IMG/VR virus record: IMGVR_UViG_3300043409_000928
Coordinates: 62,001 to 126,000 of that record
Length of the DNA: 64,000 bases
Direction: 5' to 3' (one strand)
Source: a virus
Below the pieces are notes generated by a model. The model searched no databases and was not told the origin of the DNA. It worked only from the letters and a program-made list of their open reading frames with translations. Positions 1 to 64,000 of the stretch are shown piece after piece. Position 1 is the first letter of the stretch. Every line of letters begins with the position of its first letter. A program made the position numbers and the translations under genes.

Positions 1-1278
1 CTCATATACATCTGATGCTTTACTTGCAGTTGTTGTACTATCGCCATCCATGTCAGTAATACGCAAGGTATCTGGATTAAAACTTAATTCAATTTTCTGT
101 CCAACTGAACCAGAACTACGAGTTTTCATAAACTGCAATTGTACCATGCAACGCTCACGCATTGTGGGTGTGCTGTAAATACCAAACACATTGTCAGCAG
201 TTTGAATCTTACTCAAGCCACCTGCAATCATACTGTGGTCAAACTCCACACTTTCAACTGCACTACGATTTAATTGACTGGCAGTTGCCAATAACAACTG
301 TTCACCAACAACCAAGTTTCGCAATTCTTCTGCAACAAGTTTATCCTTGACAAACATGTCACTGACGCTGATCTTTTGTCCTGCTGGCATCATCAAGTCA
401 AGATAATCAACTAAAATTGCATCAACTTTGATCTTGCGCTGAGTCTGAAATTCTCTAATCCATGCTAACAAATCGTTTGGGGTTACGCCATTTGTCAACT
501 GCACAATTTGTAGTATGCCTGCTTTCTTACCTGCCATACGCACTTTAAGATCCACATGTTCTAATTTCTTAAACACTTCTCGAGTGGGAGTATCCGACAG
601 CATTGCATCCATACGCATTGCACACAGTCCCTCACTGAGTTCTAAACTAAAGTAAACTGTATTCAAACCTGTCATTGCCCAGTTGAGTCCTAGGTTTTGC
701 AAAAACAAACTCTTGCCTGCACCCGAGGCACCTGCAAAAATGTTTAACTCGCCTTTGTTAAAGCCACCATATAGCTTGTCATCAAGACTTTTCCATCCGG
801 TACTCAACTGTCCATTATTATCTTTGAGTGCTGTTAACCTGCCCTGTGGATCAGCAAAGTAATCTGTGCCGAATGTCTTTGGTAACCCTACTTGTACTGC
901 GTCCTTAATTAATTTTTCAACAGCACCATACTGACTTTTATCCAGTAGGTCTGCACTTTTTAAAATTGCCTGTTCCAATGCTTTGTGTCTAGCAAACCCT
1001 TCAAACTCATCAAGGAACCAAGTTGCATGATCCACTGCTGTTTGTCCAGCATCTGTTAACTCTACGCCTGTGATTGCTTTAACTTGTGTTATGTCTGGAA
1101 TGTTACCATGTTCATTTACATAGTTCTTAATAAACTCTGCCGCGGCACGGAGCCTACGATCAAAATGATCTGGATCCAATACATTCTGACAGCGAGCGGC
1201 CAGATCCCTGTTGGAGATTAAAAAGTTCAGAAACAGCTTTTGGGTTTCGTGGTTATATTCTTTTATATCATCTGCCAT
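1..1278 (-). CDS. 41: Replicative DNA helicase, T4 gp41 / DnaB family (partial, C-terminus off the window)
   Basis: The reading frame stays open from an ATG at 1278 down to base 1, so 426 residues are visible and the C-terminus is missing (T4 gp41 has about 475). It reads as a hexameric DnaB/RecA-fold helicase. A Walker A motif GASGAGKS lies near residue 181 and a Walker B segment ILVDYLDLM near residue 287, followed by a helicase core ending in a Q-L-N motif (ASQLNRSA). This family unwinds the lagging-strand template ahead of the replisome and works with the gp61 primase, which is encoded just upstream. The ATG overlaps the stop of the preceding 65-residue gene (TGATG), which suggests translational coupling. 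Confidence 0.93.
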   Translation of the reverse strand, partial: MADDIKEYNHETQKLFLNFLISNRDLAARCQNVLDPDHFDRRLRAAAEFIKNYVNEHGNIPDITQVKAITGVELTDAGQTAVDHATWFLDEFEGFARHKALEQAILKSADLLDKSQYGAVEKLIKDAVQVGLPKTFGTDYFADPQGRLTALKDNNGQLSTGWKSLDDKLYGGFNKGELNIFAGASGAGKSLFLQNLGLNWAMTGLNTVYFSLELSEGLCAMRMDAMLSDTPTREVFKKLEHVDLKVRMAGKKAGILQIVQLTNGVTPNDLLAWIREFQTQRKIKVDAILVDYLDLMMPAGQKISVSDMFVKDKLVAEELRNLVVGEQLLLATASQLNRSAVESVEFDHSMIAGGLSKIQTADNVFGIYSTPTMRERCMVQLQFMKTRSSGSVGQKIELSFNPDTLRITDMDGDSTTTASKASDVYE

Positions 1279-1475
1279 CAATTATTCCCCCATCGCAATG
1301 CAGTTATTGCGGCATCATCTCTATTGTTAAAATCAAATATCATATAGTTTTCGTTTAGTTCTGTTTTATACTTGCCACCTGGAAGACCAAATTCTTCTAT
1401 CACCCAGGCACATACATGGTTCCACCACTCTGTGGTATCCTGGCCTATTTTCCAACTTAGTTTGACTTTATACAC
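1278..1475 (-). CDS. Small conserved-looking protein between primase and helicase, unknown
   Basis: A 65-residue protein with an unusually high tryptophan content (WWNHVCAWVIEEFG) and no recognisable domain. It begins with GTG at 1475, preceded by an AGGCGG-like Shine-Dalgarno. It overlaps the end of the primase gene by 8 nt and its TGA overlaps the helicase ATG. The tight packing between two replisome genes argues that it is real and co-translated. A role in primosome function would be guesswork. No upstream ATG is available in frame because an ATG just before is followed at once by TAG. Confidence 0.6.
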   Translation of the reverse strand: MYKVKLSWKIGQDTTEWWNHVCAWVIEEFGLPGGKYKTELNENYMIFDFNNRDDAAITALRWGNN

Positions 1476-2436
1476 ACCACCGCCTACATAGTAATTTAAT
1501 CTTCAATGGTGAGCTCTCAATCGCCGATAACACACTTTGTAGCACAGCAATCCTTCCAAACTTCTGTGCGGCCTCATTTGCATCTTTAATACCATCTGGC
1601 CATTCTGGAAAACTAACACTCCATCCCAACTCTGCCGCTTGCATTGCAAGTACTAAACCAGCTTTGTCTCTATCAGGCAATACCACTGGCTCATTGTCAA
1701 TGTCTTCAATAATTTTTGCTTGCTCTGGGCTAATTGTGTTGGTCATAATAGCAACACCATCCAGTGTCAATGCATCATACTCGCCTTCAGTTACAATTGT
1801 GTATTTGCGACTATGACTTTGATGATCCAAATTGAATACAAAACTTGGAGGACGACTTGTGACCATCTTTGCAGTTTTCTTGTCCGGTACGTCACCTATC
1901 CAGCGGGCACTATATCCTACAATTTTACCATCACTTATATAAGGTAGTATAACACGATTATCCATGCCTTGTACAGGACTTGCACTAGTGTACCAATCGC
2001 TGAGTTCGATTATGCCTCTGCTGTCTAGATATTCGGCAGCTTCTAAATTTAATTCTCTAACAGTCCATGGCCATTGTATTTCTAGCCAATCTGGCTTTTT
2101 GTAGGCTTCATCTATGACTGTATTGTCTTCTGCAACCTGATCCCATAGTTGTATTTTTAATCTTTGTATTTCACCTTCGTCAATGCCCAGTACTCGCATT
2201 AACTTGATTAGTTTAAAGCCTAATCGCTGACCTGGTCTCCATCCTGTTGTGTAACTGCAATTAAAACAATGATAACCTACACGCTCTTGTTCAAATTTTA
2301 AACCACCACGCTTTTTAGTATCTGGTCTGGATTGGCCATTCTGAATACACATCGGGCAGTTCATTGTCAACCAACCGTTTGATGTTGTTTTTAATGCAGG
2401 TAAGTGCGACCTAAGTGTGTTTTCAACTAGACTCAT
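1468..2436 (-). CDS. 61: DNA primase, T4 gp61-like
   Basis: A 322-residue primase. The N-terminal zinc-binding domain has paired cysteines C27/C30 and C57/C60. A Toprim core follows, with the catalytic glutamate in VTEGEYDAL (around residue 215) and the metal-binding D-x-D in LPDRDKAG (around residue 253). This is the order seen in T4 gp61 and DnaG. It makes the short RNA primers for lagging-strand synthesis and partners the gp41 helicase encoded downstream. Length is close to T4 gp61 (342 residues). The start at 2436 lies 13 nt after the stop of the upstream structural gene, so this early gene follows a gene with a late-type promoter. Confidence 0.92.
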   Translation of the reverse strand: MSLVENTLRSHLPALKTTSNGWLTMNCPMCIQNGQSRPDTKKRGGLKFEQERVGYHCFNCSYTTGWRPGQRLGFKLIKLMRVLGIDEGEIQRLKIQLWDQVAEDNTVIDEAYKKPDWLEIQWPWTVRELNLEAAEYLDSRGIIELSDWYTSASPVQGMDNRVILPYISDGKIVGYSARWIGDVPDKKTAKMVTSRPPSFVFNLDHQSHSRKYTIVTEGEYDALTLDGVAIMTNTISPEQAKIIEDIDNEPVVLPDRDKAGLVLAMQAAELGWSVSFPEWPDGIKDANEAAQKFGRIAVLQSVLSAIESSPLKIKLLCRRWCV

Positions 2437-2448
2437 ATAGAGTTTAGT

Positions 2449-3249
2449 TTACACTCTTATTAGAACTTTGTCAAGGGTGCCTGCGTTCGATTGGCTGTCG
2501 AGTCTTGCCACTCGTAACCAACGCACACCAGCATAATAGTTGTATGGATCTATACCAGTGAAACCAGCTAGGTCTAATTTAGCGGTGGTATAATCCTGTG
2601 GCTTCAGATCTGCCCATAATGTAGATCCAACTACCACATCGTCCAAGGTACCTTGTATAATTATACGACCAGTATAATTTGAAGCATAAATTGCCATCGA
2701 AAACAAACTGGTATCTTTTCTGTAAAACTGTGGCCCGTTGAATGCGCTAGATATCAAAATATTATTACCAGTATTGGTCCAAGTTGTTATTTCTGCACTT
2801 GAACGGCTGGTTGGTATAACTTCATCTTTGACTTCAATATCAAAGCCGGCTTGCATTGCTCTATTCCAAGTTAATGCTGTTTCTAAACCATCACCATCTA
2901 CAAAGGTAGCACCTAATTTATAAATGCCACTTGGCAATGTCATCAGGTCCCTGGGTTGTACTACTAGACGAGCTTGTCCGTTTTCTGCAACAGTGGGAAT
3001 TGATCGTCTACGGAAAATAGTAGTTCCTGTGTCACGATTCCACATTGTGATTGTTAGCTCTCTACGAAGCAAACTAACTGGTCTACGGTCGCTTCCAGTT
3101 ACGGTAATGTCTAATATATTGTCTACTCCTTTAAACCAAACAATCCGTTGATCGGTATAACCGGGTGCATGTCTTGTTGTGCTTGGACCCGTGCCTGCAC
3201 CGGCGTAGTTTAGGGTAGCTGAAGGGATAGATGAGTTAAGTGTCGCCAT
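2449..3249 (-). CDS. Putative virion structural protein, unknown
   Basis: A 266-residue protein with many beta-strand-like segments. Its beginning (MATLNSSIPSATLNYAG) looks like a virion protein. It has no catalytic motif and I do not recognise the family. The frame is open further upstream, but I chose the ATG at 3249 because a late-type octamer GCTAAATA sits just upstream (3255-3262) with exactly 5 nt between it and the ATG. A longer protein would read back through that promoter and antisense to the divergent gene at 3281. The late promoter supports a structural role. Its position in front of primase and helicase is unusual. Confidence 0.6.
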   Translation of the reverse strand: MATLNSSIPSATLNYAGAGTGPSTTRHAPGYTDQRIVWFKGVDNILDITVTGSDRRPVSLLRRELTITMWNRDTGTTIFRRRSIPTVAENGQARLVVQPRDLMTLPSGIYKLGATFVDGDGLETALTWNRAMQAGFDIEVKDEVIPTSRSSAEITTWTNTGNNILISSAFNGPQFYRKDTSLFSMAIYASNYTGRIIIQGTLDDVVVGSTLWADLKPQDYTTAKLDLAGFTGIDPYNYYAGVRWLRVARLDSQSNAGTLDKVLIRV

Positions 3250-3254
3250 AACAG

Positions 3255-3262
3255 TATTTAGC
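3255..3262 (-). promoter_or_regulatory. Late-type promoter abutting an ATG (leaderless)
   Basis: The octamer GCTAAATA on the minus strand matches the T4 late element TATAAATA at 6 of 8 positions and matches the set found upstream of other structural genes in this window. Only 5 nt separate it from the ATG at 3249, so initiation at the usual distance would fall at or next to the start codon. Confidence 0.55.
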
Positions 3263-3280
3263 AACGACCGGATCTTTAAA

Positions 3281-3673
3281 ATGCTAAGTAAAGCAATGAT
3301 GGATAGTAAAATCAAAGAATTTTTAGAGCGTTTCCCGTTTATGAGCTTGGTTCGGTACGGCGAAACCGAATTGGTAGGTATTATACAAAATAGTGACCAA
3401 ACAGTGGTCACTATGTATGTCTACAACTTATTAAAAGACGGTGACGATAAAACATTATTCATTGAATGTGGAGAAGAATGGTGGTGGGGCAGTAATAGAC
3501 TAATTCCCATCAACATTGTACTAAAGGCACCCATGCGTACATTCTTGTATGCATTAAAAACATACAGTTCAAAAGATTTTGAAGTTCTGCATGGGAACTT
3601 AACCAGCCTTACCAATGTCATTACTAAACGTACAAAAAGACGTCAAATTAGCCTTATAAGAAAGCTAGATTAA
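3281..3673 (+). CDS. Hypothetical protein, divergent plus-strand gene
   Basis: A 130-residue basic protein with a WWWG motif in its middle (ECGEEWWWGSNRL) and a Lys/Arg-rich end. The family is not recognised. Starts at 3281 or the ATG pair at 3296/3299 are possible; an AAG-rich stretch precedes the latter. It is the only plus-strand gene in the first 16 kb. It lies head-to-head with the structural gene at 3249 (31 nt apart) and tail-to-tail with the next minus-strand gene. The two converging genes share the palindromic TTAA of their stop codons. The region around residues 45-100 looks like a compact alpha/beta domain, but no function can be assigned. Confidence 0.6.
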   Translation: MLSKAMMDSKIKEFLERFPFMSLVRYGETELVGIIQNSDQTVVTMYVYNLLKDGDDKTLFIECGEEWWWGSNRLIPINIVLKAPMRTFLYALKTYSSKDFEVLHGNLTSLTNVITKRTKRRQISLIRKLD

Positions 3674-4530
3674 TTTAAGTTTAAGTAGTCACTGGTACTA
3701 TTGTTATCAACCCACAGGTGCTGTGTATCTTTGTATTTTGCAATACTTCTATCTAACAGATCGACATATTGATTTACCTGGTGATTAGTAATTAATTTAC
3801 CTCTCCAAATAAACAATACTTTCATCCCTTTGGCACTCATGAGACTTCTGTGTTTGGTTCTTAAGTTATTCCAAGCAAATGAATTTGTTTCAGCAAGTTG
3901 TGGTATAGCAATGTACTTGTTTGTGTGTTGCTTAATTGGATCTGTTAACAAGTAAAGAGTTTCGCTGGCATTGTTGTCAAATAATTTAACTCGCATTGAC
4001 AATGGTGCATCAATTAGACTAGTACGGTCGCGATGTGGTATTATATCAGCGGCACTGGACCACATGTTCCATGCAAAATCTTTATCACCTACCCAAGGCA
4101 TGTAGTCGTGTATTTGCTCAAAAATTTCAGGGAATTCGGTGTAGGTTTTCTCCAATGCATTTAAAGACCAAATTGGATTCCATCCTGGCGTTACGCTGTC
4201 TATGCTCCTATAAGTTCGATCTGTTTCCGCAACTGTGGCGCTGGCAAAATCAGCCTGAGCCTTGCTTGCATGTTGTGCATTGTTATTAAAATAAAGAATA
4301 AATTTTTCAATGTCATTGATTTTAATACTAGGAATATTGTATGGAACAAACAAGTACTTGCCATATGTTTGTTCAAGCTTGGAGTGAAGGCCAATGACTT
4401 CGGGTAGTAAGCTCAACTCGTGTTTACGAAGCTTGGTTAAATTTTCCTTGGTCTCGGTTACAGCGCCACCTACTTTACGTTCTACGTTTTGTTCGGTGTA
4501 CACTGTTTGATTATCATTGCTCCTGATCAT
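3670..4530 (-). CDS. Putative 2-oxoglutarate/Fe(II) oxygenase-like protein (Asp/Asn hydroxylase type)
   Basis: About 286 residues. A central IIPHRDRTS segment followed by MRVKLFDN and, later, NSFAWNNLRTKHRS resembles the HxD...H metal triad with a downstream arginine of aspartyl/asparaginyl beta-hydroxylase-like 2OG oxygenases, which are common in T4-like aquatic phages. I infer this from motif layout only. The ATG at 4530 is used here. A TTG at 4539 in the same frame overlaps the upstream stop and is an alternative start. The gene ends in a TTAA stop shared with the opposing gene at 3281-3673. Confidence 0.5.
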   Translation of the reverse strand: MIRSNDNQTVYTEQNVERKVGGAVTETKENLTKLRKHELSLLPEVIGLHSKLEQTYGKYLFVPYNIPSIKINDIEKFILYFNNNAQHASKAQADFASATVAETDRTYRSIDSVTPGWNPIWSLNALEKTYTEFPEIFEQIHDYMPWVGDKDFAWNMWSSAADIIPHRDRTSLIDAPLSMRVKLFDNNASETLYLLTDPIKQHTNKYIAIPQLAETNSFAWNNLRTKHRSLMSAKGMKVLFIWRGKLITNHQVNQYVDLLDRSIAKYKDTQHLWVDNNSTSDYLNLN

Positions 4531-4535
4531 ACTTG

Positions 4536-5120
4536 TCAAGTATACCCATAACTGATTTGTTCACAAATTAAATTCATTTGTGCAACAATGGCAACTGCAT
4601 ACGCAGTGGCGTGACTTTTCTTAAAGAAGTATTCATCGTTCTTGGGCTTCGTCCAAACTTCGTTCATAATCGTCGTCCATGGCTTCCCAATCAGATAGCG
4701 TTTCGCGGGACGGATCATTGCTAGGACCGCAGATAATTGTTCCACTGAAGTCGGCTGGGTCCTCCGGAGAATATCGCCATGCCCGTTCAAATGAAATAAC
4801 AGATTTACAAAGTCGTTGTCTTGTAATAGATCCCATAATGGCTCCTGGTTGGCTAGTTGATCCAAATGTTCTTTGCTTTTTACCTTTTGGTACAAGCTTA
4901 CATTCAATAAGTCTACTTTAAAAAATCCTAGTTCTTCTGCTTTTTTATAATCAACATCGCACCATCCGGTAAATGGATTGGCTGGTACTGGATGAAAGTA
5001 CACTCCAGTTTTATGCTTTTGCTGTTGATTATTGGCAATCTGCATTGCTGGCGTGTGTGGCAATAGATTAAGAATTGCTTCTCTATTGGCAAAGTCAATG
5101 TCTACGTCGGGATGATTCAC
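4536..5120 (-). CDS. Mini DnaE-like protein (bacterial DNA polymerase III alpha-subunit fragment-like)
   Basis: A 194-residue protein resembling disjoint pieces of the bacterial replicative polymerase DnaE palm/fingers. It opens with HPDVDIDFANRE, like the PDFDIDF catalytic aspartate motif of DnaE. It has FFKVDLLNVSLYQKV, like the DnaE 'G-x-K-x-D-x-LGL' stretch, then LRRTQPTSVEQLSAVLAMIRP, and ends with FKKSHATAYAV, which matches the DnaE NKSHAAAYAL signature. Full DnaE is over 1,100 residues, so this cannot be a complete polymerase by known standards. It may be a decoy, an inhibitor or a remnant with a new role. It overlaps both neighbours by a few bases, as in an operon. Confidence 0.6.
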   Translation of the reverse strand: MNHPDVDIDFANREAILNLLPHTPAMQIANNQQQKHKTGVYFHPVPANPFTGWCDVDYKKAEELGFFKVDLLNVSLYQKVKSKEHLDQLANQEPLWDLLQDNDFVNLLFHLNGHGDILRRTQPTSVEQLSAVLAMIRPAKRYLIGKPWTTIMNEVWTKPKNDEYFFKKSHATAYAVAIVAQMNLICEQISYGYT

Positions 5121-5320
5121 TTTTTAAGTTTCTCTTTAAACATAGTAGTCAGCTGACTCTGTTGTGTTTTAATTTGATTCATTTCTGCATAGAGCATGTC
5201 AAGCTTTTTTATAAATTCAAGCAATCGCAGTTCTAGAGATTCGTATCTAGCGCCTGCATCATCATTGTGTTGATCCACAGTACTTCGTTCGGTTCTTTTT
5301 TTAATTTCTTTATCCACCAT
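5117..5320 (-). CDS. Small coiled-coil protein, unknown
   Basis: A 67-residue, highly charged protein with heptad-like leucines in its C-terminal two thirds (residues about 28-65), so probably a coiled coil. It overlaps the end of the upstream zinc-finger gene by 88 nt in another frame and its stop overlaps the start of the DnaE-like gene. The overlap is long, so the true start could be further in, for instance a TTG near residue 33. A weak GGAA lies ahead of the ATG at 5320. No function can be inferred. Confidence 0.45.
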   Translation of the reverse strand: MVDKEIKKRTERSTVDQHNDDAGARYESLELRLLEFIKKLDMLYAEMNQIKTQQSQLTTMFKEKLKK

Positions 5321-5925
5321 TCAGTTTCCACATGTTTTGCTACCGTATCAATTTGAGCTGGTTCCATTCTATCTAATAGATTCTGTGCCGCTTCAGTGGA
5401 GTAAATGATCCATGGACTTAATCTGCCCATAACTACCATATTCATTCCTGTTGCAGGCGGAATCTTATTAAAGAAATCTCTCCAATTGTTTCCGGTTTTC
5501 TCACCCCACTCGCGCATAGTGAGAATTGTTCTTTCAAGTGCTCTATCTGCCGTTTCTTTTTTTGCGGCTTCCTGAACATACAACTGATAAGTGCCGGGCT
5601 TTTGCCAATCACTTAATTTCACTCCCATTTTAAAAAGCCAGTTAATAAACTTGTCACTTTCGTATGGGCGAAGTTCTATCAAATAGTTAGCAAATTTTAT
5701 AAATGCAATGTAATCAAAACTCCTTATAAAATCATCAACTGTCTTTGTTTTTTTAGCGTTTGGACTAACATAGCTAATAAAGTCTGTCCACACTCTAAAA
5801 CCAATTCTGCTGTCTATGTCATCCTTGTTCATCCACCGCCTTTTCTTTTCACACATGTGGTTACTAAGTGTACTTTCGCGGCTAAAGGACTTTAAACAAA
5901 ATTTACATTGATGTTGTTGTGACAT
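5233..5925 (-). CDS. C2H2 zinc-finger protein, unknown
   Basis: A 230-residue protein. Residues 8-25 form a classical C2H2-type finger (CKFC...H...C with conserved F and L spacing), unusual for bacteria but recurrent in T4-like phages. The remainder is alpha-helical looking, with EWWIKKLK near the end and no catalytic motif. A nucleic-acid-binding role is plausible from the finger alone. It starts one base before the stop of the preceding gene (5926), which suggests coupled translation in the early operon that runs from UvsW. Confidence 0.65.
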   Translation of the reverse strand: MSQQHQCKFCLKSFSRESTLSNHMCEKKRRWMNKDDIDSRIGFRVWTDFISYVSPNAKKTKTVDDFIRSFDYIAFIKFANYLIELRPYESDKFINWLFKMGVKLSDWQKPGTYQLYVQEAAKKETADRALERTILTMREWGEKTGNNWRDFFNKIPPATGMNMVVMGRLSPWIIYSTEAAQNLLDRMEPAQIDTVAKHVETEWWIKKLKKEPNEVLWINTMMMQALDTNL

Positions 5926-6420
5926 TTATTTAAACAATTCTTTAAATTCTTTATTACCCATGTTTTGTGAAGTTGCTATTTCAGCTAATACTTCTGGGCC
6001 ATTTATTTCTCGGAACAGTTCAATTTCATCATTGCTCATTGCTGGAAACTTCTCAATGAGCCATGCTGTTAGCTTGTCTTTCTTTGCACCGCCAATTGGT
6101 GGAATAAATTCATGTCTAAGTTTAACGCCCAGTCCAACCAGTGCCAGGGCCTTCCATCGAAGTTCTTCATGTTCACTTGTGGTGGCAATGTAATCAATGT
6201 TGCTGTAGTTGTTTACATCTATTAGATACTGTTCCTGTACATCTCTAGTACCTTGTACTTGACTGGCCCAACGCTGTGCCATAAAAGTGTTTACCCCTTT
6301 TTTATCCTCATCAGATAACTTTGTGTAATAATCACCTTTACGCAGATCCACTGCCGCCATCAATTGGTCAATGGGAACTTTGTATACAGCAGATGCTGGT
6401 GCTTTCTTTTTGGTAGCCAT
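5926..6420 (-). CDS. Hypothetical early protein
   Basis: A 164-residue protein with a Lys/Ala-rich start (MATKKKAPASA) and a helical remainder. I do not recognise it with confidence. The pattern of a short helical protein ending in an EIELFREING-type helix is loosely reminiscent of clamp-loader small subunits in distant T4-like phages, but the neighbours expected for that gene (gp44, gp45) are absent here, so this is weak. It lies 9 nt downstream of the 168-residue gene and directly upstream of the zinc-finger gene. Confidence 0.6.
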   Translation of the reverse strand: MATKKKAPASAVYKVPIDQLMAAVDLRKGDYYTKLSDEDKKGVNTFMAQRWASQVQGTRDVQEQYLIDVNNYSNIDYIATTSEHEELRWKALALVGLGVKLRHEFIPPIGGAKKDKLTAWLIEKFPAMSNDEIELFREINGPEVLAEIATSQNMGNKEFKELFK

Positions 6421-6429
6421 ACTGTTATT

Positions 6430-6936
6430 TTAAAACCAAATCTTGTTTAAGTCAAGCACTTCTGGAATTTTATTTGTTTCTTTTAAAAAGAAAGCACAAA
6501 CTGGTTCTTTTTTATGTTCTAAAGGAACTGCCAACACATGCCCAAACTTTAGCTTGGGCACATACCATTTTACTTCTTGGTAGATGTTGACTATTTCAAC
6601 CTTCATCCATTCGGGCTTGTAGCCGTTGATGGGATTAAAGACAAACGTGCTGAACCCACGGTCATTTAAACTCATTACATTGATAACTTCTGGCTCTCCG
6701 TGATCGGGTTCTCCAATAATCAGTGACCAATCTAATGGCACTTTGAGTTCATGACTTCCTATACGCAATACTGCCGCAGGACAACTGAAGCTTTCTAAGA
6801 AAACAAGTGGTACAAACATATAGTCAACATCAGCAGGATTGCTGTAGTCAAGTACCCCGTAGCGCAAGTCTTCATCAATTTCTTCTGGTAAACGATCTAA
6901 ATCGTATGACAGATTATCAACTGTTAATATTCTCAT
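6430..6936 (-). CDS. Hypothetical early protein downstream of UvsW
   Basis: A 168-residue, mostly beta-strand-looking acidic protein without recognisable motifs. Its ATG overlaps the UvsW stop by 4 nt (ATGA), so it is translationally coupled to UvsW and probably expressed early from the UvsW promoter. I do not recognise the family. Confidence 0.6.
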   Translation of the reverse strand: MRILTVDNLSYDLDRLPEEIDEDLRYGVLDYSNPADVDYMFVPLVFLESFSCPAAVLRIGSHELKVPLDWSLIIGEPDHGEPEVINVMSLNDRGFSTFVFNPINGYKPEWMKVEIVNIYQEVKWYVPKLKFGHVLAVPLEHKKEPVCAFFLKETNKIPEVLDLNKIWF

Positions 6937-8390
6937 TTATAAATTACCTTTTCAGTTTGATATGGATAGTTTGCTTCTTCATAAAATTTCTTGCGCTTGG
7001 CCAAGTGTCTTTTGGCAAACTTTGCTGTGCTTGTTATGTCCCATATCTGGACAAAGTCTTTGTCTTCTGCTTTTCTAATACCTCGGCCAATGCTCTGTAT
7101 AACCCTGACAAAACTCTTTCCAGGCTCCACTAGAACCAAGTTAAAGATCCTAGGTATATTAATACCCACAGAGGCCACACCATACGTGGCCACAATGATT
7201 TTATTTGTTGCAAGAGTAACTTCATCATACTCTTCTTTTCTATCCTTTGATTTCATGGACCCTGATACAAATACGCTTTCTGGTAAACGCTCAACCAGCA
7301 TCTTACCCGAAGCAATACGATCGACCAATACCAAAGTATTTCCACTTTGACTAATTGCATCAATGGTCTTGGCCAGTTCATCAATCCTGCGTTCATTGCT
7401 GGTCAGATATGTTAATTCTTCTTGATATGTTTTGTATTCAACTTTATCATCAAATTGCAATACCTTTACATGGCAGTTACTCAATACACCAATGTCCTGT
7501 AGTTCACTGGCCTGTAATCTATGTAGGACATTGCCCAATGATGCTGTTAGACTGATATATTCATGTTCTTCTTTGGGTATGGTACCTGTTAACCCCCAAC
7601 GAATTGGAACATTTGCAAACGGGCCCGTCAACATTGTTTTAAGTACATCAGCCTTGGCCATGTGTACTTCGTCAACAATTACTGCAATCAGGTCATCCGT
7701 AATTGCTTCAATGCCAATTGCACTGGTTCCTTCTTTGCTTCGTTTGATTAAGGAGTTGATACTTTGCCATGTTGCAATGGTATGTGTATGCCCAAGATCT
7801 TTCTCGTCACCAAAGTATACACCAACATCTAATCCCATGTTGACATAGTCTGCATGTGTCTGCCGCACTAGATCCTTGTTGGGTACAATAACAACTGTGC
7901 GGCCATACGGTTCACACGTAAGACTCATGGCCGCTGTCATTAATGTCTTGCCAGCACCTGTTGCAATCTCTTGAACACCATGCGGATTAGCAAGGAAGCG
8001 ATTGATACACTCTACTTGGTAATCGCGAATCTTAATAGGCTGGCCTTCTGCTACGTGTCCTTTGGGCCAAAGTATGTGACTAAAGGTGTCCTCGGTAACT
8101 TCAGCAAAATTGAAATTGTGCGCGGTCCGCTTGTCTTCAATTTCAATTTGCCAACCTTCCTCATCTATAATGGGCAATACTCGTTCTAATAGATTTAGAT
8201 AGGTCGACCCTGCGGTGGTAAAGAAGCTGATCTTACCATCCCATCTTCCTAGCCTAAAGGCCGGCACATGATAAGCATATGGTAATTGATATTTTAGTTT
8301 GGCTTCGCATCGTCTGCGTGTTGAAGCATCTAAGTCGTGAAACTTGACATTTACTTCATCTTTGATTTCTAATCGGCATATTCCAGGCAT
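6933..8390 (-). CDS. uvsW: RNA-DNA and DNA-DNA helicase UvsW-like (superfamily 2)
   Basis: A 485-residue SF2 helicase. An N-terminal domain with the FRLGRWDGKISF motif typical of UvsW is followed by helicase motif I (ATGAGKT, near residue 143), motif II IVDEVHMA (DEVH box, near 238), motif III GLTGTIP, and motif VI QSIGRGIRK near the C-terminus. UvsW unwinds R-loops and remodels forks and branched intermediates, shifting T4-type phages from origin-dependent to recombination-dependent replication. The ATG at 8390 lies 5 nt from a strong sigma-70 -10 element, so its transcript is predicted to be leaderless. At least five further genes follow in a tightly packed operon. Confidence 0.93.
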   Translation of the reverse strand: MPGICRLEIKDEVNVKFHDLDASTRRRCEAKLKYQLPYAYHVPAFRLGRWDGKISFFTTAGSTYLNLLERVLPIIDEEGWQIEIEDKRTAHNFNFAEVTEDTFSHILWPKGHVAEGQPIKIRDYQVECINRFLANPHGVQEIATGAGKTLMTAAMSLTCEPYGRTVVIVPNKDLVRQTHADYVNMGLDVGVYFGDEKDLGHTHTIATWQSINSLIKRSKEGTSAIGIEAITDDLIAVIVDEVHMAKADVLKTMLTGPFANVPIRWGLTGTIPKEEHEYISLTASLGNVLHRLQASELQDIGVLSNCHVKVLQFDDKVEYKTYQEELTYLTSNERRIDELAKTIDAISQSGNTLVLVDRIASGKMLVERLPESVFVSGSMKSKDRKEEYDEVTLATNKIIVATYGVASVGINIPRIFNLVLVEPGKSFVRVIQSIGRGIRKAEDKDFVQIWDITSTAKFAKRHLAKRKKFYEEANYPYQTEKVIYK

Positions 8391-8395
8391 AAAGT

Positions 8396-8424
8396 ATTAT
8401 AACAGGTGTAAGGGGTAATGTCTA
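8396..8424 (-). promoter_or_regulatory. Early sigma-70 promoter of uvsW operon (predicted leaderless)
   Basis: On the minus strand a -35 TAGACA (8419-8424, 5/6 match) and a -10 TATAAT (8396-8401, 6/6) are separated by 17 nt. Only 5 nt lie between the -10 and the uvsW ATG at 8390. No Shine-Dalgarno is present. Confidence 0.75.
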
Positions 8425-8514
8425 TTCGTATGTTACCGTTATGGCAATACATGTATCAATGAGGCTAGATACTTAGTGCAAAATCACTGGTTTTAAAAAG
8501 CAATTTGTCCATAA

Positions 8515-8541
8515 TCAAAAGAAAAGGCTCCGTAGAGCCTT
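8515..8541 (-). terminator. Rho-independent terminator
   Basis: Stem AAGGCTC/GAGCCTT (8524-8541) with a 4-nt loop is followed on the minus strand by a T-rich tract. It lies just after the DUF4214-like gene and separates it from the uvsW promoter. Confidence 0.85.
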
Positions 8542-8557
8542 CCTTAAATCGAGTAGA

Positions 8558-9457
8558 TTACAAGACTACTGGAGTATACTCAATGCCGGTAGTAGCAAGA
8601 CCAACCAGTCCAATTGTGGTTTCAAATGCTGGCAACTCACTGGCGGCAACTAGCACATCAGCTTGTGACAAATTGCCATTGCTCATCCATGCTGTGTAGT
8701 CTGTGACTTGTGCCAATGTTGCATCAGTGCCAAATACATTTTTGTAAACATGCTTGATGAATGTTTCATTGCTGACGCCACCTGCATCTGTTTTGTAAAC
8801 ATCCGTGGCCAACAACGCTTGGGCCAATTGTTTGTTGGTCCATCCTGCATCAGCTAGACCAATTCCAATTCCTTTATATGCGTTAGTAACATCAGCAGTA
8901 CCAAGTGCGGCTGACAACAATGCATATACATCACCTGCACGACCTGCGGCATCATAGGCAATGGCCTTGTCTGTGAACACCACACGCTCGTGATCAGCAA
9001 GGTTAAATTCCACATTGGTGGCCAATGTGCTGTCTAATTCAATTTTACCAGCAGTCTTGGCAACGGTGTATTCGGTACTTGCACCACCGACCGTATAAGT
9101 GTCAACACCTGCGGTGCCAGTAACATCAACTGTGATATCAACTGTGCCGTCACCTGCACGACCTGTACCTACTACACCAAATGTAGCAATCTTACCTGCT
9201 GTGCCAACTGTGGCCACTGTGACGATTAGGTTGTTGGCCGCTGTTCCACCTAGTGCTGTACCAGCAAGAGTGATAGTGTCACCTGCAACATAGCCCGAAC
9301 CTGAGCTGGCCGCAAGTGAGTCAAGGACCACAGAATATGTTCCGTTGGTCTTTGTAACATCAAATATGGCTCCGTCTCCTGTGCCACCTGTTAAACCTGT
9401 AACATTTTGGTAAGTTGTGTTTACCGGTTTGTCTTTGATTGTAATTGTCGTTGTCAT
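8558..9457 (-). CDS. DUF4214-like domain protein, secreted/virion or surface-protein-like
   Basis: A 299-residue protein. The N-terminal two thirds is Gly/Thr/Val-rich, low in charge and repeat-like, as in S-layer or adhesin proteins. The last about 90 residues, with ETFIKHVYKNVFG, a TAWMSNGNLS-like segment and VLVAASE, resemble the DUF4214 domain of bacterial RTX and surface proteins. It has its own Shine-Dalgarno (AAAGGAAAA), a possible late-type element TATAAATC at 9476-9483, and terminators on both sides, so it is a single-gene unit. This suggests a recently acquired or separately expressed gene. Role unknown; host-surface mimicry or a virion decoration are possibilities. Confidence 0.6.
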   Translation of the reverse strand: MTTTITIKDKPVNTTYQNVTGLTGGTGDGAIFDVTKTNGTYSVVLDSLAASSGSGYVAGDTITLAGTALGGTAANNLIVTVATVGTAGKIATFGVVGTGRAGDGTVDITVDVTGTAGVDTYTVGGASTEYTVAKTAGKIELDSTLATNVEFNLADHERVVFTDKAIAYDAAGRAGDVYALLSAALGTADVTNAYKGIGIGLADAGWTNKQLAQALLATDVYKTDAGGVSNETFIKHVYKNVFGTDATLAQVTDYTAWMSNGNLSQADVLVAASELPAFETTIGLVGLATTGIEYTPVVL

Positions 9458-9475
9458 AATTTTCCTTTATAGTAT

Positions 9476-9483
9476 GATTTATA
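9476..9483 (-). promoter_or_regulatory. Possible late-type promoter TATAAATC
   Basis: It matches the T4 late octamer at 7 of 8 positions and sits 18 nt upstream of the DUF4214-like ATG, ahead of a good Shine-Dalgarno. The sequence differs from the GG/GC-TAAATA form seen at the other structural genes. Confidence 0.4.
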
Positions 9484-9525
9484 AACAAACTGTTTATGTT
9501 ACTATTGTACATGAATTTAATTACA

Positions 9526-9551
9526 AAACATGTGCGTGTACGCACATGTTT
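9526..9551 (-). repeat. Perfect inverted repeat, 11-bp arms
   Basis: Arms AAACATGTGCG and its reverse complement flank a 4-nt spacer. On the minus strand it is followed by TGTAATT. It lies between the RNA ligase terminator and the DUF4214-like gene, so it may be a backup terminator or a protein-binding operator. Confidence 0.6.
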
Positions 9552-9575
9552 GACACGATTGTCCAGAATATATTG

Positions 9576-9602
9576 CCAAAAGAAAAGGCTCCTAAGAGCC
9601 TT
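9576..9602 (-). terminator. Rho-independent terminator after RNA ligase
   Basis: Stem AAGGCTC/GAGCCTT with loop CTAA (9585-9602) is followed on the minus strand by TTCTTTTGG. The stem is identical to those at 8524 and 49124. Confidence 0.85.
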
Positions 9603-9651
9603 CTCCCCACCGACCACATTCCACGCAAATAGTCAGCTGTCGGTGTCGAAC

Positions 9652-10698
9652 TTAGTCCTTGCTTTTCAACAAGAATCTGTTGCTGATTGCCTTAAAGGAT
9701 TGATCAAGTGAGTGTGCCTTAAGCACAATGCCTTCTCTTTCCGTTTGAGCATTAAGGTTACTTTTGCCTTCTGCAAATTTCAACATGTTGGCAATGGTCA
9801 CAATGCCCAGTGAGTCATACAGTTCGGCACTATATGCTAGTACAGGTACATGCATCAGCTGGTACAGCTCACAAAACTCATTTCGTTCTACTGGATTGAA
9901 ATAGCGTTTGGCATCTATGTCATAAATGTCAAAAGTGTAAAAACTTTGACCTTTAATTTTGTAAGGATTCCCCTGAATGCCTTCGCCTACAATTTCACCT
10001 TGTACAGCAAGATTGCGACCGCTTTCGATAATGGCCGTGATGATCTGATCACGGTGTGCCACTTTCCAAAGTGTATTGCCTTCTGTGTCCTTTAGATTTA
10101 GGTTACGGCTACATACTCCATGATCATCACCATTGACATACACTGTCATTGACGAACCATCCAGCTTCTCGGTAACTTCCCAATTGACTCGGTCAGCCTG
10201 CCATTGTGCAAACTCTGTGCTTAGGTTTTGAACACGCTCTTGGTCTGTCTTTGGAATAAATGTTGGGAACAGACCACGCACTTCGCCTGCCAAGTGTGCT
10301 GGCACAGGTGGATCGTATTTTACGATGCCTAAAATTTCAGTGACATCAAACGGTTCATCAGATGCCAAGCGAGTCTTATGAAATGCCTCTACCACTTTGG
10401 GAAAATCCCAGTACCTAAGAAGCAAGCCTTGGCTTAATTGGCCGCGAAGTTTTACTGTACGCAGACGCTCACCTGGAATGCCATCGTATACTCGAGGCTC
10501 TTGACCTTTGCTGAGGAACGGGGCAAGTGCTGTGGGAATCCAACTGTCAATTTCACAATAGACAGCCACGTCTCCCACTTTGAATTCATCCTTTTTAATG
10601 ACCACAGTCCAGCCACCAACCACTGCACATTCAATTGCGTCAGCATCTGGGATTGCCCGGATTTCGTCAATCGTTCTCATGGTTGCTAGTTTACGCAT
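9652..10698 (-). CDS. RNA ligase, Rnl5 / DRB0094-type with N-terminal OB domain
   Basis: A 348-residue nucleotidyltransferase-superfamily ligase. The N-terminal 90 residues (GGWTVVIKKDEFKVGDVAVYCEID) look like the OB-fold domain of Deinococcus-type (Rnl5) RNA ligases rather than T4 Rnl1 or Rnl2. The catalytic lysine lies in motif I EKLDGSS (near residue 176), motif IV is around EIVGEGIQGN, and motif V is EGIVLKA...FKAISNRFLLK near the end. It joins RNA ends through ligase-AMP and RNA-AMP intermediates, probably for tRNA or RNA repair during infection. It lies downstream of the AAA ATPase after a strong hairpin. Confidence 0.88.
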   Translation of the reverse strand: MRKLATMRTIDEIRAIPDADAIECAVVGGWTVVIKKDEFKVGDVAVYCEIDSWIPTALAPFLSKGQEPRVYDGIPGERLRTVKLRGQLSQGLLLRYWDFPKVVEAFHKTRLASDEPFDVTEILGIVKYDPPVPAHLAGEVRGLFPTFIPKTDQERVQNLSTEFAQWQADRVNWEVTEKLDGSSMTVYVNGDDHGVCSRNLNLKDTEGNTLWKVAHRDQIITAIIESGRNLAVQGEIVGEGIQGNPYKIKGQSFYTFDIYDIDAKRYFNPVERNEFCELYQLMHVPVLAYSAELYDSLGIVTIANMLKFAEGKSNLNAQTEREGIVLKAHSLDQSFKAISNRFLLKSKD

Positions 10699-10714
10699 AT
10701 CATATTCCTAAATA

Positions 10715-10733
10715 CGGGAGGCATTGCCTCCCG
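10715..10733 (-). terminator. Strong GC hairpin between AAA ATPase and RNA ligase
   Basis: An 8-bp stem CGGGAGGC/GCCTCCCG has a 3-nt loop and is followed on the minus strand by only a short T run (TATTT). It may act as a partial terminator or as an mRNA-stabilising structure ahead of the ligase ribosome-binding site. Confidence 0.6.
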
Positions 10734-10746
10734 GTAACTTCAGCTA

Positions 10747-11805
10747 TTATTCTGCTCGCTTCATTACAGTAGTTTCTGCAAGACGCTTCCAACGATCGCC
10801 AGCACCTGACATCTTCTTCAAGTCTGCAATCTTAATAACACTACGCAAGCTCAACTCGCGCAAGCGATCCTTGTTAGTGTCAACATACTCATAAATTTCT
10901 TTAGTAGCACCTTCTTCAAAATCATACGCATCCAACATACCATCCATGGTGATCTGTTTGATACGCAACATTTTGTCGCGGGTGGTATCCATTGTCAAGT
11001 CCAGATAGTGACAACGGCTCTCCAATGCTGTCAAGTGATCCTTGAGTTTGGCAGACCTGACATGCTCAAACTTAATGTTGGTAATGAAAATTGCACTGCC
11101 TTTAAAGTCAAACTTGTCTGGCACACCTTCTGAACGCAACATGCGGCTGTCAGTGTTCCAGCTGATAGTGCGCTTCTTGCTAGTATCCAAAGCGGCTTTC
11201 AAAATGTTCAAGCTCAAGTCGTCAAGCAAGATGCTGTCACAGTCGTCAAACACCAGCACATTGCCTTCGTCGCTGTACTGATACAGTTTGCAATACAAAC
11301 CAATGGCGCTCATTGCACCTTTGACCACTTCGTAGCGAGGACGAGTGCCGCCAATCTTGTCAAACATTGCGGCCTTGTTGAGAACTTTCTCAACGCCAAA
11401 GCTCTTACCCACGCCCGGAGGGCCAACAACAATCATTGCACGGACTGAGCCGTCGACTGCGCCTTCTGTCATTTCTTCCAAAATGTCAAAACGCTCACGA
11501 ATACGGGTAATTGCTTCTTGGTCTGTTTCTAATTGCATTGGCTTTTCTTTGCGCTTGGGTGCATCGTAGTTAGCTTCAATGCTGGTTGTGGCGCAATCCG
11601 CGGCACTGGCTGGCTCAACGTCACGCATGGATGCCACTTTAATACGCACCTCACGACCAGCAAACTCGCCAAGGCTTTCGTCACCTAGTACAGTAACATA
11701 GCCACCTTTGGTGCCTTCTTTGTAATCTGCAATCAACTGGAAAGTCTGATTGTTAATGTTGAAGCTACGGTAGGTACCGTTCTTGATAGTAATGTATGCT
11801 GACAT
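10747..11805 (-). CDS. AAA-family ATPase
   Basis: A 352-residue protein with Walker A GPPGVGKS (near residue 127), Walker B NVLVFDDCD, and a downstream sensor-like TN (FITNIKF), typical of AAA+ ATPases found in many T4-like aquatic phages. The N-terminal 90 residues form a separate beta-rich domain. The substrate is unknown. The frame is open upstream to 11874, but the ATG at 11805 has a clear AAAGGAA Shine-Dalgarno and the upstream part contains the promoter, so 11805 is preferred. It is driven by one or two early sigma-70 promoters in the 284-nt gap after uvsY. Confidence 0.85.
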   Translation of the reverse strand: MSAYITIKNGTYRSFNINNQTFQLIADYKEGTKGGYVTVLGDESLGEFAGREVRIKVASMRDVEPASAADCATTSIEANYDAPKRKEKPMQLETDQEAITRIRERFDILEEMTEGAVDGSVRAMIVVGPPGVGKSFGVEKVLNKAAMFDKIGGTRPRYEVVKGAMSAIGLYCKLYQYSDEGNVLVFDDCDSILLDDLSLNILKAALDTSKKRTISWNTDSRMLRSEGVPDKFDFKGSAIFITNIKFEHVRSAKLKDHLTALESRCHYLDLTMDTTRDKMLRIKQITMDGMLDAYDFEEGATKEIYEYVDTNKDRLRELSLRSVIKIADLKKMSGAGDRWKRLAETTVMKRAE

Positions 11806-11845
11806 TTTTGGGTTCCTTTGCGTGGAATGATTAAACACAAACTCT

Positions 11846-11874
11846 ATTATGCTACAAAACAGACTACTTTGCAA
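11846..11874 (-). promoter_or_regulatory. Early sigma-70 promoter P2 of AAA ATPase
   Basis: On the minus strand -35 TTGCAA (11869-11874) and -10 CATAAT (11846-11851) are separated by 17 nt. A normal leader of about 35 nt with AAAGGAA precedes the ATG at 11805. Confidence 0.65.
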
Positions 11875-11939
11875 CCTCTATTTTTGCTTTGTTGCATTTT
11901 TGCAACACGGGTTGTTTTAGTAGTGTTTTCCTGCATCAT
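11847..11939 (-). CDS. Possible 30-residue leader peptide
   Basis: A short frame begins with two ATG codons 6 nt after a consensus -10 box and runs 30 basic residues (rich in Lys, Gln, Thr) to a TAA inside the downstream promoter. There is no Shine-Dalgarno, so it could be translated only as a leaderless message. It may be a genuine small early protein, a regulatory leader for the ATPase gene, or a chance frame. Confidence 0.3.
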   Translation of the reverse strand: MMQENTTKTTRVAKMQQSKNRGCKVVCFVA

Positions 11940-11945
11940 GTATGT

Positions 11946-11974
11946 ATTATATGCTGGCTATGCCCAAAGGTCAA
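11946..11974 (-). promoter_or_regulatory. Strong early sigma-70 promoter P1 upstream of AAA ATPase
   Basis: -35 TTGACC (11969-11974, 5/6), a 17-nt spacer and -10 TATAAT (11946-11951, 6/6). It precedes the 30-residue leader frame and the P2 promoter. The rest of the uvsY-ATPase gap (11975-12089) is T-rich on the plus strand and otherwise featureless. Confidence 0.8.
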
Positions 11975-12089
11975 CCTATTTTTTGCACTTTCTGGTGCTG
12001 TAAGTCGTTGATTTTGTTGGAGTTTTTACATTATCAGCTTAAAAAGTGTGAGATTTTTGCACTTTTTGCTGTTTTTTAGTTAGTGCGTA

Positions 12090-12554
12090 CTAACTTAACT
12101 CTGCATCTTCCATGCCTGCTACACGAAGCTTGATTACATTGCTCAATTGCCATTGCTTGATATCAATGCCTTTTATTAGTCCCAGGAACTTGTTCCTAAT
12201 CAGTGCAAACTCATTGACAATACTATCCATGTCACACACGTCTGGTTCGCCGTCCACATACTTTTCAGCGTCGCGACTGGTCAGTGTGCGGTTGTAGTGT
12301 TCTGTAAATTCTCGAAACTTGGCACTACGAAGTTTTCTTAATTCAATATTGAGATGCTCAAGTATTGCTTCTATCTCTTGCAATTGGTTGAATCGATATT
12401 CTACAATACCTGGCATGTCTCTGCTGGCTCGCTCTAGGCTACCAGACATTTTTAACTCGGCTCGAGCCTCGGCCAATTGGTTTTCAAAGTAGGCAATACA
12501 GTCAGGTAACTGACCAATATCACCGGCTACTTTTCTATACCATTGACTCATCAA
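12090..12554 (-). CDS. uvsY: Recombination mediator UvsY-like
   Basis: A 154-residue helical protein. The C-terminal half (YNRTLTSRDAEKYVDGE, then NEFALIRNKFLGL and QWQLSNVIKLRVAGMEDAEL) matches the pattern I associate with UvsY of marine T4-like phages. UvsY loads the UvsX recombinase on gp32-coated single-stranded DNA. T4 UvsY has 137 residues. Genome context fits, with UvsX and gp32 upstream in the same direction. The start at 12554 overlaps the preceding 77-residue gene by 4 nt. The assignment is by remembered similarity, so moderate to high confidence. Confidence 0.75.
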   Translation of the reverse strand: MMSQWYRKVAGDIGQLPDCIAYFENQLAEARAELKMSGSLERASRDMPGIVEYRFNQLQEIEAILEHLNIELRKLRSAKFREFTEHYNRTLTSRDAEKYVDGEPDVCDMDSIVNEFALIRNKFLGLIKGIDIKQWQLSNVIKLRVAGMEDAELS

Positions 12555-12784
12555 TATTCCTCTTCATCATCTGATTCAGATTCTTCATCATCACCTAGAA
12601 TTTCCGAAAATGCATTATCCAATGCAGAGTCTGATCCTTTTGCATCTTTACGGCAACCTTCTAAGTCTACAAAATTTTCCGCCACTCTTAAAAAGGCCAG
12701 TGCCGCATCTTGTCTTTCTTTTTTATCAATATAGGGTTTAAGAGCCAACCATGTTTCGGCTAACATTTCTCCAGATTCTGTCAT
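12551..12784 (-). CDS. Small acidic-tailed protein, unknown
   Basis: A 77-residue protein with a helical N-terminal part and an extremely acidic end (residues about 63-77, nearly all Asp, Glu and Ser). It is translationally coupled to uvsY (4-nt overlap) and has a TTGGAG Shine-Dalgarno. Acidic tails of this kind often mimic DNA or bind basic or single-strand-binding proteins, so a link to gp32 or UvsY is conceivable but unproven. Confidence 0.6.
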   Translation of the reverse strand: MTESGEMLAETWLALKPYIDKKERQDAALAFLRVAENFVDLEGCRKDAKGSDSALDNAFSEILGDDEESESDDEEEY

Positions 12785-12792
12785 GCTAATTA

Positions 12793-12835
12793 ATTCTCCA
12801 AAAAGTATATCGTTTTGATACAGCGATACTTAGTC
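12793..12835 (-). terminator. Possible weak terminator or leader hairpin
   Basis: In the gap between the cupin gene and the acidic-tailed gene, AAGTATCG and an imperfect CGATATACTT form a bulged stem followed on the minus strand by TTTTTGG. It lies immediately ahead of a ribosome-binding site, so partial termination or leader folding are both possible. Confidence 0.35.
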
Positions 12836-12838
12836 GCA

Positions 12839-13297
12839 TCAATTATTTTGTTTTGCCATTTGTGAAAGGTATTCTTCATTGTGAATCCATTTATTCTTTA
12901 CCAAGAAACCCCATTCTCTTTGCTTTGGTCCAGGCACGAACAATGACCAACATGTAATATCTGGGTCAAGCTCGATGCGATGATAAGACCTACTGCTACA
13001 GATTCTAAAGTGACCAGGTTTTCTCCAATGGGCTAATTCGCCAAACTTGTTGCCGTGTTTATCAAATTGAGGAATCCATTCATAGTATCCGCCTTTTAGA
13101 ATCAATGTAAAATACGGCCACGGATGATCATGCACATCATCTGGATCACTTTTGCAAAACTTGTGTACAAAGATGTTGAACGGAAACCATGTACGATCTT
13201 TAAGAAACACATAGTAGCGTTCCAACAACGGTTCACTGCTTCGACGATCTAAAATAATTCTGTGTCGTCCAAGTCTTTGCATTAGTTTTTTAATCAT
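12839..13297 (-). CDS. Cupin-fold protein (cysteine-dioxygenase-like)
   Basis: A 152-residue protein. The segment DDVHDHPWPYFTLILKGGYYE is a cupin motif 1 (H-x-H ... E-like spacing), and YHRIELD...CWSLFVPG is cupin motif 2 with the third histidine. A metal-binding beta-barrel enzyme is likely. The substrate is unknown, but sugar or small-molecule dioxygenase/isomerase roles are typical. The start overlaps the stop of the 70-residue gene. Proteins of this type recur in T4-like aquatic phages without known function. Confidence 0.6.
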   Translation of the reverse strand: MIKKLMQRLGRHRIILDRRSSEPLLERYYVFLKDRTWFPFNIFVHKFCKSDPDDVHDHPWPYFTLILKGGYYEWIPQFDKHGNKFGELAHWRKPGHFRICSSRSYHRIELDPDITCWSLFVPGPKQREWGFLVKNKWIHNEEYLSQMAKQNN

Positions 13298-13502
13298 CTA
13301 CAAACCCACTTAGTATTGCATATACTCCATCTGCACTTCTTTCAATCCTTACTTGATTGCTAAAGCCAGCATACTGAAATACGCCTTGTTCAACTCGTTT
13401 AAAACAGTCAATCATAATTTCTGGTTCACCCATAACATCTGCATGAATCATTTCTGCTTCGTACAATGTTTGAAGCTGTTCGATCAAAGTTTTTATCAGC
13501 AT
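13290..13502 (-). CDS. Small early protein, unknown
   Basis: A 70-residue protein with a helical N-terminus and a C-terminal beta-rich part (VRIERSADGVYAILSGFVDD). No family is recognised. Its ATG at 13502 stands 5 nt after a TATAAT -10 box, so its mRNA should be leaderless. It overlaps the cupin gene by 8 nt and so heads a short operon with it. Confidence 0.55.
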   Translation of the reverse strand: MLIKTLIEQLQTLYEAEMIHADVMGEPEIMIDCFKRVEQGVFQYAGFSNQVRIERSADGVYAILSGFVDD

Positions 13503-13507
13503 AACAT

Positions 13508-13536
13508 ATTATAACATAAAATGTTGTCAAGGCCAA
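13508..13536 (-). promoter_or_regulatory. Early sigma-70 promoter of the 70-residue gene (predicted leaderless)
   Basis: -10 TATAAT (13508-13513), a 17-nt spacer and -35 TTGGCC (13531-13536, 4/6). Five nt separate the -10 from the ATG at 13502. A perfect TTGACA also lies at 13525-13530 but only 11 nt from the -10, too close to serve. Confidence 0.55.
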
Positions 13537-13910
13537 TAGGTATCTTGTCCAAGTAGGGCTCTTATGGATTGAAACTCTTTCCAGGCTTCTCTATACATGG
13601 GATTGTTTACCATCATGTCGTTGTGCTTGGCTCTGTTGTCAAGGTAAAAACTTGTTGGAGAAGTATCCTGTTCGTCTGCATATTTGATTACATGATTCAA
13701 TCTGGACTCGTACATCTGCCATTTTTTAAGCGTTGCACCTGTTACTTCAATTTTATAAAGATGCTCTTCATGTTCGGGCCATGTAATTGCTGTGTCAATG
13801 TCAGGCGATTCTCTAAAAGAAAGCGGCTGGAAAAATGCACGGCGTAAGGGTCGCTTTTCAATGACCCTTACTCCTTGTTCCTGCAACCATTCAGCATGGC
13901 TGTCGGACAT
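13527..13910 (-). CDS. Hypothetical protein downstream of UvsX
   Basis: A 127-residue protein containing an N-terminal basic region (VIEKRPLRRAFF) and a helical C-terminal part. The family is unknown. It starts 3 nt after the UvsX stop, so it is very probably co-transcribed and coupled with the recombinase gene. The end of the gene contains the -35 region of the next promoter. Confidence 0.6.
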   Translation of the reverse strand: MSDSHAEWLQEQGVRVIEKRPLRRAFFQPLSFRESPDIDTAITWPEHEEHLYKIEVTGATLKKWQMYESRLNHVIKYADEQDTSPTSFYLDNRAKHNDMMVNNPMYREAWKEFQSIRALLGQDTYWP

Positions 13911-13912
13911 CT

Positions 13913-15007
13913 TTACTCCTCAGCTACTTCTGCGTCTATTTCGCCATTGGGGCTAATAGCGCCTTGGTAGGCCAAGTCTGTACCACGGGCTACAATGTCT
14001 GCCATGATCTTATCTAAAATTCCATCGGAGTAACCTTTACGGAATTCTTTAATAATCTCACCATCCAAGGTAGTGTAGGAAAGTTTGTTGCCTTCTTTCT
14101 TGAGCCAACCGCGAGCTTCAAACAAGTCTACTAGGCCGCTGTATGGATCCATACCAGTGGTCCACGGAATTTCTACTTGCACACTTTCAAAGGGTTTTGA
14201 ATAGCGTGTTTTCATAATCTTACAAGCGGCACGAATACCATTTACTGTAGTGGTCTTGTTGCCATCAGCATCAACTTTGAGTTTGAGCTTTTTCATAGCC
14301 ACCACCATTGAGCTGGCGTAAACAAAGCCTGATCCACCGGTGATTTTGTCATCGGGGTCAAACATGTCTTGGCTTGCGTAAGTGTGGTTGGTGACAACCA
14401 AGCCAACTGGATGTGGTGCAATACGATTAACAGTATTCTTAATAAGAGCCGTCAATGCCTTGGCCTTACGACCCATGTCACCTTTCATGTCACCTGCTTC
14501 AAACTGGTTAATGTCTGTTGGAGTCAACAACATACCAACAGAGTCGATTACAAACAATACTTTCTTTTGTTCTTCGTATGGAAGATCTGCGTAGGCTTCT
14601 TTGTATTCTTTCATGAACTCAGAGATAAACTTTGCCACTTCGTCAATCATTGATACACCAAAGCGCATCAACTTATCCGGAGCAGTATCAATGCCCAATG
14701 AACGTAACCATTCTTCGTCCAGTGCATTTTCACTGTCTAATATAACTGGAAGGATATCCAGCTTTTGTGCATGTCGAACCAGGTTACCTGAACAGATATA
14801 ACTTTTACCTGAACCAGATTCACCGGCAAACATTGTTACCTTGCCAAGTGGAATGCCACGACCAAAGTCGCCGGTCATCAAATAGTTAAGTGTATGATTG
14901 CCTGTGCTGATCCAATCTCTTGGATCGTTAAAGCCAGAACTCATTGCTGGAATGGCTTTGGTTAAGTTTTTACGAAACTTAGAAACGTCAAATGCTTTCT
15001 GTACCAT
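13913..15007 (-). CDS. uvsX: Recombinase UvsX (RecA-like)
   Basis: A 364-residue RecA-family strand-exchange protein with Walker A GESGSGKS at residues 62-69, the RecA-type segment PVILDSENALDEEWL, and Walker B LFVIDSVGML. The C-terminal part is rich in acidic residues (EIDAEVAEE). UvsX forms the presynaptic filament with UvsY and gp32 and drives recombination-dependent replication and repair. Length is close to T4 UvsX (391). The ATG at 15007 has an AAGGAT Shine-Dalgarno and follows a hairpin that separates it from gp32. Confidence 0.95.
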   Translation of the reverse strand: MVQKAFDVSKFRKNLTKAIPAMSSGFNDPRDWISTGNHTLNYLMTGDFGRGIPLGKVTMFAGESGSGKSYICSGNLVRHAQKLDILPVILDSENALDEEWLRSLGIDTAPDKLMRFGVSMIDEVAKFISEFMKEYKEAYADLPYEEQKKVLFVIDSVGMLLTPTDINQFEAGDMKGDMGRKAKALTALIKNTVNRIAPHPVGLVVTNHTYASQDMFDPDDKITGGSGFVYASSMVVAMKKLKLKVDADGNKTTTVNGIRAACKIMKTRYSKPFESVQVEIPWTTGMDPYSGLVDLFEARGWLKKEGNKLSYTTLDGEIIKEFRKGYSDGILDKIMADIVARGTDLAYQGAISPNGEIDAEVAEE

Positions 15008-15029
15008 TGTATTATCCTTATAGATGATA

Positions 15030-15051
15030 GGAGGGTAGATCTCTACCCTCC
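15030..15051 (-). terminator. Hairpin between gp32 and uvsX
   Basis: Arms GGAGGGTAGA and TCTACCCTCC form a perfect stem. On the minus strand it lacks a T tract and is followed directly by the uvsX leader. It is better explained as an attenuator or mRNA 3'-end stabiliser of the gp32 message than as a full terminator. Confidence 0.55.
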
Positions 15052-15060
15052 TTTGTTCAA

Positions 15061-16038
15061 TTAAGCTGAACGACTACGAATCATCTTTAGGATGTCATCG
15101 ACGCTGGGCTTTGCGGCTCCAGCAGGTGCGGCCACTGCGGTTGTTACTGTCGGAGCAGGCGCGGCCACTGCGGCAGGCTTGCTTGCTACTACTGGAGTGT
15201 CTTCATCAGCGTCAGCAACTGCCCCTGCTGTAGAAGCAGATGCGGTAAGTTGAACACCACTTGGACGATAAAACTTGCTCCACTTTTCTGGATCATACAA
15301 CTGACCATCAACACTGGCTTCAAACATTTCCATGATAGCACGAACTTCGTCTACACCTGGACGCTTGGGCATAAAGTCGTTCAAGTTGAACAGGCCGTGT
15401 GTTGCAATTGCTTGCAATTCCACTTCGTTCAAGCCACGCTCTTTACGTGCCCAACCTGATGTTGAGTAGTCAGCATAGCCACCCTTTTGCGTCTTGTTCA
15501 AACGGAAGTCTGTGCCACGCATGTAGTCTGTTGGCAATTCTTCCATGTCAGGATCCATTAAGGCCTGTTTGATCAAGGTAAAGATCTGTGGGCTGATGAT
15601 GAAACGGCGCACTGGATTTTCTGGAACACTTGATTCTTCCATTGGGCTGTTGACAACAAAACCTTGGAAAACATAACTGCGTTTCTTCCAATATTTGCGT
15701 CCAAGTGTTTCCATGTTGGGATCTTTGAACCAAGGACGGATTGTTGCGTGAACTGGACATGTTTCGTTCCACATTTCAACGCAAGGTACTTGAACAATAA
15801 CTTTCTTGTTTTCGTCTTGTCCCTTGACTCCCGGGAACTCAATACGAATCATTTGACGCTCACGCCAAAAGAATGTATTTGTGTCATCTCCATCTGGGAG
15901 AAAACGCATTGATGCGGATGTGCCTTCGGGGATATTCCAGTGTGCGTAAATTGCGTTATCACCGGTGCTGGTATTAGAACCACCAGACTTTTGTGCTTGC
16001 TCGGCTAGGCGAGCGCGGATTTCTGCTAAAGTTGCCAT
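15061..16038 (-). CDS. 32: Single-stranded DNA-binding protein gp32-like
   Basis: A 325-residue protein. The N-terminal helix ([13 protein letters not shown]) corresponds to the cooperativity region of gp32. The core OB-like domain contains [15 protein letters not shown] and a Cys-x6-Cys-x2-His cluster ([12 protein letters not shown]) reminiscent of the T4 gp32 zinc site. The C-terminal 70 residues are Ala/Pro/Thr-rich with an acidic patch and end in a short helix ([12 protein letters not shown]), the protein-interaction tail. It coats single-stranded DNA in replication and recombination. It is driven by its own early promoter and followed by uvsX. Confidence 0.9.
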
Positions 16039-16057
16039 GATAAATTTCCTTTATGTA

Positions 16058-16120
16058 TTAGCCAATAATAGTGTCAGACCCTATTGGGTCAAACAACACA
16101 CGCTTCAATTGTTTGGGCAT
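16058..16120 (-). CDS. Possible 20-residue leader peptide of gp32
   Basis: A short frame (ATG at 16120, TAA at 16058-16060) begins 7 nt after a TATAAT box at 16128-16133 and ends just ahead of the gp32 ribosome-binding site. It has no Shine-Dalgarno. It spans the main gp32 promoter. It parallels the 30-residue frame ahead of the AAA ATPase, but a chance frame cannot be excluded. Confidence 0.25.
16065..16092 (-). promoter_or_regulatory. Early sigma-70 promoter of gene 32 with embedded inverted repeat
   Basis: -35 TTGACC (16087-16092), a 16-nt spacer and -10 TATTAT (16065-16070). An inverted repeat GACCC-TATT-GGGTC (16077-16090) overlaps the -35 and spacer, so a repressor or leader hairpin could act here. 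A second TATAAT at 16128-16133 lies upstream with a poor -35. Confidence 0.65.
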
Positions 16121-16213
16121 GTGTTGTATTATACTTATGATTGCAGTCAAAGAGCAATAGCCAAATCAATCTATTTTTGTCATTTTGGGCAAATGCGTTT
16201 AAATTGGTGTTTT

Positions 16214-16221
16214 GGTAAATA
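16214..16221 (+). promoter_or_regulatory. Late-type promoter GGTAAATA
   Basis: The octamer lies 37 nt ahead of the fibre ATG at 16259, with an AAGGA Shine-Dalgarno between them. Confidence 0.7.
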
Positions 16222-16258
16222 TCTCAAAGCCACGACCCTGGCAAAAAGGAAAAATACA

Positions 16259-19200
16259 ATGTCAACTCGTAAAATTAATACCATCAAGGTAAACGATGTA
16301 ACACCAACCGACCACTTGGGACGGTTAGGTGAAATCACCTACAGAGACGGATACTTGTACTACCACGATGGTGTCACCCCAGGTGGTGAACTAATCAGTG
16401 GTGGCAGTGGTGGCGGAGGCGGACCTACAAGCTGGAGTAGCGTTACAGGCAAGCCCAGCTTTGCCACTGTTGCTACAAGCGGATCTTATGCTGACTTAAC
16501 TGGCAAACCAAGTATCCCAAGTAAAGTAAGCGACTTAACAAACGACAGTGGGTTTATTACCAGTGTTGCCTGGACGGATGTCTCTGACAAGCCAGCATTG
16601 TTCTCAGGTGCCTACACAGACTTAACTGGAAAACCAGCATTGTTCAGTGGCGACTACGATGACTTGACCAACAAGCCAACATTGACCACGGGACCTGCTG
16701 GTAATGATGGCGCCGCAGGCGCACAGGGACCACAAGGCGAACCAGGAGCCGCAGGCGCACAGGGACCTGCTGGTAATGATGGCGCCGCAGGCGCACAGGG
16801 ACCACAAGGCGAACCAGGAGCCGCAGGCGCACAGGGACCTGCTGGTAATGATGGCGCAGCCGGAGATCCAGGAGTAGGTGTACCGACAGGTGGTACAGTA
16901 GGACAAGTTCTTGCTAAAATAGACAGCACTGATTATAGCACAGAGTGGGTAACACCCGCTAGCGGCAGTGGCCCAACAAACGAAATTACTAACACAAGTC
17001 CAGAAGGCTCTATATATTCTGTTAGCGTAGGTACTGATGGTGTTGTTACTATGACAACTGCTCGTGGTGGCATTGAGTTCGGTGCCATGCCAGAAGTTGG
17101 CGGACCTTCACACTTCCACATCATGCGTCCAGCGGGACAAAATTCGTCAACTGATTTGTACTTTGGTGATGACTACAACTATGTTAAGATGCCAGGACTT
17201 TATGGATCAAATCCAACTACACAACAAGGTGTTGAAATTGGTTCCAGCATCAACGAAGGCACAGTCAGCGTTTGGAAGTTTGGCACAGATGGTACTACCA
17301 CATTCCCAACGCTAACAGTACCTATCAGCGACAATGCTAATCCAAGTGGCACTGGGCAAACTATAAAGTTCAGCGACTCCTCACAGCAGGCCATCATATT
17401 TGGACCAGCATCAACATCAGAAACTAATTCCGCTCAACGTATTATTATACAAGGTGCACCTGGATATACGGGAACTGGTGGCGAAGGTGGCGATGTTTAC
17501 TTGTGGGCTGGACCGGGCGGTGACACAGATGGTAATGGCGGTGATATCAAAGTCCGTGGTGGCTATGGCAATGGCACTGGTGGCGGTGGATACCTAAACT
17601 TCCAAGCAGGCGATAGTGCCACTGGTCAGGGCGGATACATCAATATTGAAAGCGGGGAATCTGGAACCCAGGGCCAGGGTGGTGATATTGATATTCGGGC
17701 TCGTAGTGGTGGAGACATTGATATCCGTGCTGATGGTGGCGGTGAAATAACACTACTCACACAGTCAGTAGGTGGAAATGAACACAATTGGCAGTTTGGC
17801 AACAGTGGTTCATTAACATTGCCTGGTGGTGGTATAATCACAGATAGTGTTCAAACTGTGACCATAAGTGGTGCTGGAACCTCAGAGGTGAATCAAACAT
17901 ACAACATAGTCTCCAATGGAGTGTATGTTGGGCAAACTGATAGTGCTTACCAAATTGACTACCCGGAGGCACCGTCTACCACATACAAACTACGCATCAA
18001 CACTGATGCCGGAGGGTTTTATGAATCTGAGGATCTTATCACCTGGACTATTGTGGCCGGTGCAGGTGGTGGTACAACACCTGTCCCTACTGGTGTCATA
18101 GTTCCTCAACGCATCACGGTCACTGTTGACTCAAGCAGTTGGAAGTTTGGCGCAGATGGTGATCTAGTATTACCCGCAGGCAAAACAATTAGAGACACAA
18201 GTGGCATAGATTTATTGGCCGACGACACAACATTATTAGAACCATACAAGGGCTTTAGAGCGCACTATGGTACCATGTACAATGGCACGGATGATGAAAA
18301 CGGTCCCATCAACAAACTGGTAATTTACAAATCCACAGCGTCACCTAGCAGTGCCATTGACACCAGCACTGAAAGTGATGACTTTCGAGTAACAGGCTTG
18401 ACCGGCAGTGATGTTGTGGCCATGTTGGTTGTTGTCAGTGATGGCACTGATTTTGAAATACAAACTCCCACTGCAACACTAAAGACATTTGTAGAAAAGA
18501 TCATTGATGAAGTTATCTTAGACGAAGGAGTCGAAGGTGATGTAAACACCGTGTCAGCAATGAGAACAGCATTCTACGCTAACTTCAGTAACTTTAACAC
18601 AGTGATTCCCAATGTAAAAGTTGACCTTGCGTTCTTCACTGTCAATAATCAGTTCAACATCAGTCCTCTATTTACTACAGGAGAAGGTGCAACATTTAGC
18701 GGCATAAGCTATAACATGGTCAACGACACGCTGGACTTGGGTAATTGGGGTCAATCAAATCCAGGTACACACGAAGTAGGTGACGTATATGTGATTCTTG
18801 GTAATACAATTCAAGATGCCAACAGTAATTTTCTTTTAACACCAGACAACGATGTTACTGTAACAATTACTGGTGTTAGTGGCGGCGCAATTCAAACTTA
18901 TACTGTAACAGGTACATTGCCTAGACCAGCAGAAATATGGCCAAGCACAAGTATCAGTGACGGTGGCGATGATGAATACGATGGTGCTAATGCTATTCAC
19001 ACCAACTTGGCCACAGAAATTAGTTACCGTGGCGGTGATGTTTACATTGAAGCAGATGAGTTTAACAGCAACGGCGAATCCACTTATGTTGTAACTTATC
19101 AAGCAGGTATTTTTGGTATATTTGCCACAGGCTGTGACATCAGCACTATAGGCACCAGCGGGGAGGGCGGCTATGGCAACGACAGCAGTAGTAGTGGATT

Positions 19201-20953
19201 TGACGGTGATGGCATTGCTGTCACTGGTAGCTTATATGGCGACAGCGAAAACGCAGTCGACATTGGTGACTTTGTGTTTACTAATTCCACACTTACTGCC
19301 ACAGGCAACGGTGGCGACATGTTCATCAAAGCAGGGGACGATCTGTGGCTGGATGCACTACAAGATGATGTTCATATTCGTGCCAGCGGTGATGTTAGAA
19401 TCAAAGTTGGCTATGATTTTGCCGAGGATACAGCACAATCTGAGTGGCAATTTGACACCGCTGGTTACATCTACTTTCCAGACGGTAGCCAACAAGGAAC
19501 TGCTTATACTGGTGACTATGATGATTTAACTAACAAACCAACTATACCAACCAGCTTCAGTAGTTTAGTCAACGGTTCTTTCACTGCAAGCCTTGGCACA
19601 GACGGCGTACTAACACTACCCGAAGGTGGCACTATAGATAACACACCAACAATCGTTACTGTTACAGTAGACCAGTTAACTTCTATCACAGCCTGGACTG
19701 GAACTTTGGTTTTTACTAGAGTCAGTGACATTTTATATCAAGTATTACCAAGTGGACCAACTATGGAACTGGTTGTCGATACTTGGAGACTGAGGTTTCA
19801 AACTGGTACATGGTACGAATCAACAGACCTTATAAATTGGGGAAATGTTGCCGGTTCATCACCTGCACCGGTTGGTACTCTGGAGATATTGGAGACAATG
19901 AACCTAACAGTGGATAGTAATGAATGGATCTTAGATAATAATGGCACATTAACATTGCCCTCAGGTGGCACTATCTCGGAAGGCGGTGGATTTACTGGTG
20001 CTATTCGACTAACGCCTGCAGGTGGCTCCAACGAATATCAAGCATTGGTAATTTATCCAACTGGCACAGGAGATGGTGATCACATACACTTGACCGCAGG
20101 TGGTGGCACCACTGAACTGTATCTTGGCAGTGACAGCCACTTTGTCAAGTTGGCAAATGATGGCGCTGTAGTAATACAGGCCAATGATGGCGTATCTAGT
20201 AATCAACAATGGCTGTTTGACACAGCTGGTAAACTACAACTACCAGCAGGTGGTGATATTGTTGACAGCACGGGCACAACAGTATTAGGTAGTGGAACTA
20301 CATTGCCCGCAAATGCCAGTGGTTATTTGGTCAACGATGGTGCTGGTGCGTTGTCCTGGGCCGCGGGTGATGGCACATTCAGTGGCGCTTACGCAGATCT
20401 AACTGGCAAGCCAACATTGTTTGATGGTGCATACAGTAGTTTAACTGGCACACCAGCATTGTTCTCAGGTGTTTATGCTGACTTGACTAGCAAGCCAACA
20501 TTGTTTGATGGCGACTACAATAGTTTAACCAACAAGCCAACCATCAGAATAGCTGTGGCAACTGGCAGTGGTCCTGGTGGCAACTTGCAAGCAGATTCAC
20601 TGGCCTTGGCTGGTCTTAACCCCACCGAAAACATACCATCAACTTGGGGTGGCGACCTAATACTTCAAGGTGGTGTAGGTGGCGCCAATGGTGACTTGTA
20701 TGGTGAAGTTAGAATCAAAAGCGGTACAATTGGTGCAAATTATGAATGGCACTTTACTACTGATAAGAAAATTAAATTACCAGCAGGTGGCGACATTGTC
20801 AACAGCACTGGTACCAGTGTAATGGGTGGTAGTGGTAGTTATGCTCCAGCAAATGCCGGTAACTGGGCAGGTACTGCTCCTACTACAATAGCCGAAGCAT
20901 TGGATCGAATAGCTGCCAAGCTTGCGTCTTCGGGTAGTGCTAACATGCCTTAA
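16259..20953 (+). CDS. Large collagen-like tail fibre / virion adhesin
   Basis: A 1,564-residue protein. It starts with a short attachment-like domain ([20 protein letters not shown]) and repeats of the '[19 protein letters not shown]' type. Collagen-like Gly-x-x triplets follow at about residues 145-205, encoded by a 72-bp unit repeated twice perfectly plus a partial third. Long beta-rich repeats with 'WKFGxDGxLxLPxG' phrases follow, and the C-terminal end resembles the beginning. It is a trimeric fibre by analogy. The frame is open back to 15965, but the ATG at 16259 with AAGGA and an upstream late promoter is the real start. It is divergent from gp32 and ends at a bidirectional terminator. 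Confidence 0.85.
16691..16864 (+). repeat. 72-bp tandem repeat encoding collagen-like triplets
   Basis: Copies start at 16691, 16763 and 16835. The first two are identical in sequence and the third is truncated after about 30 bp. Each full unit encodes 24 residues (eight Gly-x-x triplets). Confidence 0.9.
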
Positions 20954-20959
20954 AACAGA

Positions 20960-20985
20960 AAAGCCCCGCAAGGGGCTTTTTCTTT
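20960..20985. terminator. Bidirectional rho-independent terminator
   Basis: Stem AAAGCCCC/GGGGCTTT with loop GCAA is followed by TTTCTTT on the plus strand and by TTCTGTTTT on the minus strand. It separates the converging fibre gene (+) and the 283-residue gene (-). Confidence 0.9.
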
Positions 20986-21000
20986 GGAAGTTAAATTGAA

Positions 21001-21852
21001 TTAACCCAGTAACTTGTTTAGTGCGTTGTCTAATTCTGCTACTGCTTCGCTGACCAGGCTATTGTCAACTGTATCTGTATTTGGTAAAGCGTATTCGTTG
21101 ATGTCGGTTAGGTCACCTGTGCGAGCGGCTCTCTCCATCATTCTGCGAAGCATTATTACTTCGTTTCTACCTCGTTCACGAATTTGATTTACTTGTGCGG
21201 TTTCGCCAAGCTTTTTAGACCAGCGTAACAATTCCATAATTTCTTTACGGCGTCTGCTGATCTCAAGAATCTTTTCACCTGCATTGTCCCACGGCTTGCC
21301 ACCTGACTCAACATGCAATGCCATTACTCTGGCGCCCAGTAAATGATTGAATGGGAAACGAAAACGCTCTCCATCTTTTTCAATAAACAGGGCCTTGATG
21401 TTACGGCTACGGGCTCCAGGCTTTTCTTCAGTTACACTTTTAGAGTGTGCCAATCTAACCTGTGTGCCACCCAATGGATGATAGCTAATTTTTAAACTGT
21501 TGCGACTTTCTATTACTTTTTCAGTTCTGTGACTCAATTGCTTGGGCTTGATTTCGCCGTCATAACTGCGGATAGTTGTACCGTACAAATATCTACGGGC
21601 TATAGCTTGTATTCTTGGTTTAAAATCTTCTTCTAACCAATCGGTATCAGTTTTAATAGGATCGTACCAAATTTCAATATCGGTATTCTCGTGATTGATA
21701 AAAACCATTACGCCCAATTTTGGCAAATAGTTATATACAGCGTCGTCTTGTTTTAAGGTGCTGTTACCATCTTCATCCTGAAAATTAGCATCGTGGCTAA
21801 CTCCTGCTACACTGGCAGATACTTCCCTGGCTAAGTCTTCTTTTGTTGACAT
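21001..21852 (-). CDS. Putative structural or packaging-associated protein downstream of terminase
   Basis: A 283-residue protein. The first half is a beta-rich domain with KLGVMVFINHENTDIEIWYDPIK and PRIQAIARRYLYG. The second half is charged and helical. I do not recognise the family with certainty. The start at 21852 is chosen because a late-type octamer GGTAAATA lies exactly 5 nt upstream, immediately after the terminase stop at 21866. The in-frame extension to 21915 would run through that promoter and into gp17. A virion or packaging role is inferred from the late promoter and neighbours only. Confidence 0.6.
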   Translation of the reverse strand: MSTKEDLAREVSASVAGVSHDANFQDEDGNSTLKQDDAVYNYLPKLGVMVFINHENTDIEIWYDPIKTDTDWLEEDFKPRIQAIARRYLYGTTIRSYDGEIKPKQLSHRTEKVIESRNSLKISYHPLGGTQVRLAHSKSVTEEKPGARSRNIKALFIEKDGERFRFPFNHLLGARVMALHVESGGKPWDNAGEKILEISRRRKEIMELLRWSKKLGETAQVNQIRERGRNEVIMLRRMMERAARTGDLTDINEYALPNTDTVDNSLVSEAVAELDNALNKLLG

Positions 21853-21857
21853 AAATG

Positions 21858-21865
21858 TATTTACC
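21858..21865 (-). promoter_or_regulatory. Late-type promoter abutting an ATG (leaderless)
   Basis: GGTAAATA on the minus strand lies between the gp17 stop and the ATG at 21852, with a 5-nt gap to the ATG. The arrangement matches 3255-3262. Confidence 0.6.
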
Positions 21866-23422
21866 TTATAAGAAGCCAATTGGCATAGGGCGCAGTATTT
21901 CTTCTGTCCCTGCATTAATAAGTCGATCGTATGTTTTAGCGTCCCAAGTCATAATAACTTCTACCATACGCAATACCAGTATAGTTGCCATTACCAAGTC
22001 ATCTGTTTCGCCATCTTTAGCGGCAAAACTTGCTCCGCGGGCAATAAAGTTCTTAAGTTCTCGTAGCAAGTTATGACTATAAATTGTCATCTTATCACTT
22101 TCTACATAATTCTTTAGTCGCATACATGCTGATATTTTTGTTTTGTGAGTAGTAGCAAAGCCGCGGCGCCCCTTGCTTTGTCCTGCTCTGCGTACTTCTT
22201 GCACAAATGTACCAGAAATATTTTGTTCTCCATACTCCCTTACACTAATAAGTGCCGCTTCACCAATTGTGTTGTTTTCTACTGACCAATATAATTCTGC
22301 ACTATTCCCAGTTTCTTCTTTTAGCCAATTTAAAATGGCAACAAGTGTACGCAATTGCCCTTGAATGTCGGTTTTATTATGTTGCCATTCAGCTATTTGT
22401 TCTAGTTCAGGTAGTTTGAATACTTGAATGGCCGCTGGGTCGCTACCTGTGCCCAAACTAGGATCCCAACCAATTACATACGCACCTTGCGGTTGTGGAT
22501 ATTTGAAAATTCTAACTTGTCCCAGCTTGCCACTGGGTTCTTTGCTTTCCATTGTGATTAACTTCATTGAGTTAACCAGTGTTTCGTCTGCAATGATAAA
22601 TTCACATTCGTGTTCGCGCAAGAAACGTTCTTCACCAATTTTAACACGTTCAGTTGCGGCCCAAGCCTCATCGCGATCAGGATGCGAGTTCCAAATAAAT
22701 TTAATGCTGGCAAATCCATTACGACCCAGTCCGGTGGCATTTGGATTACCATATGCATCAGTTTTCTTGGTAGCGTCTTTCCAAATACGTGCAAATTGGT
22801 CATCGTCTTGATTAGGTGTACTAGTAATAATACACTTACCACCTGTACTCAATGTAGGACTGATTGAAGTCCAGAACTCACTGGCTATGCGTGGTTTAAC
22901 GAATGCAAACTCATCGCAATAAATCAATGACAGTGACATACCACGTGCTGTTGTTTCTGTTGTTGTGGTTGATACAATACGACTACCATTGTCAAAGTCA
23001 ATACTACCTTTGTTGTAGCTTGTTGCACCAGCTTTTAAAAATGTTGGAAGTGTTTCGTATGTATAGCGAACCCTTTGCATAATCTCTTGTGCACCGGCAA
23101 ATTTATGGGCCGCAATAAGAATAGTTTGATCTGCCATAAACATTGCTCGCCAAACTAGGTAAGCGGCCGCACATGCAGTCTTGCCCATCTGTCGTCCTAA
23201 CATGTTGATGCTGTAACGATTGTTGTGATAACAATCAATCAGTTCACGTTGATAATCAAACAGCTTGAATTGAACTTTACCTCTGGTTGGATGTTGCACC
23301 CAGCAGTACGTGTCGATAAAGTATATAGGATCTTGAGCGCACAAGGCAAGTTCACGGACATTATCGTCCGTGAACTTTTCTACCTTGAATGGAGCCTTTA
23401 CAAAAGTATTCTCAAGTGCCAT
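21866..23422 (-). CDS. 17: Terminase large subunit gp17
   Basis: A 518-residue packaging ATPase-nuclease. The N-terminal ATPase has Walker A GRQMGKT (residues 76-82) and Walker B SLIYCDEFAF (DE at 170-171), with coupling motif ITSTPN. The C-terminal RNase-H-like nuclease domain begins around VIGWDPSLGTGSD with its first catalytic aspartate, and later has SVENNTIGEA and DDLVMA. It cuts concatemeric DNA and pumps it into the prohead through the gp20 portal. T4 gp17 has 610 residues. It lies 15 nt after the upstream acidic-protein gene in a packaging cluster that also holds gp16. Confidence 0.95.
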   Translation of the reverse strand: MALENTFVKAPFKVEKFTDDNVRELALCAQDPIYFIDTYCWVQHPTRGKVQFKLFDYQRELIDCYHNNRYSINMLGRQMGKTACAAAYLVWRAMFMADQTILIAAHKFAGAQEIMQRVRYTYETLPTFLKAGATSYNKGSIDFDNGSRIVSTTTTETTARGMSLSLIYCDEFAFVKPRIASEFWTSISPTLSTGGKCIITSTPNQDDDQFARIWKDATKKTDAYGNPNATGLGRNGFASIKFIWNSHPDRDEAWAATERVKIGEERFLREHECEFIIADETLVNSMKLITMESKEPSGKLGQVRIFKYPQPQGAYVIGWDPSLGTGSDPAAIQVFKLPELEQIAEWQHNKTDIQGQLRTLVAILNWLKEETGNSAELYWSVENNTIGEAALISVREYGEQNISGTFVQEVRRAGQSKGRRGFATTHKTKISACMRLKNYVESDKMTIYSHNLLRELKNFIARGASFAAKDGETDDLVMATILVLRMVEVIMTWDAKTYDRLINAGTEEILRPMPIGFL

Positions 23423-23437
23423 TGCTGGCCTCCAATC

Positions 23438-24820
23438 TTACTTTTTACGAGCGATGTTTTCAGAAACAAACTTTCTGTATTCACCCATTGCAGTTTCAAA
23501 CTGTTCTTCAACTGTAACTGTGTGAGTACCATCACCCATTGGGTTTTCACCTTGACCGTTAGCACGGTTTGCGCCAAAGTCTTTACGGCCTGCAGCCTGG
23601 CCACGAGCCGATGGCAAGTTGTCAAACAACTTTGGCTCTGGCATACTTGTACCTTCGGGGCTGTTTGCAAGTTTGCCTTCTGCAATTCCTGCAAGAGCTA
23701 AAATACGACTGTATTCTTGCTGACCTTCATATACACCTTGGCCATATATATTGTTTGATATTGCTGGTGCGTCTTCTTTGACTTCTTTGTCTTTGTCTGC
23801 CCAATCAGGAATGCCATCACCATCTTCGTCAGGCTTCTTGTTGTCGTCTTTCTTTTCGGCTTTGTCGTCTGACTTTTTGCCACCTTTGGCAGCAATCATT
23901 TTTGCAAATGCGGCCTTTTGTGCGGCGCTTTGTGCTTCGTTGGTAACGCCAGCAAGTTGAAGGATACGAGCAGATTCGCCAGACGATTCATGTAAACTAT
24001 CAAATGCCAGTTCGTTTGCAAGTTCACCGTGCTGATCATTGAGTTCATCCATTTCATCATCACTTAGGTCTGTGCCGTCAGTGAACGAAGCTTGGCTGAT
24101 GTATGCATCACTAAAATCTGGATAGTCTCTGGAATCCACACCATCAACTTGAAGACTGGCTCTGTCAACTTCTTTGCCAGAAATCATAATGCCTGATGCT
24201 TCGTTAACATAACCAGATTCTTTAACTTCTTCTTCTTCTTCTTTTTCAGGAACTGCACCTGCTGGAACTGGTGTGTCGTCTTCGTGGTCGTCTTCTGATC
24301 CACCATAATTGCCCGGCCCTGCTTTGTGAACTTGTCCTGTTGGAGTCTGTGTAACTGTTCCACCTTTGGAAGTTCTTGAAACATCACCAACTGCTTCGTG
24401 GGCAATTTTTTCTTCTTGCTCATCTTCGCCGCTGTTGGACATATCGGCTACATCACCACTGTTGGCCATTTCACCACTGTTACTCATATCACCGCTGTTG
24501 GCTCCAACATACATAACTTCTGGTTCGCTTGCACCAATTTCTGCGGCATGATCAGTTATGTCATGGTCGCCGTCACCGTCAACATCGCCCATTGGGGCTT
24601 CGCCACCTAACGTAATACCTGCTAAACGAAGAATGTTGCCAATTTCGTCTGCACTATCTGTCGTAACACTAATGTTCTTTCCTGGCATAGAAATTGTTAC
24701 TGACATTTGCTCGCCATTTCCATCTGAAGTCATTTCCTGACCCTCCATGTCATCCCAACATTCTTCTATGCCTTCTTTGGCTAATCGAATGCCTTCGTTT
24801 AATTTATTATTTGTTTTCAT
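23438..24820 (-). CDS. Acidic repeat protein with three LAG(I/V) motifs, putative head or core protein
   Basis: A 460-residue, strongly acidic, low-complexity protein. It contains three copies of an I-L-x-L-A-G-(I/V) motif (NILRLAGI, RILQLAGV, RILALAGI), the same motif as at the C-terminus of the gp22 scaffold (LRKLAGI). It also has a tandem 'M-x-NSG-(D/E)' repeat near residues 108-131 and two calcium-binding-like Asp/Gly stretches (DVDGDGDHD, DEDGDGIPDWADKD). This looks like a prohead core or internal head protein. No enzyme motif is present. It overlaps its upstream neighbour by one base. Confidence 0.55.
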   Translation of the reverse strand: MKTNNKLNEGIRLAKEGIEECWDDMEGQEMTSDGNGEQMSVTISMPGKNISVTTDSADEIGNILRLAGITLGGEAPMGDVDGDGDHDITDHAAEIGASEPEVMYVGANSGDMSNSGEMANSGDVADMSNSGEDEQEEKIAHEAVGDVSRTSKGGTVTQTPTGQVHKAGPGNYGGSEDDHEDDTPVPAGAVPEKEEEEEVKESGYVNEASGIMISGKEVDRASLQVDGVDSRDYPDFSDAYISQASFTDGTDLSDDEMDELNDQHGELANELAFDSLHESSGESARILQLAGVTNEAQSAAQKAAFAKMIAAKGGKKSDDKAEKKDDNKKPDEDGDGIPDWADKDKEVKEDAPAISNNIYGQGVYEGQQEYSRILALAGIAEGKLANSPEGTSMPEPKLFDNLPSARGQAAGRKDFGANRANGQGENPMGDGTHTVTVEEQFETAMGEYRKFVSENIARKK

Positions 24821-25434
24821 TACTTTGTTCCTTTAGTTTGCACTTTAGGATTCTTTACAGAACTTAAAGGACTCAGGCTAGTTTTTACTTCAAAGTCGGG
24901 TTTGCTTTCTTTAGCATCAGACTTGATGCCAGCCTTAACAATATTTGCTTTGGCATCTGCGCGACTCTTGTCAAGATCTTTTAACAAATTTTGTGTATGC
25001 TTATCCCCAAAACATTCTTCTGCTGAAACTGCATTTGCTTCTGCCGCTGTGTAGTCAGTGCCTGTAATGGCTTCTACTTGTTCTTTGGCTTCTGCTTCTA
25101 TTTGTTGTTCCACTGGCTCATCGCGCCCAAATACTTTTAATGTACCCTCGGATGCAAATAACAATGTACGAAGTTCTGATTCCAGTGTTGGCATGCTGAC
25201 TGGCAACCTTGTTACCACATCCATAATAACAATTTCATGTCCAGCATACTGTGAAAAGTCCATTGGCTGTGCTTGAAGCATTAGTTTTTCTGGACGACCT
25301 ACTTCCAGTGCGTCATATTTCTTCATATGTCGCTCTACTATTTCAAGTTGACTTTCAGTTGGCTGAAAAACCATCTTGATACGATAGCGATGTTCTCGCT
25401 GTAATTGATTAATGTACTCTAATAAAGTGGGCAT
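24820..25434 (-). CDS. Putative structural or packaging protein between gp16 and gp17
   Basis: A 204-residue protein. The first 75 residues (PTLLEYINQLQREHRYRIKMVF) look like a compact alpha/beta domain, and the rest is Lys/Ala/Glu-rich and probably helical or disordered. The family is not recognised. A late-type octamer AATAAATA lies upstream (25456-25463) with a GAGAGGA Shine-Dalgarno. It sits between the terminase subunit genes and overlaps the acidic LAG protein gene by one base, so the two are likely partners in head assembly. Confidence 0.5.
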   Translation of the reverse strand: MPTLLEYINQLQREHRYRIKMVFQPTESQLEIVERHMKKYDALEVGRPEKLMLQAQPMDFSQYAGHEIVIMDVVTRLPVSMPTLESELRTLLFASEGTLKVFGRDEPVEQQIEAEAKEQVEAITGTDYTAAEANAVSAEECFGDKHTQNLLKDLDKSRADAKANIVKAGIKSDAKESKPDFEVKTSLSPLSSVKNPKVQTKGTK

Positions 25435-25454
25435 AATTAAATCCTCTCATAAGA

Positions 25455-25961
25455 CTATTTATTGTTACCCGCACTCTTTAGGATGGCTTTGACAATGTCG
25501 TTACGATTTCCTGTAATACCTGCATCTGTAGCATCAATTACATTGTTCGAATCGTTACCTTTTTCGTTGTCCAGTCTTGCTTTACGCAATTGTAGTTCAA
25601 CCATTTTAAGTTTTTTGTCTATTTTTGCTGTTTTGGCGTCAACTGCTGTTTTAAGTAGCTGTGCCGCAACTTCAAATATTTTACCAGCATTCCTATCATC
25701 AACATTAAAACCCAAATCCATCAAGCGATCACTGTGCTCTTGTGCGAGATTGGCCAAAATGTCAAGCTCACGCTCAGCATTTGCCATATCTGTTACTGTT
25801 GGTAACGCCAAGTCAACACGATTTGCCATATCAATTGTAGCTATGGCAGTATCTAGTTCGCTCTGTATTTCTTCAGGTAGCTGAGAATCTTGAGTGTCTT
25901 GTTCGAGGTTAGCTTCATCAATCGGTGGGAAGCCAAAAACCTCTTCTAATTTTTTAGTCAT
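25455..25961 (-). CDS. 16: Terminase small subunit gp16
   Basis: A 168-residue protein with an acidic N-terminus, a central helical region (LDILANLAQEHSDRLMDLGF, then KIFEVAAQLLKTAVDAKTAKI) and a polar C-terminus. This is the arrangement of T4 gp16 (164 residues), whose central coiled coil forms rings that regulate gp17. Position between the head-completion gene and gp17 supports this. The ATG at 25961 follows a CAAATAGTC stretch that may be a degenerate late promoter. Confidence 0.8.
   Translation of the reverse strand: MTKKLEEVFGFPPIDEANLEQDTQDSQLPEEIQSELDTAIATIDMANRVDLALPTVTDMANAERELDILANLAQEHSDRLMDLGFNVDDRNAGKIFEVAAQLLKTAVDAKTAKIDKKLKMVELQLRKARLDNEKGNDSNNVIDATDAGITGNRNDIVKAILKSAGNNK
25456..25463 (-). 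promoter_or_regulatory. Late-type promoter AATAAATA
   Basis: It lies on the minus strand over the very end of the gp16 gene, about 21 nt upstream of the ATG at 25434. The following bases GTC match those after other late octamers here. Confidence 0.55.
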
Positions 25962-25975
25962 GCAATTACTTATGA

Positions 25976-26425
25976 CTATTTGCGTCGTTTCTTAGTCGGA
26001 TTGGCGTTGTTAAATATATCTTCTTCAGTTAGAACACGAAAAGTAGCACCCATGCGTTTGCACCATGCTCTTGCGGCTGTCCATTTAACCATATTAAGTA
26101 CTACTGCGGCCTTTTCTTGTTGACTACGAGCAAGTTCCATTACTGCTTGTGCCTTGGGTTTAATTTCTACTAACTCTGCTTTCCTGCCTGCAGGACCCTG
26201 ATACACTACAAAGAAGTCTGGCACATAAAATGTATCTTTACCAGTGAATGGATTACGATAAGGTATACGAACATTTTCGCTTGCCCAACTAACTACGCTA
26301 GGATGATTATCACAAAAGCGCATGAATGTCAATTCCCAGCCACTGCGATACTTTGGAGACCCGTTGCCCACATACTTTTCAGGGTGTAGTACTGTGTAGT
26401 TTCCTTGAGTGTAATTGTTTGCCAT
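25976..26425 (-). CDS. 4: Head completion protein gp4-like (nuclease-fold)
   Basis: A 149-residue protein. The opening (NYTVLHPEKYVGNGSPKYRSGWELTFMRFCDNHPSVVSWASENVRIPY, in short segments) and FYVPDFFV...AELVEIKPK match the gp4/gp50/gp65 head-completion family. The E ... PDF ... E-x-K layout is that of a PD-(D/E)xK (TnsA-like) nuclease fold. In T4 this protein is added after packaging and is needed to finish the head. Length equals T4 gp4 (150). It ends in a basic tail (PTKKRRK). Its ATG overlaps the 97-residue gene. Confidence 0.85.
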   Translation of the reverse strand: MANNYTQGNYTVLHPEKYVGNGSPKYRSGWELTFMRFCDNHPSVVSWASENVRIPYRNPFTGKDTFYVPDFFVVYQGPAGRKAELVEIKPKAQAVMELARSQQEKAAVVLNMVKWTAARAWCKRMGATFRVLTEEDIFNNANPTKKRRK

Positions 26426-26718
26426 TACAATTCACGGGCTACCAATCCTGACACAGTCTTTACTGAGTCTTTCCTGTATCGAATAGTGCTGGGTAAATTT
26501 TTATTAATTATATCAAGGATGGGTTGCTCAACATCAAGCTGGCCGTCACGAATGCTATTATCTAAGAATTTTTTAAAATCAATGTCAAGGTCTTGACATA
26601 ATTTCCAAAAAGATAATACCAAGCTTTCTGCAGGAGTCCTACTAAGTCCAATGGCCAGTATGCGTTGTACCGCTTTATCAAATTCAACTTGTGGTATTAC
26701 TTTATAATTCATGATCAA
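26425..26718 (-). CDS. Small protein in head/tail cluster, unknown
   Basis: A 97-residue helical protein with no recognisable motif. It overlaps the gp4-like gene by one base and the tube-like gene by 4 nt, so it is coupled in the late operon. Initiation could be at the first or third residue (both ATG). The T4 genes still missing from this cluster (gp3, gp53) are candidates by position only. Confidence 0.55.
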   Translation of the reverse strand: MIMNYKVIPQVEFDKAVQRILAIGLSRTPAESLVLSFWKLCQDLDIDFKKFLDNSIRDGQLDVEQPILDIINKNLPSTIRYRKDSVKTVSGLVAREL

Positions 26719-28139
26719 TAAACCTTATCGCGTGGTGCCTTAATGCGGCCATGCCCCGTTGCAGTATCTGGTGGCTGTTTGTATATGCCCGCTTGTTCCA
26801 ATTGTACTTGTCTAGATACAATTTCATTACCTTTTGCATCATTTGGTCTTGATCGGATCACGCTGGTACCTTCTCTTACTGTATTTGGTGCAGGTTCCTG
26901 AGATTTTAAATTGGCATTGGCAGAAGCTATGCCGGCGTCACTGGTTCTAGTTTGAGTTGGATATTTTGAGCCATCTCTTTGGGCGGCGGCATCTGCCGCC
27001 AGTTTGGCCATTTGCTGGGACTGTGGTGAATTGCTCAATGGAGGATTTTTCTTAAGATTTTCAATATAGGATTTTTTATATTCTTCGCTATAAGTAGAAT
27101 TTTTCATGTTAGCTTCTTCTTGTGTAACAAGATCTTTATGCTTTTGAGTAAGCTCTGGTTGTTTATTTGAAGTTGCTGGTATGTTACTTCCTGTACTTGG
27201 GTTTACTGTTCCTGCGGCCACACTATTTGTTGAAGCGGTTCCGTTTGCTGTTCCACCAGGCCATGCACGGGCCGCTTCTCTAGCGGCATTGGCCTGTGCG
27301 GCACGATCGCGTAAACTGCCAGGTCTGATATTTGGATTGCCCAGGCGTGTTTGATTTGTCATAGTAGGATTGCCAGTAGCGGCGCCGCCGCCTGTGACTG
27401 TGCCGCCAGCATTTGTCCAAGCGTTTCCAAAGTCAGGTTTTTTAGTCTCAGCAACAGCATCTGCCTTTGGCGGCTTGGTAATAGGAGTAAAAGAAGAGGA
27501 TGTCTTTTTATCATTTGATATCACTGGCTTTGGAGGCTTTGGTAATGGTTTAATAAGTGTTGGCGGAAACTTTGGAGTAGGACCTTCAAATCCAGGGCCT
27601 TTTAAATCTTCGTAACGAACGGTAATTGTCCATAGTACAGGATCACTTGTTGAGTAGTCTAACGTATCATGCTGAGCATCAACGATGAAAGCATTTGTCA
27701 AGGTGTATACTTTGGGGGCGGCGCCAGGTGCAGATAAGTTTTTCATTGTGATTTCAATTGTCAATGGTTTAAATTTACTGGCCTTGCTTGAATCTGTAGG
27801 GTCAAATTGATCTTTGACAAAGTTCCAAATCATTGATTCAGCAGTACCATTTGCCTGATCATAAAAACTGATGGTGATTGGTTCGTAGTTTAACTTTGTT
27901 TGTACAATTGTTTTATGGTTGTACACATTGACAATTTGCGTTTCTACTGAGAAGCGGGGCAGTTCGCATGACTTTGCCACCAATGGTGGAGCAGAGCTTA
28001 AATCTGAGTCAGTGACCTTAATTGACCATGCATATTTTAAATATACAAAACCATCGCCCAATGGCAATTGATTGGGGTACGGTCCATGGTTCTGTACTCC
28101 ATTTAATATCTTCTTAGTTGCAATGTTACTGAATGACAT
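26715..28139 (-). CDS. Tail-tube-like protein with long disordered C-terminal extension
   Basis: A 474-residue protein. Residues 25-195 resemble the tail-tube fold of the neighbouring gp19: LPRFSVETQIVNVYNHKTIVQTKLNYEPITISFYD and DPVLWTITVRYEDL parallel gp19's VVVDVYNSRIFLAGK and SDPLQITVAIKYD. The remaining 280 residues are Pro/Ala/Asn/Lys-rich and low in complexity. It could be a tube initiator (gp54-like) or a second tube protein. The long tail is unusual for either. It starts after the hairpin that follows gp19. Confidence 0.6.
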   Translation of the reverse strand: MSFSNIATKKILNGVQNHGPYPNQLPLGDGFVYLKYAWSIKVTDSDLSSAPPLVAKSCELPRFSVETQIVNVYNHKTIVQTKLNYEPITISFYDQANGTAESMIWNFVKDQFDPTDSSKASKFKPLTIEITMKNLSAPGAAPKVYTLTNAFIVDAQHDTLDYSTSDPVLWTITVRYEDLKGPGFEGPTPKFPPTLIKPLPKPPKPVISNDKKTSSSFTPITKPPKADAVAETKKPDFGNAWTNAGGTVTGGGAATGNPTMTNQTRLGNPNIRPGSLRDRAAQANAAREAARAWPGGTANGTASTNSVAAGTVNPSTGSNIPATSNKQPELTQKHKDLVTQEEANMKNSTYSEEYKKSYIENLKKNPPLSNSPQSQQMAKLAADAAAQRDGSKYPTQTRTSDAGIASANANLKSQEPAPNTVREGTSVIRSRPNDAKGNEIVSRQVQLEQAGIYKQPPDTATGHGRIKAPRDKVY

Positions 28140-28149
28140 TTGTTCATGA

Positions 28150-28178
28150 AAAAGGGCGAGTTTAATCGCCCTTTTCTT
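28150..28178. terminator. Rho-independent terminator after gp19
   Basis: Stem AAAAGGGCGA/TCGCCCTTTT has a 6-nt loop. T-rich tracts on both sides make it usable in either direction. It separates gp19 from the tube-like gene. Confidence 0.8.
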
Positions 28179-28239
28179 TCTCCTGTAAGGGCAAGCATTT
28201 TTGCTTACACTTACTTATCACTTCTAATTAACGCTTACT

Positions 28240-28845
28240 TTAAGTATCATCACTCAATGAACTTGGATCGCTTTCCTCACCTAATCCGCCGCGTAGTAAT
28301 TCAGCTTGGGTATCGTCAATGTGGTTGGCATTGTCATACTTGATAGCAACAGTAATCTGTAAAGGATCGCTTGTTGCATAGTTGTTTTCGCCATAGTTCA
28401 CGTTCTGAATATAGCAACCACCTAGATGCCAGGCATCTAGTACCGTTTCAGTACCATTGCCACCATCCAAGTTTTCAATGTGCATTGCAAACTTGTAGCC
28501 ACTTCCTGCTTTTGTTGATGATTGATCTGCATGATCCACTTGCTTTTGAATTTGCTTTGCAATACTCTTGGCGACACCGTTTGTTACATCGTCGCGAACT
28601 GTTAATGTAATAGGATCCCAAGTATGCTTGCCTGCTAGGAAGATTCTTGAGTTGTAAACATCAACTACCACATCGTCATGTGTCAAGCTTGGACGGCTTA
28701 CACTAACAACCTGACTGGTTAACTGTTCAGATGTTTCACCACCAAAGTTGATTAATGTAACACGAAAGCGATATGATAGCTTTGGTTGCACTAAAACACC
28801 TTCTACGCCACCCGGTACGTTAAATTTACTTAGATCGACTGCCAT
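28240..28845 (-). CDS. 19: Tail tube protein gp19
   Basis: A 201-residue protein in the T4 gp19 family (T4: 163 residues), which polymerises into the inner tube of the contractile tail. Matching regions are RFRVTLINFGG, SVSRPSLTHDDVVVDVYNSRIF, and ILDAW-like HLGGCYIQNVNYGENNYATSDPL, with an acidic C-terminal tail. It follows the sheath gene after 22 nt, as in T4, and has its own late octamer GCTAAATA overlapping the sheath stop plus an AGGAGA Shine-Dalgarno. Confidence 0.92.
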   Translation of the reverse strand: MAVDLSKFNVPGGVEGVLVQPKLSYRFRVTLINFGGETSEQLTSQVVSVSRPSLTHDDVVVDVYNSRIFLAGKHTWDPITLTVRDDVTNGVAKSIAKQIQKQVDHADQSSTKAGSGYKFAMHIENLDGGNGTETVLDAWHLGGCYIQNVNYGENNYATSDPLQITVAIKYDNANHIDDTQAELLRGGLGEESDPSSLSDDT

Positions 28846-28864
28846 TATATATTTCTCCTAGTGT

Positions 28865-28872
28865 TATTTAGC
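28865..28872 (-). promoter_or_regulatory. Late-type promoter GCTAAATA of gp19
   Basis: It overlaps the gp18 stop codon on the minus strand, 19 nt upstream of the gp19 ATG, with an AGGAGA ribosome-binding site in between. Confidence 0.65.
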
Positions 28873-31252
28873 GTGTGCCGCCGGCAATCGCGCCAGTGTT
28901 GACAATCCTAACTGGAATGTAGATGAATTCTGCGGCTTTGACTGGCTCGATTGCCACATCAATGTACAGTTCATTTCTATCAATTCTAGTTGGAGTGTTA
29001 TTTGTTTCATCACAAACTACCAAGAAGTCGTATACGGCTCTCTTAGTGAATAAGTCTTGCAAAAATCCAGAAAATACTGCAATTACACGATCTCTAGTTT
29101 TCTTGTCGTTTGGTTCAAAGATGAACGGACGAGCAATAACATCAAAGCGTTCACGCAAGTACGCTAATAGTCGACCCACGTTAACACGATCTAATGCTGA
29201 ATCAAATGGGTACAATGTTTTTTGTCCCCAAATGTACAAACCTTGACCAGGGTAGTTAACCAATGGATTGATTTTCTTCAAATACAATGTATCTCGCTGG
29301 CCTTGGTTCAGTGCCACTGGAACAAATTCATTCTCGGCATTAACTAAACCTAAGTTGCTGATACCGCTCAATGAACCGCGAGTTAAACCAGCTGGGGCAA
29401 ACCATGGATAACTAACTTGGTCGTTATAAGCAATACCACGCAGAACTGCATGACTTGCTGGAACAGCAACATCGTTACCCAGTAAGTCTGTAGACAATGC
29501 GCTTGGGTAGTAAATTGCTACAGCACCATTGCGACTTGTTAAGCCATCTGCACCGTTTGTGCCTGCTTCTGTACCGTTGGCCCATGTAGTAACATCGCTC
29601 ATTTTTGCTGATAACTTCATTGGGGTATCAGCAATAACAAACGCTGTTTCTTTACGGTCCACGTTCAACGTAATCATTTCATCAATACACTCAACATAAC
29701 CTGGTGTTGCTATAATGTTAAATGTCAATGTTTCTGCACGAAGATCTTCGTTGTCTGTTAGTGCGGCTTGTAAACGCTTGACTACTACACGGCGTTGGGC
29801 CTTTTCAAACATGTAAGGGGCGCCTGCTTTAAAGCCACTGTCAACATTGCCAGACTCTGACTGCCAGTGTCCTTCTGCAACATTCCATGCTTTTACGTTG
29901 CCTGAACTTAATGCGCTGTTCCATAGAATCATACCGTCTGGATAAAACGCTGGGTTTGGAACTTGATCATCCATTGGTGTTGCACCGCCGCCAACACCAG
30001 TTGAATCTGCTAATGTTGCTGTTAAGTCAACAAACAATGCGCCATCTGGAGTAGACTGATCGGCGTTATCTTTCTGTACCCAATCGCTACCATTATACAT
30101 TTTAATTACAGGATAGTTGGCTACATCGTTAGTATCAATCCAAACATCACCATTGCTTGCAGTTGAAGGTTCTTCAGTGTTTACACTGACATTTTGAACT
30201 GCTTTCCATGTTGGTAAGCCACCAACTGTGTCTTTAACATAGATATCAACTGTGTCGCCTGCATCGTACCATAACTTACCATCAGGGATAGCACCAGTTG
30301 GAGCATTGGCTGTTGCTGATGGTGAAATTGTTACCCAGGCCGCGCCGTCGTAACGCTTGACTTCAAACTTGGCTTCGTTGTCATCTGCAAACTGTAGATA
30401 AAGATCATTAGTATTTAGAGCTGAGCCAAACGCAGTAGTTGCAGTTGCATTGTCTAGATAACCCACTAACTTGTCAACTGTATTTGGACCAATAACTTGT
30501 GCTGTCCAGCTTTGAGTTGTTGAATTGTATTTCTTTAATTTAATGTTTAATCCTGCATTAGGACTTGTTGTCTTAAACCATACGTCACCAGTAAGCGACC
30601 CTGTTGGTACTGAATAGTGAGGTGCAACAGTAACATTCTGGCTTAAATTGCCTGCTGTCACAGTTTTCCAAACGCCAGCAACTTTCTTATAAAAAGTTTT
30701 TACTGTGGCTGATGTTACATTTAGTGCGTACTGTCCATTGGAACCAACACTGGCACCTGGAACGCCATCAGTTGTTAGAACTGGTTTGACTTGCCATGCT
30801 GTACCAGTGTATTCAAAAATACCATATGTGCTTGCATCTGTATCTAACCAATATTGATTGTTGGTTGGAGGACCAAACGGAGCAGTTGCTTGTGGCTCCA
30901 ACTCTTCCATTTTTAAATCTGCTCGTACTACAATAGCACGGTTGGCGATACCTAAATAATAATAGGCGGCCAACAAGCCGTATTCGTTTAATTCGTGACC
31001 GTGTACTGGTGTACCGTCAACAATGGTGAACTCTGGTTCACCGTATAACTGTACCAACTCGCGCTGGCTAGTTAAAATAAGTGGTTTTTTGGCAAATGGT
31101 GCTGTGGTATAAGTTGCTGTTGATCCGTCTGGTGCTGTTTTGTTAGAACGAGTTGCTAACACAATGACAGGTACAGTTCCATTACCGGCGCCGGCGTAGG
31201 CACTTTCATCAATAATCGAAACGCTTACGCCTGGGGAAACTAGCTGAGCCAT
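28868..31252 (-). CDS. 18: Tail sheath protein gp18 with large inserted domain
   Basis: A 794-residue contractile sheath protein. The N-terminus (SPGVSVSIIDES) and C-terminus (LRERFDVIARPFIFEPNDKKTRDRV ... IPVRIVN, in parts) are typical of T4 gp18 (659 residues). Residues about 120-470 form an insertion made of roughly six repeats of a short beta motif (for example GDVWIDT...MYNGSDW, GKLWYDA...LPTWKAV). In gp18 such insertions face outward, so the module probably decorates the tail surface. Its leader carries a hairpin that can hide the ribosome-binding site. Confidence 0.93.
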   Translation of the reverse strand: MAQLVSPGVSVSIIDESAYAGAGNGTVPVIVLATRSNKTAPDGSTATYTTAPFAKKPLILTSQRELVQLYGEPEFTIVDGTPVHGHELNEYGLLAAYYYLGIANRAIVVRADLKMEELEPQATAPFGPPTNNQYWLDTDASTYGIFEYTGTAWQVKPVLTTDGVPGASVGSNGQYALNVTSATVKTFYKKVAGVWKTVTAGNLSQNVTVAPHYSVPTGSLTGDVWFKTTSPNAGLNIKLKKYNSTTQSWTAQVIGPNTVDKLVGYLDNATATTAFGSALNTNDLYLQFADDNEAKFEVKRYDGAAWVTISPSATANAPTGAIPDGKLWYDAGDTVDIYVKDTVGGLPTWKAVQNVSVNTEEPSTASNGDVWIDTNDVANYPVIKMYNGSDWVQKDNADQSTPDGALFVDLTATLADSTGVGGGATPMDDQVPNPAFYPDGMILWNSALSSGNVKAWNVAEGHWQSESGNVDSGFKAGAPYMFEKAQRRVVVKRLQAALTDNEDLRAETLTFNIIATPGYVECIDEMITLNVDRKETAFVIADTPMKLSAKMSDVTTWANGTEAGTNGADGLTSRNGAVAIYYPSALSTDLLGNDVAVPASHAVLRGIAYNDQVSYPWFAPAGLTRGSLSGISNLGLVNAENEFVPVALNQGQRDTLYLKKINPLVNYPGQGLYIWGQKTLYPFDSALDRVNVGRLLAYLRERFDVIARPFIFEPNDKKTRDRVIAVFSGFLQDLFTKRAVYDFLVVCDETNNTPTRIDRNELYIDVAIEPVKAAEFIYIPVRIVNTGAIAGGTR

Positions 31253-31254
31253 AT

Positions 31255-31305
31255 AATATCTCCGTTATCTAAGGGTTATTCATACCCTTCATGGAGATAT
31301 TTAGC
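31255..31305 (-). promoter_or_regulatory. gp18 late promoter nested in an RBS-masking hairpin
   Basis: The late octamer GCTAAATA is at 31298-31305. An arm AATATCTCC (31293-31301) is perfectly complementary to GGAGATATT (31255-31263), which contains the gp18 Shine-Dalgarno; a smaller stem AAGGGT/ACCCTT lies inside. Initiation about 6 nt past the octamer (near 31292) would leave out the first arm and free the ribosome-binding site. Confidence 0.65.
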
Positions 31306-31355
31306 TGATACAGTTAAAAGTGAGCCTATTTAGCGGAAGTGGTAGATTTACAGTT

Positions 31356-31976
31356 TTACTGGACAATCATTGCCAACTGTTTGTAAAGAGCATCAACTGT
31401 GCTGTTGTTGTCTACTATATAGTCAAAATTGGTTCCAACCCATGCTGTTTCACTAGCATGAATATCTGGGTATGCAATGGCCATATGGTTGAAGTTACCT
31501 CGATTTGTTTCAACCGCAACATCGTACCATTCTGGGTCTTCTCCTCGCACTACCCTGATCACTTGGCCGCCAGCATTTCTAATTGCTTTAATTTCATTGG
31601 GAAATCTACAATCTGATATTACAATATTGTCTGTGGTATTTTGTAATCTTGCTTCTAAGCTAGCAATCCAGATATCATCATGAAAGCTTTTGCGGCAGAC
31701 TTCTGTACCCCACCATTGAAGTACCCAGCGTGGGGTTAGATTTGGCATACCTAAGCGTTCTGCCCACCAAGGATCTACTTGTTCTCGCCATTCACGGGCA
31801 CTCTTAGTGCGGCCTTCAAGTAACTCGCGGTTCCATCCAAATACTGCGGCAACTGCATCTTTAAGAGTTGCGGCAAAGGAGTCTCTGCGGAACTCATAGA
31901 AGTTTACAAGATAATCTGCGGCAGTGTCCTTGCCTGAACCAATGAAACCGCAAATACCAATAATTTGTTTAGTCAT
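31356..31976 (-). CDS. 1: Deoxynucleoside monophosphate kinase gp1-like
   Basis: A 206-residue P-loop kinase with GFIGSGKDTAADYL at the N-terminus, an RTKSAREWRE segment, LQWWGTEVCRKSFHDDIWI, and VISDCRFPNE, all typical of T4 gp1 dNMP kinase (241 residues). It phosphorylates dGMP, dTMP and hydroxymethyl-dCMP in T4. Whether modified bases are made here cannot be seen in this window. It has its own early sigma-70 promoter whose -10 ends 5 nt before the ATG, although it sits among late genes. Confidence 0.9.
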   Translation of the reverse strand: MTKQIIGICGFIGSGKDTAADYLVNFYEFRRDSFAATLKDAVAAVFGWNRELLEGRTKSAREWREQVDPWWAERLGMPNLTPRWVLQWWGTEVCRKSFHDDIWIASLEARLQNTTDNIVISDCRFPNEIKAIRNAGGQVIRVVRGEDPEWYDVAVETNRGNFNHMAIAYPDIHASETAWVGTNFDYIVDNNSTVDALYKQLAMIVQ

Positions 31977-31981
31977 AAACT

Positions 31982-32010
31982 ATTGTAGCATAACTATAAC
32001 ACTAGGTCAA
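31982..32010 (-). promoter_or_regulatory. Early sigma-70 promoter of gene 1 (predicted leaderless)
   Basis: -35 TTGACC (32005-32010), a 17-nt spacer and -10 TACAAT (31982-31987). Five nt separate the -10 from the ATG at 31976, and no Shine-Dalgarno is present. Confidence 0.75.
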
Positions 32011-32015
32011 TGCTT

Positions 32016-32642
32016 TTACTTTTCGTATTTTACCATAAAGTCGGTACAGGTTCTGTACATTTGTGGGACCAAGTTCTTTTCTTTTTCAATTAGCCTATGT
32101 AGGTCTACAAATTGCTCTGCATAGTTTACTGCTCTTAATGCATTCAAAACCAACTCTACACAACTTACATGAGTGTCATCTGCCAAGTCAAACAAGTCAT
32201 CGTACGGCTTACCCTGTTGTTTTAGTAAAGCATCAATAATTTTGGTCCACTCTGTATTGTCAATGTTATTTGGTGTCAGTAAACAAACTGAATCACAAGC
32301 AAATACTTGATCAAATGTAGAATAGTGTACACCTACCCCAGTGGCTTCTACAAACTTAAAGCTGGCAGTATCTGTTGGATCAGTGATATTATCGCAGTTC
32401 ATTAAGGCATGAGTATAGTTTGCCCATATACCAGTCTTGGCCCATGACAAGAATGAAACTATAATACTACTAAGATGGTGCTTCTCTCCTGTTAAGATAA
32501 TGTAATATCCACTGGCCAGCACTTGGGCAATTTCCGTTTTATCAGTTACCGTAACGTAGGTTTTTTTGCTCCAAGAAATTTTGCCCGGCATCATTGCTAC
32601 CCAATGGTATAGCTTGTATAATAGTGTGGAATACTTAGACAT
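32016..32642 (-). CDS. Permuted papain-like (YiiX/C92 type) amidase-like protein
   Basis: A 208-residue protein. Motifs fit a circularly permuted NlpC/P60 (papain-like) fold: an early ILTGEKHHLSSIIVSFLSW, a histidine in NYTHALMNCD, and a late cysteine in HVSCVELVLNALRAV. Enzymes of this group hydrolyse amide or thioester bonds in cell wall or lipid substrates. A lysis or cell-wall role is plausible, but no signal peptide is visible. It overlaps gp13 by one base and precedes gp1. Confidence 0.5.
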   Translation of the reverse strand: MSKYSTLLYKLYHWVAMMPGKISWSKKTYVTVTDKTEIAQVLASGYYIILTGEKHHLSSIIVSFLSWAKTGIWANYTHALMNCDNITDPTDTASFKFVEATGVGVHYSTFDQVFACDSVCLLTPNNIDNTEWTKIIDALLKQQGKPYDDLFDLADDTHVSCVELVLNALRAVNYAEQFVDLHRLIEKEKNLVPQMYRTCTDFMVKYEK

Positions 32643-33394
32643 TATCCAAAAATAAATCCCAGTGGTGTTCCACCTTCGGAATATGTTTTTAAATCTTCCT
32701 CAAGCTTTTCCATTTCTGCTTGACCTTGGGCAATTAGGTCGTTGCCGTTTAGCTGTACACCACCTTGCGGACCGGCTAATTGACTGTACTTGCTACGAGC
32801 TTGGCCAAGTGTAAGCTTAGAAACTGCAAGAGCAAATTCACGCACCCAAGGTCCGGAACTGGTGTCTAGTAACAGCATTTCATCTGGGCGATAGTTATAA
32901 GTGTGTACAATAATACTTTCTTCAGCTTTCAAATAACGCTGTAGATTTAATCTCTTGCTGGTGTTAGACCAGTTATACACCAGGTAGGCTCCAAACATTG
33001 TTGCCATTAATTCACGCTGTCCCATGTACAATTCAAAAGATGCTAGGCCACCTTGTCTGATTGAATTCAACATGTACATGTTTAAGTAGCCTGCTTCAAA
33101 GGGATCAAATCCTGTTGCACCACTACTGTCGCTCATGCCGCCGCTATTTGCACGGTATACATTTCGTACATCAATTACTTCATTTGGTAGTGTGTATTCG
33201 CTTTCTCCTGGCGTAATTTGTAACACCATAAAGCTTTCTTCTACCGCCCGACTACTACGCTGACGATATTTGGATACGGCACGATCAATTGCCATATCGT
33301 AGTGTTCTTTATCCAGCTCTACATCAACCATACCTCCGCCGAGGTTCAGTTCAATATATTTTTGAGCTTTAGATCTTTGTGTTGTTTCTGACAT
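32642..33394 (-). CDS. 13: Neck protein gp13
   Basis: A 250-residue protein matching gp13 of marine T4-like phages. It has DVELDKEHYDMAIDRAVSKYRQRSS near the start, and the C-terminal YSQLAGPQGGVQLNGNDLIAQG...LGFIFG signature. gp13 and gp14 form the neck that seals the head and joins the tail. It is followed by the amidase-like gene with a one-base overlap. Its leader carries the late promoter within a hairpin that reaches the ribosome-binding site. Confidence 0.9.
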   Translation of the reverse strand: MSETTQRSKAQKYIELNLGGGMVDVELDKEHYDMAIDRAVSKYRQRSSRAVEESFMVLQITPGESEYTLPNEVIDVRNVYRANSGGMSDSSGATGFDPFEAGYLNMYMLNSIRQGGLASFELYMGQRELMATMFGAYLVYNWSNTSKRLNLQRYLKAEESIIVHTYNYRPDEMLLLDTSSGPWVREFALAVSKLTLGQARSKYSQLAGPQGGVQLNGNDLIAQGQAEMEKLEEDLKTYSEGGTPLGFIFG

Positions 33395-33429
33395 AGGGTG
33401 TCTCCAGGACTATTTACCGAAGACACCCT
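33395..33429 (-). promoter_or_regulatory. gp13 late promoter nested in an RBS-masking hairpin
   Basis: Arms AGGGTGTCT (33421-33429) and AGACACCCT (33395-33403) flank the late octamer GGTAAATA (33411-33418). The second arm includes part of the GGAG Shine-Dalgarno and abuts the ATG at 33394. Late initiation near 33405 would exclude the first arm. Confidence 0.65.
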
Positions 33430-33436
33430 ATAAAAC

Positions 33437-34690
33437 TTACTTGATTGCTCGGAGCAAGATCGTTTCTGGACTAATGCGTCCTTTTAGCCTTGTTTCCACT
33501 GACCTAATGGTGTCCATAAACTTACGCAATCCGGGCTTGCCTTGTGTCTTAAACTCTGCCAGCTTTTCTGCGGGTTTACGCAAGGTCTTGCAGGTGCTCT
33601 TGATCTCATCAAAGCCAATGATAGCAGAGCCCTTAACGCCCAACTGTCCCACTACCATGTCGCCATGCATGGCTACAACAAAGCGACCCAACTTACGAGT
33701 CTTGGTATTGTAAGTCCACAGCTCACTCATTTCTAGAATCTCAGTTGGATTGATACTCTTAAGACCCAGCTCAGCAAACTCTCTAAGATACTTTAGACCT
33801 TTAACTTGGCGCTCAGGTGGCACAGGCTTGCGCTTGGGTTTGGCACGGGTGGCTATTTTACTAGTCTTGTATGCACTGGCATCATTGATGATTGCCTCGT
33901 AGAACTTGATTAATGCTTTGACATCACGCTTGTTCATGTGTTTGTAACCCTCCATGAGCTGGCTGTCTCTTCCTTCTAGCAATTCATTTAGTTCGTTAAT
34001 TTTAGGTTGTATTACTTCTGCCACTTTGGCAATGTATTGCACAGAAATGTTTTGCCCTTGGAAGAATTTGTAAGCAGAAAATTCCTTGCCTTCTAAAATA
34101 TAGTCGTCAATTGCTCCTTCAACTTCTCCCATTGCTTCGCTGAACTTTTCAGCAAGCCTGTCTTGTATTGTTTCTTTTTTGACTACTGGTACTGCTGGAT
34201 CAACTACCACAGTTTTCTCAGACGCAAGACGAGCTTCCAAGTTTCCAATTAGCTGATGGATGTGACGCTCCTCATCATTTTGCAGTTCAAATCCTGCCAG
34301 CACCATACGGCACACCCAACCAACTGTTAAAGTATACTGGCTGTCATTGACTGATTTGAACTTGGCAGGATAATGTGCCAATTCTTCTTTGGTAGCACAG
34401 TATGCGTCAAAGAACGCCCTGGCATCTTTATGGTCACAGGAGTAGTTGTACCAGTTAAACGCACGGCTCATTTGAATCCTGCGTTGTACTTCATCCCATG
34501 CGGCTTGTTCGGTCCATTCTGGTTCATGCCCCATACGATGGATGTCTGTGACTTGGATGGCTTTTAGCTTGGGCTTGCCACTGGCATCAAATTTTACTGT
34601 ACCAGAGTCTTTGGCAGTACGAGTGCTTCGGCCCAGTGTTTTTTTCTTTTTAGGGGGTTTTGCGACTGTGCGTTTTGTTGCTGTGGCCAT
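33437..34690 (-). CDS. Conserved-looking 417-residue basic protein, early promoter, unknown
   Basis: A 417-residue basic protein. It opens with a Lys/Arg-rich tail (residues 1-30, KPPKKKKTLGRSTRT) like nucleic-acid-binding proteins. The middle is helical with an acidic segment, and the C-terminal 150 residues contain MVVGQLGVKGSAIIGFDEIKS. I recall similar proteins in marine T4-like phages without known function. It is transcribed from a perfect consensus sigma-70 promoter, divergent from the late gp14 operon, so it is probably expressed at the start of infection. Host take-over or DNA handling are possible roles. Confidence 0.7.
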   Translation of the reverse strand: MATATKRTVAKPPKKKKTLGRSTRTAKDSGTVKFDASGKPKLKAIQVTDIHRMGHEPEWTEQAAWDEVQRRIQMSRAFNWYNYSCDHKDARAFFDAYCATKEELAHYPAKFKSVNDSQYTLTVGWVCRMVLAGFELQNDEERHIHQLIGNLEARLASEKTVVVDPAVPVVKKETIQDRLAEKFSEAMGEVEGAIDDYILEGKEFSAYKFFQGQNISVQYIAKVAEVIQPKINELNELLEGRDSQLMEGYKHMNKRDVKALIKFYEAIINDASAYKTSKIATRAKPKRKPVPPERQVKGLKYLREFAELGLKSINPTEILEMSELWTYNTKTRKLGRFVVAMHGDMVVGQLGVKGSAIIGFDEIKSTCKTLRKPAEKLAEFKTQGKPGLRKFMDTIRSVETRLKGRISPETILLRAIK

Positions 34691-34721
34691 GTTTTACTCC
34701 AAGTTGTTAGCGTATGATGCT

Positions 34722-34750
34722 ATTATAACTTATCTTTGCGAACCTGTCAA
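34722..34750 (-). promoter_or_regulatory. Perfect consensus sigma-70 promoter
   Basis: -35 TTGACA (34745-34750), a 17-nt spacer and -10 TATAAT (34722-34727), all matching the E. coli consensus. A leader of about 25-30 nt with TTGGAG precedes the ATG at 34690. Confidence 0.9.
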
Positions 34751-34763
34751 GTGACATCTAAGC

Positions 34764-34771
34764 GGTAAATA
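34764..34771 (+). promoter_or_regulatory. Late-type promoter GGTAAATA of the gp14-gp15 operon
   Basis: It lies 38 nt upstream of the gp14 ATG at 34810, and 13 nt from the divergent early promoter. A small GGCC...GGCC stem and CCAGGA lie in the leader. Confidence 0.7.
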
Positions 34772-34809
34772 GCATGATGAAATAGGCCCAATAGTGGCCC
34801 AGGAAAATT

Positions 34810-35913
34810 ATGCCTAAAATATCACTTTGGAAAAACGCCAAGACGCAAGACTTTTACTTTCAGGATCGAATTATCCGTGAAGCAGTGGGTGCTGGCGGAA
34901 CTACATTTTTGGTCCATAAGTATCTTGGACCTGCGGCAGTTGAGGACGGATCTGATCCGGCCAAGCCAAATTTGTCGGCTCAAAATGAAATTACAGAATT
35001 AGACATGCAAGACTTGCTGTTTATGGAAAACCGTGATCGGGTATATGATACTTCCATTTATGAATTGCGTGGGACATATAATGTGACCGACCAGGACTTT
35101 GACTTGAGTCAGTTTGGTTTGTTTTTAAATGCCGACACGCTGTTTATTACATTCCATACAAACGAAATGGTTGATCGTTTAGGACGTAAATTGATGGCTG
35201 GTGATGTCATTGAAGTTCCGCACTTGAATGACGACTTGCTATTGGATGCTACTGCAAAAAGCATTAACAAATTTTATGCAGTCCAGGATGCTAGTCGCGC
35301 CGCAGAAGGATTTGGTCCAACTTGGTGGCCGCACTTGTGGCGTATCAAAGTTGCCCCTATTAATGATGCACAAGAGTATCGTAGTATCTTGGGTGACCCC
35401 GAAGATGCTGACAGTTTAAAAAATGCACTGAGCACTTATCAGACCGAAATTAAAATTAATAATGCAATTTTAGCCAGTGCTGAAATGATGACTCCAACAG
35501 TTGGTTATAAAAATCCAGAGCTCAATGATCCAACTTATGTTCCAACTATTAATGTTATGTCAACTGGTGGGATATCTGACAATACTGTTAACACTAGAGA
35601 GTATGCGGCATCCAAAGGTGACACTACTGGAATTGCGAACGGCTTGTCATTTCCACAAAGTCCAGATCAGGGAGAATTGTTTATTCGTATGGACTTCCGT
35701 CCACAAAGACTTTTTGTATTCCGAGGCAATCGTTGGCACAGAGTTCTTGATAATGTAGATCAGTCCAATTGGAGAATTAATACTGTTAATGCTGGCGATT
35801 TTATTGATAACAACACAGGCACATCAGTTAATAATTTAAGCACTACAAAAGACACAATTGATCAAAAGCAAGCACTGAGCAAGGTGTTTACAAAACCTAA
35901 GGCAGATAATTAA
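34810..35913 (+). CDS. 14: Neck protein gp14-like with C-terminal beta module
   Basis: A 367-residue protein. The central part (FLNADTLFITFHTNEMVDRLGRKLMAGDVIEVPHLND, in short segments, then WRIKVAPINDAQEYRSILG) follows the gp14 pattern of 'hand-off' beta strands seen in T4 gp14 (256 residues). gp14 completes the neck with gp13. The C-terminal 120 residues are extra; around 290-330 they contain GELFIRMD...RLFVFRGNRWHR, a beta motif also found in gp15, gp18 and fibres here. Its stop overlaps the gp15 start. Confidence 0.75.
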   Translation: MPKISLWKNAKTQDFYFQDRIIREAVGAGGTTFLVHKYLGPAAVEDGSDPAKPNLSAQNEITELDMQDLLFMENRDRVYDTSIYELRGTYNVTDQDFDLSQFGLFLNADTLFITFHTNEMVDRLGRKLMAGDVIEVPHLNDDLLLDATAKSINKFYAVQDASRAAEGFGPTWWPHLWRIKVAPINDAQEYRSILGDPEDADSLKNALSTYQTEIKINNAILASAEMMTPTVGYKNPELNDPTYVPTINVMSTGGISDNTVNTREYAASKGDTTGIANGLSFPQSPDQGELFIRMDFRPQRLFVFRGNRWHRVLDNVDQSNWRINTVNAGDFIDNNTGTSVNNLSTTKDTIDQKQALSKVFTKPKADN

Positions 35914-37253
35914 TGGCACAGTCATATTTTTATGATCAACAAATTAGACGTTGGTTACTACAGTTTATGCGACTGTTTGGTGGCTACTCTGTTAAGATGG
36001 GCAAAGATTCAAATGGCAATGATTCTTATCATCAGGTACCGGTGCGCTACGGTGATACAACTCGTATGAGTCAACATATTTTACGCAAGAACAGTGAGAA
36101 CACAATACTAAGCGTGCCTGCAATCAGTTGCTACATTGCAGAACTGTTGCCAAATGCCGAGCGCAGAATTAGTCCAACTTACCAAGATACTGTTCAAGTT
36201 TTTGAAAAGTCATATGACGCCGCTTCAGGAACTTACCAAGATCAAGTTGGCGAAACCTATAGTCTAGATCGACATAGCCCAATACCATATGACTTGACAA
36301 TCAATGTGGACATTTGGACCAGTAACACAGAACAGAAATTACAATTGCTTGAACAAATTTTATTATTGTTCAACCCAAGCGTTAACTTACAAAGCAGTCA
36401 AAATCCCTATGACTGGACCAGTTTGGCAGTTGTTGAGCTTATTAACATTACATGGACTGCTCGTAGTATTCCGCAAGGCACTGATGACATTATTGATGTG
36501 GCAAGTTTAATTTTTCAACTTCCTATATTTTTAACACCACCTGCCAAAATTAAACGACAAGTGCTTATCCATAGCATCATTAATAATGTTGGTGCAGACT
36601 ATGGATTTATTGATGACATTATTATCAATGGCAACTTCCAGGGTAGACAATGGATTACATTTGAGGATCGTCACATTAAAGTTACTGGAGATTATATACA
36701 GCTATTGTCACGCACCAACAGTGCAGTAGATGGGCAAACTGGCAACAATCTAAGCTGGAAAGACCATTTTAAAAATTATGGTGGAATTAATAATGGTATT
36801 ACAGAAATTAGATTAAAGCTTGGTGATCTCTCTGATCCACAGGAAGTAATTTTAAGAGTTGTAGAAGTTGTGGCCAATGAAAATGTTTTAAGTTTTACAA
36901 TGGACAACTCAACATTGCCCAACGATACTATTGCAATGATTAATGGTGTAGTAAATCCCACCACAGGTGTTCCTGGTAACGGTAACATTCCTGCAGTAAG
37001 TGCAGGACAGCGTTACTTGTTGACTGCTGGCGTTGTACAAACTGGTCAATGGGGTTCTGTAGTTGCAGAAGAAAATGATATAATTGAATACAACGGCAGT
37101 GACTGGATTGTGAGCTTTGATGCCAGTGCTGTAAATACCACTGCCTATACTACAAATGCAAATACTATGAAGAAACTTTTCTTTACTGGAACCGATTGGG
37201 TGCTGGCAGTAGAAGGTCTCTTTGAGCAGGGCTACTGGCGAATTGTTAACTAA
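35913..37253 (+). CDS. 15: Tail terminator / proximal sheath stabiliser gp15-like with C-terminal beta module
   Basis: A 446-residue protein. The N-terminus (SYFYDQQIRRWLLQFMRLFGG, then YHQVPVRYGDTTRMSQHILRKN) matches T4 gp15, which starts with a YFYNSSFRRY-type segment and caps the tail tube and sheath for head joining. T4 gp15 has 272 residues. The excess C-terminal part has two tandem beta segments with DIIEYNGSDWIVS and LFFTGTDWVLAVEG, like fibre or decoration modules. It directly follows gp14 with a one-base overlap. Confidence 0.82.
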   Translation: MAQSYFYDQQIRRWLLQFMRLFGGYSVKMGKDSNGNDSYHQVPVRYGDTTRMSQHILRKNSENTILSVPAISCYIAELLPNAERRISPTYQDTVQVFEKSYDAASGTYQDQVGETYSLDRHSPIPYDLTINVDIWTSNTEQKLQLLEQILLLFNPSVNLQSSQNPYDWTSLAVVELINITWTARSIPQGTDDIIDVASLIFQLPIFLTPPAKIKRQVLIHSIINNVGADYGFIDDIIINGNFQGRQWITFEDRHIKVTGDYIQLLSRTNSAVDGQTGNNLSWKDHFKNYGGINNGITEIRLKLGDLSDPQEVILRVVEVVANENVLSFTMDNSTLPNDTIAMINGVVNPTTGVPGNGNIPAVSAGQRYLLTAGVVQTGQWGSVVAEENDIIEYNGSDWIVSFDASAVNTTAYTTNANTMKKLFFTGTDWVLAVEGLFEQGYWRIVN

Positions 37254-37263
37254 CTATTAGATA

Positions 37264-37698
37264 ATGAGAGCAGTTGGCGCACTAATCGTAAGTGAAAAAA
37301 CAAAAAGAGTTTTGATGCAACTCCGTAGTCCTACCGAAACACATGCTATGTGTTGGGGACTGTGGGGCGGAAGACTTGACGGCGAAGAGGGTGACCTCAA
37401 TGGACTAAAGCGCGAACTATGCGAAGAGCTTGGATATCCTGGTGTACCTGATACTATTGCAATGAGTCATGTGTATACATTTACTACCAAAGATAAAAGA
37501 TTCAGGCACGTAAGTTATCTAATTTTATGCAAGGAAGAATTTATTCCTACCATTGATGATGAAAGCGCAGGATATTGCTGGGTCAACTTGTGGGAATGGC
37601 CTGCGCCATTGCATCGTAATACTGCAAAAATGTTTAGTAGTCGAGGATTTAAAACTGCATTGGAAGGACTGTTGAATGTTAAAACTAATCCGACCTAA
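37264..37698 (+). CDS. Nudix hydrolase
   Basis: A 144-residue protein with a complete Nudix box: GRLDGEE, then seven residues, then RELCEELGY, matching GX5EX7REUXEEXGU. These enzymes hydrolyse nucleoside diphosphate-linked compounds. Similar genes (for example NudE in T4) are common in phages for cleaning up nucleotides or ADP-ribose derivatives. The exact substrate cannot be told. It follows gp15 by 10 nt and overlaps the next gene by 23 nt. Confidence 0.92.
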   Translation: MRAVGALIVSEKTKRVLMQLRSPTETHAMCWGLWGGRLDGEEGDLNGLKRELCEELGYPGVPDTIAMSHVYTFTTKDKRFRHVSYLILCKEEFIPTIDDESAGYCWVNLWEWPAPLHRNTAKMFSSRGFKTALEGLLNVKTNPT

Positions 37699-38101
37699 GC
37701 CAAGTTCTATTGTTTACAGTGGGCCGCATTATCAACTAGAATTCCAACATTGTTGGGCGCCGTGGCTTAATAATCCGTTGCTGAACAAACTTTATAAAAA
37801 TTCAGTTTGCTATTCTGAACGATGGTACCTTGAAACACGCCGACTAATTAATGACGGGCTCTGGTATCATCCGCTACTAAACAGTATTATAAAAGATCCT
37901 GATATGAAAACTTTACTGGTTAAGAGTACAGTTATCGACGGTGCAATGTTAAGGAGTGTTATACAAAACGAAAGCTATCCAGAGTTTCATATTTCTGCTG
38001 GTATTAATCTTAAAAAGATAAACCGATGGTGTTCGTTTTTTGTTAGTCTACCTGATTCACTAGAAATTCTTGTATCCCTAAGTGCCCAATCTGTCGACTA
38101 A
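37676..38101 (+). CDS. Hypothetical protein overlapping a convergent gene
   Basis: A 141-residue protein with aromatic-rich segments (HCWAPWLNNPLL, SERWYLETRRLINDGLWYHPLL). The family is not recognised. It starts inside the end of the Nudix gene and its last 19 codons are antisense to the end of the glycosyltransferase gene (38043-38101). No other gene could fill 37699-38042 on either strand, which supports it. The function of its C-terminal end is doubtful because the sequence there is constrained by the opposing frame. Confidence 0.55.
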   Translation: MLKLIRPKPSSIVYSGPHYQLEFQHCWAPWLNNPLLNKLYKNSVCYSERWYLETRRLINDGLWYHPLLNSIIKDPDMKTLLVKSTVIDGAMLRSVIQNESYPEFHISAGINLKKINRWCSFFVSLPDSLEILVSLSAQSVD

Positions 38102-38702
38102 GATCTAAGTCACAGTATATATTGAATCCATTTTCTTTTAACAAATCGCAAAATCCCATATCTTCTCCGTGCCAGGTTGAACTCGGAGCATGCCATGCTA
38201 AAGGAAAATGAGGACTTGGCATGCTGTCGGCTATTACAGCCTTCATTAGTACACAACCAAAGCCGGTATATCTAATTTTTATCAACCCATGTCCAGTTGT
38301 ATCGACTGGTTCTACTGGATCAATATCAGCAAACGCTGTTGGATGGAAGGGTGGCACTCGCTTGGAGTAGGTTGCACATACCACATTCTTTTTGTGCTCT
38401 AGCAGTCTAACAATAACATCTTCAGGAAATGTCATGTCGCTATCAAACCACATGATGTGATCTGCGTCATGGTCGTTGATTGCAGTATCTAATAAGATCT
38501 GGCGTTGATTACTTAAAACCGTACCAGCATCCATGTCTAGCACTACAGGAATCCCACGAGATTCAGTATAGCGAATGGCATTGACCAAACAAAATGTAAA
38601 TGCAGAATGTACCATACCGTTGGTAGGTACGCATATTACAACCTGCTCGCTTAGTGTTGCTTCTGTGTTTTCAAAAAGACTTTTTGAACCGCTGCCAAAC
38701 AT
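38043..38702 (-). CDS. Glycosyltransferase-like protein (GT-A fold)
   Basis: A 219-residue protein with ICVPTNGMVHSAFTFCL near the start, NQRQILLDTAI, the D-x-D-type metal motif MWFDSDMTFP, and GEDMGFCDLLKENGF...IGHLG, the standard order of phage GT2-like enzymes. Substrate unknown; host cell-surface sugars, phage DNA bases or virion proteins are options. It starts 1 nt after the stop of the 170-residue gene and ends overlapping a convergent gene by 59 nt. Confidence 0.8.
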   Translation of the reverse strand: MFGSGSKSLFENTEATLSEQVVICVPTNGMVHSAFTFCLVNAIRYTESRGIPVVLDMDAGTVLSNQRQILLDTAINDHDADHIMWFDSDMTFPEDVIVRLLEHKKNVVCATYSKRVPPFHPTAFADIDPVEPVDTTGHGLIKIRYTGFGCVLMKAVIADSMPSPHFPLAWHAPSSTWHGEDMGFCDLLKENGFNIYCDLDLSRQIGHLGIQEFLVNQVD

Positions 38703-38703
38703 T

Positions 38704-39216
38704 TTATTCTTCTGACTCGGTGTTTACATTTCGTAGGTTGGCTTTTCTTTCAGCAATCCTTGTTACTTTGTTGATAACATTTAAAAAGCTTTGGCATTTA
38801 GTAATAGTTTCTTCGTACAATTCTGCTGGCAATTTTAACATTTGTCCCATGTTGTCAGTTGTCACTGCTTGACATATCGCCTCAACGGCCGAACGACGGG
38901 CTAGTTCTTCTACCCAGTAAGATGCTTCACCTTCTTCAATTGCTTTGGCCAAGTCGGTACCAATCTCAGTTTGTAACTCAACAATTTTAGTATTGACAGC
39001 ATTCATTTCTGCTAGAATTGCTTCTTTTTCCCAATCATTTGATACTTTTAAATATTCCGAATTTAAAAACTCAATGTCCTGGCAAAGAGTTACCAATAAG
39101 CGTGGTCCACCTTGTGTGTTGAATAGGAAATTTTCTCTTTCAAATGTTGTTCTATACGGCACTTGTTTTAACAAGTTGCGTACACTGTATAAAATTTCAT
39201 TTTGTTGTAATGGCAT
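38704..39216 (-). CDS. Helical structural-region protein, unknown
   Basis: A 170-residue helical protein (NDWEKEAILAEMNAVNTKIVELQTEIG is coiled-coil-like) with an acidic end. No family is recognised. It is preceded by an AAAGGAGC Shine-Dalgarno and by a small hairpin (TGATAC/GTATCA) in the leader. It is followed closely by the glycosyltransferase, with which it may form an operon. Confidence 0.55.
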   Translation of the reverse strand: MPLQQNEILYSVRNLLKQVPYRTTFERENFLFNTQGGPRLLVTLCQDIEFLNSEYLKVSNDWEKEAILAEMNAVNTKIVELQTEIGTDLAKAIEEGEASYWVEELARRSAVEAICQAVTTDNMGQMLKLPAELYEETITKCQSFLNVINKVTRIAERKANLRNVNTESEE

Positions 39217-39230
39217 GTAATTTGCTCCTT

Positions 39231-39247
39231 TGATACACTATGTATCA
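39231..39247. other. Leader hairpin
   Basis: Stem TGATAC/GTATCA with a 5-nt loop lies 15-31 nt upstream of the ATG at 39216. On the plus strand it is followed by TTTTTTATT, so it could also stop transcription entering the fibre cassette from the left. Confidence 0.45.
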
Positions 39248-39267
39248 TTTTTTATTCTTAAAAAATA

Positions 39268-39295
39268 ACCAAAAGAAAAGGGCCGAAGCCCTTTT
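39268..39295 (-). terminator. Rho-independent terminator with UUCG loop
   Basis: Stem AAAAGGGC/GCCCTTTT encloses TTCG on the minus strand, an extra-stable tetraloop, followed by CTTTTGG. It ends the fibre cassette transcript after the 64-residue gene. Confidence 0.88.
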
Positions 39296-39314
39296 CTAAT
39301 ATTACCTAATCAAA

Positions 39315-39509
39315 TTAGGTATCAGCATACGGTGTAGTTCTTAGTCCAAAAGTTGAACTTAAACCAACACTACCTGTTGAAATGCCTAGGTGGCCACCTA
39401 GTGTACCGCGCAAACTGATGTTTGAACCTGCACCAGGGGCTGAGTTAGAGTAACCTTTTTGTACTCGTCCCATTGTCATTGCTGATCCAGTTGCTGGAAG
39501 AATTGCCAT
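39315..39509 (-). CDS. Small Gly/Ser-rich virion-like protein
   Basis: A 64-residue protein rich in Gly, Ser and Thr with alternating hydrophobic residues. Similar short proteins accompany fibre genes in T4-like marine phages. It has a strong GAGGAGG Shine-Dalgarno and follows the S74-type fibre by 26 nt. It may be a fibre tip or a small virion component; function unknown. Confidence 0.5.
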   Translation of the reverse strand: MAILPATGSAMTMGRVQKGYSNSAPGAGSNISLRGTLGGHLGISTGSVGLSSTFGLRTTPYADT

Positions 39510-39535
39510 TTTATTTGCCTCCTCTTTTCACTAGA

Positions 39536-42532
39536 TTAAAGTTCAGTTGTCGCTGAACCAGCCAACTTGGAAATTTCTGCTCTTAGAGCATCAATTTGTA
39601 GTTGTTGAGCTTTTACTGCTTCTAGCAATAGTGCTGTTAACTTATCGTACTTAACAGTCTTGTAACCAGCAAACGCACTGGCTGTTACCAACTGTGGCAA
39701 TACTGCTTCAACTTCTTGAGCAATAACACCAACTTCTTCTTTGTCAGTAATACCTAATGCCAACGCTGTTGCATTTGGACGGAAAGTAACACCACGCAAA
39801 CTCATTACCTTGGCAATTGGATCTGTAATTTCTACAATATCTTTCTTCAAGTTAATGTCTGAGTAGTAAGCTGTAACTTCACCAGTAGCTGTAATTGCAC
39901 CTGTTACTGATAATGCACCTGTTGATGCTGTGCCAAAACTGACATTAGAACCTGAACTATAAAAACCGTTGCCGTTAGTTAGTTGGTTATTATTAGTTAC
40001 ATTGGTAGCGCCTGCGGCAATACCATCTAACTTACTAGCGTATGTGCTTGTCATATAACCGTTAACTGCAGACGTTGCCGCTGCCATACTGATTACAGGA
40101 GCTGTCCCACCGCTTGATACTACAGGACCAGTCGCTGTAACACCAGTAACTGTACCTACGTTGGTTGTATAACCACTTGGGTTAGTACTGTTATAAGGTG
40201 TAAAGCCTAGACCTGTTGTAATTTGCCCACTTGTTAATGTGTTACCACTAATACTTGTTACTGTAGCGGCGTTACCAGTTGTAGAACCAGAACTACCAGT
40301 TACGTTACCTGTTACGTTACCTGTTACGTTACCTGTTAGTGCGGCTGAAATTGTACCGGCACTAAAGTTGCCACTTGCGTCACGGAAAACTATTGTACTG
40401 GCTGTGTTTAAGTTAGTAGCATTTGAAGTCACTGTAAAAGTTGCACCTTCTGAACTAGCACTTCCACTTAAACCACTACCTGATACTGCACCAGCCGCTA
40501 CATAGTTACCAGTTGTATCTGTGCCTAGTGCAACTGTATCACCAGCTACTGTAGCTGTCAATGTTACGTTAGCACTACCATCAATACTTACGCTACCAGA
40601 CAAGTCACCACCTAAGGTGATTGTGCGGGCTGTTGTCCACGCTGCCGCTGTAGTAGCTGTAGTAGCTGTACTTGCGTTACCTGTCAATGCGGCTGTAATT
40701 GTACCGGCTGCAAAATTACCACTTGCATCACGCAATACAATAGTTGAAGCTGTATTAGCACTTGCGGCTGTAGTAGTTGCACTATTAGCTTGGCTAGTAA
40801 TTGTACCTGCTGTAGTAGCAGATGTGGCTGTACTAGCATTACCTGTTAAAGCGCCAACAAATGTTGTTGATGTAACACTAGTTAAACCAGCCAATGTTGT
40901 TGAAGTTGCGCCCAGTGCAGTTGATGTTGAACCAATTGTTACTGTGCTGTTTGCCAACTTGGCATTAGCAATACTACCAGCTAACATTGCGTTTGTGACT
41001 GCTAAGGCAGAAATTGTAGACGCTGATGACACACTACCAGATCCATCAAATGCCAAACTGGTCCAAACTACATCACCGCTCATAGCAATAGTTCTTGCTG
41101 TTGCCAATGCTGTTGCTGTACTTGCGTTACCTGTCAATGCACCAGTAAAGCCAGTTGATGTAACACTAGTTAAACCAGCTAATGTGGTTGATGTTGCACC
41201 CAGTGCAGTTGATGTTGAACCAATTGTAACTGTTGTGTTGGTCAATGAGCTGTTAGGAATACTACCCAAGCTAAAAGCACCAGTTCCACTGCTGTAGGTG
41301 ATACCAGTTCCACTGCTACCACTTACTGATGCGCGAGCACGAGCCTGTGTAAAGTATTGGTTTGTTGAACCTTCTGTTAAGCCGTCAGTGTTAACTGCTA
41401 ATGGGTTGTATGTTGCGCCATCATTTGTAAATTGCCAAATGTCTGAACCTTCATTCCAACGAATTTGTACATTTGTGTCATCGCCACGCTCAACTTCAAT
41501 ACCAGCATTTTGACTTGCGGCACCTGTTGCATCACTGTTTAGCGTGATAATGTTGTCAGCCAAGTTAATTGTGTTTGAGTTAACACTTGTAGTTGTACCG
41601 CTAACTGTAAAGTCACCAGCAACTACTACACCACTGGCATTAACTGTCAATGCTGTTGAACCGTCAACTGTAACTGTTACAGTACCTGTACCGCTGTCAA
41701 CCACTGCAACACTTGAGTTACCTTGTGTGATACTGGTTGTGCTGATAGCACTAATGCTTGTATCAACATAAGTCTTTGTTGCCGCATCATTGGCACTGCT
41801 TGGAACACCTAGACCAATAACTTTGTTACCGTTCATTTCGATGCTGTCACCAAAGTTAACTTTGATACCTGCGCTGTCAGTAATGTTCTTACCGGCTGCG
41901 ATTTGCAATGTACCGTCAATGTTGATGTTTGTTGAGCTTGAACCCAACTGTAAAATACCTGCGCCAAGTGTTTTGATACGGATGTTTTGATCTGCATCAG
42001 CACTGAATGTAATTGTACCGGTATCGTCTTCTAGAACTTTACTACCGTTAACATACAAAGAACCTGGACCAACGTAAATATCTTTCCATTGCTTTGCGGC
42101 ACTACCTAAGTCATAGGTAATGTCTGCACTTGGAATGATACTACCAGCAATACTGCTGATACCACCGGTCAATGTTAAACCAGCAAATGCTGGAGTTGCG
42201 CTTGTTGCAATGTTTTGTGATGTTGCAATAACACCAGTTGAACTGCTATAACTAATACCTGTACCTGCACTGACTGCACTTCTTGCACGGGCTGTGGTGT
42301 GGTATTCAGCTGAACCTTCTGCTACGCTATCTGTCGTTAAGACCACAGTTCCTGTAGAACCGTTGACGCTTTTAACTGCGCCAATTTCAATAACTGCCGC
42401 GGTGCCATCATCTTTCTTGATGAAGATTTTACCATCGTATGTATTGATACCAATTTCGCCTAATGCCAACTGCCCAGTTGTTGGTACCTTCGCTGGTGTT
42501 GCACTACGCTTTAAAATGATTGTATTTGCCAT
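39536..42532 (-). CDS. Tail fibre with C-terminal S74 intramolecular chaperone
   Basis: A 998-residue fibre. The N-terminus (TIILKRSATPAKVPTTGQLALGEIGINTYDGKIFI, in part) is a common attachment domain. The long shaft has Ser/Thr/Ala-rich repeats, including two copies of TIGSTSTALGATSTTLAGLT and a GNVTGNVTGNVTG run. The last 110 residues match the peptidase S74 chaperone (YYSDINLKKDI, GVTFRPN, VGVIAQEVEAVLPQLV), which trimerises the fibre and then cuts itself off at a serine in the SD motif. It probably recognises host receptors. Confidence 0.88.
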   Translation of the reverse strand: MANTIILKRSATPAKVPTTGQLALGEIGINTYDGKIFIKKDDGTAAVIEIGAVKSVNGSTGTVVLTTDSVAEGSAEYHTTARARSAVSAGTGISYSSSTGVIATSQNIATSATPAFAGLTLTGGISSIAGSIIPSADITYDLGSAAKQWKDIYVGPGSLYVNGSKVLEDDTGTITFSADADQNIRIKTLGAGILQLGSSSTNINIDGTLQIAAGKNITDSAGIKVNFGDSIEMNGNKVIGLGVPSSANDAATKTYVDTSISAISTTSITQGNSSVAVVDSGTGTVTVTVDGSTALTVNASGVVVAGDFTVSGTTTSVNSNTINLADNIITLNSDATGAASQNAGIEVERGDDTNVQIRWNEGSDIWQFTNDGATYNPLAVNTDGLTEGSTNQYFTQARARASVSGSSGTGITYSSGTGAFSLGSIPNSSLTNTTVTIGSTSTALGATSTTLAGLTSVTSTGFTGALTGNASTATALATARTIAMSGDVVWTSLAFDGSGSVSSASTISALAVTNAMLAGSIANAKLANSTVTIGSTSTALGATSTTLAGLTSVTSTTFVGALTGNASTATSATTAGTITSQANSATTTAASANTASTIVLRDASGNFAAGTITAALTGNASTATTATTAAAWTTARTITLGGDLSGSVSIDGSANVTLTATVAGDTVALGTDTTGNYVAAGAVSGSGLSGSASSEGATFTVTSNATNLNTASTIVFRDASGNFSAGTISAALTGNVTGNVTGNVTGSSGSTTGNAATVTSISGNTLTSGQITTGLGFTPYNSTNPSGYTTNVGTVTGVTATGPVVSSGGTAPVISMAAATSAVNGYMTSTYASKLDGIAAGATNVTNNNQLTNGNGFYSSGSNVSFGTASTGALSVTGAITATGEVTAYYSDINLKKDIVEITDPIAKVMSLRGVTFRPNATALALGITDKEEVGVIAQEVEAVLPQLVTASAFAGYKTVKYDKLTALLLEAVKAQQLQIDALRAEISKLAGSATTEL

Positions 42533-42544
42533 CTGAGTATATAC

Positions 42545-42597
42545 TCCCTTATGTTAGCGTATGAGTGATCGATTCATACGCTTCAGGACTATTTACC
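42545..42597 (-). promoter_or_regulatory. Late promoter and leader hairpin of the S74 fibre gene
   Basis: GGTAAATA at 42590-42597 is followed in the leader by a stem GCGTATGA/TCATACGC (about 42556-42580) and an AAGGGAG Shine-Dalgarno. That Shine-Dalgarno lies next to the palindrome GAGTATATACTC. Here the hairpin lies wholly downstream of the promoter. Confidence 0.6.
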
Positions 42598-42657
42598 CAA
42601 AATCTCTTTTAATTGCCTGTTACGGTCTAAAATACCACATGTAATAATTGTGTAATA

Positions 42658-43158
42658 TTAAAACTCACCACCATCAACACTGATGTCTGTGGCCACAATA
42701 GAGTCAATTTGTCCTGTATCAGTCAGCGTGATCGCCAGAGTCTTTGAAGAATTTCCATATACGCCTGATATATCAACTGGTCCAATTCTACTTTCTTTGG
42801 AAAATGTGATACTTGTAGCACCAGGATTGATGGTGCCTGTGGTAATTAATACCCAGGTCGTTTTTGCATAGGTGTTTCCTTCTTCAATGTAAATTCGTGT
42901 GCCAGCGGTTAAATCACCAGACGAATCAGCATCCTTGGCTCGATAAAGTTTTGAATCACTGGATAACCACTCGTATATGCCGTTTTGAGTGGCTACCGTC
43001 TGGCCGGCCAATAGAACTCGATCATTATCGTTTAAGGTGACCCCGTCAATGATAGTCACTGCGTTGGCCAGAGTCAGCGGTGTTCGAAGTGCAACACGGG
43101 CACTATCTTTGTAGTCAGTTACGGCACTGACAAATTGTTTACCACGAAATATTGGCAT
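42658..43158 (-). CDS. Tail-fibre accessory protein with fibre-type beta domain
   Basis: A 166-residue protein whose first 110 residues carry the widespread phage fibre domain 'TIIDGVTLNDNDRVLLAGQTVATQNGIYEW' (quoted only as DNDRVLLAGQTVATQNGIY). The end (ISVDGGEF) is typical of small fibre subunits. It lies between two large fibre genes with its own late octamer ACTAAATA upstream. It may be a short fibre or an adaptor joining fibres. Confidence 0.65.
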   Translation of the reverse strand: MPIFRGKQFVSAVTDYKDSARVALRTPLTLANAVTIIDGVTLNDNDRVLLAGQTVATQNGIYEWLSSDSKLYRAKDADSSGDLTAGTRIYIEEGNTYAKTTWVLITTGTINPGATSITFSKESRIGPVDISGVYGNSSKTLAITLTDTGQIDSIVATDISVDGGEF

Positions 43159-43193
43159 TATTGAGCAAAATCCTATGCTTCTTAGCGACAGCT

Positions 43194-43201
43194 TATTTAG
43201 T
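43194..43201 (-). promoter_or_regulatory. Late-type promoter ACTAAATA
   Basis: It lies 35 nt upstream of the ATG at 43158, with TAGGAT as ribosome-binding site. Confidence 0.5.
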
Positions 43202-43221
43202 AGATCAAGTAAATGCAGTCA

Positions 43222-43255
43222 TTAGAAAAGGGTGCAAGTTTCCTTGCACCCTTTT
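43222..43255 (-). terminator. Rho-independent terminator with GAAA loop
   Basis: A 13-bp stem (AAAAGGGTGCAAG and complement) has GAAA as the loop on the minus strand, a stable GNRA tetraloop, then TTTTCTAATG. It ends the large fibre transcript. Confidence 0.92.
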
Positions 43256-43282
43256 GTGACTAAAATTAGATTTTATTCTAAA

Positions 43283-46200
43283 TTAGTATACACCACCATC
43301 AATTGAACTTGATTCGTTTAGAACACCACCAGCTGTCAAGCTAGAAGTAGAGCTTACACGAACAAAGATATAATCGCCATCTGCAGGAGCTTCAGTCATA
43401 ACAATACTTGATACACTACTAGCTGTGACAAGTGTGTAAGAGTATGTAGGTGCTTGGATTAAACCGTTAATAAACACTTGCGTGTTATCAATTGAGCTTA
43501 CTTCAACACCTGTACTGAATGATGTAGTTGAACCGTTACCAGTGAAGTTTAATGTTGTGGCTGTAACAGCAATGTTCTGTGGAACAAAGTTAGAAAGCGC
43601 ACTAGACCAAACCAATGTGTAACCATCTTGCAAACCACTTGTTAAATCAACATCAGACAATGCACCAACGCTGGCGGCTGCAATACGAGCATCTGCACGA
43701 TTATTCGTGTAATACAAGTTAACTGCACCTTCATCAATTGCATCAGTGGTTGGTGTTACAAAGGTAAACACACCAGTTGCACTGTTGTAGGCTAAGATAT
43801 TAGCATCATCTGATGTTAATGTAATAGCTGAACGAGCCTGAGCATTTGTAAACCATTTGTTTGTACGACCAACATCAGAGATGTCATCACTTGTCAATAC
43901 AACAACGCCTGTTTGTGAGTTAACACTATGAACTGCGGCCAATGTACTGATAACACCAGTACTTGCATCATATACAATGTTACTACCGTTGCTGATGCTG
44001 TTACGAGCACGAGTTGTTGTGAAGTACTGGTTAGTTGCGCCTTCTACTACATCATCTGTAGTTGAATTAGCCAAGTTGAATACAAATACACCAGTTGCAC
44101 TGTCATATGACAATACTGAGTTTTTGCTTGTGGTCAAACTAACAGCGCCTCTGGCACGAGTATTAGTAAAGTATTGGTTAACTGGTGAAGCACCTTCTGC
44201 TACATCATCAGTAACCAATGAGTAACTGGCTCCCAATGCAATAGCATGACCGTTAACTGTAACTCCACTATTTGTCAAACTTGCATTTGGAATACTTGCA
44301 AGAGCAATAACACCAGTTGCTGAGTCATATGTAGCACCGCTTGCTGTTGTTGCGCTTAGGGCTTGACGAATATTTGCATCTGTCACTTTGGCGTATGTGA
44401 ATACACCTGCGGCATAAGTCAAATCACCCCAACCAGTACCACTTGTTGCGGCACTAAAGTGGGCGCGAGCTTCTGTAGCACTTGGACCTGTGTATGTAAA
44501 TGCACCAGTTGCTGAGTCATATGCAAAACTGCCATCACCACCTGCATCGACTCCACTTAATGCACCACGAGCACGAGTATTTGTAAAGTACATTGTACCA
44601 CTTGTTACTGTTGCGGCTGGATCTTCTGTTAGGTCACTGGTGTCATGATTACTAATATCACTTACTTGTCCTGTTACATTACCAGTCAATGGTGCTGTTA
44701 CACCAGCAAAAGTAACACTAGAACCTGTGCCAACTGCTTGACCAATTGCAACAGATGTACCAGTTACTGTAACGCCTGTACCAGCGGTAACCACTGTAAT
44801 GTCAGCACTACCATTGAAGCTTACGCCTTGAATATTACGGGCAGTTGCCAATGTTGTTGTTGTGGTTGCGTTACCAGTTAAGTCGCCGGTTACATTGCCT
44901 GTAACATTGCCTGTAACATTGCCTGTTAGGTTACCAGTAAATGTCGGAGCAGTCAATGTAGTTGTTACACTTAAACCACCTGTAATCGCAACAGTCTTGT
45001 TGAAGTTCCAGCTATCTGTACCACTTGCGTATGTTAATGTTGCACTGGCACCATCAACTGTTAAACCAGCACCATTGGCAGCGGCTGCGTTCGCGGCTCC
45101 CTTGGCAACTGTGATGTTTAAGTCATTGATTTCAACTATAGTTGATTGAATAGATGTTAGTGTACCTTGAACTGTTAAGTCGCCGCTAACTGTTACATCA
45201 CCAAAAGTAACGTCACTTGTTGTACCAACTGCTTGACCAATTTCAAATACACCTGTACCAGCTGTGTATGTTACACCTGTACCACCACTAACGTCTGCAC
45301 GAGTGCGGGCTGTTGTGTAGTATAGGTTAGCGCCTTCTGTAAGATTGGTAGTTGACTTGGTAGCTAACTGAGTATCAAATCTTGCTGTTGTGTAGTATAG
45401 ATTTGAGCCTTCTGCAAGATTGGTAGTTGACTTGGTAGCAAGTCTTGTGTCCCATCGTGCATCTGTCAAGTACTTGTTAGTACCACCAACAGCTTCAGCA
45501 ATGTCATCAGCGTTTAGTGTTGCACTACCACCTAAGGCAATAACAGCACCGTTGACTGTGACTGAGCTGTTTGTCAAACTTGCATTTGGAATACTTGCAA
45601 GAGCAATAACACCAGTTGCTGAGTCATATGTAGCACCGCTTGCTGTTGTAGCACTTAAATTACCACGAACATCAGCGGCTGTTACTTTGGCAAATGTAAC
45701 TACACCAGTTGCTGAGTCATATGTTAATCCACCAAAGCCAGTACCACTTGTTGCGGCACTTAATGCTTGACGAATGTTTGCATCTGTTACTTTTGCATAA
45801 GTGAATACGCCTGCGGCATAAGTCAAATCACCCCAACCAGTACCACTTGTTGCGGCGCTTACGTGAGCACGAACTTCTGTAGCACTTGGACCTGTGTACG
45901 TCATTACACCAGTTGCTGAGTTGTATGCAAAACTGCCGTCACCGCCTACATCAACTGCACTCAGTGCGGCTTGAGCACGAGCATTTGTAAAGTACATTGT
46001 ACCACTTGATGCTGTTGCGGCTGGATCTTCTATGACATCAGTTGTATCTGGAGCAATAATGTCAATGACACCTGTTCCAGAAGTATAGCTTAGGTTAGCC
46101 CAACCTGTTGCACTAATTGAAGCACGGGCTCTTGCATCTGTATAATATAAGTTTGTACCTTCAGCAATATCAGTTGTTGATGGCATTACAAAAGTAAACA

Positions 46201-47137
46201 CACCAGTTGAACTGTTATAGGCTAAAATACTAGAGTTGCCAGTTGTTAAACTTACTGCGCCACGGGCTCTTACATTGGTAAAATATAAGTTTGTACCTTC
46301 AGCAATGTCTGTAGTTGACAATACCACTGCATTAGTTTGTCCGTTAACTGACCAAACTGCGGCTTGTGTACTGATAATACCTGTTGCTGAATCATAAGCA
46401 ATATTGGAACCATTGCTTACACTTGCACGAGCACGGGCTGTTGTAAAGTACTGGTTAGTTGAACCTTCTGCTACTTTATCTGTGTCTTGCTTGGCAAAAG
46501 TAATGACACCAGTACCGCTACTGTATGTTAAAATACTAGCATCATCTGATGTTACGCTTACTGCGCCACGGGCTCTTGCATTACTAAAATATATATTAGT
46601 AGTGCCTTCTAATATGCCATCGCTGTTAGGATGTGAGTATGTAAACACACCAGTACCGCTGTTATATGCCAATACTGTGTTGTTGTCAGTTGTTAAAGTT
46701 ACTGCACTGCGGGCTCTTGTATTGGTAAAATATAGGTTATTTGAACCTTCTGCAACATCATCTGTACTATTGATGTCCTGTGCGTTGATTTCATTATCAA
46801 CATATTGCTTTGTTACGGCATGCATTGCACTTGATGGATCAGCATGTAGTGACAAAAAGCCAGACATTGAATCGCCAGCTTTGGCAACCTTGGCAGCTAA
46901 TGCATTGGTGATCGTAGTTGAAAAATCACCATCATTGGCCAGCGAAGTTGCTAGTTCAGATAGTGTGTCTAAAATACCAGGAGCACCATTAACTAAATTG
47001 GTGATACCTGTGGTAACGAACGCTGTGGAAGCAATTTGCGTTGTGTTTGCACCGGCCGATGCCGTTGGTGTTGTTGGTGAGCCGCTTAACGCAATTGACG
47101 TTTGAAGCGAGCTCGATTTTGCTCTAATTAAAGGCAT
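43283..47137 (-). CDS. Large repetitive tail fibre
   Basis: A 1,284-residue protein made of many repeats of the form 'D(I/V)AEG(T/S)NLYFTNxRARxAVS' and 'xYNSxTGVFTF', as in T4-type long fibre proteins of aquatic phages. A GNVTGNVTGNVTG run (near residue 745) is shared with the S74 fibre. A block of about 130 residues is duplicated inside the gene. The C-terminus (QVFINGLIQAPTYSY) also occurs in the 388-residue protein upstream as VTINGIQQDPFYSY. There is no S74 domain, so folding may need a separate chaperone. Confidence 0.85.
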   Translation of the reverse strand: MPLIRAKSSSLQTSIALSGSPTTPTASAGANTTQIASTAFVTTGITNLVNGAPGILDTLSELATSLANDGDFSTTITNALAAKVAKAGDSMSGFLSLHADPSSAMHAVTKQYVDNEINAQDINSTDDVAEGSNNLYFTNTRARSAVTLTTDNNTVLAYNSGTGVFTYSHPNSDGILEGTTNIYFSNARARGAVSVTSDDASILTYSSGTGVITFAKQDTDKVAEGSTNQYFTTARARASVSNGSNIAYDSATGIISTQAAVWSVNGQTNAVVLSTTDIAEGTNLYFTNVRARGAVSLTTGNSSILAYNSSTGVFTFVMPSTTDIAEGTNLYYTDARARASISATGWANLSYTSGTGVIDIIAPDTTDVIEDPAATASSGTMYFTNARAQAALSAVDVGGDGSFAYNSATGVMTYTGPSATEVRAHVSAATSGTGWGDLTYAAGVFTYAKVTDANIRQALSAATSGTGFGGLTYDSATGVVTFAKVTAADVRGNLSATTASGATYDSATGVIALASIPNASLTNSSVTVNGAVIALGGSATLNADDIAEAVGGTNKYLTDARWDTRLATKSTTNLAEGSNLYYTTARFDTQLATKSTTNLTEGANLYYTTARTRADVSGGTGVTYTAGTGVFEIGQAVGTTSDVTFGDVTVSGDLTVQGTLTSIQSTIVEINDLNITVAKGAANAAAANGAGLTVDGASATLTYASGTDSWNFNKTVAITGGLSVTTTLTAPTFTGNLTGNVTGNVTGNVTGDLTGNATTTTTLATARNIQGVSFNGSADITVVTAGTGVTVTGTSVAIGQAVGTGSSVTFAGVTAPLTGNVTGQVSDISNHDTSDLTEDPAATVTSGTMYFTNTRARGALSGVDAGGDGSFAYDSATGAFTYTGPSATEARAHFSAATSGTGWGDLTYAAGVFTYAKVTDANIRQALSATTASGATYDSATGVIALASIPNASLTNSGVTVNGHAIALGASYSLVTDDVAEGASPVNQYFTNTRARGAVSLTTSKNSVLSYDSATGVFVFNLANSTTDDVVEGATNQYFTTTRARNSISNGSNIVYDASTGVISTLAAVHSVNSQTGVVVLTSDDISDVGRTNKWFTNAQARSAITLTSDDANILAYNSATGVFTFVTPTTDAIDEGAVNLYYTNNRADARIAAASVGALSDVDLTSGLQDGYTLVWSSALSNFVPQNIAVTATTLNFTGNGSTTSFSTGVEVSSIDNTQVFINGLIQAPTYSYTLVTASSVSSIVMTEAPADGDYIFVRVSSTSSLTAGGVLNESSSIDGGVY
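44270..46030 (-). repeat. Internal duplication in the large fibre gene
   Basis: A block around 44270-44635 is closely repeated around 45560-46035. Stretches of more than 60 bp are identical (for example starting at about 44280 and 45580), and a further unit is inserted in the second copy. This suggests recent unequal recombination. Confidence 0.75.
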
Positions 47138-47154
47138 TTTTTGTATCCTCGTTG

Positions 47155-47186
47155 GTTAGATTTCTAGTGAAATCTAAATTCTAAAA
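47155..47186 (-). other. Leader hairpin of the large fibre gene
   Basis: A 9-bp stem TTAGATTTC/GAAATCTAA with a 4-nt loop lies in the leader, ahead of the AGGA ribosome-binding site of the ATG at 47137. No good late octamer is seen in the 88-nt gap. Confidence 0.55.
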
Positions 47187-47225
47187 TTAGCATTTTTAAG
47201 TGTGGTGCCGCCACCATGAGAATAA

Positions 47226-48392
47226 TTATAATACTAGTAACCAGAAATTTTTCGTTATATCAACGCTTCCGTTACTAGCTGTTACTTTTAACTCATATCG
47301 ACTAGGGCTACTGTTCTGAGGCGCAGTTCCTACGATGTGAGTCCCACTAATTGATAACCAATTAAGTGATGTTCCTCCTGCATTGGCAGGTTCAATTATA
47401 ATACTTACAGCGTTATTTACACTCAAAGTAAAATTAATGGTGTCTCCAGCACTAAAAGCCCCTATATAGGAAACTGATTTTGTCCAATAGGGTTTAGAGC
47501 TGGCATAGTTAATAAGTTTTGGAAATACAAATTCATTTCCAGTGGTATCTATCAGAGTTAAATCTTGTTCTGAGTTCCACATTGACAAGGTCATCAATGC
47601 TGTCTCTATCATTAATTGCATTATGTTTGCAGATGGATAGTCAATCCTTGTGATATTTAAGTTTCCAATACGAGCACCGGTTCCAAAAGCAATATCAGTT
47701 GCTGTTATACTAATTGTAGTATATCCTGATAATGTACCATACGATACTCCAGTCACTGTTGGTCTTGGACGATCACTGGTAACTGTGCTTTTTAAAATCT
47801 TAATTTGTATTCTATCGCCTGTAGTTGGTGCTTCGTCAAACACCACAATGTGACTGTCTATTAAGTTGTAACTGTAAAATGGATCTTGTTGTATACCATT
47901 GATAGTAACCACCAACAGGTGTACAGAACTGGATGTGACTTCAATATCAAATGATAATGTGCTATCATCACCAACAAAGTTTTTTGTTGTGGCGATAAAA
48001 GTTTGCGTTTGATTTCTAAATTGTCCAGCATCAATATCAAATGATAATACTTGACCGCTGGTTGGTGTAGAAATAATTACATCAGTTAATGCATTTAGAT
48101 CTAGGTTATCAATTTTAAGACTTAACGCAGATCCAGGGCCTGTGGCACTAATTATATCTGTTGCAATTTTATTATCAACGTAAACTTCATCTGTAATTGT
48201 TTGCCAATTACTTCCATCAAAATATTCTGGCTTTGTTACAATTTGATCAAATCTGATATGGCCACCAACTGCACCCAATGGGCGAGCAGTTTGAGCGCCG
48301 GATGGTAATGCCAATGCACCAGTTGCATCAATTGTTAACACACCAGAGTCTGGTGTAATTGATTCTTGTGCGTGATTGGTACTTATTGACAT
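47226..48392 (-). CDS. Fibre or adhesin protein with Ig-like C-terminal domain
   Basis: A 388-residue protein. The N-terminus (LTIDATGALALPSGAQTARP, GGHIRFDQI...YFDGSNWQTI) is a fibre attachment-like domain. A middle domain has VTINGIQQDPFYSYNLIDSHIVVFDEAP. The C-terminal 90 residues (LNWLSISGTHIVGTAPQ...YELKVTASNGS) look like a putative-Ig (He_PIG-type) domain. It may be a fibre hinge or baseplate-proximal segment. Its start overlaps the holin stop (TAATG). Confidence 0.65.
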   Translation of the reverse strand: MSISTNHAQESITPDSGVLTIDATGALALPSGAQTARPLGAVGGHIRFDQIVTKPEYFDGSNWQTITDEVYVDNKIATDIISATGPGSALSLKIDNLDLNALTDVIISTPTSGQVLSFDIDAGQFRNQTQTFIATTKNFVGDDSTLSFDIEVTSSSVHLLVVTINGIQQDPFYSYNLIDSHIVVFDEAPTTGDRIQIKILKSTVTSDRPRPTVTGVSYGTLSGYTTISITATDIAFGTGARIGNLNITRIDYPSANIMQLMIETALMTLSMWNSEQDLTLIDTTGNEFVFPKLINYASSKPYWTKSVSYIGAFSAGDTINFTLSVNNAVSIIIEPANAGGTSLNWLSISGTHIVGTAPQNSSPSRYELKVTASNGSVDITKNFWLLVL

Positions 48393-48838
48393 TAGCTTTT
48401 ACCTGCAATCTTTTCTTGACTACGACCGTATGCGGCCAGTCCCAACACAGCACCCATGGCAATGTGATACAGGCCTGCACCTTGCAGGGTTAGAGGACTC
48501 CATTGGCTAGTTACTTGGCCGCCTTGTACTGCTTGAAGTACACTCCATAAAATTGGGAATATAACAAAGTCTGTGGCACAGGTGACCATATAGATAAATG
48601 CCATCATTGGGCGCCATTTTGAGTTAATGAAGTTGCCAAACTTATCATCTGTTGCCAAAGTGTTTGTAGCACCCATTACTGCTACTTGTGCGGCCGCATC
48701 TGCTACTGCTTTTGTTTTTGCGGCTTCATCTGCACTGGACCAACCACCCTGAGCCACTCTTTGATCTACATTCAGTTGAACTTGAGGACTTAATGCATTA
48801 AATGCACCACTGTCGTCATAATTTTCTAATTTTGGCAT
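48392..48838 (-). CDS. Holin, 3-TM GTA-holin type
   Basis: A 148-residue protein. After a soluble N-terminus, residues about 72-105 (NSKWRPMMAFIYMVTCATDF followed by VIFPILWSVL) and 118-138 (LYHIAMGAVLGLAAYG) form two or three membrane segments, ending in RSQEKIAGKS. The N-S-K-W-R-P-M-M start is the signature of the gene-transfer-agent-type holin family. It should form inner-membrane lesions for lysis timing. The lytic enzyme is not next to it. A late octamer GGTAAATA precedes it. Confidence 0.82.
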   Translation of the reverse strand: MPKLENYDDSGAFNALSPQVQLNVDQRVAQGGWSSADEAAKTKAVADAAAQVAVMGATNTLATDDKFGNFINSKWRPMMAFIYMVTCATDFVIFPILWSVLQAVQGGQVTSQWSPLTLQGAGLYHIAMGAVLGLAAYGRSQEKIAGKS

Positions 48839-48856
48839 AATAGCTCTCCTATGAAC

Positions 48857-48864
48857 TATTTACC
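48857..48864 (-). promoter_or_regulatory. Late-type promoter GGTAAATA of the holin
   Basis: It lies 18 nt upstream of the ATG at 48838. A small stem AATAGTTC/GAGCTATT places the AGGAGA ribosome-binding site in its loop. Confidence 0.65.
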
Positions 48865-48870
48865 AGAGGA

Positions 48871-49101
48871 TCATTTTTTTGGTTTAAAAAAGTTGTATGC
48901 CGACTGTGAAATTTCTGATATAAAGTCATTACTTGGTGCAACTTTACCCCATTTTCCTACAGGACAAGATTCATTTGCCAGTGTTACTTTTAAATTAACT
49001 AAACAACCACACTGTCTGCATTGTTTTGCAGGACGATAGTACCATTCACACTTTTGGCATTGCCCTGCTCGTTCTAATCTTATTTGCATTGATGTAAACA
49101 T
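48871..49101 (-). CDS. Cys-rich zinc-ribbon-like protein (DUF6171-like)
   Basis: A 76-residue protein with C-x2-C (QCQKCEWYY), then C-x2-C-x-C (QCRQCGC) and CPVGKW. This is the pattern of a small family of zinc-ribbon proteins found in T4-like phages next to head genes. It probably binds zinc; role unknown. Starts at residue 1 or 5 are possible because both are methionine. It is separated from gp23 by a terminator. Confidence 0.6.
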   Translation of the reverse strand: MFTSMQIRLERAGQCQKCEWYYRPAKQCRQCGCLVNLKVTLANESCPVGKWGKVAPSNDFISEISQSAYNFFKPKK

Positions 49102-49114
49102 ATAATTTACTTAC

Positions 49115-49143
49115 TCATAAGAAAAGGCTCCAAAGAGCCTTTT
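49115..49143 (-). terminator. Rho-independent terminator after gp23
   Basis: Stem AAAAGGCTC/GAGCCTTTT with loop CAAA (49122-49143) uses the same AAGGCTC/GAGCCTT core as those at 8524 and 9585. On the minus strand it is followed by CTTATGAG. Confidence 0.88.
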
Positions 49144-49178
49144 CTGTCTAACACTTAAACTTAACTAATCTTGTAAGA

Positions 49179-50378
49179 TTAGATGAAGCTTAGGCTTGTG
49201 CTATCAATAGCGATAGTGTTTACATAATCAGCCGCATTACCTAAAGAGGAACCTGCATTTGACAATTCAACATATCCATAACGAGTCATGAAGCTTACTG
49301 TTGGCTCGAATGTTGCTGGATCTAAAATAACACCAGAACTCATCAATGGAATGTATGGGCAATAAAATGCTGGAGCATCCATCTCGTTTGCGCCTTTGTA
49401 ACCAACTAGCACTGGACTTGCATCGCCTGCATAGTGGTTTACATAAACACGAACTGAGCTGTTTAATGTACCAACAAACTTAGTATTTGTTGGGGCTTCA
49501 AATGTACCTTCTGTTGTACGAGCAAATGCGCTGGTAGTGGCAGATTGTAGAATTGTTAAAGCTGTTGGGCTAACAACGATGTAGTTACCAGCACCACGAC
49601 GTGTGCGGGCGGCAATATCGTTAGCGGCACGGTTTACTAATACTGCAAGTGCGGCGTGTTGATCACCAACAAAGTTGGCTTGACCTGATACTGCTGACTG
49701 ATCGTATGTACCAAAAGCAGAACCTGCCAAGTTGATCAATGAACCGATAACTTCTTGGTCGATTTCAGCAGTAATTTCTTGTGCTAGAGCGGCCATGATT
49801 TCAGCTTCAACATCAACACCGTGGATGGCTTGAGCGTCTTGAGCCGCTTCAAATGTCCAACGAGCTGACAACTTGCGTGATTTAGCTTCAACAGTCTCTT
49901 TCAAGATCTGGATGTTCATCTTTCTGCCGCCGGCACCTTCTAAGGTACCTGTGGCTTCAGCTTTACCAGCTGTGCTACCAGAATACTGAGTAGCGATGCT
50001 GAATGGGCTTAGTGCTTCATCGCTGGCTGTAACAGCTTTACCGATGTTGCCGTCTGCGGCTGAACTTGCACTTACTGATTCTGCATAACGCACACGCAAT
50101 GTGTGGATCTGAGAAACTGGGCCTTGCATTGGTTGTACACCAACTAATTCGTTAGCAATGGTTGTTGGCATTACACGACGAATAACTGGCAAAATAACCT
50201 TGTTTAGTACGCTGATGTTACCAGAAGCTGTACCACCGGCAGTGGCTGTTTCTGTCAAATACTTCTTAGTATTTTCTAAGCATACTTCCATTGTAGTCTT
50301 ACGCTGACCACTTAGACCTTCTAAAAGGGCTGATTTAGTAGCTGACCAATTTTTAGCTTCAAATAGAGCTTGTGACAT
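49179..50378 (-). CDS. 23: Major capsid protein precursor gp23
   Basis: A 399-residue protein in the T4 gp23 family (HK97 fold). It has an N-terminal propeptide expected to be cut by gp21, then NKVILPVIRRVMPTTIANELVGVQPM, and SAVSGQANF-type regions. The C-terminal ILDPATFEPTVSFMTRYGYVELSNAG is typical of gp23. It is shorter than T4 gp23 (521 residues) because the insertion domain is largely missing, as in marine relatives. It is the last gene of the head operon and its message ends at a strong terminator. Confidence 0.95.
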   Translation of the reverse strand: MSQALFEAKNWSATKSALLEGLSGQRKTTMEVCLENTKKYLTETATAGGTASGNISVLNKVILPVIRRVMPTTIANELVGVQPMQGPVSQIHTLRVRYAESVSASSAADGNIGKAVTASDEALSPFSIATQYSGSTAGKAEATGTLEGAGGRKMNIQILKETVEAKSRKLSARWTFEAAQDAQAIHGVDVEAEIMAALAQEITAEIDQEVIGSLINLAGSAFGTYDQSAVSGQANFVGDQHAALAVLVNRAANDIAARTRRGAGNYIVVSPTALTILQSATTSAFARTTEGTFEAPTNTKFVGTLNSSVRVYVNHYAGDASPVLVGYKGANEMDAPAFYCPYIPLMSSGVILDPATFEPTVSFMTRYGYVELSNAGSSLGNAADYVNTIAIDSTSLSFI

Positions 50379-50395
50379 TTTGTATGTCTCCTTAA

Positions 50396-51508
50396 TTAAT
50401 TCTTAATACCAGCGAGTTTACGAAGTTGTTGAATTGTTTCATCAGCTTCGGCTGGGATGGCAACGATCTCTACTAGAGATTTGTTACCGGTAATCACAGT
50501 CTTCTGCGATTGGTGTCCTTCAATAAGTTGTTTCTTCTCTCGACGAACTTCCTCATTTAAGACAGACGGCAAGTATTTCTGGAAATGGTCTTTTAGTTTA
50601 GTAGTATCAGTACCTTCTAATAACTCTTCCATTACACCACGTTTGTCTTTTGACAATGGTGAGCATAATTCTTGCATAACGCGAACTCGCTGTGCTTGAT
50701 CTTCCGCAATGCGCTGATGACGAAGCGACTCGCTAATTTGTACTTCTTTTTGTGTTAGTTTTGTATTAGCCTCGGCCAATTGGCCTTGAATTTCGATAAT
50801 TGATTTGTTAAGTTGGCTAACGGCAGTGCCGTCTGCAAACTTAGATGCCATAAATTCTGCGGCAAACGCTTCCATGATCTTGCGACCAAAGTTGTTTTCT
50901 TTTGCTTCACGAATATCTGTTTTTAACTGTGTCATTTCTTTTCTAAATGATTCAGCAACCAAGGTATTAACTTTTTCGCTTGCTTTCTTAACAAAAGCTA
51001 CCTTAGTTTCATTAATTGCTTTACGACCTTCTGCAACTAGTTTAACACGAGCTTCTACTAGTTTCTTGTGATCTTCATGTAATTCACTTAGTTCACCTGT
51101 TAGTTTGCGTAATGCAAATTCTTCAAGTTGACCAATTGCTACTTTAGAAGCTGTACGATCTGAACGAAGTTCGCTGATTTCTTTTGTTAAAGTTCCAACA
51201 ACTAGCTTTTGTAACAAAGCTGTATCTTCTTTGATCTTGGCGGCATACTTTGTGCGCTGTCCAACTGCTTCTTCACGCAATGTTTTTAATTCTGTTGCAC
51301 CGGCACTGATAGTGTCTTGCATTAACTTATCCATTGCTTCAATAAGTTGACCTTTATCGTGATCGTAGCGTGTAGCAAATTCTTCACGCAGTTCTGCCGT
51401 GATGTTTTCACGGCTTTCGGCTAAATGTTTATCCCAAGCGGTGTTGATATTATCGCGCACCTCTTCGGACAAAACTACTGAACCGAGCATTTCTGTAAAT
51501 TGACTCAT
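50396..51508 (-). CDS. 22: Prohead scaffold protein gp22-like
   Basis: A 370-residue, almost entirely helical, highly charged protein with long coiled-coil stretches (residues about 15-290). It lies between the protease and capsid genes, the position of the gp22 core scaffold in T4. It contains several (L/I)-x-E sites of the type cut by gp21. The C-terminus IQQLRKLAGIKN shares a LAG(I) motif with the acidic protein at 23438-24820. The start at 51508 follows an AGGAGAT Shine-Dalgarno. Confidence 0.85.
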   Translation of the reverse strand: MSQFTEMLGSVVLSEEVRDNINTAWDKHLAESRENITAELREEFATRYDHDKGQLIEAMDKLMQDTISAGATELKTLREEAVGQRTKYAAKIKEDTALLQKLVVGTLTKEISELRSDRTASKVAIGQLEEFALRKLTGELSELHEDHKKLVEARVKLVAEGRKAINETKVAFVKKASEKVNTLVAESFRKEMTQLKTDIREAKENNFGRKIMEAFAAEFMASKFADGTAVSQLNKSIIEIQGQLAEANTKLTQKEVQISESLRHQRIAEDQAQRVRVMQELCSPLSKDKRGVMEELLEGTDTTKLKDHFQKYLPSVLNEEVRREKKQLIEGHQSQKTVITGNKSLVEIVAIPAEADETIQQLRKLAGIKN

Positions 51509-51521
51509 TATAGTAATCTCC

Positions 51522-52163
51522 TCAGACTTTTCTTAAACTTGAAATGAATTTTGATACTTCATTTTCAAGATGTTTTTGTGCGGACCGATCGTGGTTCACC
51601 GCGTAGGCCACATCCATTAGAGCGGCACGTCTACGACTGCCCATTACTCTTTCATAAATTGCGGTAGGGTAGGCTTCTGGAGCACTGGGTTGTGCTACAA
51701 CGTCAACTGTTACGATTTCAAACTCGGAAACATTACCAGATTCCTGGACATTTCCTGAACCGCGACTGCTGACACCTAACTTAACACCACTTTCAAGTAA
51801 TGTTTTGATAATGTTACCCATCGGAGTTGGAATAAGTTTTAATTTACCATATCCATTGGGGCCATCCATCCACATCTCAGTGACCATATGACTTACTCGG
51901 TCAATGTTCACTTGTAGATCGTCTGGATGATCTGCTTCTCCTAATACGGACAAGCCACTATCTAGTCGTTTTCGAATGCTCTCTACAGCATTGGCAATTT
52001 CGTTAACAGGGTAAATGCGCGAATTATGATTGCGTACTCCGCCTTGTATAAAAACGCCTTTCATGTAGAGATCCTTACCGCCACTGGCCGAGTCTTTAGA
52101 TTCGACAACCATAGCTGCCTGATCAAAAGTTAAGTGTTCGCGTAGTGGCTGTAGGTTCTGCAT
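51522..52163 (-). CDS. 21: Prohead maturation protease gp21
   Basis: A 213-residue serine protease of the T4 gp21 (S77/S78-like) type. The catalytic histidine is in GEADHP and the serine in LGVSSRGSG. The motif TVDVVAQPSAPEAYP supplies the conserved aspartate region. It degrades the scaffold and trims gp23 after prohead assembly. It starts 3 nt after the stop of the acidic core gene. Length equals T4 gp21 (212). Confidence 0.93.
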   Translation of the reverse strand: MQNLQPLREHLTFDQAAMVVESKDSASGGKDLYMKGVFIQGGVRNHNSRIYPVNEIANAVESIRKRLDSGLSVLGEADHPDDLQVNIDRVSHMVTEMWMDGPNGYGKLKLIPTPMGNIIKTLLESGVKLGVSSRGSGNVQESGNVSEFEIVTVDVVAQPSAPEAYPTAIYERVMGSRRRAALMDVAYAVNHDRSAQKHLENEVSKFISSLRKV

Positions 52164-52166
52164 GGT

Positions 52167-52847
52167 TTAACCTTTTGTTGAAACTTTGCTAAGAGCTGGC
52201 TTAGTAGTGCCGCCCATGTCTTGTGCTTTTGGTGCTTTAGCTGGTGATGTACCACTAGCTGTACCTTCTGCTGATCCACCTGCAAAGTTTGTTGCTGGAC
52301 GGGCCATCATCGGGTTGCGTTTAGCAACTGGACTTTGTTTTTCATCGGCTTTGTCGCCGTTGTCTGGGGAAGAAACTTTGGTTAATTCTGCAGATTCTTC
52401 AATGCTTTCTGGCATATCTTCAGGAGCAACTTCTGTATCATCTACAGGAGCTTCTTCTTCGCCGCCAACCATTTGTTCAAATTCTGCTTTTAATTTTGCT
52501 AATGCGGATTCAACATCCATCATTGCATCTGCAACATCGCCTGCATCTGCATCAACTGGCGCTTCTGCACCCATATCAGCACCTAAATCGGCTGTTGCGG
52601 CTTCGTCATCGCCCATTTCTGGTGCAACTTCTTCGTCGCCTTCTTCAGTTAAATCTGCATCTACTTCATCAGATAAATCAGAAATAGCGTTTAAATCTTC
52701 GTCTTCGAAGTTGATGTCATCTGCCATAATATCTTCATAGACTTGACGGCCGATTCCAACATAGTAATCATGTAACAATGCAGAGGCTTTATCCTCTTCT
52801 TTATTTAGAAGGTGATCCAATGCTTGTTCGAGAACTGTTTTGCTCAT
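52167..52847 (-). CDS. Acidic prohead core-like protein
   Basis: A 226-residue, very acidic protein. The N-terminal 45 residues (LEQALDHLLNKEEDKASALLHDYYV) resemble the start of the gp67/gp68-type small core proteins. The middle is an Asp/Glu/Ala-rich segment (residues about 45-145), and the end is Pro/Ala/Lys-rich. It is likely an internal scaffold component degraded by gp21. It has an AAGGAGA Shine-Dalgarno and a leader hairpin (GCACAC/GTGTGT) around 52874-52895. Confidence 0.6.
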   Translation of the reverse strand: MSKTVLEQALDHLLNKEEDKASALLHDYYVGIGRQVYEDIMADDINFEDEDLNAISDLSDEVDADLTEEGDEEVAPEMGDDEAATADLGADMGAEAPVDADAGDVADAMMDVESALAKLKAEFEQMVGGEEEAPVDDTEVAPEDMPESIEESAELTKVSSPDNGDKADEKQSPVAKRNPMMARPATNFAGGSAEGTASGTSPAKAPKAQDMGGTTKPALSKVSTKG

Positions 52848-52986
52848 TTATATGTCTCCTTGCGCTAAGGGGTACACACCACATTAAGAGTGTGCTTTAC
52901 CAATAACTACTTACAGAAGGCACACTTAAATGATGCTGAAATGGCAGTAAAAACGGAGTTTTTGACAGTTATGTTACGATGATAAA

Positions 52987-53015
52987 TGTAAAAATCCGCC
53001 TTATTATTGGCGGAT
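52987..53015 (-). terminator. Rho-independent terminator
   Basis: Stem ATCCGCC/GGCGGAT with an 8-nt A/T loop is followed on the minus strand by TTTTACATTT. It lies after the small 68-residue gene, splitting the portal and core-protease transcripts. Confidence 0.85.
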
Positions 53016-53019
53016 CTTA

Positions 53020-53226
53020 TTAAGTTGCTGGGGGTCTTGCGTACATTGTTTTAACAAACTTCAGTCTTTGTTTGTTTTCATAATCTCTTAGATCTCTAAT
53101 TTTTCTTAGTTGATTTATATGTTCCAGTGTTAGACGCTTCCTACGCAGGTCTCCAAAGAAAGCAACTTCGGGGTCAATTTCTTTTTCAATTTCTTCTTCA
53201 GCGTTGATAATATCATTGAATCTCAT
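53020..53226 (-). CDS. Small charged protein downstream of portal, gp67-like position
   Basis: A 68-residue charged protein with IINAEEEIEKEIDPEVAFFGDLRRKRL. It begins at the ATG at 53226; the frame is open further back into the portal gene but that portion is a shadow. Proteins of this size and charge follow gp20 in T4-like phages (gp67 position), so a prohead-core role is inferred from location. The terminator follows 5 nt after its stop. Confidence 0.55.
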   Translation of the reverse strand: MRFNDIINAEEEIEKEIDPEVAFFGDLRRKRLTLEHINQLRKIRDLRDYENKQRLKFVKTMYARPPAT

Positions 53227-53251
53227 AGCTCTACTTATCCAATTTAGGCTA

Positions 53252-54925
53252 TTAAGCTGGAGGAGATGCAGCCGGTGTTGGGCTTGCAGAAGCGCCAGTA
53301 TCAGCTGTATCTGTGGCAACATCAGGAGCGGCACCTAGATCACCTATGCCACCTGACAGGTCTAAGTCACCTTCTGAAGGACCTTTTAATCCAGTTGCAC
53401 CAAAGTCTGCACCTTCTTCATTTGGTTGACTTTCCCCGGCATTTTCTTCTCTCCAGGCTTTTTCGTTTTCTAAGATTTCATCATCTGTCAGTCCTAAGAA
53501 TTTCTGTAGTTTGAAGCGATGTGCTAGATACGGAATTTCTGCTAGCTGTGTGAATACTGCGGCACGGGCATTGTTAATTTCAATTTCTCTGTAGCCACTG
53601 AAGTTTTGCGGCTCAAGCATGTCAATATCAAAACTCGAGCTATCAATATTAACACCACGCTGTTTTAAGAATATTTTAAATTCTTTATCTAAATACGGAG
53701 CAACTAAACCTTGTAATCGTCTGCAATATCGATTGAATCGAAATTCCTGAATTAATGCTGTACCCATACGTCCGTCTGTAAACTGTACAGCAGTATCATC
53801 TGGGCCAGTTGGCAAATAACTACTTGGAATACGCAGACCACGCAGTAACTTATTAGTAAAAAACTTCAAGTCGTCAATTTCACCCAGCCCTTGCCCACCG
53901 GGCAATACTTCAACTTTTGATCCACGACCATCGGCTGTTTGTGCAAAGAAGAAATCTTCCATGATACTCAATGGATTATAACTAGCATCCATTTGTGTAC
54001 TACCACCAGAACGAGTTGGAATACGGCGTTGATGTATTTCGTTTTTAACACGCTCAACGAAAGCCATGGCCTGGTGACTTGGTAAATTGCCTGTATCAAT
54101 ATAGAATACTCTGCGTTCTGGAGCTCGCTGTACACGATAGATGATAATAGCATCTTCAAGTAATTCTTTTTGCTTGTAAATTTTAAATACACTATCTAAA
54201 ATACTTGCACCAAACGGCCAGCTAGCATCTAACCCTTCATTTAATGTGATATGTATAACATGCTCACCATCAACAGCAATTTCACCACCCTGTGCTCCAG
54301 GTTTACCGTAATTACTGCCTTGACTATATACCCCTGGCGTGTTAGGTGCCGCGGCACCTGTTAATGTCTGTACATTATCAATAGGTTGTGTTGCAACTTT
54401 ATTTGCAAAGTTAGGGTGTACATTGGCAATAACATATTGTTCAACTGCGCGACCTTCGGCTTCATTGATAACTGCTCGTTTCACATCTGCTGAGTTAACC
54501 CAGTACAGTTCAAATGTTTCTGGATCACGCAAGAAGAAATGATCACCATACTTGATTGCATTTCTAAATGTACGGAATATACGCTGATCCATTTTATTAA
54601 TGGCACACCACTTTTTCAATGATGCAGTAACAATCTTACTTTCACTTTCTGTTGGTTCTTCTTTCCACATCACACGGAATGGTAAATTTGTATCTGGTTC
54701 TGATTGTGTGCAAAATTCAGCAATGGTGTCCAGTGCGGCATTGATCTCGCTGTCTTGGTCCATTTGATCGTATTGAACATATCGTTCAACTCTGTTTGGT
54801 TGTCCAGTGTATACATCTTGTAACCAAGATGCAAATTTTGCAGAAGATCCTTGAACAGCTTGACGGCCATTACTTTTTAGTTCACCTTCTGGTTCCCAAA
54901 TTTTAAAATGTTTTCTCCAACTCAT
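53252..54925 (-). CDS. 20: Portal vertex protein gp20
   Basis: A 557-residue portal. Matching gp20 segments include RYVQYDQMDQDSEINAALD near the start, VFYIDTGNLPSHQAMAFVE, DDLKFFTNKLLRGLRIP-SSYLP, and FNRYCRRLQGL. The dodecameric portal is the packaging channel and the head-tail connector. The C-terminal 70 residues are acidic and then Thr/Ala/Pro-rich, beyond the T4 length of 524. It starts 21 nt after the tape-measure stop with an AAGGT Shine-Dalgarno. Confidence 0.94.
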   Translation of the reverse strand: MSWRKHFKIWEPEGELKSNGRQAVQGSSAKFASWLQDVYTGQPNRVERYVQYDQMDQDSEINAALDTIAEFCTQSEPDTNLPFRVMWKEEPTESESKIVTASLKKWCAINKMDQRIFRTFRNAIKYGDHFFLRDPETFELYWVNSADVKRAVINEAEGRAVEQYVIANVHPNFANKVATQPIDNVQTLTGAAAPNTPGVYSQGSNYGKPGAQGGEIAVDGEHVIHITLNEGLDASWPFGASILDSVFKIYKQKELLEDAIIIYRVQRAPERRVFYIDTGNLPSHQAMAFVERVKNEIHQRRIPTRSGGSTQMDASYNPLSIMEDFFFAQTADGRGSKVEVLPGGQGLGEIDDLKFFTNKLLRGLRIPSSYLPTGPDDTAVQFTDGRMGTALIQEFRFNRYCRRLQGLVAPYLDKEFKIFLKQRGVNIDSSSFDIDMLEPQNFSGYREIEINNARAAVFTQLAEIPYLAHRFKLQKFLGLTDDEILENEKAWREENAGESQPNEEGADFGATGLKGPSEGDLDLSGGIGDLGAAPDVATDTADTGASASPTPAASPPA

Positions 54926-54946
54926 AGCGTTACTTACCTTATTTTT

Positions 54947-57892
54947 TTAACTTAGTCTTACCGGAGCATCGCTGGTGGATGGTCTTGTATTACCTCTAAT
55001 TGCGGCCATATCGTTTTGTATTGAACTAACCATTGACATTAATTGGCCAACTGTTTCTTGGGTAAATGTAGGACTATCTTTTGGTCCAGTTTGTACGTCC
55101 TGATTTGCAACAATATTGCCTGCTACATTACTGTCTACACTTGGGGTATTAATACTTGCATACTGTCTCTCAGTAATGGTTCCTGCAATTTGTCCATTTG
55201 TAGAATTTGGATTTGATATTGTAGCAGTTGGTGTTGGCTGTGTAACAATTGAAGCTGTCTGTGTGGCATTTGAAGCTGTCTGAGTGGCAGTTGGGGGTGG
55301 CTGTGTAGCATTCGAAGCTGTTTGTGTAGCAGTTGATGATGCCACAGGGTTTAAATCTTCGTTACCACTTGGCTCAGAATTGTCTGCAACAGCGTTATCT
55401 TTACTAAGACCCATGGCCTTGCCTATCCATGAATCACTTAGCCAACCAAACAAACTAGTAAATGGTTTTGTGATTACTTTCCATATTGCACTGGCACCTG
55501 ATTTTAATATGCTGGTTAAACCGTCAAATGCACCAGTAAAAAGTCCAGTCACTGAATTCCAAATTGCACTGGCACCTGATTTTAATATGCTGGTTAAACC
55601 GCTAAATGCACTACTGAAAACTCCAGTTACTGCATTCCATATCGCACTTGCACCATTGGCAAACCATCCTACTAGATCTTTAAATCCGTCCCATAACTTA
55701 CCAGAAATTTCAACAATTTCATCCCAGAAATAAATGATACCAGCACCCACTGCAACCACTGCCGCAATAATTCCCCATACTGGTGCTGTTATACCAGCCA
55801 GGAGACCACCAATTGCTGTGGCAATACCACCTAGGATTGATCCAAGGCCAGCCATCATACCGCCTAGCATAGGCACTAATTTAGCAATCCAAGGTCCTAA
55901 TTTCCCAAACCAACCAGCAACAGGTCCTATGAATTTTCCAAGCTTGCCAAAACTGCCCACTACCGATCCCCATGCAGATGTTGCCATTGCAATCAGGGCT
56001 GGTATAACAGTTGATAATATTGTCCAGGCCATAACAGCAAGATTTTTTATCATTGCTCCTGCACTAGAAAGTAAGGCCATACTAAATTTGCCCATGGATA
56101 ACAGCATTCCAGTAAACCCACCAGCACTTCGGTATGCTGCCATTGTTCCTGCTAATAGGCTTCCAACAAATTTACCCATTGAAGCGGCCATTCCAACTAG
56201 CCCACCTGCATTTTTCCACATGGCCACAGAGCCTGCTAATATGCTTTTACCAAAGTCCAGTAGTGCTGGTATAATCATTTTAACAGAACCAGCACCACCT
56301 GACATAAATGCACCTACACCACCGGCCGCCAACACAGCCGGTAATATTCCAACTAGGCCTATAATGCCAGCAGTCAATCCAACAAGAACATTACGCAAAC
56401 TTCTCATTGTGTCTGCTAGGTTATCCATTGATTGAATGTTCTTGGCTTCAGAAGTTTTAAACATACCTTCTAATTCTTTTTTTGCACTTGCATCACCTGC
56501 CGCTGCCTTGGCCTGCAGGTCTAACTTTTTAGCCAATACACCAGCCGCAATACCTGCATCAAATAAACCTTCAGTGCCTTTTGCTCCAAGATTTGATCTA
56601 CTGTTTGAAATTGCTTCAAGATTGCCTCGCTGTCCTTGCATGCCTTTTGCCAAGCTTGCCGCATCTACTACACCACCATTTGCTTGCTTGGCACTGGTAA
56701 CTGCTCCTGTTACTGCTTGAAAGTTTGCCATTGCTTCAGGACTGGCATAAGTTGCTGCCGCACCATTATCGCCTTTGGCAATTAACAATGCCATTCTGTT
56801 TAAATCTTCTTCGTTATTGCTTACACCTGCCGCGGCCAGTGCTTGTTTAATATCTTCTGCGCCTTTAACTCCTTGGAGTGCGGCCGCTTGTCCACTTGTA
56901 CTCTTTCTAAAGTTTTCAATACTCTTTAGAATTTCTTTTGAGCTGGTACCAAATGCGTTGCTTAATGTTCTGGCACTGTCAACAGTTTCAGCATACTGCT
57001 TGACCATCATCTGTTGTGCTTCTTTTTCACTTTTAGCAGTCAACTGAATAGTTGCACTCAGTGAACCCATAACATTTGCTTGATCTTCTTGTGTCAATCC
57101 CATTGCCGCAGTAGACTTTGCGGCTTTGTTCATTGTCTTTGTTAATTCAGGTCCAAGATTTTTACTAAGCGTTCCGCTGATAACACCACTTCCCATTCTA
57201 AAACCTCTGGCCAGTTCGCTGAGTGTTTCAACTGATTGTTGTGAGTTTTTACCAAATGCTTTAAATCCGCCTTGACTCTGTTCAATAACTTTAATAAAAT
57301 TATCACCAAGGCCACTCATTAGTTTTGCTTGTGTAATGGAACCAATTTTAAATGCTCCAAGATCAGCCATGCCACCAAGTTGTCTAGCGTCACTGGCAAA
57401 CTCATTCATCATAGTAAGCATAAAACTTACACCACCAGCAAATCCGCCTAAGGCTTTTCCTACCACAGAAGTACTGTATTTTAAATTAGAACTTAGTCCT
57501 TTAAATGCTCCTTCAAAAGTTTGGCCACCTCTAAATAGGTCAGTGCCAAAGTTTTTAAATTCTTTGCCTACATCTTTCATTGAAAGTGCCACTTTGGCAT
57601 GTGCGTCTTCTTCTTTCTTTATTGTCTTGATTAATTCTTCGCGCTCGTCATTGTCCTTTTGAGATAATGATCCTGTTTTTTCCAGAACTTTGCTTAAACT
57701 TGCTAATCTAGATTCTAACTCCAAAAATTCCTTTGACTTTGGCGCTGACTTTGATGATGTCTTTGCTCCGGCTACTCCAGAAGTGGATCCTGTGCCTCGA
57801 CCTACGCCATCAGACATGCCGTTCATTTTTAATGTCAAACGCTCAAGGGCATCTGCCAAATTCCGGCCTGTTTCTTCGGTCAATTCACTCAT
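54947..57892 (-). CDS. Tail tape-measure protein
   Basis: A 981-residue protein that I read as the tape measure (T4 gp29 counterpart). It has a long helical N-terminal half (residues 40-480) and several hydrophobic segments between about 505 and 740 (for example LVGLTAGIIGLVGILPAVL, TAPVWGIIAAVVAVGAGII). Three near-copies of a 'SILKSGASAIW(N/K)' amphipathic repeat follow (about 770-850), then a Thr/Gln/Asn-rich linker with TQTASNAT repeats. Its start is divergent from the tail-chaperone-like genes, which fits. Tape-measure length sets tail length. Confidence 0.75.
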   Translation of the reverse strand: MSELTEETGRNLADALERLTLKMNGMSDGVGRGTGSTSGVAGAKTSSKSAPKSKEFLELESRLASLSKVLEKTGSLSQKDNDEREELIKTIKKEEDAHAKVALSMKDVGKEFKNFGTDLFRGGQTFEGAFKGLSSNLKYSTSVVGKALGGFAGGVSFMLTMMNEFASDARQLGGMADLGAFKIGSITQAKLMSGLGDNFIKVIEQSQGGFKAFGKNSQQSVETLSELARGFRMGSGVISGTLSKNLGPELTKTMNKAAKSTAAMGLTQEDQANVMGSLSATIQLTAKSEKEAQQMMVKQYAETVDSARTLSNAFGTSSKEILKSIENFRKSTSGQAAALQGVKGAEDIKQALAAAGVSNNEEDLNRMALLIAKGDNGAAATYASPEAMANFQAVTGAVTSAKQANGGVVDAASLAKGMQGQRGNLEAISNSRSNLGAKGTEGLFDAGIAAGVLAKKLDLQAKAAAGDASAKKELEGMFKTSEAKNIQSMDNLADTMRSLRNVLVGLTAGIIGLVGILPAVLAAGGVGAFMSGGAGSVKMIIPALLDFGKSILAGSVAMWKNAGGLVGMAASMGKFVGSLLAGTMAAYRSAGGFTGMLLSMGKFSMALLSSAGAMIKNLAVMAWTILSTVIPALIAMATSAWGSVVGSFGKLGKFIGPVAGWFGKLGPWIAKLVPMLGGMMAGLGSILGGIATAIGGLLAGITAPVWGIIAAVVAVGAGIIYFWDEIVEISGKLWDGFKDLVGWFANGASAIWNAVTGVFSSAFSGLTSILKSGASAIWNSVTGLFTGAFDGLTSILKSGASAIWKVITKPFTSLFGWLSDSWIGKAMGLSKDNAVADNSEPSGNEDLNPVASSTATQTASNATQPPPTATQTASNATQTASIVTQPTPTATISNPNSTNGQIAGTITERQYASINTPSVDSNVAGNIVANQDVQTGPKDSPTFTQETVGQLMSMVSSIQNDMAAIRGNTRPSTSDAPVRLS

Positions 57893-57924
57893 TAAATTAC
57901 GGTCCTGAAGCCATTATATTAGTA

Positions 57925-57965
57925 CATAAATAGATTATGAAAGTAGGCCTACGAACCTATTTACC
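57925..57965. promoter_or_regulatory. Face-to-face late promoters
   Basis: A plus-strand octamer CATAAATA (57925-57932) reads towards the gp26-like gene, and a minus-strand octamer GGTAAATA (57958-57965) reads towards the tape measure. Each lies downstream of the other, so the two transcripts should overlap at their 5' ends. A palindrome GTAGGCCTAC lies between them. Confidence 0.6.
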
Positions 57966-57981
57966 GTTAAGGATTAAGTAC

Positions 57982-58875
57982 ATGGATAACCAAAACCCAC
58001 TAAAAAAGCCGTTTAAGGCAGTGACACCAAACCCGTTGGCAGGGTATTACCGCCGCCCTGGCACATACATTGAACTTCCTTCAAAAGGAAGATTTTATAA
58101 GCTTCCACCCAAGGTTTCAGACACAAACGAATTGGCAATCTATCCAATGACTGCCAAAGATGAATTGGCATTAAAAAATCCAGATTCGTTATTAAACGGT
58201 GAAGCGTTAAAGCAGGTAATACAAAGTGTTTGTCCAGATATCAGGAATGTCAACGAAATTCCTGCCCCGGACATTGATGCTATCTTAGTGGCCATGCGTA
58301 TGGCCAGCTATGGTGATGACATGGAATTGAATGTCACACACGGATGCAATGAAAGCGAAGGGAAGAGCCAACGAATTACCATTGGACTAGGCGGAGTTCT
58401 TTCTACTCTTAAAGAAATTCCAGAAGGTGTAGGCTCAGTTACACTTAGTACCGGTGTACGAGTTGAATTAAGACCGTATACGTTAGAATCACAAAGTAAG
58501 CTTCTTCGCATTCAATTTACAACAATGCGACAGTTGCAGGCCATGGAAGCAAACGAAACTTCAACAGTTGATCAAAAAGCAGAAGTTGCTACCAATGGAT
58601 ACAATGTGTTGGTTGATCTAAGTCAAGAAATACTTGCACAAAGTATCATTTCAGTAACATTACCAGATGAAACTGAAGTAACTAACTATTCACATATTTT
58701 TGAATGGGTTAAGAATTTAGATCGTGCAAGCAATGAACGATTAGATGTAGAGCTAAAAAGATTTGGCGAGTTTGGTATTACTCGAACAGTTAAAATAAAG
58801 TGTGATTACTGCAATGAGGATTACACATCAGATATGTTGTTTGACCCCACAAGTTTTTTCGCCAACGGCTCTTGA
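57982..58875 (+). CDS. 26: gp26-like baseplate hub / tail-assembly chaperone
   Basis: A 297-residue protein similar in outline to the gp26 family of T4-like phages (GTYIELPSKGRFYKLPPKV, then PMTAKDELALKNPDSLLNGEAL), ending with a Cys pair CDYC. The ATG at 57982 has AAGGATTAAG upstream; the frame is open 15 codons earlier, but that would start inside the late promoter region. Near its 3' end a T TTT TTC heptamer (58854-58860) allows -1 frameshifting into the next gene. Location opposite the tape measure and the frameshift both fit a gpG/gpGT-type chaperone role. Confidence 0.75.
   Translation: MDNQNPLKKPFKAVTPNPLAGYYRRPGTYIELPSKGRFYKLPPKVSDTNELAIYPMTAKDELALKNPDSLLNGEALKQVIQSVCPDIRNVNEIPAPDIDAILVAMRMASYGDDMELNVTHGCNESEGKSQRITIGLGGVLSTLKEIPEGVGSVTLSTGVRVELRPYTLESQSKLLRIQFTTMRQLQAMEANETSTVDQKAEVATNGYNVLVDLSQEILAQSIISVTLPDETEVTNYSHIFEWVKNLDRASNERLDVELKRFGEFGITRTVKIKCDYCNEDYTSDMLFDPTSFFANGS
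58854..58860 (+). other. Candidate -1 ribosomal frameshift heptamer T TTT TTC
   Basis: The heptamer is in phase with the gp26-like frame (TTT and TTC are zero-frame codons). After slipping, ribosomes read five codons and then the ATG of the next gene in frame, with no stop between. The zero-frame stop TGA is 12 nt downstream. Confidence 0.6.
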
Positions 58876-59099
58876 TGTTTGGAGTTGATAGAGTAAAGAT
58901 TAGAAACTTTATTGACGCAATCGAATCAGATGCAAGAGCCTTAATCAAAGAAGTATCTACACTAAGCATCTGGGGACCAGTGGATCCAGAATCAATCTGG
59001 AATATGACATATCTTGAAAGACTTGTTCTTAGTGAAGCAATAAAAGAGAAGACAGAAACAATGTATGGGAAAAAAGGTATTGCTCGTAGTCGGATGTAA
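58875..59099 (+). CDS. Small helical protein, second tail-chaperone-like gene (gp51-like position)
   Basis: A 74-residue helical protein (RVKIRNFIDAIESDARALIKEV, in part). The ATG at 58875 overlaps the gp26-like stop (TGATG) and lies in its -1 frame. It could be made alone by re-initiation, fused to gp26 by -1 frameshifting, or both. In T4 the small gp51 follows the hub genes. A terminator-like stem follows at 59116. Confidence 0.6.
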   Translation: MFGVDRVKIRNFIDAIESDARALIKEVSTLSIWGPVDPESIWNMTYLERLVLSEAIKEKTETMYGKKGIARSRM

Positions 59100-59757
59100 C
59101 TTGTTATATCTTGGTAGAGCGAATACTTCGCTCTTGAATTTCGTATCGCTTCGCTCTACTCATTCATCTTGTATTATATAGAGTAGTTAAAGTAATTATA
59201 GTGGATTATAGTGAATCACATTTGATAACATTTTGATTACTTGACACTGATGCTTCAGTCACACTTAGCCCTGTTAAGGACTAAGAGAAAACTTGACACC
59301 GAAGTTCAAGCCACATTCAACTAAAGAAACTTGTTAAAGTAAGGGCGGTCACGCTGTACCCTTTTACACTCATCTTATATGACGCTACCGTATTGACCTA
59401 GTTGAAATCGTCGATACAGCATGTAGGTTGTAATAGTTCACCAGAGCCTACTCATTTTAGCTTTCGTATACTAATCCCAGTTCTTTTCAAGCAATTGAAC
59501 TTCGTCCTGTGAAGGATAGTGGGCGTTAGTCTCTGCTACTGCACAGAATTTCCTTCCCCAGCGCAACCCTAGTGCCTGGTTTTATGGGTGTCTAATTATA
59601 TCGGTGACACTGACCTATCAGTAGTGATCTTGTCGTTGTGAGTTTGCTAATTGAATTTGCGAAATCGCTGTGAGTGTCTACATTGCGTAGTAAATTAGCC
59701 AGGATGAGTTATTGTACACTTTAATTATCAAATGAGCCAGGTGAGTTATAGCCGTTG
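59100..59757. other. 658-bp non-coding region with repeated hairpins
   Basis: No coding frame of note is found between the converging genes. It starts with the 59116-59134 terminator-like stem. It then holds short perfect stems: two share the core ACTGA-N4-TCAGT (59246-59259 and 59608-59621), each preceded by TGAC. Others are CTTAG/CTAAG with an inner CCT/AGG (59264-59285), AGTTC/GAACT (59479-59501) and GAAGGA/TCCTTC (59511-59557). Repeated phrases include ACTTGACAC (two copies) and AGCCAGG(A)TGAGTTAT (two copies near 59697 and 59735). I see no tRNA cloverleaf or intron core. It may encode a structured RNA or a replication origin. Confidence 0.6.
59115..59158 (+). terminator. Terminator-like stem with two alternative partners
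   Basis: AGAGCGAA (59116-59123) pairs with TTCGCTCT at 59127-59134 across a 3-nt loop, or with TTCGCTCTA at 59150-59158. The first form is followed by a weak T-rich tract. It probably ends the gp26-like transcript. Confidence 0.6.
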
Positions 59758-60186
59758 TTACAGCTTGTTTATTATGTGTGAGCCATGTACACGAACACTA
59801 ATTTGTCCATTGTAATAATCTGTCGATTCCAATACTTTTCTATCAAATTGTTCTTTGGCCTCTATGTAAGAGCATACTGCCTTTGAATTACAGTAATGTA
59901 GAATCTCTCTAATAAAGTTATCTCTACCAAGAGATTCTACATCTTTGTTCAACTGATCGTTGCTACCGTAGTATTCTTTCCAGTCTGAGTCAATCTTAGA
60001 ACGAATACGCTTTTTCTTCTTGACTCCATTTTTCTGTTTGACCACTTTATAGGTAGTCTTGGAAAATTTTGCTAACTTTTTGCCAATATACATCCGATGG
60101 TCAGTTTTATTTGTTATAAGATAAACAAAACCAACGCATTCTTCAGGAAGTACATCTACCACAGTACCTTGATACAGCCAAGTCAT
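59758..60186 (-). CDS. GIY-YIG nuclease-like protein
   Basis: A 142-residue protein. The GIY-YIG core is visible as GFVYLITN (residues 18-25) and MYIGKK (32-37), with a basic insertion, WKEYYGSN, and a late glutamate in YIEAKEQFD. It may be a free-standing homing endonuclease (Seg-like) or a structure-specific nuclease. It lies next to the 658-bp non-coding region and overlaps the histone-like gene by one base. Stand-alone nucleases of this type spread between phages, which could explain the odd neighbouring non-coding stretch. Confidence 0.75.
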   Translation of the reverse strand: MTWLYQGTVVDVLPEECVGFVYLITNKTDHRMYIGKKLAKFSKTTYKVVKQKNGVKKKKRIRSKIDSDWKEYYGSNDQLNKDVESLGRDNFIREILHYCNSKAVCSYIEAKEQFDRKVLESTDYYNGQISVRVHGSHIINKL

Positions 60187-60377
60187 TACTTGGGAGTTGA
60201 CAGGGCTTCTTTCTCGGCTGTAATCTCTTTACGGCGTTCTTTGATTGCTTTGCTCATTTCTTGCAGAGCCTTACGAGCTCGAGCGGCCGCGGCCTTTACA
60301 CCCTTGCCTGAGAACTTTTCGTTTTCAGCTTTATAATTTTCAAATTGTTCTAAAAGTGTTTCATGATTTGTTGACAT
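60186..60377 (-). CDS. Histone H1-like (Hc1-type) small basic protein
   Basis: A 63-residue basic protein. NEKFSGKGVKAAAARARKALQEM, quoted in part as KGVKAAAARARKALQEM, followed by SKAIKERRKEI, is the signature of Hc1/H1-like proteins of bacteria and phages. Such proteins bind and compact DNA. The ATG at 60377 with AAGGAGA is chosen over an upstream in-frame ATG at 60401 that lies inside gp46. It sits directly after gp46, in the gp47-gp46 operon. Confidence 0.75.
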   Translation of the reverse strand: MSTNHETLLEQFENYKAENEKFSGKGVKAAAARARKALQEMSKAIKERRKEITAEKEALSTPK

Positions 60378-60387
60378 TACAGTCTCC

Positions 60388-62166
60388 TTAGTTAATTTCA
60401 TTCACTTGTGTATCTGTGTCAAGCATGGTAAATCCACTTTCTTTGACTACCAAAAGTACATTGTTGACTCGACTTGCTAACTCGTCTCTATGCGAGATTA
60501 AGAAAATATTTCGATTCATTTCTCTACCCATGGATTTTAAGATTGACATTGAACATTCAATACCAACCTGATCCATACCTGAATCCACCAACTCATCAAT
60601 AAACAACAAGTTCATTGGTTCAGTAAAGCTCTCATACACATCTCTAAAACTCCAGCTTAGTGCTAGAATTAATCGATTCCGTTCGCCCCTACTCAAGTTA
60701 TCAAAATCAAAGCTTTGACCCAGTTGGTTGATATCAACTTCTAAATCGCTTCTAAAAGAAACTTGATGCGGCAATTGTAACTTATCCAAGTAATAACCCA
60801 ATCTGTGATTCAAATACGCTAAATTCTGTTCAATAATGCGTTTTCGGACAAATGAGTCTTTGCTTGTAAGTAACTTGAGCAAGAATTCTTGATGTTCAAG
60901 CAGTTTACTTACCCTGTTAATTTCATCCCAGCTAACCTCTGCAAGCGCAGTATTTTTAAGAGCTTCAATTTGTTCCTGATAAGGATCTTCTTCTTGGTCT
61001 TTTGCTTCTAGTTGTTTTCGAATGTTTTCTAGATTATTTTTATGTGCCGCGGCATCCTCTACATTTTGATATTTGGTCTGAGGTCTTGCCGGCAATTGAT
61101 TAATAGTACGCACTACCATGTCAGCCTGCGCCAAATAGCCATGTTCTTCTTTTAATGCAGTATCAGTTACTTTAACAGTATTGGTTGCAGATGCAACCAT
61201 TTCATCGTGCTTCTCGTCATGTACATCTTGCCCACAACTGGGACATTGATGTTCTTCGATTAAAGACAAGCTTCGTTGTGCTGACACAAGTGCATCTTGC
61301 AATTTCTTAACATTGCTTTGTCTTGTTGCCAATTCTTTATTGGCTAACTTTAGGCGATTTTCGTTTTCCTTATAAACAGCAAGGGCTCGATGAGAATCAA
61401 GTTCCAAATCAATATCAGTGTTTTCTAATTCAGTGATAGCAGATACATAGGCAGTAAGATCATCTGTTTTCTTTTTGACCCACGTTCGCGAACGGCGTTG
61501 CAAATCTTCTACAGTTGTTTGTACTCTGACATTGCTTTCTTGTAAAGCTTTGATTCGTGCTTCCTCATCGCGCACTTGCTCTTTACTATTTTTAATTTGT
61601 TCTCGTAGTAACTCAGCCTTTTCACTCAACTGAGTAATGCCAAGCAGTTCTTCGATGATGTCTCTTTGATCGTTTGATTTCAAACTTAAAAACGGTTGTG
61701 TATATGTGTTTAGTGCAACCAGATGTTTGAACATCTCGCTACTCATGCCAATAATGCGACCAATTGCTTCTTGTGTGACTCTATTCTCACCAGCACCTTC
61801 ATCTGTACCAGCTTCGTTGACTTCATGATCGTCAACAATAAAACGTAACAGGTTAGGCTTGCGACCACGCTCAATCCTATACTTGTTGCCGTTCTTTTCA
61901 AATTCAACTGTGACCAACATGTTATTAATGTTGGTCTTATTGATCAAGTTTTCTTTGCGAATGTTGGTAAGAGCTGATCCAAAGATAGCATAGCTGAGTG
62001 CGTTAACAATGGTGGTCTTACCTACACCGTTTCTAGCACCGTCGCCGCCTAAGTCTAAGTTATGCCCTAACACAAGAGTCAATCCATACTGATCCAGTAG
62101 AAGGGCCTGGGTAACATTACCCACGCTCATGAAGTTTTTGATTGTTATATTTTTAAACTTGATCAA
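60388..62166 (-). CDS. 46: Recombination endonuclease subunit gp46 (Rad50/SbcC-like)
   Basis: A 592-residue SMC-type ATPase. Walker A GARNGVGKTT is near residue 47, the zinc-hook CPSC lies in the middle (near residue 307) flanked by long coiled coils, the ABC signature LSRGERNRLI is near residue 488, and Walker B LLFIDELVDSGMD follows. With gp47 it resects double-strand breaks for recombination-dependent replication. Length is close to T4 gp46 (560). Its start overlaps the gp47 stop by 4 nt. Confidence 0.95.
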   Translation of the reverse strand: MIKFKNITIKNFMSVGNVTQALLLDQYGLTLVLGHNLDLGGDGARNGVGKTTIVNALSYAIFGSALTNIRKENLINKTNINNMLVTVEFEKNGNKYRIERGRKPNLLRFIVDDHEVNEAGTDEGAGENRVTQEAIGRIIGMSSEMFKHLVALNTYTQPFLSLKSNDQRDIIEELLGITQLSEKAELLREQIKNSKEQVRDEEARIKALQESNVRVQTTVEDLQRRSRTWVKKKTDDLTAYVSAITELENTDIDLELDSHRALAVYKENENRLKLANKELATRQSNVKKLQDALVSAQRSLSLIEEHQCPSCGQDVHDEKHDEMVASATNTVKVTDTALKEEHGYLAQADMVVRTINQLPARPQTKYQNVEDAAAHKNNLENIRKQLEAKDQEEDPYQEQIEALKNTALAEVSWDEINRVSKLLEHQEFLLKLLTSKDSFVRKRIIEQNLAYLNHRLGYYLDKLQLPHQVSFRSDLEVDINQLGQSFDFDNLSRGERNRLILALSWSFRDVYESFTEPMNLLFIDELVDSGMDQVGIECSMSILKSMGREMNRNIFLISHRDELASRVNNVLLVVKESGFTMLDTDTQVNEIN

Positions 62167-63185
62167 TGTGTAAGTCCTTGATAGATATGTGCCAGTATTT
62201 GCTTATCAATTTGAGCAGAGTCAATTGCTTGTATCTGATTTAATACAATAGCATCAACTGATTCAAACTGTAGTTCGCCACCCTTCCATTCAGTTGAGTG
62301 TTCTTCTTTCTTGGTTGGCATTAGACTAAGCTCTCGCATTCCATATTCGTTGACCCATTTTTCTTTAATATAGGTTGCTTCTTCAAACGAAATATCAACA
62401 TCAATTGTAACACGGGCAAAAGTATGTTCATCAAACAAACTCTCATGTTTATCAATTGCATCTGTTAGTGTTAGTGTTCTAAATTTTGGGGCACTGGGCC
62501 AGTTTTGGAATTCTGGTTGACCACCATATTCTAAAAACATGCAACCACGCTCGTCATCCCACGCATCGGCGTAGTTGTGCGGGAAACAATTTCCCATGTA
62601 TACAACATTACCTCGCTTTTGTCGTTTATGAAAGTGTCCAGAAAATACAAGCTCTTGGTTGGGAAAGTGTCCTTCGTTCAATCCGCCATGGTCTGGCATT
62701 TCTACCATGGCATTCATTTTAAAATGTGGAAGTTCAAAGTGTCCAAATACATAACGACTCTTTAACTTTTTCATGTTCTCCCATTCACTGCCAACAAGCC
62801 AAGGAACAATTGTCATATCACCGATGGTTGTAATCTCATCAATCAAGTTAACATTGCTCAAGTGTCTAGCAAACGGGAGTGAGTTGATTTCACGCTTCTC
62901 TCTATATGCCAAATCATGGTTACCCATAATAATGTATACCTGCTCAAAGTTTTCTGAAAGGTACTTGACATTTGAAGTAGTGTAGTTGAGTGTGCTCACA
63001 TTCACAGTGGATCTGTTGTTGTGCCAATCGCCAAGGAAGATGCAAGTTTCAGCACCTGCTCGTTTGGCTTCTTGGGTCATCCATTTTATAAAGTTCTCAC
63101 AATCATCATTGTGAGCTCTACTGTTGTTTCTTAAGCCAAAATGAATATCTGTAAAGCACACAGCTTTTTTAAAAGGTTGAGTCAT
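62163..63185 (-). CDS. 47: Recombination endonuclease subunit gp47 (Mre11/SbcD-like)
   Basis: A 340-residue metallophosphoesterase with CFTDIHFG, FLGDWHNN, IMGNHD and a GHFHKRQ motif, the ordered motifs of Mre11/SbcD nucleases. It partners gp46. T4 gp47 has 339 residues. The ATG at 63185 lies 5 nt from a TATAAT -10 element with a -35 17 nt further upstream, so a leaderless early message is predicted. No Shine-Dalgarno is present. Confidence 0.95.
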   Translation of the reverse strand: MTQPFKKAVCFTDIHFGLRNNSRAHNDDCENFIKWMTQEAKRAGAETCIFLGDWHNNRSTVNVSTLNYTTSNVKYLSENFEQVYIIMGNHDLAYREKREINSLPFARHLSNVNLIDEITTIGDMTIVPWLVGSEWENMKKLKSRYVFGHFELPHFKMNAMVEMPDHGGLNEGHFPNQELVFSGHFHKRQKRGNVVYMGNCFPHNYADAWDDERGCMFLEYGGQPEFQNWPSAPKFRTLTLTDAIDKHESLFDEHTFARVTIDVDISFEEATYIKEKWVNEYGMRELSLMPTKKEEHSTEWKGGELQFESVDAIVLNQIQAIDSAQIDKQILAHIYQGLTH

Positions 63186-63190
63186 CAGTA

Positions 63191-63219
63191 ATTATAGCAT
63201 TTCTATTGTTGTAGGACAA
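63191..63219 (-). promoter_or_regulatory. Early sigma-70 promoter of gene 47 (predicted leaderless)
   Basis: -10 TATAAT (63191-63196), a 17-nt spacer and -35 TTGTCC (63214-63219, 4/6). Five nt separate the -10 from the ATG at 63185. Confidence 0.65.
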
Positions 63220-63234
63220 TGACATATCTGCCCG

Positions 63235-63918
63235 TCATTGGTTTGATCCATAGTTGTATATACTCATTGTATATGTAGGATCTCTAAAAATTGCATTGGA
63301 GACTCTGATCTCCAATCTTGTCTTACCAGAATAAGCTTTAACTTGTGCAAATTTGGGATCAATAACAGATAGTACTTTCATTGACTTTTTTGTAAAAATA
63401 CAATCAGACTCTGTAAAATTTACTTGATCGCCGCCAACTTTAAAACCGGCCAACGAACAATTGAGTGCATTGTCTCGAAAAATTGTCAGCATGTAGTATT
63501 CTTTGACTGTGGATACTTTTTTGAACCATCCATCAACAAATAAATTCCATAAGGCCTGTTTATCTTTATTACCAAAGTCAACAGTTGATTTTTCTTGCAA
63601 TGCCAATGGTTGATACATGCTTGCTTCTGTGGTGTAGTTGCCAATAATTTGCATACTTTTGACATCACACTTGATGTTGTCACTCAAGCTGACATCAGCA
63701 ATACCTTTGCCGGCGCCACACCAAGTGGCATTGGCAATACTGTCAGCCACAGCGTATTCCCACAGTTCTTTTCCCATACTAAGCGGTCTGCCAATGGCAA
63801 CATTTTTTCTATAAGGTTGCAAGTATAAATCCATTTCAGACTGAAACGTATTAATAAATGCTGTACCTATTAGTTGTTGCAATTCAGTTACAGCCAATGG
63901 GGTTAAGTAATACGCCAT
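63235..63918 (-). CDS. Putative PD-(D/E)xK nuclease-like protein
   Basis: A 227-residue protein. Around residues 48-92 it has GKELWEYAVADSIA, then GKGIADVSLSDNIKCDVKSMQ. The E ... D ... D-x-K spacing and the local strand pattern resemble restriction-type PD-(D/E)xK endonucleases. The rest is beta-rich without known motifs. I am not sure of the family. It could be a phage restriction-like nuclease or host-DNA degrading enzyme. It lies upstream of gp47 and 6 nt after the stop of the gene that enters the window. Confidence 0.45.
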   Translation of the reverse strand: MAYYLTPLAVTELQQLIGTAFINTFQSEMDLYLQPYRKNVAIGRPLSMGKELWEYAVADSIANATWCGAGKGIADVSLSDNIKCDVKSMQIIGNYTTEASMYQPLALQEKSTVDFGNKDKQALWNLFVDGWFKKVSTVKEYYMLTIFRDNALNCSLAGFKVGGDQVNFTESDCIFTKKSMKVLSVIDPKFAQVKAYSGKTRLEIRVSNAIFRDPTYTMSIYNYGSNQ

Positions 63919-63924
63919 CTACTG

Positions 63925-64000
63925 TTAGATCATTTCTGCTAACGTGATACGACAGCGAGATAGTTCATCTTTGACAAATAACTTTTTCTTCTTAAGAGTA
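63925..64000 (-). CDS. C-terminal end of a gene entering from the right edge
   Basis: An open minus-strand frame runs from the window edge to a TAA at 63925-63927 and shows 24 residues, starting Lys-rich and ending CRITLAEMI. It is too short to identify. The 6-nt gap to the next gene suggests a shared operon. Confidence 0.5.
   Translation of the reverse strand, partial: TLKKKKLFVKDELSRCRITLAEMI

Follow-up and report, generated by a model that had tools for sequence, protein, structure and literature searches.

The window analysed here is a 64,000-base stretch, 62001-126000, of a virus record that is 285,304 bases long and derives from a jumbo T4-like myophage, and the analysis covered this window together with individually retrieved loci. 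On its minus strand lies the gene for the tail sheath, a homologue of gp18 (28868..31252, 794 aa; phrog_10581 tail sheath, E 3e-219), whose product is 41% identical to the sheath of Pseudomonas phage PA5oct and approximately 38% identical to those of RaK2/121Q/CBB-type phages. Adjoining its 5′ side is a dNMP kinase gene of the T4 gp1 type (31356..31976, minus strand; phrog_139, E 5e-56), and further upstream is a neck gene encoding a gp13-like head-tail adaptor (32642..33394, minus strand; phrog_211, E 4e-35). The complete order is a 417-aa gene without assigned function, which is the first of the unit, followed by neck, a 208-aa gene, dNMP kinase, sheath and then the tube gene gp19. The kinase-sheath order is the same in RaK2, CBB, 121Q and GAP32. 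Just beyond the window (G000:C1:126607-126954) the genome carries a gene for a gp55-like late sigma factor (phrog_234, E 3e-25). A search for the gp45 sliding clamp using phrog_223 matched nothing here, nor in the controls.

The gp18 start codon is the ATG at 31252-31250 on the minus strand. Upstream of it, on the same strand, is a late octamer, GCTAAATA, hereafter P2 (31298..31305), in which TAAATA is invariant among 27 aligned leaders. Overlapping P2 is the 5′ arm, AATATCTCC (31293..31301), of a stem that masks the ribosome-binding site (RBS), whilst the 3′ arm, GGAGATATT (31255..31263), contains the Shine-Dalgarno (SD) sequence GGAG. The two arms form nine pairs, all of them perfect, and the original prediction of an arm that overlaps the octamer and pairs perfectly with an SD-bearing segment was exact in its coordinates. 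Between the arms sits an inner hairpin, AAGGGU...ACCCUU (31271..31289, minus strand), near the predicted 5′ end of the late RNA. An RNA reading through the leader (31320-31240) folds at -21.7 kcal/mol with the SD paired (z -3.0), a value equalled in 1/200 shuffles; when the octamer was held fixed and its flank and the spacer were shuffled, equal masking of the SD arose in 5/200. In an RNA that starts past the 5′ arm, this pairing of the SD is gone from the fold. The cost of opening the gp18 SD is 10.1 kcal/mol in the read-through RNA versus 2.8 kcal/mol in the late RNA, where the SD can instead pair weakly with the beginning of the gp18 coding sequence. Masking in a single sequence is suggestive, and it is by conservation across relatives that it goes beyond chance. 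Rfam gave no match within 31200-31420, and the plus-strand fold of the leader region has no apparent separate role. Two further candidates were rejected. A mini-ORF at the predicted late 5′ end (AUG AAG GGU AUG AAU AAC CCU UAG) is unconserved and attributable to chance, and the hairpin between kinase and sheath is not an intrinsic terminator, as it lacks a U-run and a scan found no terminator there.

The octamers of T4 late promoters precede the start by about one helical turn, their first bases being numbered -13/-12, and the late consensus of phage Aeh1 has a/gC at these positions (PMC2988020). With GC at -13/-12, GCTAAATA is of the Aeh1 variant, and at -13 to -6 of the gp18 leader it is an octamer related to TATAAATA, as expected of the T4-type late promoter that P2 is predicted to be. 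The distance from octamer to start was calibrated on the genome itself. In six instances exactly five bases separate an SSTAAATA motif from the ATG of an ORF that is 60 aa or longer, and there are zero cases at SSTAAATA-to-ATG distances of 8-12 and 14. This arrangement, which has no SD, occurs in the window at 3262-3249 and 21865-21852 (both minus strand) and at the retrieved loci L164, L166, L183 and L184. For the gene at 2449..3249 the five-base spacing is held in nearly all of 38 relatives, with variation in the five bases themselves and in the upstream sequence. The gene at 21001..21852 behaves likewise, and both match virion structural families. The simplest reading is that such virion structural genes probably give late mRNAs that are leaderless and start at octamer +13, and the true gene starts are likely 3249 and 21852 rather than the longer ORF starts 3411 and 21915. 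Carried over to gp18, the +13 rule would place the late start at A31292 (minus strand), the first base past the masking arm. The expectation that late initiation falls just after the first arm therefore agrees with the leaderless-gene calibration and, moreover, with a pyrimidine/purine at -1/+1 in 36/37 gp18 leaders.

A consensus sigma70 promoter, TTGACA-17-TATAAT (34722..34750, minus strand; 12/12 match), faces the neck-kinase-sheath genes approximately 3.4 kb upstream of gp18. It recurs at the equivalent position in 36/36 relatives, and a scan between this promoter and the sheath found no strong intergenic terminator. Given a conserved promoter and no strong terminator, transcription of the enzyme genes early in infection would continue into two late virion genes; these two, neck and sheath, both carry masks. 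The promoter at 34750 is a plausible source of early read-through into the sheath, the RNA probably arriving from the dNMP kinase gene (31356..31976), whose product would, by analogy with T4, be needed early. The gene gp19, directly 3′ of gp18 and also read through, is unmasked, so that an extra assumption is needed, for example polarity where gp18 RNA goes untranslated. We also observed a late octamer (34764-34771, plus strand) for the divergent gene at 34810, less than 50 bases from the sigma70 promoter (34750-34722, minus strand).

Conservation of the gp18 stem was assessed in 27 distinct leaders of approximately 66% identity or higher. In the outer stem 84% of cells are paired, versus at most 54% in slid controls, and three pairs show compensatory changes on both sides; variation at the pairs closest to the SD is mostly C-G/U-G. 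The inner GGG...CCC hairpin is retained in relatives L002-L059. Opening the SD costs mostly 7-13 kcal/mol in the read-through RNA of close relatives versus 0.2-6 kcal/mol in their late RNA. For individual close relatives the shuffle test is often non-significant, with counts of up to 10-50% in some, because the octamer supplies part of the arm. In a clade of 53% identity a different arm, now upstream of the octamer, still pairs with the SD, and the cost falls from read-through to late RNA from 15.9 to 2.4 kcal/mol (L068) and from 13.4 to 3.0 kcal/mol (L071), with 0/100 shuffles as good. At 38% identity the leaders of RaK2, CBB, 121Q and GAP32 are unrelated in sequence and follow the same plan of anti-SD arm, TAAATA, inner hairpin and SD; here the cost falls from 13.1 to 4.1, 14.3 to 3.2, 13.8 to 3.0 and 10.9 to 3.9 kcal/mol, respectively. 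The Atu_ph07 leader has ATATAACCCC/GGGGTTATAT at the corresponding place, that of PA5oct has a weak mask, and in the SCTP-2 gp18 leader no mask was found. Loss of complementarity in close relatives would have told against the original prediction, which also asked for covariation of the two arms. Pairing with compensatory changes persists in nearly all close relatives, down to approximately 67% protein identity; covariation is seen at gp18, and at 53% and 38% identity other sequences serve the function. A subclade (L053-L059, 65-68% identity, on contigs shared with L125-L134, including L125, L128 and L134) has kept its octamers and has no effective gp18 or neck mask, and the switch is therefore dispensable. 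In this subclade the -10 element of the upstream promoter is TATACT, not TATAAT. The joint loss of both masks fits a common function.

The neck gene carries a stronger version of the gp18 design. In its leader hairpin (33395..33434, minus strand), for which there is evidence from both folding and covariation, GGTAAATA lies in the loop and GGAGACAC, containing the SD, in the 3′ arm. In the window and in most relatives, late RNA is predicted to begin with the first G of GGAG. SD opening falls from 11.8 to 2.2 kcal/mol in the window, and from 10-19 to 0.1-2 kcal/mol in about 20 leaders, with 0/60 shuffles as good. Across 19 leaders 94.7% of the cells of the stem are paired, 20 cells are double changes and 0/500 shuffles reach this. 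A tail-fibre gene has a leader with an outer SD stem and an inner hairpin (42533..42597, minus strand; 9.0 to 3.0 kcal/mol, 1/60 shuffles), and a holin-like gene has a weaker mask with the octamer in the 5′ arm (48839..48864, minus strand; 5.4 to 0.4 kcal/mol, 2/60 shuffles), which is variable among relatives. Two genes outside the window, at L190 and L191, are also masked. At the centres of these loci (genome positions 240084 and 255357, minus strand) the late octamer lies in the loop of a stem that is followed by a U-run, such that a terminator-like hairpin, a promoter and an SD share one element; L191 is downstream of a Clp-like ATPase gene. The same SD-opening calculation found the octamer leaders of gp19, the gene at 34810, L167, L168, L185, L186 and L189 to be unmasked, and masking is therefore selective. 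Counting the window alone, masks are only modestly enriched at leaders with an octamer (Fisher p 0.02 at a cut of 5 kcal/mol; rank test p 0.17).

In T4, long early transcripts of gene e sequester the SD in a helix, and the 5′ arm lies partly in the late octamer, which leaves the late RNA without that arm; the soc, 49 and I-TevI leaders likewise sequester the SD and/or AUG in an mRNA helix (PMC3014915). The analogy to e and soc originally drawn for gp18 is accurate according to that account. Under the identical calculation it holds well for e (13.3 to 2.7 kcal/mol) and weakly for soc (2.8 to 0.5 kcal/mol), whilst gene 49 gives 9.8 to 1.5 kcal/mol. The leader of T4 gene 18 itself is unmasked (1.7 to 1.2 kcal/mol). 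That e and 49 score as masked and T4 18 does not validates the measure. As in T4 e, an SD-hiding helix forms in the folded read-through RNA of gp18 and the late octamer supplies part of the 5′ arm. Unlike e, a lysis gene, the masked gene here encodes the tail sheath and its leader contains an inner hairpin. The masks also differ from those of soc, 49 and I-TevI in the genes concerned and in having unrelated sequences. It is well supported that the gp18 leader joins the T4 gene e kind, on the strength of its arrangement rather than of any leader homology. For CBB and GAP32 a T4-like late motif, ATAAATA, has been reported in silico before structural genes, and CBB has a gp55-like sigma factor, with gp33 and gp45 undetected; the available part of that report describes no RBS-masking at these late promoters (PMC5259590), whereas we found masks at the gp18 leaders of both phages.

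We therefore consider it likely, with good though not complete confidence, that the gp18 leader acts as a translational switch linked to its late promoter. RNA reading through from the sigma70 promoter at 34750 would pass the 417-aa, neck, 208-aa and dNMP kinase genes and carry both arms; in it the AAUAUCUCC arm would pair with GGAGAUAUU, hiding the SD, and no sheath would be made early. Later the gp55-like sigma factor would initiate at P2 to give an RNA from A31292, directly past the arm. With no SD-pairing arm base left and the inner hairpin alone remaining, such an RNA should be translatable. On this model masking would reduce gp18 translation, and sheath synthesis would thus be gated by the choice of promoter.

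A second octamer of the same sequence, GCTAAATA, lies upstream of P2 (P1, 31327..31334, minus strand). The original prediction had overlooked this octamer, as well as the stronger neck-gene copy and the weak alternative pairing of the SD in the late RNA. P1 matches the late motif of this genome, and its distance from P2 is 28-30 nt in 37/37 gp18 leaders (29 nt in the window). An RNA starting at P1 would retain the masking arm, and the corresponding fold (31320-31240) is masked; if P1 is active, then not all late transcripts are open. This differs from T4 e, where both late promoters give open RNA. P1 may be a second, dose-setting late start, may serve P2 as an upstream DNA element at -42 to -35, or may be inactive. 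A broader proposal is that in this group of jumbo phages the late octamer is a general device for setting translation, through masked read-through and open late RNA (sheath, neck, fibre, holin-like), through leaderless RNA (several virion genes) and through two gp18 starts 29 nt apart that set the dose of sheath; we regard this as speculative and rather unlikely. Alternatively, masked RNA from P1 and open RNA from P2 might together set the sheath dose in the late phase, with early read-through secondary. The conservation of P1 in 37/37 gp18 leaders, its match to the late motif and the masked fold of its RNA agree with this, but P1 is absent from the gp18 leaders of RaK2, CBB, 121Q and GAP32, all of which are masked, and the neck gene is masked without a P1, making such dosing improbable as the main role.

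Stem-loops near the 5′ end can protect mRNA, and the conserved GGG...CCC hairpin would lie 3-4 nt in from the 5′ end of the late RNA. The inverted repeat could accordingly serve the late mRNA as a 5′ stabiliser or processing site, the pairing of the SD being a by-product. However, the conserved arm that pairs with the SD is absent from the late RNA because it lies upstream of the predicted start, the late RNA of the neck gene has no such hairpin, and phages at 38% identity retain the SD mask using other sequences; we judge this reading quite improbable. That the complementarity is fortuitous, arising from the AATA of the octamer and an A/U-rich SD context and shared by descent in close relatives, would suit the octamer fixing part of the arm and the high shuffle counts of some relatives, but is very improbable and already largely refuted by the compensatory changes at the gp18 and neck stems, the replacement of the arm by a different one in the 53% clade and the 38% phages, and the repetition of the design at the neck gene.

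The combination of RBS-masking and a late promoter was known beforehand from a few T4 genes. What is new is that it extends more widely to virion genes, that its sequence is replaced whilst the design is retained, and that some late genes are probably leaderless. The study also gives a precise rule for the start site, octamer start +13, and RaK2, CBB and 121Q are cultured relatives. On the reading that we prefer, a promoter-linked switch at the gp18 leader, a form of control known from T4 would extend to core virion genes of uncultured giant phages, in an arrangement that persists across distant giant phages although its sequence is replaced. Enzyme genes expressed early could thereby share a co-directional unit with late genes for structural proteins, and no structural protein would be made early.

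Follow-up and report, generated by a model that had tools for sequence, protein, structure and literature searches.

Tail-assembly chaperones (TACs) made by frameshifting are already known as a class. The -1 frameshift that yields gpG and gpGT of phage lambda was reportedly described by Levin in 1993, and Vladimirov, Gautam and Davidson are said to have treated the TACs of T4-like phages, apparently with poly-T slip sites, in Virology 566:9-15 in 2022. The lambda gpG/gpGT -1 frameshift is reviewed in PMC5009743. According to PMC12846349, which cites Vladimirov et al. 2022, poly-T slip sequences are known in the TAC-N genes of T4-like phages, and the same paper presents the Vandenendeviridae/Andersonviridae TAC locus, as in phage Adele, with an invariant GTTTTT. 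PMC10885494, again citing Vladimirov et al. 2022, has some T4-like phages carrying short and fused long TAC genes and using no frameshifting, and gp181/gp182 of phage G are given as tail chaperones in PMC8570332. For the group of Rak2, PA5oct and Atu_ph07, no description of a TAC frameshift appears in the open papers, represented mostly by their titles, abstracts and word counts (phAPEC6 excepted), and the slip site of these jumbo phages, together with the RNA element described below, is apparently unreported. The locus presented here very probably encodes, by way of a -1 ribosomal frameshift, the two tail-assembly chaperones of a jumbo phage belonging to the T4 superfamily.

Organization of the locus

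The 64-kb stretch of DNA analysed here, referred to as the window, comes from a virus record of 285,304 bases. Table 1 collects the features of the locus.

Table 1. Features of the putative tail-assembly chaperone locus, in window coordinates.
Feature	Position	Strand	Evidence or remark
Tape-measure protein gene, 981 aa, divergent neighbour	54947..57892	-	phrog_991 tail length tape measure, E=1.3e-14
TAC-N gene, T4 gp26-like, 297 aa	57982..58875	+	PF12322 and phrog_150; stop TGA 58873-58875
Slippery heptamer T TTT TTC	58854..58860	+	X XXY YYZ phase, zero frame
TAC-C, -1 extension, 79 aa (RQRLLMFGVD...SRM)	58860..59099	+	fusion alignment with gp51; dN/dS
6-nt spacer, heptamer to stem	58861..58866	+	equal across window clade, L062-L080, Atu_ph07 and Phosso
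Long-range stem, 5' arm GGCTCTTG	58867..58874	+	covariation; fold z = -2.9
Inner stem-loop (58884-58894 with 58906-58916), inside the long-range stem	58884..58916	+	covariation
Long-range stem, 3' arm CAAGAGCC	58933..58940	+	covariation; fold z = -2.9
Terminator-like inverted repeat GTAGAGCGAA...TTCGCTCTAC	59114..59159	+	shortly 3' of TAC-C stop; presumed function

The T4-type gp26 identity proposed for TAC-N in the first-pass annotation, a reading made from the sequence alone, is borne out by matches to PF12322 T4_baseplate (E=3.6e-13, above the curated cut-off) and to phrog_150, the T4 gp26 family (E=3.8e-18). Its closest named relatives in jumbo phages are those of Atu_ph07 (35%), PA5oct (33%) and 121Q (~27%). 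The AlphaFold model of TAC-N is confident (pLDDT 84.7) and matches T4-like baseplate hub proteins in a viral fold library; PDB searches by sequence and fold with TAC-N, and by sequence with TAC-C, returned no useful match, and no Pfam TAC family was matched. The ORF can be extended upstream to an ATG at 57937, but ATG 57982 is the likely start, since the alignment of relatives begins there and AAGGA lies upstream of it. A T4-type late promoter, CATAAATA at 57925-57932, was considered and rejected, such matches occurring at chance level in the window.

The divergent neighbour had also been called correctly as a tape measure, as its phrog_991 match attests (Table 1). PA5oct, Phosso, SCTP-2 and 121Q likewise have a gp26-like gene adjacent to, and divergent from, the tape-measure gene, which in these four phages was judged by position and gene size. 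The PA5oct record carries an ESI-MS/MS note on the portal and a large structural protein and none on the gp26-like protein, a weak sign as to whether that protein is missing from the finished virion. Homology and position together suggest that TAC-N and its frameshifted form, TAC-NC, would serve as tail chaperones.

The 3' end of the gp26-like ORF reads ACA AGT TTT TTC GCC AAC GGC TCT TGA. Re-reading the sequence confirmed that the heptamer stands in the phase of this frame, with 12 nt from heptamer to stop, and that the -1 frame, TTT TTT CGC CAA CGG CTC TTG ATG and onward, stays open into the next ORF as far as TAA 59097-59099. The predicted frameshift product has 293 + 79 = 372 aa. Between TAC-C and the next gene (59100-59757) lie ~650 bases with no convincing gene or tRNA, in which several short direct and inverted repeats were observed; no tRNAs were found anywhere in the window.

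Conservation of the slip site

Taken by itself, the heptamer in the window sequence is only suggestive. In the long ORFs of the window, X XXY YYZ heptamers stand in phase 64 times, and wherever genes overlap by 1 nt as TGATG the second is bound to lie in the -1 phase, so that a heptamer seen in a single sequence is weak evidence. T TTT TTY encodes just one of the 14 Phe-Phe pairs in these ORFs, namely that of the TAC-N site. Phe-Phe is written with TTC first (TTC-TTY) in 11 of the 14 pairs, although TTC is the scarcer codon by a factor of 3.5, which suggests that the long ORFs avoid slippery TTT TTT runs.

The comparative data, by the measure of sequence conservation, are compelling. Conservation of the heptamer and of the -1 phase among relatives was the test set by the first-pass annotation, and on running it we found both to be kept in 54 of 54 jumbo-phage loci (near-duplicates removed), in eight of eight named jumbo phages (Atu_ph07, PA5oct, Phosso, SCTP-2, 121Q, XacN1, RAS14 and Serratia BF, with TAC-N identities of ~25-35%) and in 80 of 80 cyanophage-type loci. 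A phased heptamer, T6C or T7, likewise occurs in all of the ~80 IMG/VR relatives, whose identities reach as low as 35%; in these counts the window-clade and cyanophage loci represent related contigs, not independent events. The heptamer is also found in cyanophage S-CAM8, Ochrobactrum OC, Stenotrophomonas YB07, Aeromonas 65, Vibrio ValKK3 and P-HM1. With XacN1 as the query, no relatives were found in IMG/VR.

Variants of the site are informative. Members of the L052-L060 clade have T TTT TTT in place of T TTT TTC, within a run of eight T. Rhizobium RL38J1 (L211 near 1893) has T TTT TTG, which encodes Phe-Leu in the 0 frame and still Phe-Phe in the -1 frame; judged by sequence, it is here the slip that is conserved rather than the 0-frame residues. 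Codon usage around the site is similarly constrained. When 39 non-redundant TAC-N genes are aligned, a conserved residue with degenerate codons is found in 109 columns; only seven of these use a single codon throughout, and five of the seven belong to the final eight codons (ACA, AGT, TTT, GGC, TCT). Across 34 TAC-N sequences only nine columns are invariant, and the Phe-Phe pair accounts for two of them.

A few exceptions were found. The -1 ORF of L068 (around 3849-3890) has a stop ten codons past the 0-frame stop, with the downstream domain intact, and may represent sequencing error or decay. Cyanophage S-SCSM1 (L106 around 3187-3215) keeps T TTT TTC but has ~11 extra bases after the stop, which shift its gp51-like domain into the +1/-2 frame, a placement that none of its 80 relatives shows; an assembly error, a -2 shift or a separate start are possible explanations. 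Finally, the Ackermannviridae-like phages Kevin, Cygsa01, Vibrio D507, K444 and Marshall (L108, L109, L206, L207 and L209) have NTT TTY, not T TTT TTC, while their TAC-C domain is still in the -1 frame, with TAATG in some; here the heptamer may have been replaced by a weaker slip site or by reinitiation.

The -1 domain as part of a predicted fusion protein

The -1 frame had been described as running into a 74-residue gene. Its continuity stands, but its status as a gene does not: the region is better regarded as the domain at the C-terminal end of a fusion, most relatives having no ATG. Downstream of the 0-frame stop, the -1 frame is under purifying selection (median dN/dS 0.15, maximum 0.26, 62 pairs). 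The 74-aa ORF has no match in Pfam or PHROG and none by tblastn in named phages, and the identity of TAC-C comes from profile comparison with gp51. In hhalign, in-silico fusions match the gp51 family over 238 columns, nearly the whole length (probability 97.6, E 3e-12), their -1 part coming to lie on the gp51 C-terminus, and the -1 domain alone also matches there (probability 87, E 4e-6). The AlphaFold model of TAC-C is helical (pLDDT 86.8) and, beyond close kin, finds only weak matches in the viral fold library. The 285-kb record has one copy of PF12322, as do eleven further single-gene records, the SCTP-2 copy being missed by the Pfam model and found by tblastn; T4 and RB43 have two copies. 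Because the fusion aligns with gp51 over nearly its full length, and because one PF12322 gene stands here against two in T4 and RB43, the predicted TAC-NC is the counterpart of gp51, and gp51 its hard-wired form.

Termination-reinitiation would account for the downstream domain differently, with TGATG coupling translation and a separate 74-aa protein beginning at ATG 58875 or TTG 58872. Stop and ATG do overlap in the window, 121Q, Serratia BF, YB07, K444 and ValKK3 are annotated with a separate downstream ORF, and an internal ATG is usual in cyanophages. Nevertheless, we consider this explanation improbable. Within the first 12 codons of the -1 ORF, 54 non-redundant loci provide an ATG in 17 cases, only a TTG in 28, and none of ATG, GTG or TTG in nine, whereas the heptamer is present in all 54; the TTG, moreover, is fixed by the frozen GGC TCT TGA. 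No Shine-Dalgarno sequence was seen before the -1 ORF start in these loci, the motif FFRxRL, which spans the slip junction and lies 5' of the start, is conserved from the window to Atu_ph07, and gp51 of T4 is a genuine N+C fusion. Since starts are often absent, no Shine-Dalgarno sequence precedes them, and FFRxRL is conserved across the junction, the -1 domain is read as part of a fusion, and a small gene started independently was rejected as the main route; reinitiation may be a minor route beside the frameshift. The earlier proposal that the pair are tail chaperones made by programmed frameshifting thus gains support, both from conservation of heptamer and phase and from the homology of the -1 domain to the gp51 C-terminus.

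Public annotation treats this domain unevenly: TAC-C is missing or truncated in Atu_ph07, PA5oct, Aeromonas 65 and Marshall (L097, L098, L205 and L209).

A covarying RNA element downstream of the slip site

A downstream stem of 8-9 bp starts 6 nt past the heptamer, inside the range of about 5-9 nt expected for a programmed -1 frameshift. This RNA stem (58867-58874/58933-58940) was absent from the first-pass annotation. Among 23 diverse sequences, pairing in the long-range stem is found in 91.8% of cells, against 27-59% with an arm slid, and changes on both sides occur in 22 cells, against 8.0 in shuffles; the inner stem shows both-side changes in seven of 11 pairs, with 79% of cells paired, and all of these covariation figures are to be read as support, not as probabilities, because shuffles do not remove relatedness.

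Atu_ph07, Phosso, L194 and XacN1 have a stem arrangement like that of the window in a different sequence, and the stem of PA5oct is comparably long and of shorter range. No stem reached significance in SCTP-2, RAS14, Serratia BF or L192, and that of 121Q was marginal. Cyanophage-type loci (L111-L190) have something different, a small hairpin ~10 nt past the heptamer with an ATAT or ACAT loop, of which GGTCC-ATAT-GGACC, GATCC-ATAT-GGATC and GGTTC-ATAT-GAACC are examples, changes in one arm tracking the partner arm. Given the jumbo lineages where the stem is not significant and the other hairpin of the cyanophages, the stimulator appears to be lineage-specific. No Shine-Dalgarno-like stimulator was evident 5' of the slip site.

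RNA polymerase can slip on runs of T or A (PMC5009743). Slippage of the polymerase on T6 (or T8) would alter the length of the mRNA and create the fusion at transcription, and the site is indeed a homopolymer, reaching eight T in L052-L060. Yet T6 is short for polymerase slippage, RL38J1 has T6G, the motif is held in the X XXY YYZ register, and the covarying stem at its constant 6-nt spacer fits ribosomal pausing; transcriptional slippage is therefore judged very improbable. That there is no recoding at all, Phe-Phe being kept for protein function with the heptamer and downstream ORF incidental, is scarcely credible, for although FF is invariant among nine divergent TAC-N proteins, the third positions of AGT TTT and GGC TCT are frozen, the T TTT TTG variant loses the second Phe, the RNA structure covaries, and the -1 frame is under purifying selection.

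Proposed mechanism and evolutionary reading

In the frameshift mechanism, for which we infer the slip, its efficiency, the ratio of products and the chaperone role, most ribosomes would read the gp26-like frame to TGA and release TAC-N of 297 aa. A minority would pause at the RNA structure 6 nt past U UUU UUC, whereupon two tRNA-Phe would re-pair one base back and translation would continue in the -1 frame to give TAC-NC of 372 aa, with a C-terminal helical domain that is the likely counterpart of the T4 gp51 C-terminus. If the pair works as gpG/gpGT does in lambda, the tape measure, whose gene is divergent, would be covered by many copies of TAC-N and few of TAC-NC, TAC-N binding the tape measure and the C domain recruiting tail-tube subunits (PMC5009743).

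On balance, we lean towards a history in which the -1 frameshift is ancestral in the T4 superfamily, with later duplication and in-frame fusion in the kin of T4, and in which the RNA element of the jumbo phages drives the slip. Under such a history, T TTT TTY would have been kept by jumbo phages, cyanophages, Menderavirus and some Straboviridae (Aeromonas 65, ValKK3), and Pootjesviridae would keep the site as T TTT TTG, while in T4 and its closest kin gp26 and gp51 would replace the frameshift. The jumbo element would then be a previously undescribed bipartite structure, an 8-14 bp stem around a 50-60 nt loop with a further stem inside it, always 6 nt from the heptamer and embedded in the two overlapping reading frames.

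Several uses follow. The tail-gene annotation of many large phages can be corrected where TAC-C is now absent, cut short, or given as an independent hypothetical protein. The two-gene chaperones of T4 become linked to the frameshifting that other tailed phages use, and by this link the step from recoding to gene duplication becomes traceable and testable. The covarying RNA stem also offers a compact natural stimulator for reporter work.

Comparison with known systems

Like the TAC locus of Adele, this one is a myovirus TAC with a conserved -1 frame and a poly-T motif, predicted by conservation; the virus families and the motif differ, and the two are likened by motif and frame alone. The gp181/gp182 proteins of phage G are likewise the TAC pair of a jumbo myovirus, with an annotation based on a signature frameshift, but belong to another lineage and are likened by annotation alone. 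As with lambda gpG/gpGT, one gene would yield chaperones of two lengths through a -1 slip near its 3' end, and the gene lies next to the tape measure. It differs from lambda in its T TTT TTC site and downstream RNA stem, in its orientation, divergent from the tape measure where the lambda gene lies upstream of it, and apparently in protein family, judged by the lack of a Pfam TAC match. The likeness to T4 is one of homology, TAC-N being gp26-like by PF12322 and the in-silico fusion aligning with gp51 over 238 columns. The difference lies in how the two proteins are encoded: T4 and RB43 have separate gp26 and gp51 genes without a slip site, whereas here a single gene and a -1 shift would supply both.
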